Origin: Microlunatus kandeliicorticis
GTDB lineage: Bacteria; Actinomycetota; Actinomycetes; Propionibacteriales; Propionibacteriaceae
Assembly (NCBI RefSeq): GCF_014137855.1
Contig: NZ_JACGWT010000003.1
Span: 1 to 64,000, forward strand
Length of the DNA: 64,000 nucleotides
Direction: 5' to 3'
The position numbers and the translations under genes are program-made. Numbering within the stretch: the stretch's first letter is position 1; each line of letters starts with the position of its first letter. The notes beneath the pieces are model-generated. The model did not search any database and was not told the DNA's origin. It saw nothing but the letters and a program-made list of their open reading frames with translations. Positions 1 through 64,000 of this stretch are shown piece by piece.

Positions 1-127
1 CGGCCCGGGCGACGTCGAGCTCCAGCAGCGGCCCGATGTCGAGGGTGACCTTGGCCGCCGGCCGCGGGAAGTAGAGGTTGGGTCCGACCAGCAGCCGGAA
101 CTCGGTCAGGCTCCGCGGGTCGGGCAC
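1..127 (-). CDS. Partial CDS, N-terminus only; possible Mur-ligase/cyanophycin-synthetase-like protein
   Basis: A frame opens with GTG at 127 and runs off the left edge, giving about 42 residues. It begins 2 nt after the fabI stop, so it is probably the next gene of the fabG-fabI operon and translationally coupled. The visible peptide has the run VGPNLYFPRPAAKVTLDI, which reminds me of the N-terminal segment of actinobacterial proteins annotated as cyanophycin-synthetase/Mur-ligase-like. That is a recollection of style, not a search result. It does not look like the start of ferrochelatase, which follows inhA in mycobacteria. Function cannot be assigned from this fragment. Confidence 0.45.
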   Translation of the reverse strand, partial: MPDPRSLTEFRLLVGPNLYFPRPAAKVTLDIGPLLELDVARA

Positions 128-129
128 GG

Positions 130-900
130 TCAGGCCCCGGTCGAGTGCAGGCCGCCGTCGACGTGGACCATCTCGCCGGTGGTCCTGGGGAACCAGTCGC
201 TGAGCAGCGCGACCACGGCCTTGGCCGCCGGCACGCCGTCCTTGGGGTCCCAGCCGAGCGGCGCGCGCTCACCCCAGACGTCGTTGAAGGCGCTGCCGCC
301 GCCGATGGCCTTCTTGGCCAGGGTGTCGATCGGGCCGGCTGCGACGAGGTTGACCCGGACGTCGTCCGGACCGAGATAGCGGGCCAGGTAGCGGCTGGTC
401 GACTCGAGCGCCGCCTTGGCCACCCCCATCCAGTCGTAGACCGGCCAGGAGACGGTGGCGTCGAAGGTCATCCCGACCACCGAGGACCCGGGCCGCAGCA
501 GCGACTTGACCGCCATGGTCAGCGCGCTCAGCGAGTACGCCGACACGTGCAGGGCCTGCCCGACGTCCTCCCACGGCGTGCTGAGGAACTTGCCGCCGAG
601 CGCGGTCTCCGGGTTGGCGTAGGCGAGGCTGTGCACCAGCCCGTCGAGACGGTCGGTGTGCTCGGCGATCTCGCCGGCCACCCGCGCGAGGTGGTCTGCG
701 TTGGTCACGTCGACCTCGAGCAGCGGCGGCACCGGGTCGAGCTTCTGGAGCACCCGGCGGGTCAGGCTCATCGCCCGCCCGAAGTTCGACACCAGCACGG
801 TGGCGCCTTCCGCCTGCGCGATCCGCGCCACGTGGAAGGCGATCGAGGTGTCCAGGGTGATGCCCGTGACCAGCACGGTCTTGCCGTCGAGAATGCCCAC
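130..900 (-). CDS. fabI: Enoyl-[acyl-carrier-protein] reductase (NADH), InhA-type
   Basis: A 256-aa short-chain dehydrogenase that reduces trans-2-enoyl-ACP in the last step of the type II fatty acid synthase cycle, in the cytosol. The N-terminal nucleotide-binding segment (VTGITLDTSIAFHVA, residues 11-25) follows mycobacterial InhA rather than a classical GxxxGxG. The catalytic Tyr155 and Lys162 lie in YDWMGVAKAALES, the InhA spacing. The C-terminus ends with the typical GGLHSTGA. ATG at 900 is preceded by a weak GAAAG. fabG lies 64 bp upstream on the same strand, as in the mabA-inhA pair, so the two act in one operon. Confidence 0.95.
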   Translation of the reverse strand: MGILDGKTVLVTGITLDTSIAFHVARIAQAEGATVLVSNFGRAMSLTRRVLQKLDPVPPLLEVDVTNADHLARVAGEIAEHTDRLDGLVHSLAYANPETALGGKFLSTPWEDVGQALHVSAYSLSALTMAVKSLLRPGSSVVGMTFDATVSWPVYDWMGVAKAALESTSRYLARYLGPDDVRVNLVAAGPIDTLAKKAIGGGSAFNDVWGERAPLGWDPKDGVPAAKAVVALLSDWFPRTTGEMVHVDGGLHSTGA

Positions 901-964
901 TGTCCGTCGCTTTCTGTGGTGGTGAGGTCCTGCGGGGATGCTGCTGGCGGTGCGGCCGGGCGGC

Positions 965-1690
965 TCAGTGACCCATGCCGAGACCGCCGTCGACCGGGAT
1001 CACCGCGCCCGAGACGTAGCCGGCACCGTCGCCGGTCAGCCAGGCCACGGTGTCGGCGACGTCGTCGATGGTGCCGAGCCGGCCAGTCGGGATCTGGGCC
1101 AGGTAGGCCTTGACCTGCTCCTCGCTGAGCTCGGCGGTCATGTCGGTCTCGATGAACCCGGGGGCGACCACGTTGGCGGTGACACCCCGGCCGCCGAGCT
1201 CGCGGGTCAACGACCGCGCCAGACCGACCAGCCCCGACTTCGAGGCCGCGTAGTTGACCTGGCCGGCCGAGCCGAGCAGCCCGACCACCGAGCTGATCAG
1301 CACCACCCGGCCGAACCGCTGCCGCATCATCGCCCGGGTGGCCCGCTTGACCACCCGGAACGCGCCGGTGAGGTTGGTGGCGATCACGGCGTCCCAGTCC
1401 TCGTCGCTCATCCGCAGCAGCAGGGTGTCGCGGGTGATCCCGGCGTTGGCGACCAGGATCTCGACCGGGCCGTGCGCCTGCTCGATCTCGGTGAACGCGG
1501 CGTCGACCTGCCCGGCGTCGGTGATGTCGCAGGCGATCCCGAGGACGCCCTCGGGCGCCTCACCGCTGCGGGAGGTGGTGGCCACCTTGTGCCCGGCGGC
1601 GGCGAAGCGCTGGGCGAGCCCGCGCCCGATGCCACGGCTCCCCCCGGTGATCAGCACGCTGCGGGCGGTGGGGCTGGTCGGCTCGCTCAC
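965..1690 (-). CDS. fabG: 3-oxoacyl-[ACP] reductase FabG (MabA-like)
   Basis: A 241-aa SDR that reduces beta-ketoacyl-ACP with NADPH in fatty acid elongation. It has the cofactor motif GGSRGIG (residues 16-22), the NAG motif near 82, and the catalytic Ser134, Tyr147 and Lys151 (YAASK). It ends in the family-typical PVDGGLGMGH. First gene of the fabG-fabI unit. The GTG start at 1690 has no Shine-Dalgarno but lies 6 nt after a TANNNT box (1697-1702), so a leaderless mRNA is likely. A perfect palindrome sits where the -35 would be (1709-1727). Confidence 0.95.
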   Translation of the reverse strand: MSEPTSPTARSVLITGGSRGIGRGLAQRFAAAGHKVATTSRSGEAPEGVLGIACDITDAGQVDAAFTEIEQAHGPVEILVANAGITRDTLLLRMSDEDWDAVIATNLTGAFRVVKRATRAMMRQRFGRVVLISSVVGLLGSAGQVNYAASKSGLVGLARSLTRELGGRGVTANVVAPGFIETDMTAELSEEQVKAYLAQIPTGRLGTIDDVADTVAWLTGDGAGYVSGAVIPVDGGLGMGH

Positions 1691-1696
1691 GGCGTC

Positions 1697-1702
1697 ACGC
1701 TA
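1697..1702 (-). promoter_or_regulatory. -10 box of fabG (leaderless type)
   Basis: On the minus strand TAGCGT ends 6 nt before the fabG GTG. This fits the TANNNT -10 of actinobacterial housekeeping sigma factor with transcription starting at or next to the start codon. No good -35 is visible; the position 17 nt upstream lies inside the 1709-1727 palindrome. Confidence 0.6.
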
Positions 1703-1708
1703 TCGAGT

Positions 1709-1727
1709 TGCACCCCCTGGGGGTGCA
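1709..1727. promoter_or_regulatory. Perfect 19-bp palindrome, probable operator
   Basis: TGCACCCCCTGGGGGTGCA is a perfect inverted repeat of 9+1+9 bases in the 183-bp region between divergent fabG and the DUF3099 gene. It covers the -35 position of the fabG promoter, so a bound protein would block RNA polymerase. The C-tract/G-tract form resembles operators of the CsoR family, but no such regulator is in the window, so the binder is unknown. Confidence 0.6.
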
Positions 1728-1860
1728 TCGGGCGAGCCGCCGCCCGTCGAATCAGTCGTGGAGGTCCCTACCGGAGCTGTGACCGAGACCACGGTCCGGG
1801 GCCGGACGTCCCGGAGGACGGACGTCGTCCGGACCGATCGGCCTGAGAATCCACCGAGCG

Positions 1861-1866
1861 TAGGGT
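1861..1866 (+). promoter_or_regulatory. -10 box of the DUF3099 gene (leaderless type)
   Basis: TAGGGT followed by 7 nt and ATG at 1874. No convincing ribosome binding site lies between. This supports ATG 1874 over the in-frame GTG at 1865, which lies inside the box. Confidence 0.6.
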
Positions 1867-1873
1867 GAACGAC

Positions 1874-2329
1874 ATGGCAGTGACAGGGCACGACGCGCGG
1901 CAGCACCAGCCGAACGTCATCACCACGGCGCGCAGCGGCAACAGCCGGGAGTTCGCGCACCGTCAGCGCCAGTACGTCATCGCGATGGGCATCCGCACCC
2001 TGTGCTTCCTGCTGAGCACGATCCTCTTCTTCACCCACGTCATCAACGGCTGGGTGTGTGCCGTGCTGTTCATCGGCGCGGTGTTCCTGCCGTCGGTCGC
2101 GGTGGCGATCGCGAACCAGAGCAACACCCGCCACGACGAGCAGGAGCAGTTCCAGACCGTCGCCCCGGCCGACGCCCGTCAGCTGACCACCGGCCCGGAG
2201 CCCGAGGTGGTCGAGGGCACCGTCGAGGACGACTTCGGCACCGTGCCCCCGCGCCCGACCACGGACCGGTTCAGCGCCCGGCAGCACGTCCCGGACGACC
2301 GCCAGGCCGATGACCGCGGCGCCGCCTGA
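1874..2329 (+). CDS. DUF3099 family membrane protein
   Basis: A 151-aa protein of unknown function. Two hydrophobic segments are visible, roughly residues 35-54 (ending TILFFTHVINGW) and 58-78 (AVLFIGAVFLPSVAVAIA), followed by a hydrophilic acidic/proline-rich tail. This matches the small actinobacterial DUF3099 family, often encoded beside fabG. The last 20 bases overlap the next gene, so the two are probably translated together. Confidence 0.75.
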   Translation: MAVTGHDARQHQPNVITTARSGNSREFAHRQRQYVIAMGIRTLCFLLSTILFFTHVINGWVCAVLFIGAVFLPSVAVAIANQSNTRHDEQEQFQTVAPADARQLTTGPEPEVVEGTVEDDFGTVPPRPTTDRFSARQHVPDDRQADDRGAA

Positions 2330-2540
2330 GCCCACCGTCTGCTCGGCGCGGGGCTGTCAGGCGCCGGCGGTGTGGGACCTTCGCTGGAACAACCCGAAGA
2401 TCCACACGCCCGACCGGCGCAAGCACTGGCTGGCCTGCGACGAGCACCGTCCGACGCTGACCTCGTTCCTGTCCGCGCGTGGCTTCCTGCGCGAGACCGA
2501 GCCGGTCGGTGCCGACGACCCGCTTGACGACGCGACCTGA
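2310..2540 (+). CDS. Small putative zinc-binding protein
   Basis: A 76-aa protein with Cys11, Cys16, Cys43 and His46 arranged as CxxxxC...CxxH, which looks like one zinc-binding site. The segment RKHWLACDEHRPTLTSFLSA is the conserved-looking core. No function is known to me. ATG at 2310 lies inside the end of the DUF3099 gene (20-bp overlap), so translational coupling is likely. It is convergent with the dioxygenase gene 7 bp downstream. Confidence 0.65.
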   Translation: MTAAPPEPTVCSARGCQAPAVWDLRWNNPKIHTPDRRKHWLACDEHRPTLTSFLSARGFLRETEPVGADDPLDDAT

Positions 2541-2547
2541 CCCGCGC

Positions 2548-3378
2548 TCAGCGCTCCCAGAGCACCGGGTTGAGCTCGGAGTCGACCGTGCCGCCCGGCC
2601 GGACGCCCGGCATCCAGGTGGCGAGGTCGCGGACCTGGTTGTCGTTGGTCGGTTCGGTGACCACCATGTCGGCGTCGACGTAGATCATCGTCATCACCCG
2701 GCGCGGCTGGGTCCCGCTGTTCGCCCCCGCGCGGTGGAACGTCCAGCCGAGGTGGAAGCTGACGTCGCCGAGGGCGTAATCAGTCTCGTCGAGGGGAAAG
2801 TCGCGCTCGCTGAGCTCCTGCTGGAGCAGCCGCTCGGACTCGTCGCTGATCGGCAGGTCGCGGCCGAACTCGACGGTGTGGCTGCCGCGGGCGAAGGCGA
2901 GCGGGCCGAGCTCGCGCGGGGTGTCCTGGAGCGGGATCCAGACCGTCACGCACCGGTCGGTGGCGAACGGCCAGTAGTACTGGTCGGCGTGCCACGGCGT
3001 CACCCCGCCGCCGGGCTCCTTGTAGAGCGCCTGGTCGTGGTACATCCGCACCCCGCGGACGCCGAGCAGCTCGGTGGCCACCCGGGCCAGGTCGGCGGAG
3101 AACGCGAACGCCTGCACCTCGGAGCTCTGCTGCCAGATGTTGGAGACCTGGAGGAACGCCTTGCCGTAGGTGTCACGCTCGGCCAATGGCAGGTGCTGGG
3201 TGTTGAGCTCCACCACCTTGTCGCTGATCAGCGGCGCCCAGGCGGCCAGCACCGCGGGATCCAGCACGCCGGGCAGCCGGACGAAGCCCTCGCGGTCGAA
3301 CCTCTCCCGCACCCGGTCCTCGACGGCGAACTCGGTGGTCACGGCGGGCGGGGTCACGGCGGGAGACGGCATCGTCAT
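2548..3378 (-). CDS. Phytanoyl-CoA dioxygenase (PhyH) family Fe(II)/2-oxoglutarate oxygenase
   Basis: A 276-aa enzyme of the PhyH family. The first two ligands of the 2-His-1-Asp iron triad are in WHADQYYWP. The distal His and the 2-oxoglutarate-binding Arg are in HRAGANSGTQPRR. N-terminal EGFVRLPGVLDP is the family's usual entry. Start chosen at ATG 3378 (MTMPSP); the open frame continues upstream to 3549 with low-complexity, non-family sequence overlapping moaA. It lies downstream of moaA on the same strand. The substrate is unknown; these enzymes hydroxylate many small molecules. Confidence 0.8.
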   Translation of the reverse strand: MTMPSPAVTPPAVTTEFAVEDRVRERFDREGFVRLPGVLDPAVLAAWAPLISDKVVELNTQHLPLAERDTYGKAFLQVSNIWQQSSEVQAFAFSADLARVATELLGVRGVRMYHDQALYKEPGGGVTPWHADQYYWPFATDRCVTVWIPLQDTPRELGPLAFARGSHTVEFGRDLPISDESERLLQQELSERDFPLDETDYALGDVSFHLGWTFHRAGANSGTQPRRVMTMIYVDADMVVTEPTNDNQVRDLATWMPGVRPGGTVDSELNPVLWER

Positions 3379-3452
3379 ATATCGATTGTGCGCCCTCACC
3401 AGGGACGACGGGGCCGGCCCGGGAGATCGGGCGACCGGTCGTGCCCGCCGGA

Positions 3453-4457
<1,005 letters not shown>

Positions 4458-4465
4458 TTGGAGCG

Positions 4466-4471
4466 ATTCTA
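4466..4471 (-). promoter_or_regulatory. -10 box of moaA (leaderless type)
   Basis: Minus-strand TAGAAT, 8 nt before the moaA ATG, in the 16-bp gap after the fdhD stop. It suggests moaA has its own promoter in addition to readthrough from fdhD. Confidence 0.5.
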
Positions 4472-4473
4472 GT

Positions 4474-5313
4474 TTACGGACCGGTGACCCGGTGCGGGTG
4501 GCTGTAGACGTTGAGTGTCTCCCCGCGGACGAACCCGGCCAGGGTCAGCCCGGCGCGCTCGGCGAGCTCGACGGCGAGGGTGCTCGGAGCCGACACCGCG
4601 GCCAGCACCCCGATGCCCGCCTGGACCGCCTTCTGGGTCAGCTCGAACGACGCGCGGCCGGACACCACCAGCACGGTGTCCGCCGCGGGCACGGCGTCCT
4701 GCCCGAGCGCCCAGCCGACCACCTTGTCGACCGCGTTGTGCCGGCCGACGTCCTCGCGGACGCAGAGCAGCTCGGCGGCCCCGTCGGCGTCCACCCGGGC
4801 CAGCCCGGCGGCGTGCAGTCCCCCGGTCCGTTCGAACGCCGCCTGGTGCTCGCGGAGCCGGTCGGGCAGCCGCCGGAGCGTCTCGACCGGCAGCACCGGA
4901 CCGTCGGGCAGCAGCGCCGGCCGGGTCCGGTCGAGCACGGTGTCGATCGAGGTCGTCCCGCAGATCCCGCAGGCGCTGCTGGTCAGCACGTTGCGCCGCA
5001 GCCCCGGCTCGGGCGCCGGGACCCCGTCGGCCAGCGCGGCGTCGATCACGTTGTAGGTGTTGAGGCCGTCCGGGCCGGTGCCCAGGCAGTAGCGGAGCGC
5101 GCGGACGTCACCGGCGGCCACGACGATGCCCTCGCCGTAGAGGTAGCCGAGCACCAGCTCGAAGTCCTCGCCCGGCGTCCGCATGGTGACCGAGAACGGC
5201 TCACCGCCGATCCGGATCTCCAGCGGCTCCTCCACGGCCAGCCGGTCCGAGCGCCGCGACCAGACCTCGCCCGCGAGATGCCGCACCGGTCGGCGCCGGC
5301 TCACCTGTGCCAT
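4474..5313 (-). CDS. fdhD: Formate dehydrogenase accessory sulfurtransferase FdhD
   Basis: A 279-aa protein that passes sulfur from a cysteine desulfurase to the molybdenum cofactor of formate dehydrogenases. The catalytic CxxC is Cys115-Gly-Ile-Cys118 (TSSACGICGTTS). VREDVGRHNAVDKVVGWAL and VVSGRASFELTQKA are family blocks. ATG 5313 (MAQVSRRRPVR) was chosen; the long open frame continuing upstream is antisense to SURF1. No formate dehydrogenase is encoded here, so its client must lie elsewhere. Divergent from the DUF6457 gene, with only 15 bp between start codons. Confidence 0.93.
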   Translation of the reverse strand: MAQVSRRRPVRHLAGEVWSRRSDRLAVEEPLEIRIGGEPFSVTMRTPGEDFELVLGYLYGEGIVVAAGDVRALRYCLGTGPDGLNTYNVIDAALADGVPAPEPGLRRNVLTSSACGICGTTSIDTVLDRTRPALLPDGPVLPVETLRRLPDRLREHQAAFERTGGLHAAGLARVDADGAAELLCVREDVGRHNAVDKVVGWALGQDAVPAADTVLVVSGRASFELTQKAVQAGIGVLAAVSAPSTLAVELAERAGLTLAGFVRGETLNVYSHPHRVTGP

Positions 5314-5328
5314 GCGACCATCCTGCCC

Positions 5329-5583
5329 GTGACCGACGACGCGATCGAACGCTGGCTGGAACGGGCGGCGCAGGCGGCCGGTCTGGACGGTCCCGCGCTC
5401 GACCACGCCACCCGGCGGGCGGTCCTCGACCTGGCCCGCGACGCCGCGCACGCCGTCGAGCGTCCGGCCGCCCCGCTGACCACCTACCTGGCCGGGATCG
5501 CGGTCGGCCGCGGGGCCGATCCGGCCGAGGTCACCGCCCGTCTCTCGGCACTGGCTCAGGAGGGGCTTCCGGCAGCGGAATAG
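5329..5583 (+). CDS. DUF6457 family protein
   Basis: An 84-aa helical protein. The pattern ERWLERAAQAAGL followed by VLDLARDAAHAVERPAAPLTTYLAGIA is what I know from DUF6457, a small actinobacterial domain often near molybdenum cofactor genes (mobA, fdhD). That fits its place beside fdhD and moaA. GTG 5329 has no Shine-Dalgarno. The TAG stop (5581-5583) also forms the first half of the -10 box of the SURF1 gene. Role inferred only from context. Confidence 0.75.
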   Translation: MTDDAIERWLERAAQAAGLDGPALDHATRRAVLDLARDAAHAVERPAAPLTTYLAGIAVGRGADPAEVTARLSALAQEGLPAAE

Positions 5584-5586
5584 GCT
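5581..5586 (+). promoter_or_regulatory. -10 box of SURF1 gene (leaderless type), overlapping a stop codon
   Basis: TAGGCT, then 7 nt, then GTG 5594. The stretch TAGGCTCGCAGACGTGA is nearly identical to the one before the ABC ATPase gene at 28838-28854 (TAGACTCGCAGACGTGA). The TAG is the stop codon of the upstream DUF6457 gene. Confidence 0.6.
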
Positions 5587-5593
5587 CGCAGAC

Positions 5594-6496
5594 GTGAGCG
5601 ACCGGACCGTGGTGCAGACCCCGGCCGACGCCGACCTCGCGCCGGACGAGCAGCCGCCGGGTGGCGCGGCGGCCGGGACGACCGAGGAGCAGACGAACGC
5701 GGAGGAGCCGGCCCGCCCGGTGCGCCCGCTGTGGCAGCGCTGGGTGGCGCTGATCCTCTTCGTCGCCGTGATGGGCACGATCTTCGTCAACATGGGCGAC
5801 TGGCAGCTGCGCCGGCTGCACCAGCGCCGAGCGGCCAACGCCGTGGTGATCGCCAACGAGAACCGGCCGGTGGTGCCGTTCCAGCAGATCTTCACCGCCC
5901 CGATCGGCAAGGCCAACGAGTGGAAGCCGGTCTCGGCGACCGGCACCTTCGACGCCGCCCACCAGTACATCGTCCGGTACCGCGACAACGGCGGGGCCAA
6001 CGGCTACGAGGTGGTCACGCCGCTGATCCCCTCCGACGGGTCGATGGCCGTGCTGGTCGACCGGGGGTTCATCGCCACCGACAACAGCTCCGCCATCCCC
6101 ACCACCGCGCCCCCGCCGCCGAGCGGGCAGGTCACCCTGACCGGCCGGGTCCGGCGGAGCGAGGCCGGCAACCGGGCGGCGATCACGCCGGTGGACAACC
6201 AGATGCGGCTGGTCAACGCCTACGCGATCGCGACGACGCTGCCCTACCCGGTCCGCGACGGCTACATCGACCAGCTCCAGGTCACCCCGGCCCAGACCGG
6301 CGGGTTCCAGGTCAAGGTGCTGCCCGAGCTGTCCGACGGACCGCACTTCTGGTACGCGGTGCAGTGGTTCATGTTCACCGGGATCGGCATCGCCGGCGTG
6401 GTGGTCTTCATCCGCGGCGACCTCCGCGAACGCCGGGCCGCGCGCGAGGGCGTGCCGCCCACGCCGCAGGGCCAGCGACGACGCCGCCGCCGCTGA
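5594..6496 (+). CDS. SURF1 family cytochrome c oxidase biogenesis protein
   Basis: A 300-aa membrane protein. After a ~47-residue hydrophilic Ala/Glu/Pro N-terminus there is one transmembrane helix (WVALILFVAVMGTIFVNMG), the SURF1 signature DWQLRRLHQRRAAN, a large extracytoplasmic domain, and a C-terminal helix (WYAVQWFMFTGIGIAGVVVF) followed by a basic tail. SURF1 helps assemble the heme a/copper centre of aa3-type oxidase; ctaA and ctaB for heme A synthesis are also in this window. GTG 5594 is leaderless by position. The next gene appears to start at an overlapping CTGA. Confidence 0.9.
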   Translation: MSDRTVVQTPADADLAPDEQPPGGAAAGTTEEQTNAEEPARPVRPLWQRWVALILFVAVMGTIFVNMGDWQLRRLHQRRAANAVVIANENRPVVPFQQIFTAPIGKANEWKPVSATGTFDAAHQYIVRYRDNGGANGYEVVTPLIPSDGSMAVLVDRGFIATDNSSAIPTTAPPPPSGQVTLTGRVRRSEAGNRAAITPVDNQMRLVNAYAIATTLPYPVRDGYIDQLQVTPAQTGGFQVKVLPELSDGPHFWYAVQWFMFTGIGIAGVVVFIRGDLRERRAAREGVPPTPQGQRRRRRR

Positions 6497-7077
6497 CCGT
6501 CGGGCTGGTCCGGACCGCCCGGCTGCGTCTCGAGCCGCTGGGACCGGAGCACCTCGACGCCGTCCACACCATCTACGCCGACCCGCGGACCTGGCAGCAC
6601 CTGCCGTCGGCGCGGTTCAGCCGGCGCGCCCAGACCCGGCGGATGATCGCCGGGTCGGTGCTCAGCCGCGAGCTGACCGGGCTGGGCAGCTGGGCGGTCC
6701 GGGTGGTGCTCGACGGGACGCCCGGACCGGTGATCGGGACGGCCGGCTGCACCGTGCTCGACGCCGACGCCTGGAACCTCGGGTACCGCTTCGGTCCCGA
6801 CGCCTGGGGTCACGGGTACGCCAGCGAGGCGGCCACCGCGGCCCTCGACGCCGCGCACCGGGTCCGTCCGGACCTGCCGGTCACCGCCCGCGCCCTGACC
6901 AGCAACCCCGCCTCGCTGCGGGTGCTGGCCCGGATCGGGCTGGTCGAGCGCTGGCGCGGACGTTCGGACGAGGCGGCCGTCGCCGACCCCACCGGTGCGC
7001 TCGGCGTCCAGCGGGTGGTGGTCGCCGACCGCGAGCTGTCCGACCAGCTGCTGACCGACCTGATCGCCCTGGGCTGA
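6493..7077 (+). CDS. GNAT family N-acetyltransferase with probable CTG start
   Basis: About 194 aa with the Gcn5 fold: RTARLRLEPLGPEHLDAV (strand 1), GYRFGPDAWGHGYASEAATAAL (acetyl-CoA binding motif A) and ALTSNPASLRVLARIGL (motif B). This is the RimJ/RimL-like subfamily acting on amino groups; the substrate is unknown. No ATG, GTG or TTG lies in frame between 6367 and the fold. CTG at 6493 overlaps the SURF1 stop as CTGA, mirroring the ATGA/GTGA couplings elsewhere here, and gives the natural N-terminus MTVGLVRTARLRL. GTG 6364 is possible but would add a ~43-residue non-family stretch out of frame with SURF1. Confidence 0.8.
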   Translation: MTVGLVRTARLRLEPLGPEHLDAVHTIYADPRTWQHLPSARFSRRAQTRRMIAGSVLSRELTGLGSWAVRVVLDGTPGPVIGTAGCTVLDADAWNLGYRFGPDAWGHGYASEAATAALDAAHRVRPDLPVTARALTSNPASLRVLARIGLVERWRGRSDEAAVADPTGALGVQRVVVADRELSDQLLTDLIALG

Positions 7078-7082
7078 CCACA

Positions 7083-7143
7083 CGTCCTCGCCGTGTCGGG
7101 GATCTGGCCGCGTCCACCCGGCCGGATCCCCGACACGAGGACG
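7083..7143 (+). terminator. Strong hairpin after the GNAT gene
   Basis: Inverted repeat CGTGTCGGGGATC (7092-7104) and GATCCCCGACACG (7125-7137), extended by CGTCCTC (7083-7089) and GAGGACG (7137-7143) across a small bulge. It begins 6 bp after the GNAT stop, with no T-run. It probably ends the SURF1-GNAT transcript. Confidence 0.7.
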
Positions 7144-7171
7144 CGGTCAGCCGCAGTGGGAGGATCACGGC

Positions 7172-7933
7172 ATGGACCTGCAGCTGCGCGACCGGACGTT
7201 CGTGGTGACCGCAGCCAGCAGCGGGCTCGGTCGGGCGACCGCCGAGGCGCTGGTGGCCGAGGGTGCCTCGGTGGTGCTGGTGGCCCGCCGCGCCGACGTG
7301 CTGGCCGAGGTGGTGGCGGGTCTCGGGGAGGACCGTGCCGCATCGCTGACCGCCGAGCTGGGCGATCCGGAGACCGCCGAGACCGCCTGCCGGCTGGCCC
7401 TCGACCGGTTCGGCCGGCTCGACGGCGCGCTGGTCAGCGTGGGCGGCCCGCCCGCCGGCCGGGCGCTCGACAACACCGACGAGCAGTGGACCGAGGCGTT
7501 CGGCTCGGTCTTCCTGGCCCACCTGCGGGTGACCCGGGCGGTGATCGCGCACGGCACCGCCGACGACCTGGCGATCGCCTGGGTGCTCTCGACCTCGTCC
7601 AAGTCGCCGGTCGGCGGACTGGCCGTCTCCAACGGCCTGCGCCCCGGGTTGGCGATGCTGGTCAAGCAGCTGGCCGACGAGTACGGCCCGCAGGGCACCC
7701 GGGTGCTCGGGCTGATGCCCGGCCGGGTGGCCACCGACCGGGTCACCCACCTCGACTCGCTGGCCGACGACCCGGAGGCGGCTCGCCGGGCCGGCGAGGC
7801 CTCGATCCCGCTCCGCCGCTACGGGCGTCCGGACGAGTTCGGCCGGGTGGCCGCGTTCCTGCTCTCGCCGGCGGCCTCGTACCTCACCGGGTGCGTGATC
7901 CCGGTCGAGGGCGGCGCGCTCCGCACGCTCTGA
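7172..7933 (+). CDS. Atypical short-chain dehydrogenase/reductase lacking the Tyr-Lys pair
   Basis: A 253-aa SDR fold. The cofactor motif TAASSGLGRATAEAL (residues 11-25) and the SDR end PVEGGALRTL are intact. The active-site strand is STSSKSPVGGLAVSNGLRPGL: where Tyr-x3-Lys is expected there is Asn/Arg. A group of SDRs with this SN(G/A)xRPG motif is known in actinobacteria and bacilli; activity is unclear. Start ATG 7172 has GGGAGG 8 nt upstream. The rRNA methyltransferase gene follows after 22 bp and may be co-transcribed. Confidence 0.85.
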   Translation: MDLQLRDRTFVVTAASSGLGRATAEALVAEGASVVLVARRADVLAEVVAGLGEDRAASLTAELGDPETAETACRLALDRFGRLDGALVSVGGPPAGRALDNTDEQWTEAFGSVFLAHLRVTRAVIAHGTADDLAIAWVLSTSSKSPVGGLAVSNGLRPGLAMLVKQLADEYGPQGTRVLGLMPGRVATDRVTHLDSLADDPEAARRAGEASIPLRRYGRPDEFGRVAAFLLSPAASYLTGCVIPVEGGALRTL

Positions 7934-7955
7934 AGTCGGTCGGAGGGTTCGGCCG

Positions 7956-8795
7956 ATGAGCCTCGCCGCGGTCGCCGACCTGCTGGCCTGCCCGCACTGC
8001 GCGGCACCGCTGACCCTGGCCGGCCGGCGGCTGACCTGCCCGCGTCGGCACAGCTACGACCTGGCCCGGCAGGGCTACGTCAACCTGCTGGCCGGTCCCA
8101 CCGGCCTCCGGGCCGACACCGCGGAGATGGTGGCCGCCCGCGACCGCTTCCTCCGCTCGGGCCGCTACGCCGGGTTCGCCGACCGCCTGGCCGACCGGGT
8201 GGCGGCGCTGATCGGCGACGGGACGCCGGACGCCCCGGCGGTCCTCGAGAGCGGTGCCGGCACCGGGCACTACCTGGCCGCGGTGCTCGACCGGCTGTCC
8301 GCCACCGCGCCCGCTGCCCGCGGGCTGGCCCTCGACCTCTCCGTGCCCGCCTGCCGCCGCGCCGCGCGCGCACACCCCCGGATTGGCGCCGCGGTGGCCG
8401 AGACCTGGTCCGGGCTGCCGGTCCGCGACGGCGCCTGCGCGGTGGTGCTCTCGGTCTTCGCGCCGCGCAACCCCGCCGCGTTCGCCCGGGTGCTGGCCCC
8501 CGGCGGGGTGGCCGTGGTGCTCGGTGCCGGCCCGGACCACCTGGCCGAGGTCCGCGAGCGGCTCGGACTGCTGGGGATCGAGCCGGACAAGGCCGACCGG
8601 CTGCGGACGTCGATGGAGCCCTGGTTCGACACCGGTGGCGAGGAGGAGGTGACGTTCCGGCTCGCGCTGGACCGGAACGCCCTCGCCGACCTGGTCGCCA
8701 TGGGGCCGAACGCCTTCCACGGCGAGGCTGACCGCGTCGGGGAGGGCGCCGACGTCACCGCCTCGGGGCGGATCGCCTGGTTCCGGCGGCGCTGA
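7956..8795 (+). CDS. 23S rRNA (guanine-N1)-methyltransferase, RlmA family
   Basis: A 279-aa SAM-dependent methyltransferase. The N-terminal zinc site is Cys12, Cys15, Cys28 and His32 (CPHC...CPRRH), followed by SYDLARQGYVNLL, a hallmark of RlmA proteins. The SAM motif is VLESGAGTGHYL, and the late motif is MGPNAFH. Family members methylate G745 (RlmA-I) or G748 (RlmA-II/TlrB) in 23S rRNA helix 35; the latter contributes to tylosin resistance. I cannot tell from sequence alone which base is used. SD GGAGGG lies 8 nt before ATG. Confidence 0.9.
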   Translation: MSLAAVADLLACPHCAAPLTLAGRRLTCPRRHSYDLARQGYVNLLAGPTGLRADTAEMVAARDRFLRSGRYAGFADRLADRVAALIGDGTPDAPAVLESGAGTGHYLAAVLDRLSATAPAARGLALDLSVPACRRAARAHPRIGAAVAETWSGLPVRDGACAVVLSVFAPRNPAAFARVLAPGGVAVVLGAGPDHLAEVRERLGLLGIEPDKADRLRTSMEPWFDTGGEEEVTFRLALDRNALADLVAMGPNAFHGEADRVGEGADVTASGRIAWFRRR

Positions 8796-8817
8796 CCGAC
8801 CGGACGACGGAGCCGGG

Positions 8818-10746
8818 TCAGCCGGTGACCAGCGGTCCGGCGTACTCGGCCTCGCGGGCGGCCGCGTCGCGGGTCTGGCCCTCGGCGAACTGGGTCCGGT
8901 AGAGCTCGGCGTAGAGCCCGCCCTCGGCCAGCAGGTCGGCGTGGGTGCCGCGCTGGGCGATCCGGCCGTCGGAGACCACCAGGATCTGGTCGGCCTCGCG
9001 GACGGTGGACAGCCGGTGCGCGATGACGATGCTGGTCCGCCCCTCCATCGCGGTGTCGAGCGCGCGCTGGACGGCCGCCTCCGACTCCGAGTCGAGGTGC
9101 GCGGTGGCCTCGTCGAGCACCACGACCGGCGGCGCCTTGAGCAGCAGCCGGGCGATGGCCAGCCGCTGGCGTTCGCCGCCGGACAGCCGGTAGCCCCGCT
9201 CCCCGACCACCGTCTCGAGACCGTCGGGCAGCCGGTCGACCAGGTCGAGCACCTGGGCCGCGGCCAGCGCCTCGCGCATCTGCGCGTCGGTGGCGTCCGG
9301 GCGGGCGTAGAGCAGGTTGGCGCGGATGGTGTCGTGGAACATGTGCGCGTCCTGGGTGACGTAGCCGACCGCGTGCTGGAGCGAGGCCAGGGTCAGCCCG
9401 CGGACGTCGACGCCCCCGACCTCGACCGTCCCGCCGGTGGTGTCGTAGAGCCGGGCGATCAGGTGGGTGATCGTCGTCTTGCCGGCGCCGGAGGGACCGA
9501 CCAGCGCGACGGTCTGCCCGGGTTCGGCGGTGAAGCTGATGTCGTGCAGCACCGGCTCGTTCGCCCGCTGCTCGACGGTGGCCACCGACTCCAGGCTGGC
9601 CAACGACACCTCGTCGGGCTTGGGATAGGTGAACGCGACGTGGTCGAAGCGCACCGAGGCCGGGCCGGTGTAGTCGCGGGCGTCCTCGGCGTCGGCAATC
9701 ATCGGCGGCAGGTCGAGCACCTCGAAGACCCGCTCGAAGCTGACCAGCGCGGTCATCACGTCGATCCGCAGGTTGGTCAGCTGGGTCAGCGGCCCGTACA
9801 GCCGGACCAGCAGCCCGGACAGCGCGGTCAGGGTGCCGACGGTGAGCGCACCGCGGATCGAGAGGACGCCGCCGACGCCGTAGACCAGCGCGGTGGCCAG
9901 CGCGGCCACCAGCGTCAGCGAGGTCATGAAGATCCGGCCGTTCATGGCGATCGAGACGCTGACGTCGCGCACCGCCCCGGCCCGGCCGGCGAACTGATCA
10001 TGCTCGTCCCGGGGCCGGCCGAACAGCTTGACCAGCAGCGCGCCGCTGACGCTGAACCGCTCGGTCATCGTCTCCGACAGCTCGCCGTTCAGCTGCATCT
10101 GCTGCCGGGTGAGGTCGGCGAGCTTGCGACCCATCAGCCGGGCCGGGATCAGGAACACCGGCAGCATCACCAGCGCGGCCAGGGTCAGCGGCCAGCTGAG
10201 CACCAGCATCGCGGCCAGCACCAGCACCAGGCTGATCAGGTTCGAGACGACCGTGGACAGCGTCGAGGTGAACGCCTGCTGGGCGCCGATCACGTCGGAG
10301 TTGAGCCGGGACACCAGCTTGCCGGTCTGGGTCCGGGTGAAGAAGGCCACCGGCATCCGCGACACGTGGTCGAAGACCCGGGTCCGCAGGTCGTAGATCA
10401 GCCCCTCGCCGATCCGCGAGGACAACCAGCGCTCGACCAGTCCCAGCCCGGCGTCGACCACCGCGAGGACCGCGACCACCACGGCCAGCCCGATCACCAG
10501 GCCGCGGTCACCGGCCAGCACGCCCCGGTCGATGATCTCCTTGAACAGCAGCGGCGGGGTGACCGACAGCGCGGCGTCGATGATCACCAGGACCAGGAAG
10601 CCGACGATCATCCGCCGGAACGGCCGGGCGAAGGCCAGCACCCGGCGCACGAGTCCCGGCGCCAGCCGGTGCCCCTTGGTGTCGACGTCGCGGCCCATCC
10701 GGTACATCACCCGGGCGGCGCCGCCCATGCCTCCGCCCATGCTCAT
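8818..10746 (-). CDS. ABC transporter, fused permease/ATP-binding exporter
   Basis: A 642-aa type IV ABC half-exporter. Residues ~45-330 form the six-helix membrane domain and ~385-620 the ATPase, with Walker A GPSGAGKTT, signature LSGGERQRLAIARLL, Walker B VVVLDEATAHLD and the switch His in IVIAHRLSTV. It resembles actinobacterial multidrug/lipid exporters; the substrate is unknown. It works as a dimer. Start ATG 10746 is set by GGAGGAG five bases upstream; the frame continues upstream without meaning. The N-terminus is glycine-rich (MSMGGGMGGAARVMYRMG). Confidence 0.92.
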   Translation of the reverse strand: MSMGGGMGGAARVMYRMGRDVDTKGHRLAPGLVRRVLAFARPFRRMIVGFLVLVIIDAALSVTPPLLFKEIIDRGVLAGDRGLVIGLAVVVAVLAVVDAGLGLVERWLSSRIGEGLIYDLRTRVFDHVSRMPVAFFTRTQTGKLVSRLNSDVIGAQQAFTSTLSTVVSNLISLVLVLAAMLVLSWPLTLAALVMLPVFLIPARLMGRKLADLTRQQMQLNGELSETMTERFSVSGALLVKLFGRPRDEHDQFAGRAGAVRDVSVSIAMNGRIFMTSLTLVAALATALVYGVGGVLSIRGALTVGTLTALSGLLVRLYGPLTQLTNLRIDVMTALVSFERVFEVLDLPPMIADAEDARDYTGPASVRFDHVAFTYPKPDEVSLASLESVATVEQRANEPVLHDISFTAEPGQTVALVGPSGAGKTTITHLIARLYDTTGGTVEVGGVDVRGLTLASLQHAVGYVTQDAHMFHDTIRANLLYARPDATDAQMREALAAAQVLDLVDRLPDGLETVVGERGYRLSGGERQRLAIARLLLKAPPVVVLDEATAHLDSESEAAVQRALDTAMEGRTSIVIAHRLSTVREADQILVVSDGRIAQRGTHADLLAEGGLYAELYRTQFAEGQTRDAAAREAEYAGPLVTG

Positions 10747-10862
10747 GGCGACTCCTCCCGCGCGAACGCTCCCGACCGGTGACCGTACCCCGCAACCCAA
10801 GACGGCCCGCCGGGATTCCCGGCCGGCCCCACCGCGGCCGGACGTCCCACCGCCCGGGAACG

Positions 10863-10898
10863 CCGACAGGGCCCGGCCGGGTGGCCGGGCCCTGTCGG
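10863..10898 (-). terminator. Perfect 16-bp stem with GGGT loop
   Basis: Arms 10863-10878 and 10883-10898 pair perfectly around a 4-nt loop (10879-10882). The hairpin lies 24 bp past the stop of the HTH/H1-tail gene and before the ABC exporter gene on the same strand, so it should end the former transcript. There is no U-tract, which is usual in actinobacteria. Confidence 0.75.
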
Positions 10899-10921
10899 GG
10901 CTGACGTCGGTACCGCGCGCC

Positions 10922-11743
10922 TCAGCTCTTCTTGGCGGCCTTCTTCGCCGTCTTCTTGGCCGGGGCGGCCTTCTTCGCCGGGGCAGCCTTCGTGGCTGCC
11001 GCCTTCTTGGCGGGCGCGGCCTTGGCGGTGGTCTTCCTGGCCGGGCTGGTGCTCGCCGACTTCGTCGTCGACCTCGCGGCCGACTTGCTCGCCGACTTGC
11101 TCGCCGACTTGGTGGCGCTGGACTTCGTGGCCGCGGACTTCGCGGCGGACTTCGCGGCGCTCTTGGTGGTCGCCCCGGTCTGCTTGGTGGCGGTCTTGCG
11201 GGCCGGGGTCGAGGACTTGGTGGCCGGGCTCGACGACCGCTTGGCCGCGCCGGTGGCCTTGCGGGTCGCGGACGACGTGCTCGCCGCGGAGGTGCCGGTG
11301 GCCTTCGTCGCCGCCGCCTTGGTCGCGCTCCTGCCGGTCGACTTCGCGGCCGACTTCGCCGGGGTCGACTTGGCGGTCGACTTCGTGGCCGTCGACTTGG
11401 TGGCCGTCGACTTCGAGGCGGTCGACTTGCTGGCCGTCGACTTGCTGGCCGGGCTGGAGACCTTCTTGGCGCTCGAGGTCTTCGCGGCGCCGGCGCTCTT
11501 GCGAGCGGACGCGGTGCCGCCCGCGGAGGCGGCCTTCTTGGCCCCCCGGGTCGCTCCGCCGCGACCGCGGAGCCCGATCCCGGCCTCGGTGAGCACACCG
11601 TGGACGAAGCCGTACGACCGTCCCGCGTCGTCGGCGATCTTCCGGATGCTCTCGCCGGCCGCGTACCGCTTGGCGAACTGTGTCGCCAGGGTCGCCCGCT
11701 GTGCACCGGTGATCCGAGAACCCTTGGCTAGAGCCTTGGCCAC
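10922..11743 (-). CDS. HTH protein with a long histone-H1-like tail
   Basis: A 273-aa protein. Residues 1-70 form the small conserved actinobacterial HTH domain (KGSRITGAQRATLATQFA, then SIRKIADDAGRSYGFVHGVL, ending LRGRGGATRG). In mycobacteria and streptomycetes this is a ~65-75-aa stand-alone protein next to an ABC-F gene (Rv1473A beside Rv1473), the same context as here. Residues ~70-273 are almost only Lys, Ala, Ser, Thr with repeats such as SKSTA and PAKKA, like the C-terminal domain of histone H1 or HU-H1 fusions. A nucleoid-associated or DNA-compacting role is inferred. GTG 11743 has AGGAGGAAGC directly upstream. Confidence 0.85.
   Translation of the reverse strand: MAKALAKGSRITGAQRATLATQFAKRYAAGESIRKIADDAGRSYGFVHGVLTEAGIGLRGRGGATRGAKKAASAGGTASARKSAGAAKTSSAKKVSSPASKSTASKSTASKSTATKSTATKSTAKSTPAKSAAKSTGRSATKAAATKATGTSAASTSSATRKATGAAKRSSSPATKSSTPARKTATKQTGATTKSAAKSAAKSAATKSSATKSASKSASKSAARSTTKSASTSPARKTTAKAAPAKKAAATKAAPAKKAAPAKKTAKKAAKKS
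11376..11450 (-). repeat. Five tandem 15-bp coding repeats in the H1-like tail
   Basis: Units beginning GTCGACTT start at 11376, 11391, 11406, 11421 and 11436. Each encodes a five-residue block such as SKSTA or TKSTA. Near-exact period suggests growth by slippage or unequal recombination, so tail length may vary between strains. Confidence 0.8.
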
Positions 11744-11836
11744 GCTTCCTCCTGGACAGTCTCCGTGTCGCCGACCACGCCGCCGGGCAACCCCGTGGGA
11801 CCAATGATCGACTTTCCATGATCACTCGGCAATCGT

Positions 11837-11861
11837 TTGGGCCAGATTCGCCCAACTTTTT
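11837..11861 (+). terminator. Rightward hairpin plus T-run in the HTH gene upstream region
   Basis: TTGGGC (11837-11842) pairs with GCCCAA (11850-11855), followed by C and five T on the plus strand. This is a textbook intrinsic terminator shape pointing right, although both flanking genes are on the minus strand. It could stop antisense transcripts coming out of the HTH gene toward the ABC-F gene. The rest of 11744-11930 holds the HTH gene's ribosome binding site and presumably its promoter; nothing else is clear. Confidence 0.4.
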
Positions 11862-11930
11862 GTCCGGACGAAGTCCGATGATCAGCTGCCGACGCCCCGT
11901 CCGGGCGGGCGGCCGGAGCCCGGAGCGGGC

Positions 11931-13529
<1,599 letters not shown>

Positions 13530-13631
13530 CGCCGCTTACTTTCTCTCCCGCGGCCCGGAGCCGCCAAATCACTGTCCCTGCCGCGCGGCGCTGCGCTCTC
13601 CCCGCTCACCGGGCCGGGCCCGGTCCGGAGC

Positions 13632-14057
13632 TCAGACGTTGAAGCCGAGCGCCCGCAGCTGCTCGCGCCCGTCGTCGGTGATCTTCTCCAGACCCCACGG
13701 CGGCATCCAGACCCAGTTGATCCGGGCGTCGGTGACCAGACCCTCGAGCGCGGTCGCGGTCTGGTCCTCGATCACGTCGGTCAGCGGGCAGGCGGCCGAG
13801 GTGAGGGTCATGTCGATGGTCAAGGAGTGGTCGTCCTCGATGTGCAGCCCGTAGACCAGCCCGAGGTCGACGACGTTGATCCCGAGCTCGGGGTCGACGA
13901 CGTCCTTCATCGCCTCGGTGACGTCCTCGAGGCTCGGCGCCGGTCCGGACGCCGGGGCGGGCGTGCCGGGCAGCTCGTCGCGCACGAGGTCGGAGGGACG
14001 GGTGCCCTCGGCGGAGCCGTGCTCCGTCGTGCCCGCGGTGGTGGTGGATTCGGTCAT
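13632..14057 (-). CDS. sufT: Fe-S assembly protein SufT (MIP18/DUF59 family)
   Basis: A 141-aa protein. The first ~40 residues are low-complexity and variable; residues ~43-141 are the DUF59 domain with DPELGINVVDLGLVYG (55-70), the cysteine motif TSAACPLTD (Cys90) and the end WMPPWGLEKIT...RALGF. It supports maturation of Fe-S proteins. Last gene of the suf operon. Its ATG overlaps the sufU stop as ATGA, so translation is coupled. Confidence 0.92.
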   Translation of the reverse strand: MTESTTTAGTTEHGSAEGTRPSDLVRDELPGTPAPASGPAPSLEDVTEAMKDVVDPELGINVVDLGLVYGLHIEDDHSLTIDMTLTSAACPLTDVIEDQTATALEGLVTDARINWVWMPPWGLEKITDDGREQLRALGFNV

Positions 14058-14509
14058 GCCTGGCTTCCTTCCTGTCGGCCGCTGGCCTGGATGGCGGCGT
14101 CCTTGAACGCCGACCACCCGAGCAGGGCGCACTTCACCCGCGCCGGGAACCGGGCGACGCCCACGAAGGCGACCCCGTCCTCGAGGGTGTCCTCATCGGG
14201 CTGGAGCTCGCCCCGGCTCTGCATCATGGCCAGGAACTCGTCGTGCAGTGCGAGCCCGTCCTCGAGGCCCTTGTCGCGGACCAGCCCGGCCATCACCGAG
14301 GTGGAGGCCTGCGAGATCGAGCAGCCGACGCCCTCGTAGGACACGTCGGCCACCTTCCCGCCGTCCAGGTGGACCCGCAGCGTCACCTCGTCGCCGCAGC
14401 TCGGGTTGACGTGGTGCACCTCGGCCTCGTAGGGCTCGCGCAGACCGGACCATTCCTTCGCCTTGTAGTGGTCGAGGATGATCTCGGCGTACATGTCTTC
14501 GACGTTCAC
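14054..14509 (-). CDS. sufU: Fe-S cluster assembly sulfur-transfer/scaffold protein SufU
   Basis: A 151-aa IscU-like protein that accepts sulfur from SufS. Zinc/sulfur ligands Cys38, Asp40, Cys63 and Cys127 are all present (NPSCGDEV, GVGCSISQAS, RVKCALLGW). YAEIILDHYK near the start is typical. I chose GTG 14509 (MNVEDMYAEI), 11 nt after the sufS stop, because family members have about five residues before the Y-x-E motif; ATG 14494 is the alternative. Encoded between sufS and sufT. Confidence 0.92.
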   Translation of the reverse strand: MNVEDMYAEIILDHYKAKEWSGLREPYEAEVHHVNPSCGDEVTLRVHLDGGKVADVSYEGVGCSISQASTSVMAGLVRDKGLEDGLALHDEFLAMMQSRGELQPDEDTLEDGVAFVGVARFPARVKCALLGWSAFKDAAIQASGRQEGSQA

Positions 14510-14520
14510 ACCGATCCGAT

Positions 14521-15857
14521 CTAGCTGAAGAACTTCTGGGTGTACAGCAACGCGTCGACCAGCTGGTCTATTTCCCGCTTCGCCGTGTAGAGGTAGAACG
14601 ACGCCCGGGTGCTCGACTGGATGCCGAACCGCTCGTGCAGCGGGCGTGCGCAGTGGTGACCGCCGCGGACCGCGACCCCGCGGGCGTCGAGGAACTGGGC
14701 GATGTCGTGCGGGTGCACGTCGGTGCTCCCCGCCCGGAGCGTGAACGAGACCGCCCCGCCCCGGTCGACCGGCTCGGTCGGCCCGAGGATCCGCAGCCCG
14801 TCGATGCTCTGCAGCCCCTCGAGCGCGTACCGGGTGATCTCCTGCTCGTGCGCGGCGACCCGTTCCATCCCGACCGCCTGCAGGTAGCCCGCCGCGGCGC
14901 CGAGGCCGACCGCCTGGGCGATCGGCGGGGTGCCCGCCTCGAACCGGTGCGGCGGCGCGGCGAAGGTCGACCCGGTCATCCGGACGATCTCGATCATCTC
15001 GCCACCGCCGAGGAACGGCGGCAGTTCGGCCAGCAGGTCGTAACGCCCCCAGAGCACCCCGATCCCGGTCGGGCCGACCATCTTGTGACCGGTGAAGGCG
15101 ACCAGGTCGGCGCCGAGGGTGGTGACGTCGGTGGGCAGCTGCGGGACGGCCTGCGAGGCGTCCAGCACCATGGTCGCGCCCACCCGGTGGGCCAGCGCGG
15201 CGAGCTCGGTGACCGGGTTGACGGTGCCGAGCACGTTCGAGACCCAGGTGACCGAGACGATCTTGGTCCGCTCGTTGATCAGCCCCTCGGCCTCGGCCTT
15301 GGCCAGGTCGAGTCGGCCGTCCTCGGTGACGTCGAACCAGCGCAGGGTGGCACCGGTCCGCTCGCAGGCCAGCTGCCACGGGACGATGTTGGAGTGGTGC
15401 TCCATCACCGAGACGACGATCTCGTCGCCCTCGCCGAGACCGCCGGTGAGCGTGTGCGCGCACAGGTTGAGCGCCTCCGAGGCGTTCTTGGTGAAGATCA
15501 CCTCGGCCGGCTGGGCGGCGCCGATGAAGCGGGCCACCGCCTCCCGACCGCCCTCGTAGGCCGCCGTCGCCTCGGCGCCCAGGGTGTGCATCGCCCGGGC
15601 CACGTTCGCGTTGTGGTTGAGGTAGTGGTCCTCGATCGCCTCGACCACCGCGGACGGCTTCTGCGAGGTGTTCGCGCTGTCCAGGTAGGCCAGCGGGTAG
15701 CTGCCCACCGTGCGCTGCAGGATCGGGAAGTCGTTGCGGATGAAGTCGACGTCGAAGCCGATGCCGTCGCCGGCCCCCAGTTCCGCACCCTGATCGGGGT
15801 CGATCGAGCGGCCGAACTCCGCGGCGGCGTCGGCGAGGTCGTGGGTGCCGGCGCTCA

Positions 15858-15858
<1 letters not shown>
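14521..15858 (-). CDS. sufS: Cysteine desulfurase SufS
   Basis: A 445-aa class V PLP enzyme that removes sulfur from L-cysteine for Fe-S assembly. PLP-binding Lys259 is in FTGHKMVGPTGIGVLW, His154/155 in MEHHSNIVPW, and the catalytic Cys403 in RGGHHCARPLHERFG, followed by SSTRASFYLYT. About 35 extra N-terminal residues precede the usual IRNDFPIL start. The ATG overlaps the sufC stop by one base (TGATG). Confidence 0.95.
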
Positions 15859-16637
<779 letters not shown>

Positions 16638-16670
16638 GTGGGTTCGTTCTCCTCGTTCGGGTCGGGTCGG

Positions 16671-16991
16671 TCAGTTCAGCGGGGCGTCCAGGTCGACCAG
16701 GACGTCGTCGCCCTCGACCCGGCAGGGATAGACGGGGACCGGCGCGGTGGCGGGCAGCCCGGTGGGCCTGCCCGTCTCCAGGTCGAACCGGGACCCGTGC
16801 AGGTAGCACTCGATCTCGCCGTCGCCGACGTCGCCCTCGCTGAGCGGGATGGCGGCGTGGCTGCACTCGTCGGCCACCGCGTACCAGCGGCCGTTGCTGT
16901 GCACGATGGCCAGGTCGAGGTCGTCGACCTCGACGGCCAGCGCGCACTCGGCACCGACCTCGGAGGCCGCGCAGGCGCGTCGGAACGCCAT
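16671..16991 (-). CDS. Rieske-type [2Fe-2S] ferredoxin of the suf operon
   Basis: A 106-aa soluble Rieske protein. The cluster ligands are Cys43-x-His45 and Cys62-x2-His65 (ECSHAAIPL, ECYLHGSRFD). It resembles the small ferredoxin subunits of non-heme iron oxygenases. In many actinobacteria such a gene lies between sufD and sufC, so a role as electron donor or Fe-S carrier during assembly is likely but not proved. Its ATG overlaps the sufD stop by one base. Confidence 0.88.
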   Translation of the reverse strand: MAFRRACAASEVGAECALAVEVDDLDLAIVHSNGRWYAVADECSHAAIPLSEGDVGDGEIECYLHGSRFDLETGRPTGLPATAPVPVYPCRVEGDDVLVDLDAPLN

Positions 16992-18217
16992 CAGGCGTCC
17001 GCCCCGGCGCCGGCCGCGCTGGCGGTCGGCAGCCCGATGTTGACGGCGAGCTCGTGCTCGACCGCGGTCAGCAGCCGCTCCTCGACGTCGGCGACGCCGA
17101 TCCGGCGGATGATGTCGGCGAAGAAGCCGTGCACGACCAGGCGGCGCGCCTCGTCCTCGGCGATCCCGCGGCTGCGCAGGTAGAACAGCTGCTCGTCGTC
17201 GAAGCGGCCGGTGGTGGCGGCGTGACCGGCACCGGCGATGTCGCCGGTCTCGATCTCCAGGTTGGGCACCGCGTCCGCGCGGCAGCCGTCGGTCAGCACC
17301 AGGTTGCGGTTGGACTCGTAGGTCTCGATGCCCTCGGCGACCTTGCGGATCAGCACGTCGCCGATCCACACGGTGTGCGCGCCCCGGCCCTGCAGCGCGC
17401 CCTTGTAGTCGACGTTGCTGATGGTGTGCGGGGCGTTGTGGTCGACGAACAGCCGGTGCTCGAGGTGCTGCCCGGCGTCGGCGAAGTACAGCCCGAGCAG
17501 CTCGGCGTTGCCGCCGGGACCGGCATAGGACACCGCGCTGTTGAGCCGGACCAGGTCGCCCCCGAAGCTGACCGCGACGTGCTTGAGGCTGGCGTCGCGA
17601 CCGACCCGGGCCTGGTGCTGAGCCAGGTGGACGGCGTCGTCGGCCCAGTCCTGGACGGTGACCACGGTGACCTGCGCGCCGTCGCCGACGGCGAACTCGA
17701 CCACCTGGGCCAGCTGGGCCGACCCGGTGTGGTTGAGCACGACCGTGACCCGGGCGTGGGCGCCGACCCGGACCGCGACGTGCCCGGCCTCGGCGGTCTG
17801 CGCACCCTCGCCGCTGAGCCGGAGGACGACGGGCTCGGTCGGCTCGGCCTCGGCGGGGACGTCGACGACCAGGCTCGCGGCGGTCTCGGCGAACACCCGA
17901 GCGCTGGCCCGGTCGGTCGGCACGAACCCGCTGATCCCGCGCCAGTCAGCCGCCTCGGCGCCCTCGACCGCCCGCACGCTCACCCCGTCCGGCGCGCTGC
18001 TCTCGGTACGCACCGAGCCGGTGCCGAACGGCGCGTCGGCGTGCAGCCCGCGGAGCCGCTTGAGCGGGGTGAACCGCCAGATCTCCTCGAGGCCGGTCGG
18101 CACGGGGTGGTCCTCGACCCGCCAGGACCCCTCGGGGTGCAGGTGGCTGGCCACCCGGTCCGACGTCTCCACCGCGTTGGCCACGTTGGCCACCCGGTCC
18201 GTCTCGGTAACAGTCAT
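16991..18217 (-). CDS. sufD: Fe-S cluster assembly protein SufD
   Basis: A 408-aa right-handed beta-helix scaffold subunit pairing with SufB. It has the SufB/D core HTISNVDYKGALQGRGAHTV and the C-terminal block RSRGIAEDEARRLVVHGFFADIIRRI. Start ATG 18217 is directly after AGGAAGAGGA; GTG 18235 is possible. It is separated from sufB by 309 bp carrying repeats, an unusual gap for this otherwise tightly packed operon. Confidence 0.93.
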   Translation of the reverse strand: MTVTETDRVANVANAVETSDRVASHLHPEGSWRVEDHPVPTGLEEIWRFTPLKRLRGLHADAPFGTGSVRTESSAPDGVSVRAVEGAEAADWRGISGFVPTDRASARVFAETAASLVVDVPAEAEPTEPVVLRLSGEGAQTAEAGHVAVRVGAHARVTVVLNHTGSAQLAQVVEFAVGDGAQVTVVTVQDWADDAVHLAQHQARVGRDASLKHVAVSFGGDLVRLNSAVSYAGPGGNAELLGLYFADAGQHLEHRLFVDHNAPHTISNVDYKGALQGRGAHTVWIGDVLIRKVAEGIETYESNRNLVLTDGCRADAVPNLEIETGDIAGAGHAATTGRFDDEQLFYLRSRGIAEDEARRLVVHGFFADIIRRIGVADVEERLLTAVEHELAVNIGLPTASAAGAGADA

Positions 18218-18257
18218 TCCTCTTCCTCTGGCCACCCCGTCGGTGGCTTCGTCAATC

Positions 18258-18299
18258 GATCACCGAGAAGCTGCCGCCGCGGTGGGCGACTCGGTGATC
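18258..18299 (-). promoter_or_regulatory. Hairpin between sufB and sufD
   Basis: GATCACCGAG (18258-18267) and CTCGGTGATC (18290-18299) form a perfect 10-bp stem with a 22-nt loop, about 40 nt upstream of the sufD start. It may attenuate transcription or stabilise the processed sufD message. Nothing here looks like a promoter. Confidence 0.5.
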
Positions 18300-18314
18300 A
18301 TGTTCGGTTGTCGG

Positions 18315-18335
18315 CCCTTCGACAGGCTCAGGGCA
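18315..18335. repeat. Single copy of the CTTCGACAGGCTCAG dispersed repeat
   Basis: One copy of the same element that forms arrays at 38776-38903 and 58768-59154, here in the sufB-sufD gap. Its outer bases CCC and GGG frame the core, as in the other copies. Confidence 0.85.
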
Positions 18336-18352
18336 CCGTTGAGCAACAGCCG

Positions 18353-18490
18353 GGGCCGCGGGGGCTGCGGGCACCGGGTCGGGGCGTGGCGGGCGTTGCG
18401 CGCTCCGCGGTCGCAGCACCCGAGCCGATCCGCAGACGTGAGCCGCGGAGCGTGCTGGGCGGGACCCGGTGCCCGCAGCTCTCGCGGCCC
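18353..18490. repeat. 138-bp imperfect palindrome in the sufB-sufD gap
   Basis: Arms 18353-18380 and 18463-18490 are 28-bp inverted repeats with two mismatches (inner 16 bp, CTGCGGGCACCGGGTC, perfect). Inside, CGCTCCGCGG and CCGCGGAGCG add a second paired stem. It holds no reading frame of its own. It looks like a MITE-like or REP-like insertion or a large RNA hairpin. Confidence 0.7.
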
Positions 18491-18526
18491 GCGAACCCGA
18501 CCACCGCGACCCGACACCGGCGGACC

Positions 18527-20047
18527 TCAGCCGACGGCGCCTTCCATCTGGAGCTCGATCAGCCGGTTGAGCTCGATCGCGTACTCCATCGGCAGCTCCT
18601 TGGCGATCGGCTCGACGAAGCCGCGCACGATCATCGCCATCGCCTCGTCCTCCTCCATCCCGCGGCTCATCAGGTAGAAGAGCTGGTCGTCGCTGACCTT
18701 GGAGACGGTGGCCTCGTGCGCCATCGAGACGTCGTCCTCGCGGACGTCGACGTAGGGATAGGTGTCGGAGCGGCTGATCTGGTCGACCAGCAGCGCGTCG
18801 CACTTGACCACGGAGGCCGAGTGCTCGGCACCCTCCTGCACCTGGACCAGGCCGCGGTAGGAGGTGCGGCCGCCACCGCGGGCCACCGACTTGGAGATGA
18901 TCGAGCTCGAGGTGTGCGGCGCGCAGTGCACCATCTTCGAGCCGGCGTCCTGGTGCTGGCCCTCGCCGGCGAAGGCCACCGACAGCGTCTCGCCGCGGGC
19001 GTGCTCCCCCATCAGGTAGACCGCCGGGTACTTCATGGTGACCTTGGAGCCGATGTTGCCGTCGATCCACTCCATGGTGGCGCCGGCCTCGCAGGTCGCG
19101 CGCTTGGTCACCAGGTTGTAGACGTTGTTCGACCAGTTCTGGATGGTCGTGTAGCGGCAGCGGGCGCCCTTCTTGACGATGATCTCCACCACGGCGCTGT
19201 GCAGCGAGTCCGAGGAGTAGATCGGGGCGGTGCAGCCCTCGACGTAGTGCACGTAGGCGTCCTCGTCGACGATGATCAGCGTCCGCTCGAACTGGCCCAT
19301 GTTCTCGGTGTTGATCCGGAAGTAGGCCTGCAGCGGGATCTCGACGTGGACGCCCTTAGGCACGTAGATGAACGAGCCGCCCGACCAGACCGCGGTGTTG
19401 AGCGCGCTGAACTTGTTGTCCCCGGTCGGGATGACGGTGCCGAAGTACTCCTCGAACAGCTCCGGGTGCTCCTTGAGCGCGGTGTCGGTGTCGAGGAAGA
19501 TCACGCCCTGGCGCTCGAGCTCGTCGTTGATCTTGTGGTAGACGACCTCGGACTCGTACTGGGCGGCGACGCCGGCCACCAGCCGGGCCTTCTCGGCCTC
19601 GGGGATGCCGAGCTTGTCGTAGGTGTTCTTGATGTCGGCGGGGAGGTCGTCCCAGCTGGCGGCCTGCTTCTCGGTCGACCGGACGAAGTACTTGATGTTG
19701 TCGAAGTCGATCCCGTCGAGCTCGGCACCCCAGGTCGGCAGCGGCTTGCGCTCGAACAGCCTGAGGCCCTTGAGCCGACGCTGGAGCATCCACTCCGGCT
19801 CGTTCTTGAGGTGGCTGATGTTGCTCACCACCGACTCGTTCAGACCGCGCTGGGCGGTCGCACCGGCGTCGTCGGCGTCGGACCAGCCGAAGCGGTAACG
19901 GCCCAGCGCCTCGAGGTGCTGGTCCTGGGTCTCACCGGTGCCGCCCATCTTCTGGCCGACCGGGGCGAGCTGCTCCGGGTTCTCGCGGGGGTCGGGTTCG
20001 ACCCGGTCCCCGTCGAGCTGGGTGTGCGGTTCGTGGAGCGAGGTCAT
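18527..20047 (-). CDS. sufB: Fe-S cluster assembly protein SufB
   Basis: A 506-aa scaffold subunit that binds SufC and receives sulfur. Family blocks include [57 protein letters not shown] and the end [18 protein letters not shown]. No intein is visible, unlike mycobacterial SufB. ATG 20047 overlaps the sufR stop as ATGA, with GGAAGG upstream, so sufR and sufB are coupled. The first ~50 residues are variable. Confidence 0.95.
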
Positions 20048-20847
20048 ATCGACTGCCTTCCCTGCTGGGTGTCGTGCCGGGTGTCCTGCTGGGGTTCGTG
20101 CTCGGTTTCCCGCTCGGCCGGGCCGGTGGATTCGGCCGCGGTCCGCGGGACGTGGGTGGTGCAGACGCCGTCGCCGTGGGCGATCGTGGCGAGCCGCTGG
20201 ACGTGGACGCCGAGCAGCTCCGAGAACAGCTCGGTCTCGGCCTCGCACAGCTGCGGGTAGCGCTCGGCCACGTGCGCGACCGGGCAGTGGTGCTGGCACA
20301 GCTGCTCACCGGCGGCGGCGGGCCGGACCGAGGCGACGTAGCCCTCGGCGGTCAGCGCGTCGGCCAGCCGCTGGGCCGGAGCGGCATCCGGGTCGGCCGC
20401 GCCGGTGCGGTCGAACCGCCGGCTGAGCGCGGCGAGCCGGCGGCGTCCGAGCCGCCCGATCGCCTCGGCGCCGCCCTGCTCGGCGAGCAGGTCGAGCGCC
20501 TGGATGGCGAGCGTGTCGTAGGCCTGAAAGAAGTCGGCGCGGCCGGCGTCGGTGAGTGCGAAGACCTTGGCCGGACGACCGCGCCCGCGGGCGCCGTAGA
20601 CCCGGCGCTCGCGCGGCTCGACCAGCCCGCGCTCGGTCAGCACGTCGAGGTGCCGGCGGACGCCGGCGGCGCTCAGTCCGAGCCGTTCGGCCAGCTCGGC
20701 CGCGGAGGACGGCCCGGCCTCGAGGATCGCCTGCGCGACCCGCTGCCGGGTGGTGGCGTCGGTCTCGTGACCCGCGTCACTCCCGGTCTCTGTGGTCCGG
20801 GTACGGCGGTTCCCAGGCACGTCGGTGACGAGCTGGGTGGATTTCAC
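20044..20847 (-). CDS. sufR: Fe-S-sensing transcriptional repressor SufR
   Basis: A 267-aa DeoR/ArsR-type regulator. The winged helix is at residues ~36-100 ([36 protein letters not shown]). The C-terminal cluster cysteines are Cys184, Cys188 and Cys201 ([18 protein letters not shown]), with Cys229 nearby. With a [4Fe-4S] cluster the family represses the suf operon. The GTG 20847 start lies inside an inverted repeat (20844-20858), which argues for autorepression. The first ~30 residues are not family-typical. Confidence 0.9.
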
Positions 20848-20858
20848 AACGCCAGTGT
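20844..20858 (-). promoter_or_regulatory. SufR operator overlapping the sufR start codon
   Basis: On the minus strand ACACT-GGCGT-TGTGA, which fits the ACACT-N5-TGTGA inverted repeat described for mycobacterial SufR. The right half contains the GTG start. The left half lies where a -10 for a leaderless transcript would be (CACACT, 6 nt before GTG). Binding would cover promoter and start codon together. Confidence 0.75.
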
Positions 20859-20986
20859 GCTCTTATTCGCCAAGCCCGTTCAAGCAAGGTCAGCCTTACC
20901 CGTGACCAGGCTCGAGGACCGGCCTCACAGCGGGTGGCGACCGGGCGGAACCTCGCGATCGGCCCGCACGGTGACGTCCTGCTCGT

Positions 20987-20992
20987 TACGAT
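20987..20992 (+). promoter_or_regulatory. Possible -10 box of the ABC-2 permease gene
   Basis: TACGAT, 5 nt before GTG 20998. It fits TANNNT but with a slightly short spacing. The sufR/permease gap (20848-20997) holds no other clear signal. Confidence 0.4.
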
Positions 20993-20997
20993 CAACC

Positions 20998-21831
20998 GTG
21001 TCCCGCGCCGAGCCTGCCACCTGGCGCGAGAACGCCGCCGGGACCCGGTCCGCCGAGGCGTCCTCGCGGGTGCTGTGGCAGGCGCGTGAGCTGATCGGTT
21101 TCCTCGCCCTCCGCGACCTGCGGGTCCGGTACAAGCAGGCCGGCCTCGGCGTCATCTGGGTGCTGCTCCAGCCGGTCGCCACCGTGGTCGTCTTCACCCT
21201 GGTGTTCGGCCGGCTGGCTCGGGTCGGCAGCGACGGCCTCCCCTACCCGCTGTTCGCCATCGCCGGGATGGTGACCTGGACCTACTTCTCGGCCGCGGTG
21301 CTGCGGGGCAGTGAGTCGCTGGTGTCCAACCCCGAGCTGGTGACCAAGGTCGCCTTCCCCCGGCTGGCCGCTCCCGCGGCCGCGCTGGTCCCGCCGCTCG
21401 TCGACCTCGCGGTCTCGCTGCCCCTGGTGCTCGTGCTGGCGCTGGTCTATCGGGTCGGCCCGCACTGGAGCCTGCTCGCGGTACCGCTGTGGGCCGCGGT
21501 CACCGTGCTGACCGCTTTCGGGTTCGCGGCCTGGCTGGCGGCGCTGAACGTCCGCTTCCGCGACGTCCGCCAGGCGCTGGGTCCGCTGCTCCAGATCTGG
21601 CTGTTCGCCAGTCCGGTCGCCTACCCGGCCTCGCTGCTGAGCGGCTGGCCGGCCCTCGTCTACGCGGTCAACCCGGTGGTCGGGGTGCTCGGGCTCGGCC
21701 GCTGGGCCCTCCTCGGCGCCCCGTGGCCCGGCTGGCCGCTGCTGGTCTCGCTGAGCGTCGCCACGGTCGTGCTGGCCTCGGGGCTGGCCTACTTCCGGTC
21801 GGCCCAGCGCTGGTTCGCGGACGTGATCTGA
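20998..21831 (+). CDS. ABC-2 type polysaccharide exporter permease (Wzm-like)
   Basis: A 277-aa membrane protein with about six hydrophobic segments and the Wzm/TagG signature FLALRDLRVRYKQAGLGVIWVLLQP near the N-terminus. Later NVRFRDVRQALGPLLQIWLFASPVAYP is also family-typical. It should form the channel that exports lipid-linked glycan across the membrane, powered by the next gene. GTG 20998 (MSRAEPATWREN) was chosen; the upstream frame is antisense to sufR. The ATPase gene starts directly after the stop (TGAGTG). Confidence 0.9.
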   Translation: MSRAEPATWRENAAGTRSAEASSRVLWQARELIGFLALRDLRVRYKQAGLGVIWVLLQPVATVVVFTLVFGRLARVGSDGLPYPLFAIAGMVTWTYFSAAVLRGSESLVSNPELVTKVAFPRLAAPAAALVPPLVDLAVSLPLVLVLALVYRVGPHWSLLAVPLWAAVTVLTAFGFAAWLAALNVRFRDVRQALGPLLQIWLFASPVAYPASLLSGWPALVYAVNPVVGVLGLGRWALLGAPWPGWPLLVSLSVATVVLASGLAYFRSAQRWFADVI

Positions 21832-23064
<1,233 letters not shown>

Positions 23065-23099
23065 TCACCGGTCGACAGCCGCCGACGGCACCGGCCGGA

Positions 23100-23834
23100 T
23101 CAACCGAGGGTGGTGAACCGCGTCCCGACCGCGGTCAGCCGTTCGAGCACCGCCGGCAGCGCGCTGAGCGTGGCCCCGCGGGTCAGCGCGCGCGGGTGCC
23201 AGGGCTGCTCGATCCAGTCGTGCAGCAGCACCACGTCGCCCGGACGCGACCCGGCGACCGCCTCCTCGACCGCCGAGGCCTCCGCGTCGGGGTGCCAGTC
23301 CTGCGGGTCCAGGCTCCACAGCGTCGGGCGGAGCCCGAGACGGCGGAGCTGGACGGCTCGCACCGGGTCGAGCCACCCGCGGGGTGGTCGGAACAGCCGG
23401 ACGGGCTCCCCCAGCGCCTCCGCCACGGCGAGGTGACCCCGCCGGTAGTCCTCGGCCAGCGCCCGCAGCGGGGCGCGCTGGGGGTCTGGGTGACTCCAGC
23501 TGTGCGAGCCGATCGCGTGGCCCTCGGCACGGATCCGTCGCAACAGCCCGGGGTGCGCGACGGCGTTCCGACCGACGCAGAAGAACGTGGCACGGACGCC
23601 GGCGTCGCCGAGCAGGTCGAGGACCCGGTCGGTAGTGCCCGGGTGGGGGCCGTCGTCGAAGGTCAGCGCGACCGCGTCGGCCCCGGTGCGCCGCTGTGCA
23701 CCGGCGAGGGCGTCGACGACCTTGCCGCGGGAGGCCTGGACCCGGGGCCGCACCTCGGCGGCGAGCCGTCGGCGCAGCCGGCCCGGCAGCCGGCGCACCG
23801 CGGACCTCACGGGCGGCGTCACCGGCGAGGTCAC
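23100..23834 (-). CDS. Polysaccharide deacetylase (NodB/CE4 family)
   Basis: A 244-aa CE4 esterase. Motif 1 TFDDGPH (58-64, catalytic base and metal Asp), motif 2 SHSWSHP (metal His111, His115), motif 3 RPPRGW and motif 5 LLHD are present. It removes N- or O-acetyl groups from glycans. There is no signal peptide; the basic N-terminus ([18 protein letters not shown]) suggests it stays cytosolic or at the inner membrane face. GTG 23834 overlaps the stop of the glycosyltransferase gene as GTGA. Confidence 0.85.
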   Translation of the reverse strand: MTSPVTPPVRSAVRRLPGRLRRRLAAEVRPRVQASRGKVVDALAGAQRRTGADAVALTFDDGPHPGTTDRVLDLLGDAGVRATFFCVGRNAVAHPGLLRRIRAEGHAIGSHSWSHPDPQRAPLRALAEDYRRGHLAVAEALGEPVRLFRPPRGWLDPVRAVQLRRLGLRPTLWSLDPQDWHPDAEASAVEEAVAGSRPGDVVLLHDWIEQPWHPRALTRGATLSALPAVLERLTAVGTRFTTLG

Positions 23835-25504
23835 GACATCGCCCGCGTGGCCCGGACCCCGACCACCAGCGGGTACTGCGGGTCGGTCGGGTCGAGCGCG
23901 TCGGCACTCAGCTCGTGCACGGCCAGACCGGTGAGGAAGGCGGTGCTGCTCAACACGTTGCCCCAGCTGCGGACCTCGACCTCGCCGTCGTCGAACACCG
24001 GCTCGAACAGCCGCCGCGCGGCCGTCGGCGTCAACGACCAGTACCAGGTCTCGGCCCAGCGGTCGGTCGCCACCTGGCTGATCCCCGGGACGGTCAGCAG
24101 CAGCGTCCCACCCGGCCGCAGCAGCCGGTGCAGGGTCCGCGCCGCGGCCTCCAGGTCCCAGATCAGGTGCAGAGTCTGGGTGACGATCAGGCAGTCGAAC
24201 GAAGCCGAGGCCAGCTGCGGTGCGTCGGCCAGGTCGGCGACCACGGTGGTACCCGGGATGGTTGGGTCGATGTTGAGTACGGCGGAGCTGCGGACCCGGT
24301 CAGCGCCGAAGGCTCGGGTGTAGGCGTCGTCCCCCACCTCGAGCACGTCGCCGGACACCAGGTGCGCGTGCTCGCCGAGGAACCTCTCGATGTACCAGCG
24401 GTCGATCGGCTGACCCCGGTCGTAGCCGAACTGCCGGCTCGCCGGCTCCAGCCGGCGCGAACAGGTCGCCCGCAGGATCTGCCGCTCGACTCCGACGCGG
24501 ACCCGCCGGACCGGCGCCTTGACCGGCTCCGGCGTCGCCGATCGCAGCGTGCGCACCACCTGTCCGGCCCGCCTCCTCGCCCTGGCCGTCGGCCGGGCCG
24601 CCCGCTCATGCTCGACGAGCTGGCGGGCCACCTCGGTGCGCAGCGCTCGAAGCGTGCCGCTGTCCGGGCCGGAACCGGCCACCAGGTCCGGCGCGGTCAG
24701 TCCGTCCTCCGCGAGCCACCGCAGATAGGCCTCCCGCGACGGGTTCGGGTCGACCGGGTGATAGCTGCGGTCGGCCACCGCGCGGGCCGAGGACGACGCG
24801 CCGTGTCGGCGGTAGAACGCCGTCTTCGCTCCGCTCACCACCGCCGTCCGGCGCAGGTAGAGCCGGGCCAGCAGCACCTGGTCCTCGTACATCCCGGTGA
24901 AGCGCGCGACGCCGCCACCGACCGCGCGCAGCGTCTCGCGACGGACCAGCAGGCTGCAGGTCGGTGTGCTGACCGCCCCGTCCCGGAGGACCGCGGCCAG
25001 CAGGTGCGGCGGCGCGACCAGAGCGCCCGGCGCCGCCGGGAGCGGCGACCAGGCGTCGCTCGCGTCCGGGTCGCCCCAGCTGCGCCAGTCGAGCGCGCGA
25101 CCGACGACGAGGTCGGCCTCCGGATGGGCGTCGAGCAGAGCCACCTCACCGGCCAGGTGGTCGGGAGCCCACCGGTCGTCGGCGTCGAGGAAGGCGACCA
25201 GGTCGGCCGACGCGGCCGCGATCCCGAGGTTGCGACTGTGGCTCATCCCGAGGTGGGCGTGGCCCGGGTGCTCGAGGTAGCGCACCCGGTCCGGTGCGGC
25301 AGCGGCGCGCGCCCGCGCGAGATCGGTGGCCCGGGCGCCGGACCCGTCGTCGCAGAGCAGCAGCTCGACCGCGGGCAGGCTCTGGACCAGGACGCTGTCG
25401 ATCGCCTCGGCGAAGAAGTTCGCCGGAGGGTCGCGGAAGATCATCACCACCGACACCCTGGGCCGGTCCACCGCCTCCGCCACGGCGTCCAGGGTGCCAG
25501 CCAC
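23831..25504 (-). CDS. Fusion of a GT2 glycosyltransferase and a SAM methyltransferase
   Basis: About 557 aa. The N-terminal ~230 residues are a GT-A family 2 domain (VSVVMIFRDPPANFFAEAID, DADD for metal/nucleotide sugar, YEDQVLLARLYL). A basic linker follows, then a C-terminal class I methyltransferase (DVLEVGDDAYTRAFG, VLNIDPTIPGTTVVADL, LLRPGGTLLLTVPG). One protein may add a sugar and methylate it, or cap a chain. Start is uncertain: the open frame reaches 25600, and GTG 25504 or 25483 fit the domain better. Lies in the glycan export cluster, coupled to the deacetylase. Confidence 0.82.
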   Translation of the reverse strand: MAGTLDAVAEAVDRPRVSVVMIFRDPPANFFAEAIDSVLVQSLPAVELLLCDDGSGARATDLARARAAAAPDRVRYLEHPGHAHLGMSHSRNLGIAAASADLVAFLDADDRWAPDHLAGEVALLDAHPEADLVVGRALDWRSWGDPDASDAWSPLPAAPGALVAPPHLLAAVLRDGAVSTPTCSLLVRRETLRAVGGGVARFTGMYEDQVLLARLYLRRTAVVSGAKTAFYRRHGASSSARAVADRSYHPVDPNPSREAYLRWLAEDGLTAPDLVAGSGPDSGTLRALRTEVARQLVEHERAARPTARARRRAGQVVRTLRSATPEPVKAPVRRVRVGVERQILRATCSRRLEPASRQFGYDRGQPIDRWYIERFLGEHAHLVSGDVLEVGDDAYTRAFGADRVRSSAVLNIDPTIPGTTVVADLADAPQLASASFDCLIVTQTLHLIWDLEAAARTLHRLLRPGGTLLLTVPGISQVATDRWAETWYWSLTPTAARRLFEPVFDDGEVEVRSWGNVLSSTAFLTGLAVHELSADALDPTDPQYPLVVGVRATRAMS

Positions 25505-25611
25505 CGGGCGCGCGCGCTGACGGCGCAGTCGAATCGGACCCGGATCCTGGCCCGGTGCTGTGGATCGGGGCGGTGATGAACCGATCGCCTGACAATGCAC
25601 CCGGCGCCACC

Positions 25612-25617
25612 TAGGGT
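25612..25617 (+). promoter_or_regulatory. Possible -10 box of the glycan epimerase operon
   Basis: TAGGGT in the divergent gap before the epimerase. If used, it gives a leader of about 85 nt to ATG 25708, or a near-leaderless start at ATG 25621. Confidence 0.35.
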
Positions 25618-25707
25618 CGGATGGCGTGCCGGCCGGGATCCGGAACCGGGGGCACGCACGGGGATCGGGGCCGGGATGACTGCTGCACTGCTCGACGGGC
25701 GCGTCGG

Positions 25708-26685
25708 ATGACGGACGCCGGCCGCGCCCGGTCGCTGGTGACCGGTGGCGGCGGGTTCATCGGTGCGCACCTGGTGCGTGCCCTGCTGGCCCGGGGCGAG
25801 CGGGTCACCGTGCTCGACGACTTCTCCACCGGCGACCGGGCGAACCTGGGCGACCTGCGCCACCATCCGCGCCTCTCCGTCGTCGAGGGCGACGTCTGTG
25901 ACGTCCGCATCCCCGCGGCGGACCGGATCTACCACCTCGCGTGCCCGGCCTCGCCGGTCTGGTACCAGCGCGATCCGATCCGCACCCTGCGCACCTGCAC
26001 CGTCGGCACGCTCGCCGTCCTCGAGTCCGCGCGTTCGACCGGGGCGACGGTGCTGCTCTCGTCCACCTCCGAGGTCTACGGCGACCCGGCCGTCCACCCC
26101 CAGCCGGAGGACTACTGGGGTCACGTCAACCCGGTCGGTCCGCGGGCCTGTTACGACGAGGGCAAGCGCGCCGCGGAGGCGTTGTGCTTCAGCTACCACC
26201 GCCAACACGGGACGGCGATCAAGGTGGCGCGCATCTTCAACACCTACGGGCCGGGGATGCGAGCCGACGACGGTCGCGTGATCTCGAACTTCGTCGTCCG
26301 TGCGCTGGCCGGGCGCGCGCTGGAGCTCGCCGGAGACGGCTCGCAGACCCGTTCGTTCTGCTACGTCGACGACCTGGTCGACGGGCTGATCCGGCTGATG
26401 GACAGCCCGGACGAGGTGACCGGACCGGTCAATCTCGGCAATCCCGAGGAATACACGATCGCCCAGCTGGCCGACCGGGTGCTCGACCTGGTCGGCGGCC
26501 CGAGCCGGATCGTGCACGTGCCGCTGCCCACCGACGACCCGGCTCGACGCCGGCCCGACATCAGCACCGCGCGCCGGGTGCTCGGGTGGGTCCCGCACAC
26601 CGCGCTCGACGACGGGCTGCCCCGCACCGTCGACCACTTCCGCCGCCAGGACCCGTCGACCCGGCAGGCGAAGCGGGCCGGATGA
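25708..26685 (+). CDS. UDP-glucuronate decarboxylase-like NAD-dependent epimerase
   Basis: A 325-aa extended SDR. It has the GGGGFIG cofactor loop (13-19) and the Tyr149-x3-Lys153 pair (CYDEGKR). The blocks YHLACPASPVWYQRDPIRTL and DYWGHVNPVGPRACYDEGKRAAE are characteristic of UDP-xylose synthases, so the product is likely UDP-xylose or a related sugar. Start ATG 25708 gives a normal length; ATG 25621 would add 29 low-quality residues. The following glycosyltransferase overlaps as ATGA and may use the product. Confidence 0.85.
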   Translation: MTDAGRARSLVTGGGGFIGAHLVRALLARGERVTVLDDFSTGDRANLGDLRHHPRLSVVEGDVCDVRIPAADRIYHLACPASPVWYQRDPIRTLRTCTVGTLAVLESARSTGATVLLSSTSEVYGDPAVHPQPEDYWGHVNPVGPRACYDEGKRAAEALCFSYHRQHGTAIKVARIFNTYGPGMRADDGRVISNFVVRALAGRALELAGDGSQTRSFCYVDDLVDGLIRLMDSPDEVTGPVNLGNPEEYTIAQLADRVLDLVGGPSRIVHVPLPTDDPARRRPDISTARRVLGWVPHTALDDGLPRTVDHFRRQDPSTRQAKRAG

Positions 26686-27674
26686 CGCAGGAACCCGAGG
26701 TGACGCCCGAGGTGACGGTGGTGATCCCGAGCCACAACCGTCGTCGGCTGATGGCCCGGACGCTGCACGCCGTGCTGGCCCAGCGGGACGTCGCGCTCGA
26801 GGTGCTGGTGGTCGACGACGGCAGTCGAGACGACACCACCGCCTGGCTCAGCGCGCACCCCGATCCCCGGGTCCACGCGCACCGGCATCCCGAGCCGCGC
26901 GGGGTGTCCGCGGCCCGGAACACCGGCCTGGCCTCGGCCCGGGGTCGGTGGGTCGCCTTCACCGACGACGACGACCTGTGGGCGCCCGACAAGCTGCGGC
27001 TGCAGCTGGACGCCCTCGCCGACGACCCGGGCACGCGCTGGTCGTGCGTCGGCGCGGTCAACGTCGACCTTGGCGCGCGACCGCACCTCTGGCACCTGCC
27101 GCTGGAGAGCCGGGACCTGGGCGTGACCCTGTTGCGCATCAACTGCGTTCCCGGGGGCGGATCCGGTGTCCTGGTCGACCGCGCGCTGGCGGTCGAGCTC
27201 GGCGGCTTCGACGAGGCGATCTCCAACCTCGCCGACTGGGACTTCTACATCCGGCTGGGGTTGGCCGCCCCGGTCGCGCCGGTGCACCGGCTGCTGGTCG
27301 GGTACCTGGTCGACGCCGGCGGGATGGCTCACGGCATCGGTCGGTCGGAGCGCGAGTACCGCTACCTCGACGTCAAGCACGAGCGCGACCGCCGGGCGCG
27401 CGGGGTCGAGCTCGACCGCGTGAACTGGCTCTCCTATCTCGGTGGTCTCGCCTATCACAGCGGCCAGCGGGCCACCGCGACCCGGCTGCACGGCACCCTC
27501 GCCGCGCGGCACGGCCAGTCGCGCTCGGTCCGCACCGCCGTCGGCAGCTGGCTGCCGCTCTCGGTCAAACGAGCACGGCAGGCCGCCTGGCTCACGCGAA
27601 GCCCGCTGCCCGAGCCGTGTGAGTGGCTGGAGCCCTACCAGTCGGGCTGGTTGGACGACCCGCGCGGCGACTGA
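26682..27674 (+). CDS. Family 2 glycosyltransferase
   Basis: A 330-aa GT-A enzyme. VTVVIPSHNRRRLMARTLHAVL starts the fold, VLVVDDGSRDDT binds the nucleotide, and TDDDDLW (94-100) carries the DxD metal site; LADWDFYIRLG holds the probable catalytic acid region. The C-terminal ~100 residues are helical and variable. ATG 26682 overlaps the epimerase stop (ATGA). Acceptor unknown. Convergent with the ligase gene 16 bp downstream. Confidence 0.87.
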   Translation: MTQEPEVTPEVTVVIPSHNRRRLMARTLHAVLAQRDVALEVLVVDDGSRDDTTAWLSAHPDPRVHAHRHPEPRGVSAARNTGLASARGRWVAFTDDDDLWAPDKLRLQLDALADDPGTRWSCVGAVNVDLGARPHLWHLPLESRDLGVTLLRINCVPGGGSGVLVDRALAVELGGFDEAISNLADWDFYIRLGLAAPVAPVHRLLVGYLVDAGGMAHGIGRSEREYRYLDVKHERDRRARGVELDRVNWLSYLGGLAYHSGQRATATRLHGTLAARHGQSRSVRTAVGSWLPLSVKRARQAAWLTRSPLPEPCEWLEPYQSGWLDDPRGD

Positions 27675-27690
27675 GCCCCTCGAGCAGCGC

Positions 27691-28773
27691 TCAGGCCAGC
27701 ACGTCGGCGAGGTCGAACCGGACGACCTCCTCGAGCTGGGCGTAGGTGCAGCTGCGCGGGTCGCGGTCCGGACGCCAGCGGTTGAACTGGGCGGTGTGCC
27801 GGAACCGGTTGCCCTCCATGTGCTCGTAGCGCACCTCGACCACCAGCTCCGGTCGGAGCGGGGTGAAGGAGAGGTCCTTGCCGCCGGTCCAGCGGCTGCC
27901 CTCGGAGTTCCGCGGGGTCCGGTTGCCCTCGAGCTGGCGGGCCCAGGCCCACGGGTGGTCGTCGAAGCTGGTGACCAGCGGCTGCAGCTCGGTGAACAGC
28001 TCCTGCCGCCGGGCCATCGGGAAGGCGCCGATCACGCCGACCGAGAGCAGCTGACCCGGCTCGCCCCAGCGGCCGTCGTCGTCGTAGAGGCCCAGCAGCA
28101 GCGAGCCGATCGCGTCGTCGCCGGTCTTGTGGGTGCGGTAGCCGGCCACCACGCAGTCGGCGGTCCGCTCGTGCTTGATCTTGGCCATCACCCGCTTGTT
28201 CTGCTGGTAGCCGGTGCCCAACGGCTTGGCCACCACCCCGTCGAGGCCGGCGCCCTCGAACCGGTGGAACCAGTCGCGAGCCAGCTCGGCGTCGCGGGTC
28301 ACCGAGGTCAGGTAGACCGGGGGCTCGGCCCCCTCGAGCGCCTCCTCCAGCCGGGCGCGCCGCTCGGCGAACGGCCGGCCGGTGAGGTCCTCGTCGCCGA
28401 GCGCCAGCAGGTCGAAGGCCACGAACCGCGCCGGGGTCTGCTGGCTGAGCAGCCGCACCCGGCTGGCCGCCGGGTGGATCCGCTGCTGGAGGGCGTCGAA
28501 GTCGAGCCGGTCCCCGGTGCCGCCGACCACCACGATCTCGCCGTCCACCACGCAGCGCTCGGGCAGGTTGGCCCGCACCGCCTCGACCACCTCGGGGAAG
28601 TAGCGGGTCATCGGCTTCTCGTTGCGGCTGCCGATCTCCACCTCGTCGCCGTCGCGGAAGATCACCGACCGGAAGCCGTCCCACTTCGGCTCGTAGCTGT
28701 ACTCGCCGGTCGGGATCTCCTTGACCGCCTTGGCCAGCATCGGCGCGACCGGCGGCATCACGGGCAGCTGCAT
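27691..28773 (-). CDS. ATP-dependent DNA ligase (LigC-type)
   Basis: A 360-aa ligase that seals nicks using ATP. The adenylated Lys30 is in the KWDG motif (YEPKWDGFRS). Further motifs: VVDGEIVV (IV-like), FVAFDLLAL, GLDGVVAKPLG and MAKIKHER (motif V). An OB-fold follows to the end. It lacks the extra polymerase/nuclease domains of LigD. LigC types serve backup base-excision or end repair. Start ATG 28773 lies 6 nt after TAGATT with no Shine-Dalgarno. Confidence 0.92.
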   Translation of the reverse strand: MQLPVMPPVAPMLAKAVKEIPTGEYSYEPKWDGFRSVIFRDGDEVEIGSRNEKPMTRYFPEVVEAVRANLPERCVVDGEIVVVGGTGDRLDFDALQQRIHPAASRVRLLSQQTPARFVAFDLLALGDEDLTGRPFAERRARLEEALEGAEPPVYLTSVTRDAELARDWFHRFEGAGLDGVVAKPLGTGYQQNKRVMAKIKHERTADCVVAGYRTHKTGDDAIGSLLLGLYDDDGRWGEPGQLLSVGVIGAFPMARRQELFTELQPLVTSFDDHPWAWARQLEGNRTPRNSEGSRWTGGKDLSFTPLRPELVVEVRYEHMEGNRFRHTAQFNRWRPDRDPRSCTYAQLEEVVRFDLADVLA

Positions 28774-28779
28774 CGGCTC

Positions 28780-28785
28780 AATCTA
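28780..28785 (-). promoter_or_regulatory. -10 box of the DNA ligase gene (leaderless type)
   Basis: Minus-strand TAGATT, then GAGCCG, then ATG. The string TGAGCCGATG recurs at the start of the flavoprotein gene at 56008. Confidence 0.55.
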
Positions 28786-28837
28786 GGCCCTTCCTCAGGT
28801 CCGCGGTCGAGACACCGGGAGGTCGGTGCGGGCGCCC

Positions 28838-28843
28838 TAGACT
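28838..28843 (+). promoter_or_regulatory. -10 box of the ABC ATPase-permease-ctaA operon (leaderless type)
   Basis: TAGACT, then 7 nt, then GTG 28851. The 17-base stretch differs at one base from that before the SURF1 gene (5581-5597). Confidence 0.6.
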
Positions 28844-28850
28844 CGCAGAC

Positions 28851-29600
28851 GTGACGGACCGGACGACGCGCGCGGAGCCCGCGCTCGAGGCGACCGGGCT
28901 GACCGTCCGGTTCGGCGACCGGACCGCCCTCGACGACCTGAGCCTGACCGCGGCCCGTGGCGCGATCACCGCCCTGCTCGGCCCGAACGGCGCCGGCAAG
29001 ACCACCTTCCTGCGGTGCTGCACCGGGCTGATCCGGCCCTCGGCGGGCCGGGTCCGGGTGCTCGGCCACCCGGCGGGCAGCCCGGCCGCGACGGTCGGCA
29101 TCGGCTCGATGCCGCAGAGCACCGGCGCCTGGTCCGGGATCCGTCCGCTCGAGCTGCTGCGCCACCTCGCCGGGCTGTACGCCCACCCGCTGCCCGTCGA
29201 CGCGCTCGCCGCCCGGCTCGGCATCGACGACTTCGCCCGCACCCCCTACCGGCGGCTCTCCGGCGGCGAGAAGCAGGCGGTCAACCTGGCCGGCGCGCTG
29301 GTCGGCCGACCCGAGCTGGTCTTCCTCGACGAACCGACCGCCGGGATGGACCCGCACGCCCGCCGCGCGACCTGGGCCCTGCTCGGCGAGCTCCGCGAGG
29401 CCGGGGTCAGCCTGCTGCTCACCACCCACGCGATGGACGAGGCCGCCACCCTCGCCGACCGGGTCCACATCGTCGACGGCGGCCGGGTCCGGCTGTCCGG
29501 CACGGTGGCCGAGCTGACCGGCGACGGCCGGTCGCTCGAGGACGTCTTCCTGGCCAGCACCTCCCCGCACGCCGTCTCGCCCAGCGGGGCCGAGCGGTGA
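28851..29600 (+). CDS. ABC transporter ATP-binding protein
   Basis: A 249-aa ATPase. Walker A GPNGAGKTT (44-52), signature LSGGEKQAVNLAGAL, Walker B LVFLDEPTAGMD and the switch TTHAMDEA are intact. It belongs to the DrrA/CcmA-like group. The order ATPase-permease-ctaA is conserved in actinobacteria (mycobacterial Rv1458c-Rv1457c-Rv1456c), which suggests a link to heme or oxidase assembly, but the substrate is not known. Its stop overlaps the permease GTG as GTGA. Confidence 0.9.
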   Translation: MTDRTTRAEPALEATGLTVRFGDRTALDDLSLTAARGAITALLGPNGAGKTTFLRCCTGLIRPSAGRVRVLGHPAGSPAATVGIGSMPQSTGAWSGIRPLELLRHLAGLYAHPLPVDALAARLGIDDFARTPYRRLSGGEKQAVNLAGALVGRPELVFLDEPTAGMDPHARRATWALLGELREAGVSLLLTTHAMDEAATLADRVHIVDGGRVRLSGTVAELTGDGRSLEDVFLASTSPHAVSPSGAER

Positions 29601-30373
29601 GCGCCCCGACCGCCCCGGCCCTCGACCTGACGCCGGCACCGGCCGCCGCTCCGGCCCCCTCGCGGGTGCTCCGGCAGGCCCGGACCGAGGCGCTGCTGCT
29701 GGTCCGCAACGGCGAGCAGCTGCTGCTCGCTCTGGTCATCCCGCTCGCGGTGCTGGCCGCCGGACGCTTCTTCGAGGCCCGGATCGGCTCGTTCCAGCTG
29801 CTCGCCCCGTCGGTGCTGGCCCTCGCCGTCTGGTCGACCTGCTTCACCTCGGTGGCGATCAGCACCGGCTTCGAGCGTCGCTACGGCGTGCTCGAACGAC
29901 TCGCCGCCACCCCGCTCGGCAAAGGCGGTCTGCTGCTCGGCAAGGCCCTCGCGGTGCTCGCGGTGCTGGTCGGCCAGCTCCTGGTCATCGCGGTCGCCGC
30001 CCTGCTGCTCGGCTGGCGGCCGTCGGCCACCGTCGGCTCCGCCGCCACCGGCGTGCTGGCGGTGCTGCTCGGCGGGGCCGCGTTCGTCGCGCTGGCGCTG
30101 CTGCTGGCCGGCCGACTGCGGGCCGAGGCCACCCTCGGGCTGGCCAACGTGATCTACGTCCTGCTGCTCGCCGGCGGGGCCCTGCTGGTGCCGCTCGACC
30201 GCTATCCGGCGGCCGTCCGCGGCGCGCTCGAGCTGCTCCCCACCGCCGCCCTCGGCGAGGCGGTCCGCGCGGCCGCCACCGGAGGGGCCCTCGGCTGGCC
30301 GTTGCTCGTCCTGCTCGTCTGGCTGGCGGTCGCCGGCCTGCTCACCCGGAAGGTGTTCCGTTGGCTGTCCTGA
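29597..30373 (+). CDS. ABC-2 type transporter permease
   Basis: A 258-aa membrane protein with about six helices after an Ala/Pro-rich N-terminus. GFERRYGVLERLAATPLGKGGLLLGKAL is the usual ABC-2 cytoplasmic coupling segment. It partners with the preceding ATPase. Its final 13 bases overlap the TTG start of ctaA. Confidence 0.87.
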   Translation: MSAPTAPALDLTPAPAAAPAPSRVLRQARTEALLLVRNGEQLLLALVIPLAVLAAGRFFEARIGSFQLLAPSVLALAVWSTCFTSVAISTGFERRYGVLERLAATPLGKGGLLLGKALAVLAVLVGQLLVIAVAALLLGWRPSATVGSAATGVLAVLLGGAAFVALALLLAGRLRAEATLGLANVIYVLLLAGGALLVPLDRYPAAVRGALELLPTAALGEAVRAAATGGALGWPLLVLLVWLAVAGLLTRKVFRWLS

Positions 30374-31263
30374 CCCCCGACCGCACGACCGAGACGCCGG
30401 TCCGCCGCACCGGCGGCGCGCTCCGTGGCCTCGCGGTCGCCACCCTGGTGGCCAACATCGGCATCATCGTCACCGGCGGCCTGGTCCGGCTGACCAGCTC
30501 GGGCCTGGGCTGCCCCACCTGGCCGCGGTGCACGCCGGAGAGCTTCGTCACCCACCCGGCCCTCGGCATCCACGGCGCGATCGAGTTCGGCAACCGGCTG
30601 CTCACCTTCGTGCTGCTGATCATCGCGGTGCTGACGCTGCTGGCGGCGGTGTTCCACCGCGAGGACGGGCGCCGCCGTCGCGACCTCATCGTGCTGACCG
30701 CCGGGCTGCTCTTCGGGATCCCGTTCCAGGGGGTCATCGGCGGGATCTCGGTGCTGACCAAGCTCAACCCGTTCGTGGTCGCGCTGCACCTGATCCTGTC
30801 GATGGTGCTGGTCGCGCTGTCGGTCTGGCTGGTCCGGCTGACCTGGCGGGCCCGGGTCACCCCGGTCGGCACCGGCCGGTGGACGCTGACCCGGCTGACC
30901 TGGGTCGCGCTGTGGGTCACCGTCTGGCTCGGCACCATCGTCACCGGCACCGGCCCGCACGCGGGCGACGCCAACGCCCCCCGGACCGGGTTCGACGGCC
31001 TGCTGGTCACCCACGTCCACGCCGCCTCGGTCTACGTCAGCGTCGCGCTCACCATCGTCGCGCTGATCGCGCTCCGCAGCCGGGCCGCGGTGCTGCTGCT
31101 GGTGATCGAGCTGGCCCAGGGCGGCATCGGCTTCTGGCAGTACTTCACCGGGCTGCCGATCCAGATCGTCATCTTCCACCTGCTCGGCGCCGCCGGCACG
31201 GTCGCGCTGGCCACCAACCTCGCGCTCTCGGTCCGGCGCACCCGGGTGCCGGCCACCCCCTGA
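30361..31263 (+). CDS. ctaA: Heme A synthase CtaA (COX15 family)
   Basis: A 300-aa eight-helix membrane enzyme that oxidises heme O to heme A for aa3 oxidase. The first extracytoplasmic loop has the Cys51/Cys57 pair (LGCPTWPRC). Heme-ligand histidines lie at His71 (HGAIEFGNR), in VALHLILSM, in VTHVHAASVYV and in IFHLLGAAG. Start is TTG 30361, overlapping the permease by 13 bp with GGAAGG upstream; no ATG or GTG gives a better start. A hairpin terminator follows. Confidence 0.93.
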   Translation: MAVLTPDRTTETPVRRTGGALRGLAVATLVANIGIIVTGGLVRLTSSGLGCPTWPRCTPESFVTHPALGIHGAIEFGNRLLTFVLLIIAVLTLLAAVFHREDGRRRRDLIVLTAGLLFGIPFQGVIGGISVLTKLNPFVVALHLILSMVLVALSVWLVRLTWRARVTPVGTGRWTLTRLTWVALWVTVWLGTIVTGTGPHAGDANAPRTGFDGLLVTHVHAASVYVSVALTIVALIALRSRAAVLLLVIELAQGGIGFWQYFTGLPIQIVIFHLLGAAGTVALATNLALSVRRTRVPATP

Positions 31264-31295
31264 GGCCCGCCCCGCCCCGCCGGAGGTGCGCCGAT

Positions 31296-31320
31296 CCGCG
31301 TGGCGTGCGTCGCCACGCGG
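31296..31320 (+). terminator. Intrinsic terminator after ctaA
   Basis: CCGCGTGGCG (31296-31305) and CGCCACGCGG (31311-31320) form a perfect 10-bp stem with a 5-nt loop, followed by TTTCC. It lies 32 bp past the ctaA stop and separates it from the histidine kinase gene. Immediately after it, TACTTT (31330-31335) could be a -10 for the kinase. Confidence 0.75.
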
Positions 31321-31399
31321 TTTCCGGGATACTTTCCCCGCGAAAGCCCCTCCACGCCGATGATCGACGCCGATCGGTGGCCCGACGAAAGGCCGCGCG

Positions 31400-33439
31400 G
31401 TGCGCCTCAGACCCCTCCTGCTCTACGGCGGCGCCTACCTGGTGCTGACCCTGGCTGGTCAGCTCGCGCTGCAGCGCGACAACCCGCTGCCCTTCCTCTG
31501 GCCGGCCGCCGGCGTCGCGGTCACCTGGTGTCTGCGGGCCCGGACCCGACGTGAGCTCTGGATCGCGCTCGGCGCGATCTGCGTGCTGACCGCCGTCTGG
31601 TTCGGGATCGGCGACGGAGCGCCGGTCGCGGCGCTGCTCACCGTGGGGACCTTCGGGATCGCCCTGCTGCCCCGGCTGGTGGTGTCGCTGGCCCGACGGT
31701 CCGGGGTCGGGGTCTCCCCCGCGCCGCTGGTGCTCCGCCGGCCGGTCGACTTCCCGGTGCTCGCCGTCGGCTGTCTGGCCGGCGGGGCGACCAGCGCGCT
31801 GGCCGCCGGCGGAGCGACCTGGGCGGCGACCGGAGAGGTCGCGGGGACCCAGCTGCTCGGCTGGCTGCTCGGCAACAGCGTCGGCGCGTTCACGGTCGCG
31901 GCCACGATCCTCGCCGTGCTCGGGGCCCGGACGGTGCGACCGGCGCCGCTGCCCCGGTGGGCCCGGATCCGCACCGCCGAGCGGGTCGCGGTCTTCGTCG
32001 CGGCGATCGCGCTGACTCTCATCATCTTCGCGCCGGGCCAGCGGTTGACGCTGTCCTTCCTGCTGCTGGTGGTGGTGGTCTGGGCCGGGATGCGGCTGCG
32101 CCCGGACGAGGCCGCCGTCCTCGGGCTGCTGCTGGTGGTCGCCTCGGTGGTGATGGTGCGCTTCTTCGCCGGCGGCCCGTTCGCCCTGATCCAGCCGCTC
32201 GCCCTGCAGGTCGTGGTGCTCCAGGCGTTCGTCGGGGTCGCCTACGGCGTGGCCGTGATGATCTCGCTGGTCGCCGCCGACCGGAACGAGCTCGCGGCCC
32301 GGTTGATCGGCTCCGAACAGGCGGCTCGCGAGGACGCCGCCCGGTTGCGCGCGGTCACCGACAACACCAGCGAGGCGATCATCGTCGTCGACCGGGAGGG
32401 CCGGCACCTGCTCCGCAACCCGGTGGCCGAGCGGCTGATCGGTGCGATCGACGTGGACGACGCCGCGAACCAGCGGCTCGCCCTCGGCCGGATGTACGGG
32501 CTCGACGGCAAGCTGCTCGACTGGCCGCAGATGCCGGTGGTGCGGGCGTTCGGGGGCGAGACGGTCCGCGAGTTCCCGGTCCGGCACAAGGCGTTCGGCG
32601 CCTCCCGGGTGTGGGCCATCGACGCGGTGCCGCTGCGCCGCGGCCCGGACGGCACACCCGAGCACATCCTGGTGCTGGTCCGGGACATCACCAGCGAGCA
32701 GGAACGGCTGGAGCAGCTGGAGCAGTTCGCCGCCACCGTGGCGCACGACCTGCAGGGCCCGATCGCCGGGGTGATCGGCTGGGCCGAGACCGGTCTCGAC
32801 CAGCTGGACGCCGACGGCCCGGAGGTCCGCACCGAGCTGGGCAACACCTTCGGCCGGATCCAGCGCTCGGCCCGCCGCGCGCAGCGGTTGATCAACGACC
32901 TGCTCGGTTACGCCAGCGCCCGGACCGCGCCGGTCGCCCCCGCCCCGGTCGATCTCGACGCCCTGGTCGACGCGCTGACCCAGGAACTGCTCGAACGCCA
33001 CCCGGACCCCGCGGCGGCGATCACCCGCGACCGGCTCGGCACCGTCCGGGCGGACGCGGCGATGATGCGTCAGGTGCTCGGCAACCTGCTCGGCAACGCG
33101 CTCAAGTACGCCCACCCGGAGCGGAGCGCGCGGGTGCACGTCGGCGCGGCCCGCCGCGACGGCCAGCTGGTGCTCGAGGTCAGCGACAACGGCATCGGGG
33201 TGCCGCGGGACCAGCGCGAGCTGATCTTCGACGCCTTCCACCGGGTGGCCGGCTCCGGGAGCGTGTCGGGCACCGGGCTGGGCCTGGCCATCTGCGCGCA
33301 GGCGGTCGCCCGGCACGGCGGGACGATCGCGGTCACCGACCGGGCCGACGGGCCCGGGAGCACCTTCGTGGTCACCCTCCCCGACCAGCAGCGTCCCGAC
33401 CCGGTGCGGACCGGAACGCCGACGGCGAGCGTCCGCTGA
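31400..33439 (+). CDS. MASE1-PAS histidine kinase, orphan (copy 1)
   Basis: A 679-aa sensor kinase. Residues ~1-300 are about eight hydrophobic helices with FLWPAAGVAVTW, as in MASE1 sensor domains. A PAS domain follows (~315-435, TDNTSEAIIVVDREG). The phospho-acceptor is His449 in ATVAHDLQGPI. Then come the ATPase boxes NLLGNALKYAHP (N), SDNGIGVP (G1) and GTGLGLAIC (G2). No response regulator gene is adjacent. GTG 31400 has GAAAGG upstream. A close paralogue is at 35361. Its end overlaps the AraC gene tail by 68 bp. Confidence 0.88.
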   Translation: MRLRPLLLYGGAYLVLTLAGQLALQRDNPLPFLWPAAGVAVTWCLRARTRRELWIALGAICVLTAVWFGIGDGAPVAALLTVGTFGIALLPRLVVSLARRSGVGVSPAPLVLRRPVDFPVLAVGCLAGGATSALAAGGATWAATGEVAGTQLLGWLLGNSVGAFTVAATILAVLGARTVRPAPLPRWARIRTAERVAVFVAAIALTLIIFAPGQRLTLSFLLLVVVVWAGMRLRPDEAAVLGLLLVVASVVMVRFFAGGPFALIQPLALQVVVLQAFVGVAYGVAVMISLVAADRNELAARLIGSEQAAREDAARLRAVTDNTSEAIIVVDREGRHLLRNPVAERLIGAIDVDDAANQRLALGRMYGLDGKLLDWPQMPVVRAFGGETVREFPVRHKAFGASRVWAIDAVPLRRGPDGTPEHILVLVRDITSEQERLEQLEQFAATVAHDLQGPIAGVIGWAETGLDQLDADGPEVRTELGNTFGRIQRSARRAQRLINDLLGYASARTAPVAPAPVDLDALVDALTQELLERHPDPAAAITRDRLGTVRADAAMMRQVLGNLLGNALKYAHPERSARVHVGAARRDGQLVLEVSDNGIGVPRDQRELIFDAFHRVAGSGSVSGTGLGLAICAQAVARHGGTIAVTDRADGPGSTFVVTLPDQQRPDPVRTGTPTASVR

Positions 33440-34256
33440 ACCGCCGGAACCGGGTGGAGAAGTAGAGCGGATCGTCGTAGCCGACCGCCGCCGCCACCTC
33501 GGTGACCGTCCGGCCGGTCAGCCGGAGCAGCTGCGCCGCCGCCTGCATCCGCTGCTGCTCGAGGAAGTCCCGCGGCGACAGACCCAGCTGCTCGCTGAAC
33601 AGGTGGGTCAGCCGGGAGGCCGACAGCCCCACCGCGGCGGCCAGCCCGGCCACGGTCAGCGGCTCGGCCAACCGGGTGCTGATCAGCTCGAGCACGGTGA
33701 TCAGCCGCGGGTCGGTGCGCCCGGAGCCGGGACGCTGGGTCGAGGCCCAGAGCAGCACCTGCTCGAGTGCGTTCAGCCCGAACAGCTCCGCCCGGGCCAG
33801 CCCGCTGCGGCTGAGCGTCACCGTCTGGTCGAACGCCTCGCGCACCCGGCGACCGGCCTCGCCGTCGACCCGGATCCGTCCGAGACCCGGCGCCAGCAGC
33901 GGCCAGTCGAGGAGCGGCAGCCACTCGGTCCGCGGGTGGAAGTGGGCGAACTGCAGCAGCCACTCGCCGGCCCCGTCGGCGGTGCCGTAGTCGTGCAGGG
34001 TCCGCGGGGCCAGCAGCACCAGGTCACCGGGCTCGCTCTCCACCTCCCCGCCGGCGTAGCCGAACCGGCCGCGCCCGCCGACCGTGTGGATCACCAGCCA
34101 GTCCTCGGTGCCCCGCGATCGCCAGGTGTCGTAGGCCGGCCCCTCGGCGAAGCGGCCTGCCTCGAGCCGGTCGAACTGCGGGATCAACGCCTCGACGCGC
34201 GGGCGACGGTGGGTGCGCACAGCAGGATCTTCCATGGATCCGGCCGCCTGTGCCAT
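33372..34256 (-). CDS. AraC family transcriptional regulator
   Basis: A 294-aa regulator. Residues ~25-150 form a cupin-type ligand domain (WLVIHTVGGRGRFGYAGGE, PGDLVLLAPRTLHDY), as in sugar-responsive AraC proteins. Residues ~190-285 are the double HTH (LTVAGLAAAVGLSASRLTHLFSEQ and TVTEVAAAVGYDDPLYFSTRFRRFSG). ATG 34256 or ATG 34235 may start it; neither has a clear Shine-Dalgarno. It is divergent from the dioxygenase gene, 35 bp apart, which is its most likely target. Confidence 0.88.
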   Translation of the reverse strand: MAQAAGSMEDPAVRTHRRPRVEALIPQFDRLEAGRFAEGPAYDTWRSRGTEDWLVIHTVGGRGRFGYAGGEVESEPGDLVLLAPRTLHDYGTADGAGEWLLQFAHFHPRTEWLPLLDWPLLAPGLGRIRVDGEAGRRVREAFDQTVTLSRSGLARAELFGLNALEQVLLWASTQRPGSGRTDPRLITVLELISTRLAEPLTVAGLAAAVGLSASRLTHLFSEQLGLSPRDFLEQQRMQAAAQLLRLTGRTVTEVAAAVGYDDPLYFSTRFRRFSGRSPSAFRSAPGRDAAGRGG

Positions 34257-34291
34257 GGCGGGGCCCCGCGACGGCGGACGAAAATCAGGTC

Positions 34292-35113
34292 ATGACCGCA
34301 CTGACCGCCGAGATCTCCGAGGCGACCGCGCACTACGACCGCGACGGCGTGGTGCTGATCCGTCAGCTGATCAGCCCGGCCGAGATCGCCGAGATCCGCG
34401 ACACCTTCACCGCCCAGGTCGAGACCGACGACAGCCTCAACTTCGACGACCACCTCGATCCTGACGACATCCTCAGCCGCTACCCGCGCTTCGTGCACCC
34501 GCACCGGCACCCGGAGACGGCGGCCGGTCGGATCGCCCGCCGGATGATGACCGACCCGCGGATCATCGAGGTGGTCACCGAGCTGCTCGGGCCGGTCTAC
34601 GGCGCCCAGTCGATGTTCTACTTCAAGCCGCCCACCGCCCGCGGTCAGGCGCTGCACCAGGACAACCTCTTCCTCCAGGCGCACCCCGAGACCTGTCTGG
34701 CCGCCTGGATCGCGGTCGACGACTGCGACGGCGAGAACGGCGGGCTGATGGTGGTGCCCGGTTCGCACCGGATCCAGATCCTCTGCCCCGAGGACGCCGA
34801 CGAGAGCGAGTCGTTCTCCACCGCCACCGTGCCGGTGCCCGACGACGTCGAACGGGTGCAGACCGTGATGAAGGCCGGCGACGTGCTGTTCTTCCACGGC
34901 AGCCTGGTGCACGGCTCGAAGCCGAACACCAGCACCGACCGGTTCCGGCGATCGCTGATCTTCCACTACATCCCGCGGGCCAGCGTCGAGGTCGCCCAGT
35001 TCTATCTCCCGCTCGTCGACCCGGACGCCGAGCCCGGCTCGGACGAGGCGTGGATGCAGGCCGCCCCGGAGGGCGGGCCGTGCGGCCTGAGCTGGGCCGC
35101 TGAGGGGCACTGA
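34292..35113 (+). CDS. Phytanoyl-CoA dioxygenase (PhyH) family oxygenase
   Basis: A 273-aa Fe(II)/2-oxoglutarate oxygenase. Iron ligands are His122 and Asp124 (LHQDNLF) and His207 (VHGSKPNTSTDRFRRS, which also holds the co-substrate Arg). DRDGVVLIRQLISPAEI is the family entry. Unrelated in detail to the copy at 2548. Start ATG 34292 was chosen over 34250, which overlaps the divergent AraC promoter region. Substrate unknown; control by the neighbouring AraC regulator is inferred. Confidence 0.85.
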   Translation: MTALTAEISEATAHYDRDGVVLIRQLISPAEIAEIRDTFTAQVETDDSLNFDDHLDPDDILSRYPRFVHPHRHPETAAGRIARRMMTDPRIIEVVTELLGPVYGAQSMFYFKPPTARGQALHQDNLFLQAHPETCLAAWIAVDDCDGENGGLMVVPGSHRIQILCPEDADESESFSTATVPVPDDVERVQTVMKAGDVLFFHGSLVHGSKPNTSTDRFRRSLIFHYIPRASVEVAQFYLPLVDPDAEPGSDEAWMQAAPEGGPCGLSWAAEGH

Positions 35114-35206
35114 CCGGCCCTGACCGGCCCAGCCCGGTGACGGATCGGACGCGACACGTCGGGGTCGGTTTCCGGCGCGGCACTGGATCGTGCCAGCGGC
35201 ACGCGG

Positions 35207-35212
35207 CATAAT
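35207..35212 (+). promoter_or_regulatory. Possible promoter of the second histidine kinase gene
   Basis: CATAAT with TGGATC 17 nt upstream (35184-35189). It leaves a leader of about 140 nt before GTG 35361. The leader shares GATCG-N-GATCG followed by 7 nt and GACGAAAG with the leader of the first kinase. Apart from this, 35114-35360 holds nothing recognisable. Confidence 0.35.
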
Positions 35213-35360
35213 CCCTGCTCGCGTGCCTTTCGAGTCGGTGGAGGCGTTCCTCCGTCGACGCAGGGCCGGGTGAGCAGCTGATCCGGTGATCGGGAGCGCG
35301 GATCGTGACGCCCCCCACACGATCGCCGGATCGTGCGGCCGACGAAAGAAGTCCCGCCGC

Positions 35361-37604
35361 GTGCGTGTTCGTCTCGCCCTGAGCTACGGCAGTGCGTTCC
35401 TCGCACTGAGCGTGCTCGGGCGACTCTCGTTGCAGCCGTCGACCGGGCTGGCGTTCTTCTGGCCCGCTGCCGGTGTCAGCGTGGCCTGGCTGCTCCGCTG
35501 CCGGACAGTGCGCGAGTCGCTGCAGGCGTGCGGCGTGGTGTTCGTGGCCGCCACCGCGGTGAGCCTGGCCACCCGGGCCGGGCTGCCCGCCTCGCTGCTG
35601 CTCGGCGCGGGGAACGTCGCGGTGGCTGGACTTCCCCGGCGGCTCGTGCTGCTGCTCCGCGACCTCTCCTTCGGCTGGCGCCGGTGGCGCGGCACCCACG
35701 GACCGCGGCAACTGGGCCCGGCCCTCCCGGTGGTCCAGTCCCCGGCCGACTTCCTGCTGCTGCTCGTCGGTGTCGGCGTCGGTGCGGTGTTCAGCTCCCC
35801 GGCCGGCATGCTGGCCCTGCTGGTGCGGGACGCCGGGCCGCGGTGGATCGACTTCGTCGCCTGGATCGTCCGGAACGGGATCGGGGCGCTGGTGGTCGGC
35901 GGCACGATCCTCGCCGTCTCGGGAGCCCGTCGCTCAGCGGGCGGCCACCGCCGGGCCCCCGGGGTGGAGATCGCCCTGATCATGCTCGCCACCGTCGGTT
36001 CGGTCTGGCTGGTCTTCCGGCCCGGCCAGAGCCTCGTGCTCAGCTTCGTGCCGCTGGGCGTGGTCGCGTGGGCCGGGATGCGGCTGCGACCCGCCTGGGC
36101 CGCCGTCCAGGGCCTGCTGCTCGGGGCCTGGGTCGCGGTGGTGGTCCGGTTCTTCGGCCGCGGACCCCTGGGCGGCACCCTCGCGCCGCAGACCGAGGCC
36201 CTGGTCATCCAGCTCTACATCGGGCTCACCTTCGGGCTCGCGCTCGGCATCGCGCTGGTGGTCGCCGAACGCGACGCGATCGCGGCCCGGCTGCGACGGA
36301 GCGAGCAGCTGGCCCAGGCCCGGGCGGCCCAGCTGCGGGCGATCACCGAGACCATTCAGGAGGCTCTGGTGGTGATCGACCGAGCCGGGCGGGTGGTGCT
36401 CCAGAACCCGGTCGCGGCCGACCTGGTCGGACCCGACTCGGGCGCGGCCGCCCTGGAGGGTGTCGGGCTGACCGACGTGGGTGGCCGTCCGCTGGACCCG
36501 GCGCACGCCCCCGGCCGACGCGCGTTGGCCGGCGAGACGGTTCGCGACCTCACCGTCGTCGTTCGCGACGACGGTGTCCCGGTGCGCGTCCTCGCCGTCG
36601 ACGCCGCCCCGTTGTGGCGACCGGAGGAGACCGCGCCGGGCGGGACCACCGCAGCACCCCGGCCGCACCGTCTCTGGGACGGGCTGCGCCCCGGCGCGGA
36701 CGAGGAGCAGACCCCGCCGCAGCAGGCCGTGCTGGTGTTCCGGGACGTGACCGCGGCGCACGAGAAGGTCGAGCTGCTCGAGACCTTCGCGGCGACGGTC
36801 GCGCACGACCTGCAGAACCCGATCGCCAGCGTCCAGGGTTGGACCGAGAACGCCCTGGAGGAGCTCGACGACCGGCTCACCCCCGACCGCGACGGCCGGG
36901 TGCGGCGCAGCCTGACGCGGATCGGCAACGGGGCCGACCGGGCGCAGAACCTGGTCAACGACCTGCTCGGTTACTCGACGGCACGGACCGCGCAGATGCG
37001 CACCGAACCGGTCGACCTCGACCGGCTGGTCGACCAGATCCGGCGCGAGGTCACCGAGGACGCCGGTGACCGGCGGGTGCAGGTGACCCGCGGTCCGCTC
37101 GGCACGCTGCTGGCGGACCGCGGGATGGTGCGCCAGCTGTTGACCAACCTGATCGGCAACGCCGTCAAGTACACCGACAGCACCCGCTCCCCGGAGGTCG
37201 ACGTCCGCCTCACCCAGGACGGGACGGAGGTGCTGCTGACCGTCACCGACAACGGCATCGGTGTCCCGCCCGCGCACCGCGAGCTGGTCTTCGACGCCTT
37301 CCACCGCGCCCCCACCCAGGGGCGCTACCCGGGTACCGGGCTCGGGCTGGCCATCTGCGCCTCGGTGGCCCGGCGGCACGGTGGCCGGATCAGCGTCAGC
37401 GATCGTCCCGACGGCCGGAGCGGCAGCGTCTTCACCGTGCGGCTGCCCGCGGACCTCGTCCAGCCGGAGGACCGGGTGACCGAGGGGGGCGCCGCCGCCC
37501 CGGCGGGGACCGCCGTGAGGCCGGAGCCGGCCCCGGCCCGTTCGACCTCTGCGGCTCCCCGGAGCGGTTGGGTGGCCGACCCGGCGGTGGCCACCGACGG
37601 CTGA
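35361..37604 (+). CDS. MASE1-PAS histidine kinase, orphan (copy 2)
   Basis: A 747-aa paralogue of the kinase at 31400: membrane MASE1-like domain (FFWPAAGVSVAWLL), PAS (ITETIQEALVVIDRAG), His482 in ATVAHDLQNPI, and ATPase boxes NLIGNAVKYTD, TDNGIGVP and GTGLGLAIC. It has an insertion of about 40 residues after PAS and a Pro/Ala C-terminal tail. GTG 35361 (MRVRLALSYGSAF) was chosen because it aligns exactly with the paralogue's start. No response regulator is nearby. Confidence 0.87.
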   Translation: MRVRLALSYGSAFLALSVLGRLSLQPSTGLAFFWPAAGVSVAWLLRCRTVRESLQACGVVFVAATAVSLATRAGLPASLLLGAGNVAVAGLPRRLVLLLRDLSFGWRRWRGTHGPRQLGPALPVVQSPADFLLLLVGVGVGAVFSSPAGMLALLVRDAGPRWIDFVAWIVRNGIGALVVGGTILAVSGARRSAGGHRRAPGVEIALIMLATVGSVWLVFRPGQSLVLSFVPLGVVAWAGMRLRPAWAAVQGLLLGAWVAVVVRFFGRGPLGGTLAPQTEALVIQLYIGLTFGLALGIALVVAERDAIAARLRRSEQLAQARAAQLRAITETIQEALVVIDRAGRVVLQNPVAADLVGPDSGAAALEGVGLTDVGGRPLDPAHAPGRRALAGETVRDLTVVVRDDGVPVRVLAVDAAPLWRPEETAPGGTTAAPRPHRLWDGLRPGADEEQTPPQQAVLVFRDVTAAHEKVELLETFAATVAHDLQNPIASVQGWTENALEELDDRLTPDRDGRVRRSLTRIGNGADRAQNLVNDLLGYSTARTAQMRTEPVDLDRLVDQIRREVTEDAGDRRVQVTRGPLGTLLADRGMVRQLLTNLIGNAVKYTDSTRSPEVDVRLTQDGTEVLLTVTDNGIGVPPAHRELVFDAFHRAPTQGRYPGTGLGLAICASVARRHGGRISVSDRPDGRSGSVFTVRLPADLVQPEDRVTEGGAAAPAGTAVRPEPAPARSTSAAPRSGWVADPAVATDG

Positions 37605-37644
37605 TCCGGTTGGATCGGCGGACGGGCGAGCGATCGGAGCGGAC

Positions 37645-38742
37645 GTGTTCGGGTGGGACGAGGTGCTGCGGGCGCCGCGTGGGGTGCGCAGCCGGTCGTA
37701 CAACGCGGAGAACCCCGACGGCGCGCCGGGATCCGCCGCCCGGGCCGCCTCCCCGCTCGGTCCGGGGCGCAAGGGCCGACCGGCCGTCGGTCTGGGATCC
37801 GGCGAGACGCTGACCCTGGCCGAGCTCGACGGGCCCGGCGTGGTCCGTCACCTCTGGCTGACCGTCCCCGACGTCACCGCCGCCGGGCCGTGGGTGCTCC
37901 GCGACCTGGTGCTGCGGGCGTACTGGGACGGGGCGCTGACGCCGGCGGTCGAGGTCCCGCTCGGCGACTTCTTCTGCAACGGGTTCGGCACCCGCGCGCT
38001 GGTCACCTCGGCGCCGATCGTGGTCGCGCCGACCGGCGGGATGAACTGCTGGTTCCCGATGCCCTTCCGAGAGCACGCCCGGCTGACGCTGGAGAACCAG
38101 CACCCCGGACGGGTCGACGGGATCTACTACCAGGTCGACTGCTCGGTCGGTGACCCGCTCGAAGCCGACGCCACGGTGTTCTGCGCGCAGTGGCGACGCT
38201 CGAACGGATCCACCGCTCCGGGCGAGGACCACGTGCTGCTCGACGGGGTCGAGGGGGCCGGGCACTACGTCGGCAGCTACCTCGGGCTGACCGCGCTCGA
38301 GCGCTACTGGTGGGGCGACGGGGAGATGAAGTTCTTCGTCGACGCCGACAGCGCGCACCCGAGCCAGACCAGCACCGGGCTCGAGGACTACGCCGGCGGG
38401 GCGTGGGCCTTCCAGGACGCGCTCCGGGTCGACCCGCCGCCGGTGCCGCTCACCTTCAGCGCGCCCTACTGCGGCTACCCGTTCTACGCAGCGACCGACA
38501 CCACCGGCGCTTCGCCGTTCACCCCGGCGATGCCCCAGTCGCACGGCCTCTACCGCTGGCACCTGCCCGACCCGGTGGTCTTCACCGAGCGGATCCGGGT
38601 CACCGTCCAGCAGATCGGCGCCTGGGACCACGGCCTCTTCGAGCGCAGCGACGACGTCAGCACCGTCGCCTACTGGTACCAGACCGGCCCGGTCGCCGCC
38701 TTCCCGCCGCTCCCCGACCGGGCCGCCCGCCGCCCCCGGTGA
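37645..38742 (+). CDS. DUF2961 protein, GH172-type glycoside hydrolase
   Basis: A 365-aa protein. RSRSYNAENPDG near the N-terminus, LGDFFCNGFG, WFPMPF and STGLEDYAGGAW (Glu247) are the conserved DUF2961 blocks. DUF2961 is glycoside hydrolase family 172, whose members act on fructofuranosides or arabinofuranosides, including mycobacterial D-arabinan. No signal peptide is seen, so it probably acts on imported oligosaccharide. GTG 37645 has GGAG 5 nt upstream. It follows the second kinase by 40 bp on the same strand. Confidence 0.85.
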   Translation: MFGWDEVLRAPRGVRSRSYNAENPDGAPGSAARAASPLGPGRKGRPAVGLGSGETLTLAELDGPGVVRHLWLTVPDVTAAGPWVLRDLVLRAYWDGALTPAVEVPLGDFFCNGFGTRALVTSAPIVVAPTGGMNCWFPMPFREHARLTLENQHPGRVDGIYYQVDCSVGDPLEADATVFCAQWRRSNGSTAPGEDHVLLDGVEGAGHYVGSYLGLTALERYWWGDGEMKFFVDADSAHPSQTSTGLEDYAGGAWAFQDALRVDPPPVPLTFSAPYCGYPFYAATDTTGASPFTPAMPQSHGLYRWHLPDPVVFTERIRVTVQQIGAWDHGLFERSDDVSTVAYWYQTGPVAAFPPLPDRAARRPR

Positions 38743-38775
38743 CCCCGCTCGCTGACCGGCCGGCCGGCACGCGCG

Positions 38776-38903
38776 CTGAGCCCGTCGAAGCGCGCTGAGC
38801 CTGTCGAAGCGCGCTGAGCCTGTCGAAGCGCGCTGAGCCTGTCGAAGCGCGGTCCGAGAAACGTGTGCTGAGCCTGTCGAAGCGCGCTGAGCCCGTCGAA
38901 GCG
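38776..38903. repeat. Array of six CTGAGCCTGTCGAAGCG repeats
   Basis: Copies begin at 38776, 38795, 38814, 38833, 38868 and 38887, all in the same orientation. The first four are tandem with a 19-bp period. The C/T at position 7 varies. The array sits between two convergent genes. Confidence 0.9.
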
Positions 38904-38923
38904 CGCAGGGCACGGTGGCCGGC

Positions 38924-39457
38924 TCAGAGCAGCCAGTCCCGCTTGGCCTCGCCGTCCCAGCGCCGGGCCCGGGCGATCCGGGCGTCGCGTTCGGCCGAGT
39001 GCCGCTGCCGGGCCAGCAAGCCGAGCGCGGCACCGACCTGGTCGGGGTTCATCCGGCGGGCCAGGGTGACGTGCGGCGTCCAACGTCCGGGGGCGAACTC
39101 GGCGCCGAGCCCGGGTCCGGCCGCCGCGACCACCTGCTGCTGGAGTCGGAGCAGCGCGACGCTGGTCACCACCTGCCGGACCAGGATCAGCACCACCTGG
39201 TCGCGGCGCCGCTTGGTGAAGACCAGCGGCGCCCCGATCCGGACGGTCAGATCGAGCCCGTCGACCAGTCGCGAGAGCGCGACCTCGGCAGCCTCGTCGA
39301 TCGCGTCGGCCGCGAGCAGGGTGACGTGCGGCCGGTGCGACGGCGGCGGGTCCGGACGCCGGCTGGTCGGCAACCCGGCGTCCCCGAGCAGGTCCCACTC
39401 GACCAGCACCGCGCGTTCGGCCTCGTCGTCGAGCAACAGCTCGACCGACTGGACCAC
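38924..39457 (-). CDS. 2'-5' RNA ligase family (LigT-like) phosphoesterase
   Basis: A 177-aa protein of the 2H phosphoesterase superfamily. The two HxTx motifs are His44-Val-Thr46 (HRPHVTLL) and His129-Val-Thr131 (WTPHVTLA). Family members open 2',3'-cyclic phosphates or join RNA ends. GTG 39457 follows the VOC gene's stop directly (TGAGTG), so the two are coupled. The downstream end abuts the repeat array. Confidence 0.82.
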   Translation of the reverse strand: MVQSVELLLDDEAERAVLVEWDLLGDAGLPTSRRPDPPPSHRPHVTLLAADAIDEAAEVALSRLVDGLDLTVRIGAPLVFTKRRRDQVVLILVRQVVTSVALLRLQQQVVAAAGPGLGAEFAPGRWTPHVTLARRMNPDQVGAALGLLARQRHSAERDARIARARRWDGEAKRDWLL

Positions 39458-39892
39458 TCAGCCGGCGTCGGGCGAACCCGAGATGTTGACCAGCCAGCTG
39501 ATCCCGAACCGGTCGACGCACATCCCGAAGCGGTCGCCCCAGGGCGCCTGCTCGAGCGGCACGGTGACCTGTCCCTGGTCGACGAGCTTCTCCCAGTAAC
39601 CGGTCAGCTCGTCGACGTCGTCGCCGAACAGCGAGACCGAGATCGAGCCGCCCTCGGTCAGCGGCATCCGGTCGGGCACGTCGGCAGCCATCAGCACGTA
39701 GCCGTTCGGCGCGATCAGCTGGCCGTGCATGATCTTGTCCGCCTCGTGGGCCCCGACGCCCATCTCCTCGCCGGCGCCGAACTCGCCGAACGCGGTGAAG
39801 GTCGGCTCGCCGCCGAACACGGTGGCGTAGAACTCGAGCGCGGCCCGGGCCGAGTCGCGGAAGTTCAGGTACGGGCTCAGGTTGTTGGTCAT
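39458..39892 (-). CDS. VOC family protein (PhnB/glyoxalase-like)
   Basis: A 144-aa protein of the PhnB/3-demethylubiquinone-like VOC group: LNFRDSARAALEFYATVFGG, an internal LIAPNGYVLMAAD and WGDRFGMCVDRFGISWLVN at the end. Function of this subgroup is not known. ATG 39892 was chosen. The upstream 39893-40083 holds only a degenerate copy of the dispersed repeat near 40059-40080. Confidence 0.85.
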   Translation of the reverse strand: MTNNLSPYLNFRDSARAALEFYATVFGGEPTFTAFGEFGAGEEMGVGAHEADKIMHGQLIAPNGYVLMAADVPDRMPLTEGGSISVSLFGDDVDELTGYWEKLVDQGQVTVPLEQAPWGDRFGMCVDRFGISWLVNISGSPDAG

Positions 39893-40083
39893 CGTCGTCC
39901 CCCTGGTGATCGAGCGGTGGGACTCATCCTGGCGTCTCCCACCGACAACGGCCACCTTTGGGGCGGCAGCCCGCACACAGTGCGGTGCCCGGCCTCCCCA
40001 GAACTCCCGCGAGAAGACCACGAGGAGCTCGGAGCAACCGGGCGACGGCTCGACCACAGCGCTTCGCCGAGCTCAGCGCACGG

Positions 40084-41100
40084 TCAGCGGATCAGCGGAT
40101 CGATCGCCGCGGCGACGAAGACCAGCGCCAGATAGCTGTTCGACCAGTGGAACAGCCGCATCGGCTTGAGCAGCGCGTCGGTCATCCCGGCGCGGGCCCG
40201 ACGGAGCAGACCCACCGACTCCCAGACCAGCGCCGCCCCGGCCACCGCGGCGACCGCCGGGTAGAGCCAGCCGGTCCCGGCGATCGGCCAGAGTGCGAGC
40301 GAGACCAGGACGGTGACCACCGAGTAGGCCAGGATCCGGACCGCGACCGCGGTGCTGCTCCTGACCACCGGAAGCATCGGCACCTGCGCAGCGGCGTAGT
40401 CGTCGCGGTAGCGCAGCGCGAGGGCCCAGGTGTGCGGCGGCGTCCAGAAGAACACGATGGCGAAGAGCACGAACGGGGCGAGCTCGATCCGACCGGTCAC
40501 CGCGGTCCAGCCGATCAGCGGCGGGAAGCAGCCGGCGATCCCGCCCCAGACGATGTTCTGGCTGGTCCGTCGCTTGAGCAGCATGGTGTAGCCGAAGACG
40601 TAGAACAGGTTGGCCCCGAGCGCCAGCAGCGAGCTCAACCAGTTGACGGCGAACCCGAGCCAGAGGGTGGCCAGCACCCCGAGCACGAGCCCGAAGGCGG
40701 TCGCCGCCCGCGGGTCGACGGCGTGTCGCGGCAACGGGCGGCGCCGGGTGCGGCGCATCTGCTCGTCGATGTCACGGTCGAGCACGCAGTTGAAGACGTT
40801 GGCCGAGGCCGCGGCCAGGCAGCCGCCGACCAGGGTGGCGGCGACCAGCCAGAGGTCGGGGATTCCGCGGGCTGCGAGGAACATGGCCGGGACGGTGGTG
40901 ACCAGCAGCAACTCGATGATCCGCGGCTTGGTCAGCCCGACGTAGGCGCTGAGCACGTCGGAGACCCGGGGGCGGCCGCCTCCCGGCTGGGGATCGTGCC
41001 GCGGACCCGGCGAACCCTGCGACTGGCCGGACCGGGACGGCCCGTTCCCGCTCGACTCCGGACCGGTGCGAGCCAGTCCGGTGACGTCGATGCTGGTCAC
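40084..41100 (-). CDS. ctaB: Protoheme IX farnesyltransferase CtaB
   Basis: A 338-aa UbiA-type membrane prenyltransferase that makes heme O from heme B. Polyprenyl-diphosphate binding motif NVFNCVLDRDIDEQMRRT, then LKRRTSQNIVWGGIAGCFPPLIGW and FFWTPPHTWALALRYRDDY. Nine hydrophobic helices. The N-terminal ~50 residues are Gly/Pro/Ser-rich. I chose GTG 41100; the frame is open to 41187. Product feeds CtaA, encoded at 30361. Divergent from tkt. Confidence 0.93.
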   Translation of the reverse strand: MTSIDVTGLARTGPESSGNGPSRSGQSQGSPGPRHDPQPGGGRPRVSDVLSAYVGLTKPRIIELLLVTTVPAMFLAARGIPDLWLVAATLVGGCLAAASANVFNCVLDRDIDEQMRRTRRRPLPRHAVDPRAATAFGLVLGVLATLWLGFAVNWLSSLLALGANLFYVFGYTMLLKRRTSQNIVWGGIAGCFPPLIGWTAVTGRIELAPFVLFAIVFFWTPPHTWALALRYRDDYAAAQVPMLPVVRSSTAVAVRILAYSVVTVLVSLALWPIAGTGWLYPAVAAVAGAALVWESVGLLRRARAGMTDALLKPMRLFHWSNSYLALVFVAAAIDPLIR

Positions 41101-41593
41101 GGTGTCGAGAGTCCCTCTCCGTCGTCCTCGCGCGGCCTCGCCGCGTCGGTCAGTCACCTGGTGCCCCGTCGCGCCGCTCTCACCCACGGCGCCACCGGTC
41201 GGCCCCGGTCCGATCTGGGAGTCTACGGCGTCGCCCCCGCGCCTCCGAGCCGGCGACAGGTGATTCCCAACTCACTCTCGGTTCACCCCCGGCCCGCCGC
41301 CCACTCCCGTCCTATCTCGATCGCCGGCCCGGCCGGATGCGGACCCCCTGATCCCCCGCTGAGCGGTCCCCCTCCCGGGTCCGGGCACGCGGTCCTCCTC
41401 CGCCTGCGTCCGGGCTGTGGGCGGGAGGGGTCCTGCCCTCGGCCGTCGCGGCGCGCCGCGCTAGGGTGAGGACGCCCGATCGACGACTGACTCCGGGCTG
41501 ATCACGACCGCCAGGGTCGGCCCCTCGCCGGAACCCGGGACCACCCCTGCCGGGGTCGTGCGGCGCGGACTCACGGAAGGAACCGCGTTCGCT
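41101..41593. other. Intergenic region between ctaB and tkt
   Basis: A 493-bp divergent gap. TAGGGT at 41462-41467 could be the -10 of tkt with a leader of about 120 nt. GGAAGGAA at 41576-41583 is the likely tkt ribosome binding region. I see no small gene, hairpin or repeat in the rest. Confidence 0.4.
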
Positions 41594-43813
41594 GTGACCG
41601 ACTCACCGACTGACCTCAGCTCCTCGGACCAGGCGCTCGTCCCCGACGGGTGGACCGACGTGGACTCGCGCGCGGTCGACACCGTCCGGGTGCTCGCCGC
41701 CGACGCGGTCCAGAAGGTCGGCAACGGCCACCCCGGCACCGCGATGAGCCTCGCGCCGGTGGCCTACCTGCTGTTCCAGAAGGTGATGCGGCACAACCCG
41801 AACGACCCGCACTGGGCCGGCCGGGACCGGTTCGTGCTGTCCTGCGGCCACTCGAGCATCACCCTCTACATCCAGCTGTTCCTCGGCGGCTTCGGGCTCG
41901 AGCTCGAGGACCTGCAGAGCCTGCGCACCTGGGGCTCGAAGACCCCGGGTCACCCCGAGTACGGGCACACCGCCGGCGTGGAGATCACCACCGGTCCGCT
42001 CGGCCAGGGCATCGCCAACGCGGTCGGGATGGCGATGGCCAGCCGTCGCGAGCGGGGTCTGCTCGACCCGGACGCCCCTCAGGGCGAGTCGCTGTTCGAC
42101 CACCAGATCTACTGCCTGGCCTCCGACGGCGACATCGAGGAGGGCATCTCCTCCGAGGCGTCATCGATCGCCGGGACCCAGCGGCTGGGCAACCTGACGC
42201 TGATCTACGACAACAACAAGATCTCGATCGAGGACGACACCAACATCGCCCTGACCGAGGACACCGCCGCCCGGTACGAGGCCTACGGCTGGCACGTCCA
42301 GACCGTCGACTGGACCAACGCCGAGACCCACTACGCCGAGAACGTCCGGGCCGTCGCCGAGGCGCTCGACGCGGCCCGCGCGGTCACCGACCGCCCCAGC
42401 TTCATCAGCCTGCGGACCATCATCGGCTGGCCGGCCCCGACCAAGCAGGGCACCGGCAAGGCGCACGGCAGCGCGCTGGGCGACGACGAGGTGGCCGCGA
42501 CCAAGAAGGTGCTGGGCTTCGACCCGGAGAAGACGTTCGAGGTCTCCGAGGAGGTCCTCGCCCACACCCGTGCGCTGCGCGAGCGCGGGCAGCAGGAGCA
42601 GGACGCCTGGCAGCAGAAGCTCGACGCCTGGGCGGCCGCGAACCCCGAGGCCCACGCGCTCTACCAGCGGCTCGAGGCCCAGGAGCTCACGCCGGGCTGG
42701 GAGGACGCGCTGCCGACCTGGGACGCCGACGCCAAGGGCGTGGCCACCCGGGCCGCGTCGGGCAAGATCCTCACCGCGATCGCGCCGAAGCTGCCGGAGC
42801 TGTGGGGCGGATCGGCCGACCTGGCCGAGTCGAACAACACCACCCCGGAGGGCGAGCCGAGCTTCCTGCCCACCGACCGGCAGACCAAGATGTTCTCCGG
42901 CGGCCCCTACGGCCGGGTGCTGCACTTCGGCATCCGCGAGCACGCGATGGGCGCCATCCTCAACGGGATCAAGGCGCACGGCGGCACCCGCCCCTACGGC
43001 GGCACCTTCCTCACCTTCAGCGACTACATGCGCGGCGCGGTCCGGCTGTCGGCGCTGATGAAGCTGCCGGTCACCTACGTCTGGACCCACGACTCGATCG
43101 GGCTCGGCGAGGACGGCCCGACCCACCAGCCGATCGAGCACCTCGCGGCACTCCGGGCGATCCCCGGGCTGGACGTCGTCCGCCCGGCCGACGCCAACGA
43201 GACCGCGGCCGCCTGGAAGACGATCCTCGAGCACAAGGACCGGCCCGCCGGGCTGATCCTCACCCGGCAGAACCTGCCGATCGTCCCGCGCGGCACCGAC
43301 GGGTACGCCGACACCGAGGGCGTGGCCCGCGGTGCCTACGTCCTCAAGGACTTCGGCTCCGCCGACGCCGAGCAGTTCGTCATCCTGATCGGCACCGGGT
43401 CCGAGGTGCAGTACGCGCTCGGCGCCGCCGAGAAGCTGGCCGACGAGGGCATCGCCGCCCGGGTCGTCTCGATGCCCTGCCGCGAGTGGTTCGACGAGCA
43501 GGACGAGGGGTACCGCAACTCCGTGATCCCGCCGGAGATCAAGGCCCGGGTCAGCGTCGAGGCGGGCGTCAGCCAGGGCTGGCGGGACGTCGTCGGCGAC
43601 GCAGGCCGGATCATCAGCATCGAGCACTACGGGGCCAGCGCCGCCGGGGCGCTGCTCTTCGAGAAGTTCGGGTTCAGCGCCGACACCGTCGCCGCCGCCG
43701 CCCGGGAGAGCCTGGCCCACGTCGACGAGAGCGGTGCACCCGCCCGACCGGCGGCCGCCGGGTCGAAGACGACCGGTGACCACACCGACGACCCCGGCGT
43801 CACGGTCCGCTGA
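41594..43813 (+). CDS. tkt: Transketolase
   Basis: A 739-aa thiamine-diphosphate enzyme that moves two-carbon units between pentose phosphate and glycolytic sugars. [25 protein letters not shown] opens the fold; the ThDP motif is [15 protein letters not shown]...NNKIS; later [16 protein letters not shown]. It has an extra ~30-residue Ala/Gly tail. GTG 41594 was chosen by family N-terminus; an in-frame GTG lies at 41558. First gene of tkt-tal-pgl. Confidence 0.96.
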
Positions 43814-43874
43814 GCCGGATCCCGCAGCACCCACCCGCGAACCGTCCGGTTCGCACCTCGCACGAGGAGACGAC

Positions 43875-44987
43875 ATGAACGACCGACTCAAGGCACTCGC
43901 CGACGCGGGTGTGTCCATCTGGCTCGACGACCTGTCGCGTGAGCGACTCGACTCGGGCAACCTGTCCAAGCTGATCGCCGAGGACTCGGTGGTGGGCGTC
44001 ACCACCAACCCGACCATCTTCGCCAGCGCGCTCAGCAAGGGCGAGGCCTACGACGTCCAGCTCAAGGACCTCGCCGCCGACAGCGCGACCGTGCCGGACG
44101 CGATCAAGGCGGTGACCACCACCGACGTCCGCAACGCCTGCGACGTGATGGCCGCGACCGCCTCGGCCACCGGCGGCGTCGACGGCCGGGTGTCGCTCGA
44201 GGTGTCACCCAAGCTGGCCCTCGACACCGACGGGACGATCGCCGAGGCCCGCGAGCTGTGGAGCACCGTCGACCGGCCCAACCTGCTGATCAAGATCCCG
44301 GCCACGAAGCAGGGCATCCCGGCGATCCGCACGGCGATCTCGGAGGGCATCAGCGTCAACGTCACGCTGATCTTCGGCCTCGGCCAGTACGAGAACGTCA
44401 TCGAGGCCTATCTCTCCGGTCTCGAGCAGGCCGCCGAGGCCGGGCACGACCTGAGCCGGATCCACTCGGTGGCGTCGTTCTTCGTCAGCCGGGTCGACAC
44501 CGAGTACGACAAGCGGCTCGACGCGATCGGCACCGACGAGGCCAAGGCGCTGCGGAGCAAGGCGGCCATCGCCAACGCGCGGCTCGCCTACGAGCTCTAC
44601 GAGAAGTCGTTCGCCGGTGACCGCTGGGCGGCGCTGGAGGCCAAGGGGGCGCACGTCCAGCGTCCGCTTTGGGCCTCGACCGGCGTCAAGGACCCGAACC
44701 TGCCCGACACCCTCTACGTCACCGAGCTGGTGGTGCCGCACACCGTCAACACCATGCCGGAGAAGACCTTGCTGGCCTTCGCCGACCACGGCGAGGTCAA
44801 GGGCGACCGGGTCACCACGATGTACGACGACGCGCACCGGACCATGGACGCGCTCGCCGGTCTCGGGATCGACTACGACGAGGTGATCGACACCCTGGAG
44901 AGCGAGGGCGTCGACAAGTTCATGAAGTCGTGGGACGAGCTGACCGACTCGGTCGAGCACTCGCTCCACGAGGTCAGCGGCAGCTGA
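43875..44987 (+). CDS. tal: Transaldolase
   Basis: A 370-aa enzyme that transfers a dihydroxyacetone unit in the pentose phosphate pathway. [12 protein letters not shown] is the N-terminal signature and the Schiff-base Lys lies in [15 protein letters not shown] 43875 has GAGGAG 5 nt upstream, the strongest ribosome site of this operon. pgl follows after 7 bp. In many actinobacteria zwf and opcA stand between these genes; here they do not. Confidence 0.96.
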
Positions 44988-44994
44988 CCGCCCG

Positions 44995-45750
44995 ATGACC
45001 GAGCTGGAGGACAACGTCCAGATCCTGGTGCACCCGTCGGCGGACGCCGTCGCCGAGGCGATCGCGGCCCGGTTGATCGCGCGGATCGCCGAGGTCCAGG
45101 ACCAGGGCCGGGTGCCACAGGTCTGCCTGACCGGTGGTCGGATCGCCACCCAGGCCTACCAGCACGTGGCCGACGACGGTCCGCGCAGCCCGGTGGACTG
45201 GCGTCGGGTGGAGCTCTGGTGGGGGGACGAGCGCTGGGTCGCCGCGGACAGCGACGACCGGAACGACGCCCCCACCCTGGCGCAGTGGCAGGGCGTCCTG
45301 GATCTCGACCCGGAGCGGGTGCACCGGATGCCGGCCACCGACAGCGGGCTGAGCCTGGACGACGCGGCCGACGCCTACGCCGCCGAGCTCGGTGACCGGC
45401 GGTTCGACGTCTGCCTGCTCGGGGTCGGCCCGGACGGCCACGTCGCCTCGGTCTTCCCCGAGCACCCGAGCAGCTACGCCGAGGGTCGGGTGATCGGAGT
45501 GCGCGCCTCACCCAAGCCACCGCCGGAACGGCTCAGTCTGACCGCCGAGGTCATCAACACCTCCCGCGAGGTGTGGTTCACCGTGGCCGGCGAGGACAAG
45601 GCGGCGGCGGTCGCGATGGCGTTGCTGGGTGGTGGCGCGGTGCAGGTGCCGGCGGCCGGGGTGCACGGCACCGACCGGAGCCTGTGGCTGCTCGACCGCG
45701 AGGCCGCCTCGAAGCTGCCGTCCGATCTGGTGCAGCGTGGCGTGATCTGA
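44995..45750 (+). CDS. pgl: 6-phosphogluconolactonase
   Basis: A 251-aa enzyme that hydrolyses 6-phosphogluconolactone. VCLTGGRIATQAYQ, WWGDERWVAADSDDRND and LLGVGPDGHVASVFPEH are the family motifs. Its substrate comes from glucose-6-phosphate dehydrogenase, whose gene is not in this window. Terminated by the hairpin at 45781-45812. Confidence 0.94.
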   Translation: MTELEDNVQILVHPSADAVAEAIAARLIARIAEVQDQGRVPQVCLTGGRIATQAYQHVADDGPRSPVDWRRVELWWGDERWVAADSDDRNDAPTLAQWQGVLDLDPERVHRMPATDSGLSLDDAADAYAAELGDRRFDVCLLGVGPDGHVASVFPEHPSSYAEGRVIGVRASPKPPPERLSLTAEVINTSREVWFTVAGEDKAAAVAMALLGGGAVQVPAAGVHGTDRSLWLLDREAASKLPSDLVQRGVI

Positions 45751-45780
45751 GCCGACGGGACCAGAACCGCAGCAACGACC

Positions 45781-45812
45781 ACGAGCGGCCCACCGTGAGG
45801 TGGGCCGCTCGT
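45781..45812. terminator. Bidirectional terminator between pgl and rbpA
   Basis: A perfect 14-bp stem (45781-45794 with 45799-45812) and a GTGA loop, between convergent genes. It can serve both. Confidence 0.8.
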
Positions 45813-45850
45813 CGTCTGACCGCTGTCTCTGCTGGCCGCTGGCTCGGCGC

Positions 45851-46207
45851 TCAGTAGATGAGCTCGCCGCGGGCGCGACGATCGCGAAGCGTCTTGAGCG
45901 CCTCGGTGAGGATGGCGTCGGCCTCGGAGTCGCTGCGGCGCTCCTTCACGTAGGCCAGGTGCGTCTTGTAGGGCTCGATCTTCGGCGGCGGCGGCGGGTT
46001 GGCGCTGTCGAGGTTGGCCGGGAGCCCGCACCGCGGGCAGTCCCAGGTCTCGGGCACCTGGGCGTCCGCGGCGAACGCCGGACGCGTCTCGTGCCCGTGG
46101 GCGCAGAAGTAGGAGACGACCAGCCGGGGTGCGGCGTCGCCACGCTCCGCCTCCCCCATCGGGCCGGCGCCGACACGACTCCCGCGGATAGCACTGCCAC
46201 CAGCCAT
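45851..46207 (-). CDS. rbpA: RNA polymerase-binding protein RbpA
   Basis: A 118-aa actinobacteria-specific protein that binds sigma factor and stabilises the open promoter complex. After the N-terminal tail comes the zinc core with Cys35 and the pair Cys57/Cys60 (FCAHGHET, DCPRCGLPA). The C-terminal sigma-interaction helix is KTHLAYVKERRSDSEADAILTEAL. ATG 46207 has GGGGGGAA upstream. A 13-bp tandem repeat lies in its upstream region. Confidence 0.95.
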   Translation of the reverse strand: MAGGSAIRGSRVGAGPMGEAERGDAAPRLVVSYFCAHGHETRPAFAADAQVPETWDCPRCGLPANLDSANPPPPPKIEPYKTHLAYVKERRSDSEADAILTEALKTLRDRRARGELIY

Positions 46208-46237
46208 GATCTGTTCCCCCCAAGGATTGGATCCGTC

Positions 46238-46263
46238 ATTCGGTTGTCGGATTCGGTTGTCGG
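46238..46263. repeat. Two tandem ATTCGGTTGTCGG repeats upstream of rbpA
   Basis: Exact 13-bp direct repeat at 46238-46250 and 46251-46263, 31 bp upstream of the rbpA start. In this position it could be a double binding site for a regulator. Confidence 0.75.
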
Positions 46264-46319
46264 TACAGCGTCGGGCTCTGCTCGTCCCTGCGGGCCGGAT
46301 GCGGGTCCGGCCGGAGGAC

Positions 46320-46586
46320 TCAGCCCTGGAGCTTGTAGAGCAGGCCGAGCGCCACGATGCAGGCCAGCCAGATCACCCCGAGGATGATCGTCAGGCGGTC
46401 GAGGTTGCGCTCGGCGATCGACGAGCCGCCGAGCGACGACGAGATCCCGCCGCCGAAGAGGTCGGACAGCCCGCCACCGCGGCCTTTGTGCATCAGCACG
46501 AAGAGCGCGAGGATCACGCTCACCACGACCAACACGATGGAGAACGCCAGGATCGGCACGCTCATCATGGGAACCACTGCAATCAC
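46320..46586 (-). CDS. secG: Preprotein translocase subunit SecG
   Basis: An 88-aa protein with two membrane helices (ILAFSIVLVVVSVILALFVLM and LTIILGVIWLACIVALGLLY) joined by the SecG loop HKGRGGGLSDLFGGG. Part of the SecYEG channel. GTG 46586 lies 6 nt after TAGGCT, so it is probably leaderless; ATG 46568/46565 are alternatives. Follows tpiA as in other actinobacteria. Confidence 0.93.
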   Translation of the reverse strand: MIAVVPMMSVPILAFSIVLVVVSVILALFVLMHKGRGGGLSDLFGGGISSSLGGSSIAERNLDRLTIILGVIWLACIVALGLLYKLQG

Positions 46587-46592
46587 GGGCTG

Positions 46593-46598
46593 AGCCTA
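46593..46598 (-). promoter_or_regulatory. -10 box of secG (leaderless type)
   Basis: Minus-strand TAGGCT followed by 6 nt and GTG 46586, in the 82-bp gap after tpiA. It supports the GTG start. Confidence 0.55.
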
Positions 46599-46668
46599 AT
46601 ACACCGGGCCGGGACGCCGAGAAGGTCTCGACCGACTCCGAAGGCCACGCCGCCGGTGCTGGTGCCGC

Positions 46669-47460
46669 TCAGCCGACCGCGGGCAGCGCGTAGAACCGGG
46701 CGATCGCCGAGAACTCGTCGATCTGCAGGCTGGCCCCGCCCACCAGGCAGCCGTCGACGTCGGGCTGGTCCATGATCTGCGCGACGTTGTTCGACTTCAC
46801 CGAGCCGCCGTAGAGGATCCGGACCCGGTCGGCGACGTCGGCGCCGAAGGCCTCGGCCAGCAGGCCGCGGATCGCACCGCAGACCTCCTGGGCGTCCGCC
46901 GGCGTGGCGACCTCACCGGTCCCGATCGCCCAGACCGGCTCGTAGGCGATGACCACCGAGGCGGCCTGCTCCGCGCTCAGCCCGTCGAGCGCCGCGCGGA
47001 CCTGGGCCAGGGTGTACTCGACCTGGTTCCCGGCCTGGCGGACGTCGAGGCCCTCGCCGACGCAGACGATCGGGGTGATCCGGTGCGCCAGCGCCTGCTT
47101 GGTCTTGGCGTTGACCAGGGCGTCGTCCTCGGCGTGGTAGGTCCGGCGCTCGGAGTGGCCGACCGTGACGTAGCGGCAGTTGAGCTTGGCCAGCATCTCC
47201 GCCGAGACGTCGCCGGTGTAGGCACCCTTGTCGTGCGGCGAGAGGTCCTGCGCGCCGAACCCGAGCTCGAGCCGGTCCCCCTCGATCAGGGTCTGCACGC
47301 TGCGGATGTCGGTGAACGGCGGCAGCACGACGACCTCGCACCGGCCGGAGTCGTGCTTCTTGTCCGACAGCGTCCAGGCCAGCTTCTGCACCAGCCCGAC
47401 CGCCTCCACGTGGGTCAGGTTCATCTTCCAGTTGCCGGCCATCAGCGGCGTACGGGCCAT
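46669..47460 (-). CDS. tpiA: Triose-phosphate isomerase
   Basis: A 263-aa TIM barrel that interconverts dihydroxyacetone phosphate and glyceraldehyde 3-phosphate. [10 protein letters not shown] (Lys), VGHSERR (electrophilic His) and [11 protein letters not shown] (catalytic Glu) are intact, with GGSVKSNN for phosphate binding. GAGGAG lies 9 nt before ATG. Third gene of gap-pgk-tpiA. Confidence 0.97.
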
Positions 47461-47531
47461 CTCGGACTGCTCCTCAGTCGGGTGGTGGATCTCGGAACGC
47501 GGTGGGACCGGCCCACGCGGGCCGGTCGGGC

Positions 47532-48722
47532 TCAGTCCTCGAGGACCGAGAGACCCGGCAGCGTCTTGCCCTCGAGGTACTCGAGGCTCGCGCCGCCGCC
47601 GGTGGAGATGTGACCGAAGGCGTCGTCGGCGAAGCCGAGATCACGGACGGCCGCCGCGGAGTCGCCGCCGCCGACCACCGAGAGGCCGTCGACCTCGGTC
47701 AGCGCCTGGGCGACGGCGCGGGTGCCGCCGGCGAAATTCTCCCACTCCGCCACGCCCATCGGCCCGTTCCAGAACACGGTCCGGCCCTTGCTGATCACCG
47801 CACCGAACACGGTCTGCGCATCCGGTCCGATGTCGAGACCCAACTGGTCGGCGGGGATCTGGTCGGCGGGGACGACGGTCGGCGGGGCGTCGGCCTTGAA
47901 CTCGGGGGCCACCACGATGTCGGAGGGCAGCACGATCTGCTTGCCTCCGGCCGCGGCCTGGTCGAGGTAGCCCTTGACCGTCTCGATCTGGTCCTCCTCG
48001 AGCAGGCTCTTGCCCACCCCGTGGCCCTGGGCCGCGAGGAAGGTGAAGACCATGCCGCCGCCGATCACCAGGGTGTCGGCGGTCTTGATCAGGTTGGCGA
48101 TCACCGCGAGCTTGTCCGAGACCTTGGCCCCGCCGAGCACCACCACGTAGGGCTTCTTCGGCGCCTCGGTGAGCTGCTGGAGCACCTCGACCTCGGCCTG
48201 GACGAGCAGCCCGGCCGCGCTGGGCAGCCGCGAGGCGACGTCGTAGACGGACGCCTGCTTGCGGTGCACGACGCCGAAGCCGTCGGACACGAACACGTCG
48301 CCGAAGGCGGCGTACCGGTCGGCCAGCGCACCGCGCTCGGCCTCGTCCTTGGACTCCTCGCCCGGCTCGTAGCGGACGTTCTCGAGCATCGCGACGTCGC
48401 CGTCGGCGAGCCCGGCGACGGTCTCCTGGGCGGAATCGCCGACCACGTCACCGGCCAGCCGGACCTCGACGCCGAGCAGCTCGGAGAGCCGGGCGGCGGC
48501 GGGCGCCAGCGAGTACTTCGGGTTGGCCTCGCCCTTGGGCCGGCCGAGGTGCGCCATGATCACGATCTTGGCGCCGGCCTCGCGGAGCCGGTTGAGCGTG
48601 GGCAGCGAGGCCCGGATCCGCCCGTCGTCGGTGATCCGGTCCCCGTCCAGCGGCACGTTGAGGTCGCAGCGGATCAGGACGCGCTTCCCGCGCAGGTCAC
48701 CCAGGTCGTCGATCGATTTCAC
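47532..48722 (-). CDS. pgk: Phosphoglycerate kinase
   Basis: A 396-aa glycolytic kinase transferring phosphate from 1,3-bisphosphoglycerate to [38 protein letters not shown] and [15 protein letters not shown] are the family blocks. GTG 48722 has GGGAG five bases upstream. Separated from gap by 233 bp that contain one copy of a paired intergenic repeat. Confidence 0.97.
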
Positions 48723-48773
48723 AGCTTCTCCCAGTGTGTTCGCGCACGCCGCCGGGGCACCACGTACGTCTGC

Positions 48774-48920
48774 GAGCGTCCTCCGAGCCGCGCCGGGCCG
48801 TTCTGCACGACGAGGCTCTCGGGCGCCAGGGTTGGGTCACCTCGCACCGCCCGCCGAACGGCCCGCCCCGCCCCGAGAACGAGGAGGAAGAACGGGCCGT
48901 TCAGCGCGGCGTGCGCGAGC
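48774..48920. repeat. Intergenic repeat, copy A (downstream of gap)
   Basis: Core 1 at 48774-48818 and core 2 at 48877-48920, 58 bp apart. Both cores recur in inverted orientation at 50093-50205 with about 80-90% identity by eye. Core 2 includes GAACGAGGAGGAAGAACG. No convincing protein frame. Confidence 0.75.
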
Positions 48921-48930
48921 AGACTCAAGG

Positions 48931-48948
48931 GAGTCCGCGAGCGGACTC
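48931..48948 (-). terminator. Hairpin just after gap
   Basis: GAGTCCG and CGGACTC pair around CGAG, 8 bp past the gap stop. Likely an intrinsic terminator or attenuator that lowers readthrough into pgk. Confidence 0.5.
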
Positions 48949-48955
48949 AACTAGC

Positions 48956-49981
<1,026 letters not shown>

Positions 49982-50092
49982 TCAGTCGTGGGACATCCAA
50001 ACGCCGTCCACACTAACCAATCGCGACCAGCCGAACCCGGACCGCATCCGGTGCTGGTAGCAACCTCAGACCACCCGCCAAATTGGTTCGTT

Positions 50093-50205
50093 CGCACACG
50101 CCGCGCTGCTACGGCTCGTTCTTCCTCCTCGTTCGCGAGGACGGAGAAGCGTGTCCTCGCGAGCCTCGTCGTGCAGAACGACCCGGCGCGGCTCAGAGGA
50201 TGCTC
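50093..50205. repeat. Intergenic repeat, copy B (upstream of gap), inverted
   Basis: Reverse complement of copy A: core 2 at 50093-50134, core 1 at 50161-50205, here only 26 bp apart. It fills most of the 267-bp gap between whiA and gap. Confidence 0.75.
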
Positions 50206-50227
50206 ACGAACGAGGGTGAGCTCGGGA

Positions 50228-51211
50228 CTAGTCGTCCTCGAGCATGTCCTGGGGGAGGTTGGCGGTGGTGTTGTCGATGCCGAGCTCGGCGGCCCGCTTG
50301 TCGGCGGTGGCCAGCAGCCGGCGGATCCGGCCGGCGACGGCGTCCTTGGTGAGCTGCGGGTCGTGCAGCTGGCCGAGCTCCTCGAGGCTGGCCTGCTTGT
50401 TCTCCAGCCGGAGCACGCCGGCCGCGCGCAGGTGCTCGGGGACGTCCTCGCCGAGGATCTCGAGCGCCCGCTCGACCCGGGCGCTGGCGGCCACCGCGGC
50501 CCGCGCCGAGCGGCGCAGGTTGGCGTCATCGAAGTTGGCCAGTCGGTTGGCCGAGGCCCGGACCTCGCGGCGCATCCGGCGCTCCTCCCAGGCCAGCAGC
50601 GACTCGTGCGCCCCGAGCCGGGTGAGCAGCTGGCCGATCGCCTCGCCGTCACGGATGACCACCCGGTCGACGTTGCGGACCTCGCGCGCCTTGGCCGAGA
50701 TGCCGAGCCGACGGGCGGCGCCGACCAGGGCCAGGGCCGCCTCCGGACCCGGGCAGGTCACCTCGAGGGCCATCGACCGGCCGGGTTCCGTCAGCGAGCC
50801 GTGGGCGAGGAACGCGCCACGCCAGGCGGCCACGCACTCGTCCAGCCCGCCGCTGACCACCTGGGCGGGGAGCCCGCGGGCCGGGCGTCCGCGCGAGTCG
50901 ACCAGCCCGGTCTGCCGGGCCAGCGCGTCGCCGTCCTTGATGACCCGGACGACGTAGCGGGTGCCGCGGCGGATGCCCGCGCCGTTGACGATGACCAGCT
51001 CGCTGGGGTGGCCGAAGACGTCGGCGATGTCGGTCCGGAGCCGTCGGGCCACCGCGCCGGTGTCCAGCTCGGCCTCGATCACGATCCGTCCGCTGACGAT
51101 GTGCAGCCCGCCGGCGAAGCGCAGGGTGGCGGCGACCTCGGCCTTGCGGGCACCGGGCTTGCTGACCTTGATCGTCGCCAGCTCGGCCTTCACCTGCGCG
51201 GTCATCGCCAT
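50228..51211 (-). CDS. whiA: DNA-binding protein WhiA
   Basis: A 327-aa regulator with a degenerate LAGLIDADG homing-endonuclease-like N-terminal region ([18 protein letters not shown]) and a C-terminal HTH ([33 protein letters not shown]). In streptomycetes it controls sporulation septation with WhiB; in others cell division and growth. ATG 51211 has no Shine-Dalgarno; CAAGAT lies 6 nt upstream, a weak -10. Third of rapZ-glmR-whiA. Confidence 0.94.
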
Positions 51212-51287
51212 TGACGCATCTTGTCATGCACGGCAAGCACCGACCGAGTCGACGGCAGAATTCCCTTGCCTGGTTGACTTTGCCGGG

Positions 51288-52250
51288 TCAGATGCCCATG
51301 ATCCCGGCGTACGCGGAGGCCAGCCGCAGCGGGTCGTGGCGCGCCGAGCCGTCGCGCGCGGCCAGCTCCTCGACCACCAGCTCGGCGCCGAGCGAGTGCG
51401 CGTAGGCCTCGAGGTGGTCGTCGTCGCCGACGAACCGGCTGTCGGCCAGCACCACGTCGAGCCGCAGCTTCGGGGCGTGCTCGGCCAGCAGCTCGATGTG
51501 CCGGGCGGCACTGAACCCGTGGGTCTCGGCGTCGGTCCGGACGTTGAGGGTGAGCACCCGCTTGGCCGGCGTGGTGAGGATCGCCGCGGCCAGGTCGGGC
51601 ACCAGCAGGTGCGGGATCACCGAGGTGAACCAGGAGCCGGGACCGAGCACCACCCAGTCGGCGTCGAGCACCGACTCGATCGACTCCGGGCAGGTCGGCG
51701 GGTCCACCGGCAGCAGCCGGACGTTGCGGACCTCGCCGGTGGTCATCGCCACCCGGTGCTGACCGTGGATCACCGAGGTCTCGTCCGGGGAACGCGGGTC
51801 GACGCCGAGCACGTCGGCCTCGATCTGCAGCGGCACCGAGGACATCGGCAGCACCCGCCCCTTGGCGCCGAGCAGCCGGGCCACCATGTCGAGCCCGGCC
51901 ACCGGGTCGCCGAGCCGCTCCCACAGCCCGGCGATCAGCAGGTTGCCGATCGCGTGCTCGCGCAGCGAGCCGTCACCGGTGAACCGGTACTGCAGCACGT
52001 CGGCCCAGGTGCGGCCGGACTCGTCGTCTCCGCAGAGCGCGGCCAGCGCCATCCGCAGGTCGCCGGGCGGCAGGCAGTCGAGCTCCTCGCGGAGCCGGCC
52101 GGACGACCCGCCGTCGTCGGCCACGGTGACCACCGCGGTCAGCCGGTCGGTGATCCGGCGCAGCGCGGTCAGCGAGGCGGCCAGCCCGTGGCCGCCGCCG
52201 AGGGCGACCACGGCGGGGAGCAGCCCGAGGCTGCCGACGGGCTCGCTCAT
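51288..52250 (-). CDS. glmR: GlmR/YvcK family regulator of cell-wall carbon flux
   Basis: A 320-aa CofD-like fold protein. [19 protein letters not shown] and [17 protein letters not shown] (UDP-sugar binding), and [16 protein letters not shown] are typical. In Firmicutes GlmR/YvcK binds UDP-GlcNAc and steers carbon to peptidoglycan. Overlaps the rapZ stop as ATGA. Separated from whiA by 76 bp. Confidence 0.92.
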
Positions 52251-53272
52251 GCCTGACCGACGTCGCGGTGCAGCACCTTGGTGGGCATCCCCGAGGCCCG
52301 CAGCCGGCGGCCGAACTCCTCGGCCATCGCCGTGCTGCGGTGCTTGCCCCCGGTGCAGCCGATGGCCACGGTGGCGAACCGCTTGCCCTCCCGGACGTAC
52401 CCCTCGGCGGTCACCTCCAGCAGCGCCTCGAGCCGGTCGAGGAAGGTGGTGGCACCCTCCTGGGCCAGCACGTACTCGCTGACCTCGGGGGTCAGCCCGG
52501 TCAGCGGCCGCAGTTCGGGCACCCAGTGCGGGTTAGGCAGGAACCGGACGTCGACCACCAGGTCGGCGTCGACGGGGATGCCGTTCTTGAAGCCGAAGCT
52601 GAGCACGGTCACCCGCAGCCGCTCGTGATCGCCGTCGCCGTAGGCGTGGGTCACCCGCGAGGTCAGCTGGTGGATGTTGATGGCCGAGGTGTCGATGACC
52701 AGGTCGGCCGCGGCCCGCAGGGTGGCCAGGCTGCGCCGCTCGGCCAGGATGCCGTCGAGCAGCCGGCCGTCGCCCTGCAGCGGGTGCGGACGCCGGACCG
52801 ACTCCTGCCGCCGGACGATGACGTCGTCGCTGGCCTCGAGGAAGAGGATCTCGGGCCGCACTCCCCCGTTCCGCAGCTCGGAGAACATCGCCGGCAGCTG
52901 CTCGAAGAACGACCGGGTGCGGACGTCGAGCACGACCGCCAGCCGGTGCCAGCCGGACTCCGCGGCGAGCGCGCACACCTCGGGCAGCACGTTCGGCGGC
53001 AGGTTGTCGACCACGTACCAGCCCAGGTCCTCCAGCGCGTTGGCCGCGGTGCTGCGACCGGCTCCGGACATCCCGGTCACCACCACCAGCCGGACGCCCT
53101 GGCCGAGCGCACCGGTGCCGGTGGGGCCCGCTCCGGGCTCGGCGGTCTCGGCGCCGGGCAGGCCGGCGCCGAAGCGTTCGGTCGCCTCGTCGGCCGGGCC
53201 GTCGGTGGCGGCGGGGGGCTCGAGGTCGTCCGGTCGGGGGGACGCGGTGTCCACCGGTGTCTCGGTGCTCAC
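52247..53272 (-). CDS. rapZ: RapZ-like nucleotide-binding protein
   Basis: A 341-aa P-loop protein. The P-loop is GMSGAGRST (67-75), with Arg in place of the usual Lys, as I recall for actinobacterial members. [20 protein letters not shown] and [16 protein letters not shown] are family blocks. In E. coli RapZ controls glmS mRNA decay; here the neighbour glmR suggests a cell-wall sugar role. The first ~58 residues are acidic and low-complexity. GTG 53272 lies 6 nt after GATAAT. Confidence 0.9.
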
Positions 53273-53278
53273 CGGCCC

Positions 53279-53284
53279 ATTATC
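53279..53284 (-). promoter_or_regulatory. Possible -10 box of the rapZ-glmR-whiA operon
   Basis: Minus-strand GATAAT, 6 nt before the rapZ GTG, in the 48-bp gap after uvrC. One base off TATAAT. Confidence 0.45.
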
Positions 53285-53320
53285 GGGGTCGACGACCCGC
53301 GTGCCGCCCGCGCGACCGAC

Positions 53321-55306
53321 TCAGCCCTCGATGATCTCGCCGGTGGCGGTGTTGACCGACTCGCGGACCGGCTTGGCGTCCAGCGCGGCCTTAACCGAGA
53401 TCGCGGTCTTGGTGCCGAAGCCGGGCACTGCGGCGATGTCCTCGACGGTCGCCGCGCGGAGCTTCTTGAGCGAGCCGAAGTAGGCCAGCAACGCCTTGCG
53501 CCGCACCTCCCCCAGCCCGGGGATCTCGTCGAGGGTCGACTCGACCATCGACCGGCTGCGCCGGCTGCGGTGGTGGGTGATGGCGAACCGGTGCGCCTCG
53601 TCGCGGAGCCGCTGGAGCAGATAGAGCCCCTCCGAGGTGCGCGGCAGGATCATCGGGTCGTCCTCGTCGGGCAGCCAGACCTCCTCGAGCCGCTTGGCCA
53701 GACCGCAGAGCGCGACGTCGGTGATGCCGAGCTCGCGCATCGCCTGCGCGGCGGCGGCCACCTGCGGCGGCCCGCCGTCGACCACGATGAGCTGCGGGGC
53801 GTAGGCGAACTTCTTCGGCGCCCCGGTGGTCGGGTCGACCAGCAGCGCCCCCTCCGCCCCGGTGCCGTCGCCGTGCTCCTGCATGGCCAGGCGGTCGTCG
53901 AGCAGCCTCCGGAACCGGCGGGTGATGACCTCGTGCATGGCGGCGACGTCGTTCTGCCCGTCGACCCCGCGGATGACGAACCGGCGGTACTCACCCTTGC
54001 GCGGCAGCCCGTCCTCGAACACCACCATCGAGGCCACCACCTCGGTGCCCTGGAGGTTGGAGATGTCGTAGCACTCGATCCGCAGCGGCGCGCTCGGCAG
54101 GTCGAGCGCCTCCTGGATCTCCTCCAGCGCCCGGTTGCGGGTGGAGAGGTCGGCGGCCCGCTTGGTCTTGTGCCGGATCAGCGTCTCCTGCGCGTTCCGG
54201 CTGACCGTGTCCATCAGCGTCCGCTTGTCCCCGCGCCGCGGGACACGGATGTGCACCGGACCGCCGCGCTGTTCGCTGAGCAGGTCGGAGACCACCTCGA
54301 CGCTCGGCGGCAGCGCCGGGACCAGGATCTCGCGCGGGATCGCCTGCTCGGGCGTCGCGTCGGCGCCCGCGGCGTCGCCGTAGAGCTGGAGCAGGAACCG
54401 CTCGATCAGCTCGGCGGTGTCGCCCTCGTCGACCCGGTCGGCCACCCAGCCGCGTTCACCGCGGACCCGGCCGCCGCGGACGTGGAAGATCTGCACCGCC
54501 ACCTCGAGCGGGTCCTCGGCCAGCGCGATGACGTCGGCGTCGGTGCCGTCCATGAAGACGATGGCGTTCTTCTCGAGGGCGCGCTGGAGCGCGCCGAGGT
54601 CGTCGCGGAGCCGGGCCGCGCGCTCGAACTCGAGCGCCGCACTGGCCTCCTTCATCTCGGCCGTCAGCCGCCGGATCACCGGCTGCGTCTGCCCGGACAT
54701 GAAGCGGCAGAAGTCCTCGACGATCTCGCGGTGCTCCTCGGCGCTGACCCGGCCGACGCAGGGTGCCGAGCACTTGTCGATGTAGCCGAGCAGGCAGGGC
54801 CGGCCGACCTGGCCCGCGTTGCGGAACACCCCGTTCGAGCAGGAGCGCATCGGGAACGCGCGGAGCAGCAGGTCGACGGTCTCGCGGATCGCCCAGGCGT
54901 GGCCGTACGGACCGAAGTAGCGGTTGCCCTTGCGCTTGGGACCGCGACCGACCAGCACCCGCGGGAACTCCTCGCTCAGCGTCACCGCCAGCCAGGGATA
55001 GGACTTGTCGTCGCGGTACTTGACGTTGAACCGCGGGTCGTACTGCTGGATCCAGGTGTACTCGAGCTGGAGCGACTCGACCTCGGTCTGGACGACGGTC
55101 CACTCCACCTTGGCCGCCGTCATCACCATCGTCCGGGTGCGGAAGTGCAGCGAGGCGGGGTCGGCGAAGTAGGAGTTCAGCCGTTGGCGCAGGTTCTTGG
55201 CCTTGCCGACGTAGATGACCCGGCCGTCCTGGTCGCTGAACCGGTAGACCCCCGGCTGTTCGGGGATCGCCCCCGGGGCGGGTCGGTAGGTCGAGGGGTC
55301 AGCCAC
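53321..55306 (-). CDS. uvrC: Excinuclease ABC subunit UvrC
   Basis: A 661-aa nuclease making both cuts in nucleotide excision repair. Domains: GIY-YIG ([21 protein letters not shown], residues ~18-38), Cys-rich centre ([15 protein letters not shown]), UVR motif (~210-245), UvrC RNase H-like domain ([38 protein letters not shown]) and a C-terminal helix-hairpin-helix pair. GTG 55306 lies 6 nt after TAATCT. First of uvrC-rapZ-glmR-whiA. Confidence 0.97.
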
Positions 55307-55312
55307 GCCCCC

Positions 55313-55318
55313 AGATTA
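55313..55318 (-). promoter_or_regulatory. -10 box of uvrC (leaderless type)
   Basis: Minus-strand TAATCT followed by 6 nt and GTG 55306. No Shine-Dalgarno and no recognisable LexA box in the 84-bp gap upstream. Confidence 0.55.
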
Positions 55319-55390
55319 GGCGCGGCCGCCGACAGTCGAGCGGGTCGGGGACGCGCCGGGCGCACGCCGGCGACAGGATCGCGGTGCCGG

Positions 55391-56008
55391 TCAGCGGGCG
55401 GCGCCGGAGACCCAGGCGGCGGCCCGGGCGGCACCGTCGAGCCAGCGCCGGCGTCGGTCGTCGTCGGCCGCGTTGACCTGCGGGAACACCATCCGCTCGA
55501 CGTCCGGACCGCCGAGGGTGGGCGCGACCGCGCGGCGCCAGAGCAGGTCGAGCGGGTCCCCGGCGCCGTCGCGGTCCGGCGGGCTGTCGGTGGTGGTGAC
55601 CACCAGCAGCCGTCGGACGCCGAGCAGCGGCTCGATCGGCGCGGTCGGTCCGTGGTCGCGGTAGGCGACGCCCGGTGCGAGCACCCGGTCGAGCCAGCCG
55701 GCCAGCACGGCGGGCGGCTTGCCCCACCAGTTCGGGTGCACCACCACCAGCGCGCGGGCGACGGCGAGCTCGCGTCGGTGGGTGTCGACCAACGGGTCGG
55801 CGGTCGGACGGGCGCCGCCACCGGGTCCGGGCAGCCGCGACTCGTCGGCGGTGAGCAGCGGGTCGAACCCCTCGACGTAGAGGTCGTGCCAGCCGACCCG
55901 GGCCCCGGCCTCGGTCAGCGTGGCGCGGATCCGGGCGGCGGCGGCGTGGCAGAAGCTGTCGGCGCGCGGGTGGCCGAGCACGACCATCGCCGGGCTCAGC
56001 AGGCGCAT
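55391..56008 (-). CDS. NAD(P)H dehydrogenase (quinone)-like flavodoxin-fold protein
   Basis: A 205-aa flavodoxin-fold protein of the NQO1/KefF group. MVVLGHPRADSFCHAAAARI is the FMN phosphate segment; HPNWWGKPPAVLAGWLDRVLAPGVAY is the signature. Likely a quinone or azo reductase in the cytosol. ATG 56008 lies 6 nt after TATCCT with no Shine-Dalgarno. Same strand as uvrC but separately promoted. Confidence 0.85.
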   Translation of the reverse strand: MRLLSPAMVVLGHPRADSFCHAAAARIRATLTEAGARVGWHDLYVEGFDPLLTADESRLPGPGGGARPTADPLVDTHRRELAVARALVVVHPNWWGKPPAVLAGWLDRVLAPGVAYRDHGPTAPIEPLLGVRRLLVVTTTDSPPDRDGAGDPLDLLWRRAVAPTLGGPDVERMVFPQVNAADDDRRRRWLDGAARAAAWVSGAAR

Positions 56009-56014
56009 CGGCTC

Positions 56015-56020
56015 AGGATA
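56015..56020 (-). promoter_or_regulatory. -10 box of the flavoprotein gene (leaderless type)
   Basis: Minus-strand TATCCT, then GAGCCG, then ATG 56008. It is next to the terminator of the upstream gene. Confidence 0.5.
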
Positions 56021-56026
56021 GGGCGG

Positions 56027-56066
56027 CCCGGCCGGTGCCGCTCCCCTCGAGACGGCACCGGCCGGG
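56027..56066 (-). terminator. Terminator after the Rieske lipoprotein gene
   Basis: CCCGGCCGGTGCCG (56027-56040) and CGGCACCGGCCGGG (56053-56066) form a perfect 14-bp stem with a 12-nt loop, 17 bp past the stop. Confidence 0.75.
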
Positions 56067-56083
56067 GTCCGGGGCGGGGGCGC

Positions 56084-56698
56084 TCAGCTGACGAAGAGGT
56101 TGCTCCCCGACTGCTCGACGTTCTTGGCGGCCAGCGGCTGGTTGGCCGGACCGCGCTTGACCGACCCGTCCTCGATCGAGAACTCGCTGCCGTGGCAGCG
56201 GCAGAGGATGATCCCGTCCTGGACGGCGCTCACCGGGCAGCCCTGGTGGGTGCAGATCCCGCTGAACGCCTTGTAGGTGCCCGAGGTCGGCTGGGTGACC
56301 ACCAGCTTGTCCTTGATCACGCCGCCGCCGACCGGGACCTCGGTCTTGGCGAACTCGGTGCCGGTGGGCTGGCTGGACGTCGAGCCCGACGCGGACCCGG
56401 AGGACGAGGACGACGGGGAGTCGGACGCGGAGGGGCTGCTCGCGGCGCTCGACGGTCCGGCGGCGGGCGACCCCGAGCTGCCGCCGGCCGGACCGGCCGA
56501 GCTGTCGGTGCCGCCGCAGGCGGCCAGTGCGGCCACGCCACCGCCGGCCAGGGCGACCAGCGAGGCCCGGCGGAAGAGCTCGCGGCGGTTGCTGCCGGCC
56601 GGAGTGGATCCGTCGGCCGCGAGGCAGCCGGCGCAGGCGTGCGGGGTGGGGTCCTCGGTGCCGGGCTCGGTGGAGAGGCGGTCGGGCGAGGTGGTCAT
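56084..56698 (-). CDS. Rieske [2Fe-2S] lipoprotein, Tat-type export
   Basis: A 204-aa exported protein. NRRELFRRASLVALAGGG (37-54) looks like a twin-arginine signal and LAAC (58-61) a lipobox, so it is probably anchored at the outer face of the membrane. Residues ~62-112 are a Ser/Gly/Pro linker. The Rieske domain has Cys149-x-His151 and Cys166-x2-His169, with Cys154 and Cys168 for the disulfide typical of high-potential centres. An N-terminal CAGC sits before the signal. Electron partner unknown. Confidence 0.88.
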   Translation of the reverse strand: MTTSPDRLSTEPGTEDPTPHACAGCLAADGSTPAGSNRRELFRRASLVALAGGGVAALAACGGTDSSAGPAGGSSGSPAAGPSSAASSPSASDSPSSSSSGSASGSTSSQPTGTEFAKTEVPVGGGVIKDKLVVTQPTSGTYKAFSGICTHQGCPVSAVQDGIILCRCHGSEFSIEDGSVKRGPANQPLAAKNVEQSGSNLFVS

Positions 56699-56833
56699 CG
56701 GAGGCTCCGCTCGGTCGTTCGGACTGCTGTCTCACTGTGTGCACGAACGGGATCGGTTGATCGTTCATCGACCTCGCTGTGAGTTCCGGGGTGACCACCC
56801 CGGGCCGGCGCCGGGCGGGCAGAATCCGGGCCC

Positions 56834-58717
56834 ATGGCGGTCGGCGAGGACAGCTGGAGCATCGACCTGCACGGCGAGGCGTACACCGACAAGGTGCTCG
56901 GGTGCTGGCTGGGCAAGAACGCGGGCGGCACGCTCGGCACCCCGGTCGAGGAGGTCTGGGGGCGCGACGAGCCGTTCGACCTCGACTGGTACCCGGAGCT
57001 GCGGTCCGGGGGGTTGCCCAACGACGACCTCGAGATGCAGCTGGTCTGGCTGACCGCGCTGAGCCAGGTCGGGCCGGAGCTGCGGGCCGCCGACCTGGCC
57101 CGCTACTGGCTCGACCACATCGGCTACAACTTCGACGAGTACGGGCTCAATAAGGCCAACCTCCGGCTCGGGCTCCAGCCACCGGTCAGCGGGTCCTGGA
57201 ACAACTGGTTCGTCGACTGCATGGGCTGCCCGATCCGCTCGGAGGTGTGGGCGTGTGTGGCGCCGGGGGTGCCGCGGGTCGCGGCCCGGTACGCCTACGA
57301 GGACGCGATCTGCGACCACGCCGGCGGCGAGTCGGTGTGGGGCGAGTTGTTCAACGTGGCGATCCAGAGCGCCGCGTTCGTGGTCGACGACGCCGACACC
57401 CTGCTCGACATCGGGCTCAGCTACGTGCCCGAGGGGACGGCGACCGCGCGCGCGGTGCTGGCGGCCCGGCGGGCGCACGCCGAGGGGCTGGACTGGCTGG
57501 CCGCCCGACGTCGGGTGCTCGAGGAGACGCCGAGCCGGGTCGCGCAGTACTCGCCGATCAACCTCGGGTTCCAGACCATCGGGCTGCTCTACGGCCGCGA
57601 CTTCGGCGAAGCGCTCTGCCTCACCGTCAACTGCGGCTGGGACACCGACTCCTCCGGCGGCAGCCTCGGCAGCTGGTGGGGCATCCGGGCCGGGCGTTCC
57701 GGGCTGCCGGAGAAGTGGATCGAACCGTTCGGGACCGGGCTGTCGACCAACGAGTCGTGGGGCGGGGTCCGGCACCTCACCGACGGCAGCGCGCCGATCC
57801 CGACCGACGTGGTCGAGCTGACCGCGGCGATCCGGGAGCAGGCCGCGCGAGTGCTCGCGCACCACGGGGTGCCGGTCGAGAACGGCGTGATCACCGTCGA
57901 GCGGGAGTCGCTCTACGCTGACGACGGCGTGCGCGCGCTGTGGGCCCGGTCGCCGTGGACGGTCGCGCACGACCTCGGTCAGCTGCGGGTCGATGTCGAC
58001 TACCAGGGCTCGGCGGCCGCGCGGCCCGGCGGCGTCCGCGAGCTCGCGCTGACCGTGCACAACCCGCACCCGGACCCGGTGGTCGTGGGGGTGTCGACGC
58101 TGGTGCCCGACGGCTGGCGTCCGGCCGTGCCGCAGACCGTCGAGGTCGCGGCCGCGGGCGCGGCGTCGGTCCGGCTGGAGATCGGCGTCGGCGGCCGGGC
58201 GGCGGTCGAGCAGAGCAACGTGGTGCTGGTGCGGGCCCAGCCGCAGGGCTACCCCACCGTCGCCCCCGTGCCGGTGACGCTGGCCGGCGCGCAGGCCTGG
58301 CGGTGGCGGACGGTCGGCGGCGAGGAGTGGACGGACTTGGCGGTCGACGGCAACGCCCTACCGCTGGCCGAGCTCCTGTCGAGCGCGACCGGTCCGGTCG
58401 AGCTCCGCGGCTGGATCGAGGCGACCGAACCCACCAAGGTCCGGCTCGGCGTCGACACCACCGTGGACACGGTGGTGCGGGTCAACGGCACGGTGTTGCT
58501 CGACTACGCGGGCCCGCGGCTGATCCGCCCGTCCTACGGCGTCGAGGAACTGGTCAACCGGGTGGTCGAGCTCCGTCCCGGCTTCAACGAGGTGTCGGTC
58601 ACCCTGACCGTCCCATCGGGCGCGACCGAACTGGCCGGGCACACCTTCCTGTCCACGCCCGACCGGCTCCGGCACGGCATCGTCCATCTCCGCCGGACCC
58701 GCACCCCCGAGGACTGA
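56834..58717 (+). CDS. ADP-ribosylglycohydrolase-fold protein with C-terminal beta domain
   Basis: A 627-aa protein. Residues ~15-330 have the ADP-ribosylglycohydrolase (ARH) fold: DKVLGCWLGKNAGGTLG, first metal site Asn63-Asp64-Asp65 (PNDDLEMQL) and second site Asp270-x-Asp272 (GWDTDSSGG). Residues ~370-627 are beta-rich (ELALTVHNPHPDPVVVGV), like Ig/NEW3-type modules near carbohydrate enzymes. There is no signal peptide. ARH members remove ADP-ribose, but this long subtype is uncharacterised to me. CAGAAT lies 8 nt before ATG 56834, a weak leaderless -10. Confidence 0.8.
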   Translation: MAVGEDSWSIDLHGEAYTDKVLGCWLGKNAGGTLGTPVEEVWGRDEPFDLDWYPELRSGGLPNDDLEMQLVWLTALSQVGPELRAADLARYWLDHIGYNFDEYGLNKANLRLGLQPPVSGSWNNWFVDCMGCPIRSEVWACVAPGVPRVAARYAYEDAICDHAGGESVWGELFNVAIQSAAFVVDDADTLLDIGLSYVPEGTATARAVLAARRAHAEGLDWLAARRRVLEETPSRVAQYSPINLGFQTIGLLYGRDFGEALCLTVNCGWDTDSSGGSLGSWWGIRAGRSGLPEKWIEPFGTGLSTNESWGGVRHLTDGSAPIPTDVVELTAAIREQAARVLAHHGVPVENGVITVERESLYADDGVRALWARSPWTVAHDLGQLRVDVDYQGSAAARPGGVRELALTVHNPHPDPVVVGVSTLVPDGWRPAVPQTVEVAAAGAASVRLEIGVGGRAAVEQSNVVLVRAQPQGYPTVAPVPVTLAGAQAWRWRTVGGEEWTDLAVDGNALPLAELLSSATGPVELRGWIEATEPTKVRLGVDTTVDTVVRVNGTVLLDYAGPRLIRPSYGVEELVNRVVELRPGFNEVSVTLTVPSGATELAGHTFLSTPDRLRHGIVHLRRTRTPED

Positions 58718-58767
58718 CCCCGTCCGCGCACCACCTCCGCGCGCTGAGCCTCTGGGGCGCATGGTGC

Positions 58768-59154
58768 CTGAGCCTGTCGGAGCGCAGCCGCCCGCTGAGC
58801 CTGTCGAAGCGCCGAGCCCGAAGGCCCTTCGACAGGCTCAGGGCACGGTGCACGGGTCGATCACGGAACGCGCGCTGAGCACCGTGCACGGGTGATCGCG
58901 AAACGCGCGCTGAGCTTGTCGAAGCGGTGCCACCCAACGCCCTTCGACAGGCTCAGGGCAGGGTGAGCGGGTCGATCACGAAACGCGCCCTGAGCTTGTC
59001 GAAGCCCAGACGCCCGCTGAGCCCGTCGAAGCGCTGCCGTTCAACGCCCTTCGACAGGCTCAGGGCACAGTGAGTAGGTCAACGCCTATCGGCAGGCTCA
59101 GGGCGCCGTGAGTGGGTCAACGCCCTTCGACAGGCTCAGGGCAGCGGATCGGGT
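58768..59154. repeat. Mixed-orientation array of CTTCGACAGGCTCAG repeats
   Basis: Ten copies fill the 442-bp gap between the ARH gene and uvrA. Forward copies (CTGAGC form) start at 58768, 58795, 58910, 58990, 59017; reverse copies (CTTCGACAGG form) at 58825, 58940, 59047, 59085, 59123. The last three are a tandem of 38-bp units (59041-59154). Forward/reverse neighbours can pair into hairpins that could stop both convergent transcripts. No gene is present. Confidence 0.9.
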
Positions 59155-59159
59155 TCGGA

Positions 59160-62100
59160 TCAGGCGGCGGAACGCTTGGCCGGCGCTTTCTTGGTGGTCT
59201 TCTTGGCGGTCGTCTTCTTGGCGGTAGTGGTCTTCTTGGCCGCGGTGCTCTTCTTGGCCGCGGGGGCCTTCGTCGCAGCGGTCTTCTTCGCAGCAGTCTT
59301 CTTCGCAGCGGTCTTCTTGGTGACCGGAGCGGTGGAGACCGGGCGGCGGGCGTCGGTGGCGGCGACCAGCTCGCTCTGCGGCGACCCGACCGGGACCTCG
59401 TGGCCGGCGAGGATCGGGGCCAGGAAGGCGCCGGTGTGCGAGGCCTCGTGGCGGGCGACCTCCTCGGGCGTCCCCTCGATCAACACGGTGCCGCCACGCG
59501 AGCCGCCCTCGGGACCCATGTCGATCAGCCAGTCGGCGGTCTTGATCACGTCGAGGTTGTGCTCGATCACCACCACGGTGTTGCCGGCGTCGACCAGCCG
59601 GCCGAGCACGCCGAGCAGCTTGCGGATGTCCTCGAAGTGCAGACCGGTGGTCGGCTCGTCGAGTACGTACAGCGTCCGGCCCGTCGAGCGCTTCTGCAGC
59701 TCGCTGGCCAGCTTGACCCGCTGCGCCTCGCCGCCGGACAGGGTCGGCGCCGGCTGCCCGAGCCGGACGTAACCCAGACCGACGTCGACCAGGGTGCGCA
59801 GGTGCCGGGCGATCGCCGGGATGGCGGCGAAGAACTCGACCGCCTCCTCGATCGGCATGTCGAGGATCTCGGCGATCGTCTTGCCCTTGTAGTGCACCTC
59901 GAGCGTCTCGCGGTTGTACCGAGCGCCGTGACAGACCTCGCACGGCACGTAGACGTCCGGCAGGAAGTTCATCTCGATCTTGATCGTGCCGTCGCCGGTG
60001 CAGTTCTCGCACCGGCCGCCCTTGACGTTGAAGGAGAACCGGCCCGGCTGGTAGCCGCGGACCTTGGCCTCCGGGGTCTCGGCGAAGAGGTTCCGCATGT
60101 GGTTGAAGACCCCGGTGTAGGTGGCCGGGTTCGACCGCGGCGTCCGCCCGATCGGCGACTGGTCGACGTGGATGATCTTGTCGATCTGGTCGTCGCCGGT
60201 GATGGTCCGGTGCCGGCCGGGGACGTCGCGGGCGTTGTAGATCTTCTTGGCCAGCGCCGTGTAGAGGATGTGGTTGACCAGCGTCGACTTGCCCGACCCG
60301 GACACCCCGGTGACCGCGATCAGCTGCCCGAGCGGGAACGAGACGGTGACGTCGCGGAGGTTGTGCTCCACCGCGTTGTGCACGGTGATCGCGCGCCCGG
60401 GCGTGCGCGGACGGCGCTGCGCAGGCAGCGGGATCTGCCGCCGACCCGACAGGTAGGCCCCCGTCAGCGACTCCTCGCTGTCGAGCAGCTCCTGGACCGG
60501 CCCCGACACGACCACGTGACCGCCGTGCTCGCCCGCGCCCGGACCGATGTCGACGGCCCAGTCGGCGGTGCGGATGGTGTCCTCGTCGTGCTCGACCACG
60601 ATCAGCGTGTTGCCCAGGTCGCGGAGCCGCACCAGGGTCTCGATCAGCCGACGGTTGTCGCGCTGGTGCAGCCCGATGCTCGGCTCGTCGAGGACGTAGA
60701 GCACCCCGACCAGCCCCGATCCGATCTGGGTGGCCAGCCGGATCCGCTGCGCCTCCCCGCCGGACAGCGACCCGGTGGGCCGGCTCAGCGACAGGTAGTC
60801 CAGACCGACGTCGAGCAGGAACCTCAGCCGCTCGTTGATCTCCTTGAGCACCCGCTCGGCGATCTGCCGCTCGCGCGCGTTGAGCTCGAGCGAGCCCAGG
60901 AACCGGGCCGCCTCGTCGATCGACATCGCCGAGACCTCGGCGATGTTCTTGTCGCCGATGGTGACCGCCAGCGAGGTCGGCTTGAGCCGGGCGCCGTGGC
61001 AGACCCGGCACGGCACCTCGCGCATGTAGCCGGCGAACCGCTCCCGCGAGCTGTCGGTCTCCGCCTCGGCGTGCCGACGCTCGATGTAGGACACCACGCC
61101 CTCGTAGCGCGCGTGGTAGCTGCGCTCGCGGCCGTAACGGTTCTTGTACCGGACGTGCACCTCGTCGCCGACGCCGTAGAGCAGCATCTTCTTCGCCTGG
61201 ATCGGCAGCTCGTGCCACGGCTTCTTGGTGCTGAAGCCCTCCTGCTTGGCCAGGGCGTCGACCAGCCGGATGAAGTAGTCGGCGACGTGCGCCGACGCCC
61301 AGGGGGCGATCGCTCCGTTCTCCAGGCTCTTCTCCTGGTCGGGCACGACCAGCTCCGGGTCGACCTCCATCCGGGTGCCGATGCCCGAGCACTCCGGGCA
61401 GGCGCCCCAGGGCCCGTTGAACGAGAACTGGCGCGGCTCGAGCTCCTCGATCGCGATGTCGTGGTCGTTCGGGCAGGCCATCTTCTCGGAGTACCGGCGC
61501 TCGCGGTTCCGGTCCTTCGGGTCGAGGTCGACGAAGTCGATCGACACCACACCCTGCGCCAGCGCCAGCGCGGTCTCGACCGAGTCGGTGAGCCGCTGCT
61601 TGGCCGAGGCCTTGACCGCCAGCCGGTCGACGATCACGTCGATGTCGTGCTTGTACTTCTTGTCCAGCGTCGGAGGCTCGGTCAGCGGATAGACCTGGCC
61701 GTCGACCCGCACCCGGCTGAAGCCGCCGGTGGCGAGCTGGCGGAACAGGTCGACGTACTCACCCTTGCGGCCACGGACCACCGGGGCCAGCACCTGGAAC
61801 CGGGTGCCCTGCTCGAGCCCGAGGAGCCGGTCGACGATCTGCTGCGGGCTCTGCCGGCTGATCGGCTCGCCGCAGACCGGGCAGTGCGGGTGCCCGGCGC
61901 GCGCGTAGAGCAGCCGCAGGTAGTCGTAGACCTCGGTGATGGTGCCGACGGTCGAGCGGGGGTTGCGGCTGGTCGACTTCTGGTCGATCGAGACCGCCGG
62001 CGACAGACCCTCGATGAAGTCGACGTCCGGCTTGTCCATCTGCCCGAGGAACTGACGGGCGTAGGCGGAGAGCGACTCGACGTAGCGGCGCTGCCCCTCG

Positions 62101-62258
62101 GCGAAGATGGTGTCGAAGGCGAGGCTCGACTTGCCCGAACCCGACAGCCCGGTGAACACGATCATCGCGTCGCGCGGCAGGTCCAGCGACACGTTGCGGA
62201 GGTTGTGCTCGCGCGCGCCGCGGATCTGGAGCCGGGAGATGAGGGAGCCGTCAGTCAC
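59160..62258 (-). CDS. uvrA: Excinuclease ABC subunit UvrA with Lys/Ala-rich tail
   Basis: A 1032-aa damage-recognition ATPase. First Walker [10 protein letters not shown] (37-45), the insertion domain with [15 protein letters not shown], zinc sites ([15 protein letters not shown]...CEVCHG), second Walker [10 protein letters not shown] and signature [15 protein letters not shown]. The last ~56 residues are almost only Lys, Ala and Thr (repeats [11 protein letters not shown]), like a histone H1 tail, beyond the usual ~970-residue end. GTG 62258 fits a leaderless start 7 nt after TAGCAT; ATG 62267 is the alternative. Confidence 0.96.
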
Positions 62259-62265
62259 GCCCGCC

Positions 62266-62271
62266 ATGCTA
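62266..62271 (-). promoter_or_regulatory. -10 box of uvrA (leaderless type)
   Basis: Minus-strand TAGCAT, 7 nt before GTG 62258. It lies exactly at the -35 position of the divergent promoter (62289-62294, 17-bp spacing). No LexA box is seen in the 43-bp gap. Confidence 0.55.
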
Positions 62272-62288
62272 TGACCCACCACCGACAG

Positions 62289-62294
62289 TAGGTT
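62289..62294 (+). promoter_or_regulatory. -10 box of the MDMPI gene (leaderless type)
   Basis: TAGGTT followed by 7 nt and ATG 62302. It lies exactly at the -35 position of the uvrA promoter. Confidence 0.6.
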
Positions 62295-62301
62295 GGGCCT
62301 C

Positions 62302-63081
62302 ATGAGCACGCCGGACGCCGACGGCCAGCCCGCCCCCGACGGCCCCGCCGAGGACGGTCCGGGGACCGGCCCGCTCAACACCGTCCGCGGCCTGCTGGCC
62401 GCCGCCACCCAGCGACTGCTCGGCGACACCATCACGCTCGACGACGACGGCTGGCGGGCTCCGTCGCGGCTGCCGGGCTGGTCCCGCGGGCACGTGGCCA
62501 GCCACCTCGCCCGCAACGCCGAGGGGATGACCCGACTGGCGACCTGGGCCCGCACCGGCGAGCGCCAGGAGATGTACCCGTCGCGGGAGCAGCGCGACGC
62601 CGACATCAATGCAGGCGCCGGACGTTCCGGCCTCGACCTCCAGGTGGACCTGGACACCACGGCCGGCGCCCTGGACGCCGCGCTCGCGGCGCTGGCCGAC
62701 GCGGACCGCTGGGACGCCGCGATCGAGATCCGCGGCGAACCCCAGCCGGCCCGGCTGCTGCCGCTGCTGCGGCTGTCCGAAGTGGCCCTGCACCACGTCG
62801 ACCTCGATGTCGGCACCGAGCTCGCCGACCTCGACCCCGAGCTGGTCGGCTGGCTGCTCGAGCTCGTCGCGGTGCGGCTGCACAACCGCGAGGACTACCC
62901 GGCGCTCGAGCTCCGCACCGACGCCGGCCACCACGCCGTGCTCGGCCGCCCCGACGCGACCCCGACGGTGGTCGGCGGTCCGGACGCCGCGGTGCTGGGC
63001 CGGCTGACCGGACGCACCACCGCCGGATCGGCCGACGGCGTCAGCGGGCTCGACGGGATCGAGCTGCCCGCCTTCGCGTGA
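62302..63081 (+). CDS. Maleylpyruvate isomerase family mycothiol-dependent enzyme
   Basis: A 259-aa protein of the DinB/MDMPI family. The N-terminal metal-binding helix has [20 protein letters not shown] (His64/His68) and a second His motif in [13 protein letters not shown]. Members use mycothiol, the actinobacterial thiol, for isomerase or transferase reactions. The exact substrate is unknown. It begins with ~25 hydrophilic residues. ATG 62302 is leaderless by position. An MBL hydrolase gene follows on the same strand. Confidence 0.83.
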
Positions 63082-63167
63082 GCGGCGGCGCCGACGCCCG
63101 GTCCCTGCGACCACGACCCCCGAACCACCACGAGAACCGTCACCACATCGATCCGAGGAGTGTCCCG

Positions 63168-63830
63168 ATGCCCGGTCTGCACCACGTCGATCCCGGCGGT
63201 CGCCCGCTCCGGCTGGCCCTGTCCGACCGCGTCGGGCTGACCAAGCTGTCGGTCGGCCCGATGGACAACAACGCCTACCTGCTGCGGGCGCCGGGTGGGT
63301 CGCTGCTGATCGACGCCGCCAACGATCCCGAGCGGATCGACGCCGCGGTGGAGGGCGAGCCGCCGGCGACCGTCGTCACCACGCACCGGCACGGCGACCA
63401 CCTGCAGGCGCTCCCCGACCTCGCCGCCCGCTGGAGCAGCCGGCTGGTCGCCGGTCGCCCGGACGTCGCCGCGATCGCTGAGGAGACCGGGGTCCCCGAG
63501 CCCGACGGCGTCTGGGACGGCGACACCCTGGCGTTCGGCGACGCGGTGGTCGAGGTCGTCGGCCTGGTCGGCCACACCCCGGGATCGATCACCCTGGTGT
63601 TCCGCCCGGAGAGCGGGCCGGTGCACCTCTTCACCGGCGACAGCCTGTTCCCCGGCGGCCCCGGGAAGACCTGGTCGACCGAGGACTTCGGCAGCCTGAT
63701 GGACGACCTCGAGACCAAGGTGTTCGGCGTCTTCGACGACGACACCGTGGTGCACCCCGGGCACGGCGACGCCACCACCCTCGGCATCGAACGACCGCAG
63801 CTCGCCGTCTGGCGCGCCCGGGGCTGGTGA
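63168..63830 (+). CDS. Metallo-beta-lactamase fold hydrolase (glyoxalase II-like)
   Basis: A 220-aa hydrolase. The metal motif is His73-x-His75-x-Asp77-His78 (THRHGDH), with GHTPGS and FTGDSLFPGG for further ligands and VHPGHGD near the end. Similar to glyoxalase II-type thioesterases. In mycobacteria an MBL gene also adjoins uvrA (Rv1637c). Next to an MDMPI protein, a mycothiol-thioester substrate is a fair guess. ATG 63168 has GAGGAG 7 nt upstream. Confidence 0.88.
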   Translation: MPGLHHVDPGGRPLRLALSDRVGLTKLSVGPMDNNAYLLRAPGGSLLIDAANDPERIDAAVEGEPPATVVTTHRHGDHLQALPDLAARWSSRLVAGRPDVAAIAEETGVPEPDGVWDGDTLAFGDAVVEVVGLVGHTPGSITLVFRPESGPVHLFTGDSLFPGGPGKTWSTEDFGSLMDDLETKVFGVFDDDTVVHPGHGDATTLGIERPQLAVWRARGW

Positions 63831-63840
63831 GGAGACCCCG

Positions 63841-64000
63841 ATGACCGTCCAACCGCTCGCGGCCCGGTTCCGCGACCACCGCAGCACCTTCGACGCACTC
63901 GTCCCCGCCGACCTGCTGGTCGACGAGCTCACTCAGCGCGAGGAGTCCGGCTACGACCTGACCGGCGTCCGCGCCGAGGTGGAGGCCGTCGACCTCGGCG
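63841..64000 (+). CDS. Partial CDS, N-terminus only, running off the right edge
   Basis: ATG 63841 follows the MBL gene by 10 bp with GAGGAG upstream, so it is a real gene in the same operon. The 53 visible residues are helical and charged (DELTQREESGYDLTGVRAEVEAV). I recall similar short N-terminal helices before ADP-ribosylglycohydrolase-like domains, but this is weak. Function not assigned. Confidence 0.6.
   Translation, partial: MTVQPLAARFRDHRSTFDALVPADLLVDELTQREESGYDLTGVRAEVEAVDLG

Follow-up and report, generated by a model that had tools for sequence, protein, structure and literature searches.

The window, the whole stretch of 64,000 nucleotides analysed from Microlunatus kandeliicorticis, carries at 10922-11743 on the minus strand a gene that forms a single open reading frame of 273 residues with a GTG start in the ORF list. 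Directly upstream, in the same orientation, is an ABC-F ATPase gene, separated from it by an intergenic stretch of 187 bp (11744-11930), in which three GATCAT motifs all point in the direction of the gene. The locus is composed of the following features:

11931..13529, minus strand: gene for an ABC-F ATPase, upstream and co-oriented, a neighbour conserved in relatives (ORF list and relatives)
11878..11883, minus strand: GATCAT, putative Gbn site, distal
11818..11823, minus strand: GATCAT, a second putative Gbn site, at a 14-bp spacing that is repeated in relatives
11804..11809, minus strand: GATCAT, of the putative Gbn sites ahead of the gene the one closest to the start, with the next site 14 bp away
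11748..11753, minus strand: Shine-Dalgarno AGGAGG, 4 nt 5' of the GTG start (read from the sequence)
10922..11743, minus strand: complete gene of a tailed Gbn-family (HTH_58) protein, 273 aa (ORF list and Pfam)
11546..11731, minus strand: HTH_58 (PF19575) domain, residues 5-66, with predicted helices at 13-28, 33-40 and 44-53 (Pfam and AlphaFold2)
10925..11545, minus strand: Lys/Ala/Ser/Thr tail of 207 residues, with no acidic residue and no predicted structure (composition and AlphaFold2)
10863..10898, minus strand: hairpin directly past the stop codon, 16-bp stem and 4-nt loop, a probable terminator without a T-run (fold)

A promoter scan of 10700-12000 returned no sigma-70-like site, and Rfam gave no match within 10700-12100.

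The N-terminal domain matches Pfam HTH_58 with an E-value of 7.6e-29 and 99.9 bits, well past the gathering score of 23.8, and is the one HTH_58 match found by domain search in this genome. The Pfam scan of the protein returned, besides this domain, only a weak HTH_38 match, and none to the HU fold (PF00216). AlphaFold2 models the three helices with a pLDDT of 75-88 by blocks and assigns no structure to the tail, where block values are mostly below 55. The 207 residues past residue 66 consist of 63 Ala, 43 Ser, 42 Lys, 34 Thr, 8 Gly, 8 Pro, 7 Arg, 1 Gln and 1 Val, giving an excess of K+R over D+E of +49; the computed pI of the whole protein, 12.0, is presumably the ceiling of the pI program. 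In length and absence of acidic residues the tail has the character of the long, acid-poor Lys/Ala C-terminal tails of the HU/H1-like class. Single lysines spaced by Ser, Thr or Ala predominate: KK occurs only 7 times, PAKK 3 times and KAAK once. The preliminary description of this DNA had reported an HTH domain joined to a tail of ~200 Lys/Ala/Ser/Thr residues with internal repeats, located beside an ABC-F gene; the fusion and the gene order are as described, and the repeats are tandem, with periods of 12-27 bp in the tail DNA.

A frameshift, a mis-called frame or an assembly artefact could in principle have joined an unrelated frame to an ordinary protein of 70 residues. The repeats make mis-assembly conceivable, and opposite-strand frames are open as well. 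Against this, the G+C content at codon positions 1, 2 and 3 of the tail is 0.41, 0.79 and 0.99, and the value at the third position identifies the minus-strand frame as the coding frame; the ORFs on the plus strand across the gene are taken as mirror by-products. Tails are also present in further same-genus genomes, several of which are assembled as a single contig. The preliminary description had itself named a frameshift as fatal to its reading; for the lineage this is excluded because orthologues in other genomes carry tails, and we regard an artefact as extremely improbable.

The domain belongs to a family characterized in Streptomyces. Gbn (SCO1839), described by Du et al. 2022 (PMC9239103), is a protein of 73 aa, 7.6 kDa and pI 10.53 with one HTH and short flanks. 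It is reported there as a GATC-binding nucleoid-associated protein with the site GATC(A/T)T, about 2,800 ChIP regions in S. coelicolor and eight GATC in the promoter stretch from -561 to -239 of its own gene; it is described as changing DNA conformation minimally and affecting transcription. SCO1839 had earlier been a candidate in S. coelicolor nucleoid proteomics (PMC3784963). One orthologue in our set, L193, from a 7.8-Mb genome, has 73 aa, 7.67 kDa, pI 10.53 and 8 GATC in -561..-239; these values agree with those published for Gbn, and we infer that L193 is a Streptomyces-type Gbn. The window protein and L193 are identical at 42 of 67 residues, among them the stretch GRSYGFVH, which falls at the predicted third helix, and each of the two genes is preceded by a co-oriented ABC-F gene. 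Linked through L193, the window protein is probably an orthologue of Gbn. The two are alike in their HTH, their basic character and the GATC sites upstream of their own genes, and differ in that Gbn has short HTH flanks where the window protein has a 207-aa polycation tail. At 273 aa it is neither very small nor short-flanked, and is thus a variant rather than a standard Gbn/HTH_58 member.

Other comparisons were less informative. A sequence search of the PDB gave a single insignificant match (WhiB3, E 0.24), and phage sequences gave none. Foldseek returned 373 matches at E up to 10, none below 0.001, and the best 50 of the 373 were mainly DNA-binding regulators. The top-ranked Foldseek match, again insignificant (E 0.73), was PDB 2lvs, a structure of the archaeal CRISPR-repeat-binding protein Cbp1. 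A weak HTH likeness to Cbp1 (NF040595) also appears in NCBIfam, at 24.1 bits, far below the cut-off of 140; that profile is longer (135 positions) and describes CRISPR-repeat binders, and we claim no family tie. Separately, a 290-aa open frame in another genome (L026/L031, G012:C14) contains two HTH_58-like matches and recalls the multi-HTH Cbp1. Actinobacterial topoisomerase I also acts on DNA and has a lysine-repeat C-terminus, but is an enzyme (PMC7398561).

In a class-wide search HTH_58 was found in 214 of 344 genomes, and in a search of the window's family, taken as Propionibacteriaceae, in 70 of 177 genomes. Because the open-frame lengths of the class-wide search overstate protein length, proteins were read as sequences, with start codons of orthologues set by a rule of our own and a sequence pattern used to place the domain ends. 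In the window's genus, 17 of the 19 proteins read, the window's included, extend at least 40 residues past the domain. Eleven of these tails have less than 3% D+E and six are mixed, with 6-15% D+E. Two members (G007 and G112) have no tail and end about 10 residues past the domain, and a further genome (G003) gave no HTH_58 match. Across the genus the post-domain length ranges from 10 to 253 residues, and the tail sequence is not conserved.

Elsewhere in the family 39 proteins were read, and 27 of them have tails by the same measure. In the family as a whole the tails come in several kinds, some holding 6-22% acidic residues. Acid-free Lys/Ala tails are found in three of the 39 proteins (L153, L154, L171), and a fourth (L170) is near 3% D+E. 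In L153 and L154, given the chosen start codon, Lys/Ala/Thr-rich extensions flank the HTH on its N-terminal as well as its C-terminal side. Thirteen proteins of genera g7 and g14 (L172-L183, L185) have a different tail, which on visual inspection resembles mixed-charge helical repeats; their HTH has diverged, and their 13 upstreams hold two GATCWT in total. Genus g12 has tails in none of the six proteins read. Among the 39, four apparent paralogues without an ABC-F neighbour (L187, L190-L192) were scored tail-less. Of the loci cut at a contig end, L163 was scored tail-less, L171 tailed, and L023 tailed, the last being absent from upstream counts. Weak or partial HTH_58 places were left out (L024-L031; G185, G181, G177, G176, G065, G039, G131, G125, G062, G092, G154, G169 and second weak places), and four pairs of records are duplicates (L014=L032, L018=L033, L023=L111, L203=L109).

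Outside the family, none of the 77 named loci (L034-L110; 71-73 aa) and none of the four sister-family loci (71-72 aa) encodes a tail. Thirty further proteins of the class were read from 33 genomes chosen among the matches listed, a choice guided in part by low scores or long frames; one of them is tailed (L217, 161 aa) and the others have 67-76 aa. L217 (G513, family f30) bears a Lys/Ala/Pro tail, and its relative G227 combines a tailed HU with a 73-aa Gbn; the L217 tail appears to be an independent gain. Judged from the proteins read, the tail was added in Propionibacteriaceae, and L217 is the one independent case among 30 proteins from other families. The survey by lineage proposed in the preliminary description thus places tails predominantly in this family, L217 being the sole outside case; its statement that the HTH gene normally encodes 65-75 residues stands for the proteins read outside the family, with the single exception in 30, and fails inside it, where tails of several kinds are common.

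The gene order is widely shared, an ABC-F match being found at 163 of the 173 loci examined, a count that includes duplicate and weak rows; one of these matches is oppositely oriented (L156), and one is a 30% match to another place (L219). The HTH_58 matches listed include no genome of f2 or f3, two families belonging to the same order; in f3, the HU loci L116 and L138 encode long Lys-rich tails. In a plasmid collection, Gbn-like HTH stretches of less than 60% identity were seen in ten Streptomyces records, likely plasmid-borne Gbn paralogues, and in one Nonomuraea record of 11.9 Mb, which by its size is a chromosome.

The GATCAT motifs before the window gene belong to a pattern that recurs in the genus. 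Judged against the window by itself the count is no more than mildly unusual, since 1.2% of its 250-bp stretches hold as many GATCWT, but across the genus the signal is strong. The 250-bp upstreams of 18 same-genus Gbn genes contain 71 GATCWT, 53 of them in the sense direction, with at least one in 14 of the 18; CATGWT occurs 31 times, CATG partly overlapping GATCATG, and six other palindromes of equal composition 0-3 times. The mean is 3.94 GATCWT per Gbn upstream (18 regions) versus 0.29 per HU upstream of the same genus (24 regions out of 25 attempted, with some genomes represented twice), with a one-sided P of 1.4e-5 from a test that ignores relatedness. The motif is absent from four of the 18 upstreams (L010, L015, L021, L155), two of which precede tailed genes. 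Spacings of 7 bp and of 14 bp each occur in 11 of 21 upstreams, a recurrence probably due in part to common descent. In other genera of the family, 33 distinct upstreams hold 19 GATCWT versus 7 CATGWT. The window as a whole contains 76 GATCWT versus 17.7 expected from dinucleotide shuffles; since codon choice can produce such an excess, it was not used as evidence. PF02086 has no match in the window's own genome, which makes Dam-type GATC methylation unlikely.

As indirect evidence, these arrays make GATC(A/T)T the putative site of the tailed form. The preliminary description had called the domain a specific reader and named the family after Rv1473A, the M. tuberculosis homologue, which it called short. 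The gene for Rv1473A follows Rv1473, an ABC-F gene. The idea of a specific reader gains a putative site from the upstream arrays, and is countered by the Rv1473A EMSA, reported without specific binding (PMC9953421).

In its tail the protein resembles HU. The HU proteins of actinobacteria, such as mycobacterial HupB and Streptomyces HupS, share a C-terminal Lys/Ala/Pro/Thr tail with the window protein, and differ from it in that the HU fold binds with little sequence specificity, whereas the window protein has an HTH. The HupB tail is described as indispensable for nucleoid association, with PAKK/KAAK motifs like those of H1/H5 (PMC5676037). HupS is reported to be acetylated, its tail included, with acetylation reducing DNA binding and compaction falling when the deacetylase is lost (PMC11229371). 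In the window's own genome HU ends in a tail of 157 residues that is like the Gbn tail in kind, and the histone-like tail noted at first in one gene belongs to a lineage.

HU was compared in 48 genomes, using the longest HU tail of each; five had no HU match (G082, G080, G085, G123, G036). In the remaining 43, acid-free tails were present on both proteins in 15 genomes, on Gbn only in none, on HU only in six, and in 22 genomes neither protein had one; for the genus alone, the same four counts are 11, 0, 0 and 8. Viewed from Gbn, 16 genomes with an acid-free Gbn tail had their HU examined, and the HU tail is acid-free in 15, the other (G123) having no HU match. Relatedness accounts for part of this association, which reflects few evolutionary events, and since Fisher P values ignore relatedness, we relied on a tree and a partial Mantel test. 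On an ABC-F tree of 32 chosen genomes (G015 and G007 were dropped for a short ABC-F), the joint tail label needs 4 changes, versus 10 in shuffles. With ABC-F distance taken into account, the two tails still show a correlation in composition (partial Mantel r 0.40, P 0.0035, 17 genomes). In a sister contrast, G112 lacks both tails and its sister G004 has both, of the mixed kind. The match is not tight for individual genomes: the composition rank of the own HU is moderate (mean 4.8, expected 9; 8th of 17 for the window genome). Tail lengths of Gbn and HU give a rho of 0.17 (P 0.27) over the 43 genomes and 0.83 in the genus (19). In one genome (G010; L020, L119) the Gbn tail is built of KDSKGKDSKGK repeats and the HU tail of KADSKKADSKK repeats, both acidic-mixed.

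At the DNA level, the Gbn and HU tails of the same genome share more words than permuted pairs do, in 17 genomes and with relatedness ignored: 0.085 versus 0.060 for 12-mers (P 0.002), 0.035 versus 0.017 for 15-mers (P 0.0016) and 0.014 versus 0.006 for 18-mers (P 0.007). Sharing with the own HU gives the highest value of its row in no more than 2, 1 and 2 of 17 genomes for the three word lengths, and the window genome has no 12-mer excess (own 0.044, others 0.052). Copying or common codon habits could cause part of the likeness between the tails. The Gbn tail could have been copied from HU by recombination; the sharing of words is small, and similar codon and residue use could explain it. The HU tail may be the background that makes a Gbn tail useful.

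What the tail does for the protein allows several readings. The one we consider probable is that of a sequence-addressed nucleoid protein of the Gbn family, which reads GATC(A/T)T through its HTH, represses its own gene through the array and condenses DNA through a tail of the HU/H1 type. The N-terminal three-helix HTH would bind GATC(A/T)T sites, among them the array before its own gene, where the outcome would probably be self-repression. The disordered, acid-free polycation tail would add electrostatic DNA contacts that do not depend on sequence, in the manner of actinobacterial HU with its H1-like tails, and would raise affinity and residence time; molecules anchored at GATC sites could then bridge or compact nearby DNA through the tail. 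Points against this reading are the upstreams without GATCWT, the Rv1473A EMSA, the few evolutionary events behind the HU association, the words shared between Gbn-tail and HU-tail DNA, and the distribution of the protein, with two tail-less genomes and one unmatched genome in the genus and HTH_58 matches in only 70 of the family's 177 genomes. A more ambitious version, which seems possible but unlikely, makes the protein an analogue of linker histones, with the HTH anchoring it at GATCWT genome-wide, the HU/H1-type tail condensing the DNA, and the tails of Gbn and HU co-evolving as a shared electrostatic system.

The tail may also be a tolerated low-complexity expansion with no selected function, the HTH alone doing the work. 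Slippage of the 12-27-bp repeats in G+C-rich DNA, perhaps aided by exchange with the HU tail, would supply the mechanism, and the tandem repeats, the wide range of lengths, the unconserved sequence, the tail-less members G007 and G112 and the 12-mer sharing within genomes (seen in the set, not in the window genome) are all compatible with it. A neutral expansion should let charge drift as the sequence changes, and for this reason the acid-free tails (no D/E in 207 residues, less than 3% in 11 of 19 in the genus) count against it. The rarity of tails outside the family, at 1/30 of the chosen proteins, 0/77 named loci and 0/4 sister-family loci, and the covariation of tail chemistry with HU point the same way, so that we hold this explanation to be rather unlikely. 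A protein acting as a local regulator would be mainly a repressor, through GATCWT arrays, of its own gene and some promoters, the tail only tuning affinity or serving as an acetylation switch with no architectural role. It draws on the dense arrays upstream of the gene, on the transcriptional effect and minimal conformational change reported for short Gbn (PMC9239103) and on the reduced DNA binding of acetylated HupS (PMC11229371). The tail, however, is of the HU kind, and the roughly 2,800 regions of Gbn in S. coelicolor (PMC9239103) make a purely local role unlikely if specificity is kept; we find it more doubtful still than expansion.

The sequence-addressed nucleoid protein that we favour differs in one respect from the preliminary description, which had the tail converting a presumed regulator into a nucleoid protein. 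Short Gbn is already a published nucleoid-associated protein (PMC9239103), so the tail is not what makes the family nucleoid proteins. Because short Gbn hardly changes DNA conformation, compaction would depend wholly on the tail, which the preliminary description called charge-neutralising and which probably gives a DNA-packing role to a chromosome protein that is otherwise a mild sequence reader. What appears new is the HU/H1-type tail on Gbn, short Gbn being already known as a sequence-specific nucleoid protein. The preliminary description knew of no such tail on this HTH, and in the open-licence literature we likewise found neither a tailed Gbn/HTH_58 protein nor wet data on a tailed member.

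The natural series of orthologues, with no tail, acidic-mixed tails and acid-free tails, constitutes a comparative system in which to ask what a DNA reader gains from a lysine-rich tail. Within the genus, HU tails vary in step with Gbn tails, which opens the interchangeability of tails between nucleoid proteins to test, and GATCWT offers a testable site for the Gbn family outside Streptomyces. If the linker-histone analogy were true, chromatin compaction in the family would be positioned by a six-base code, perhaps with acetylation in common.
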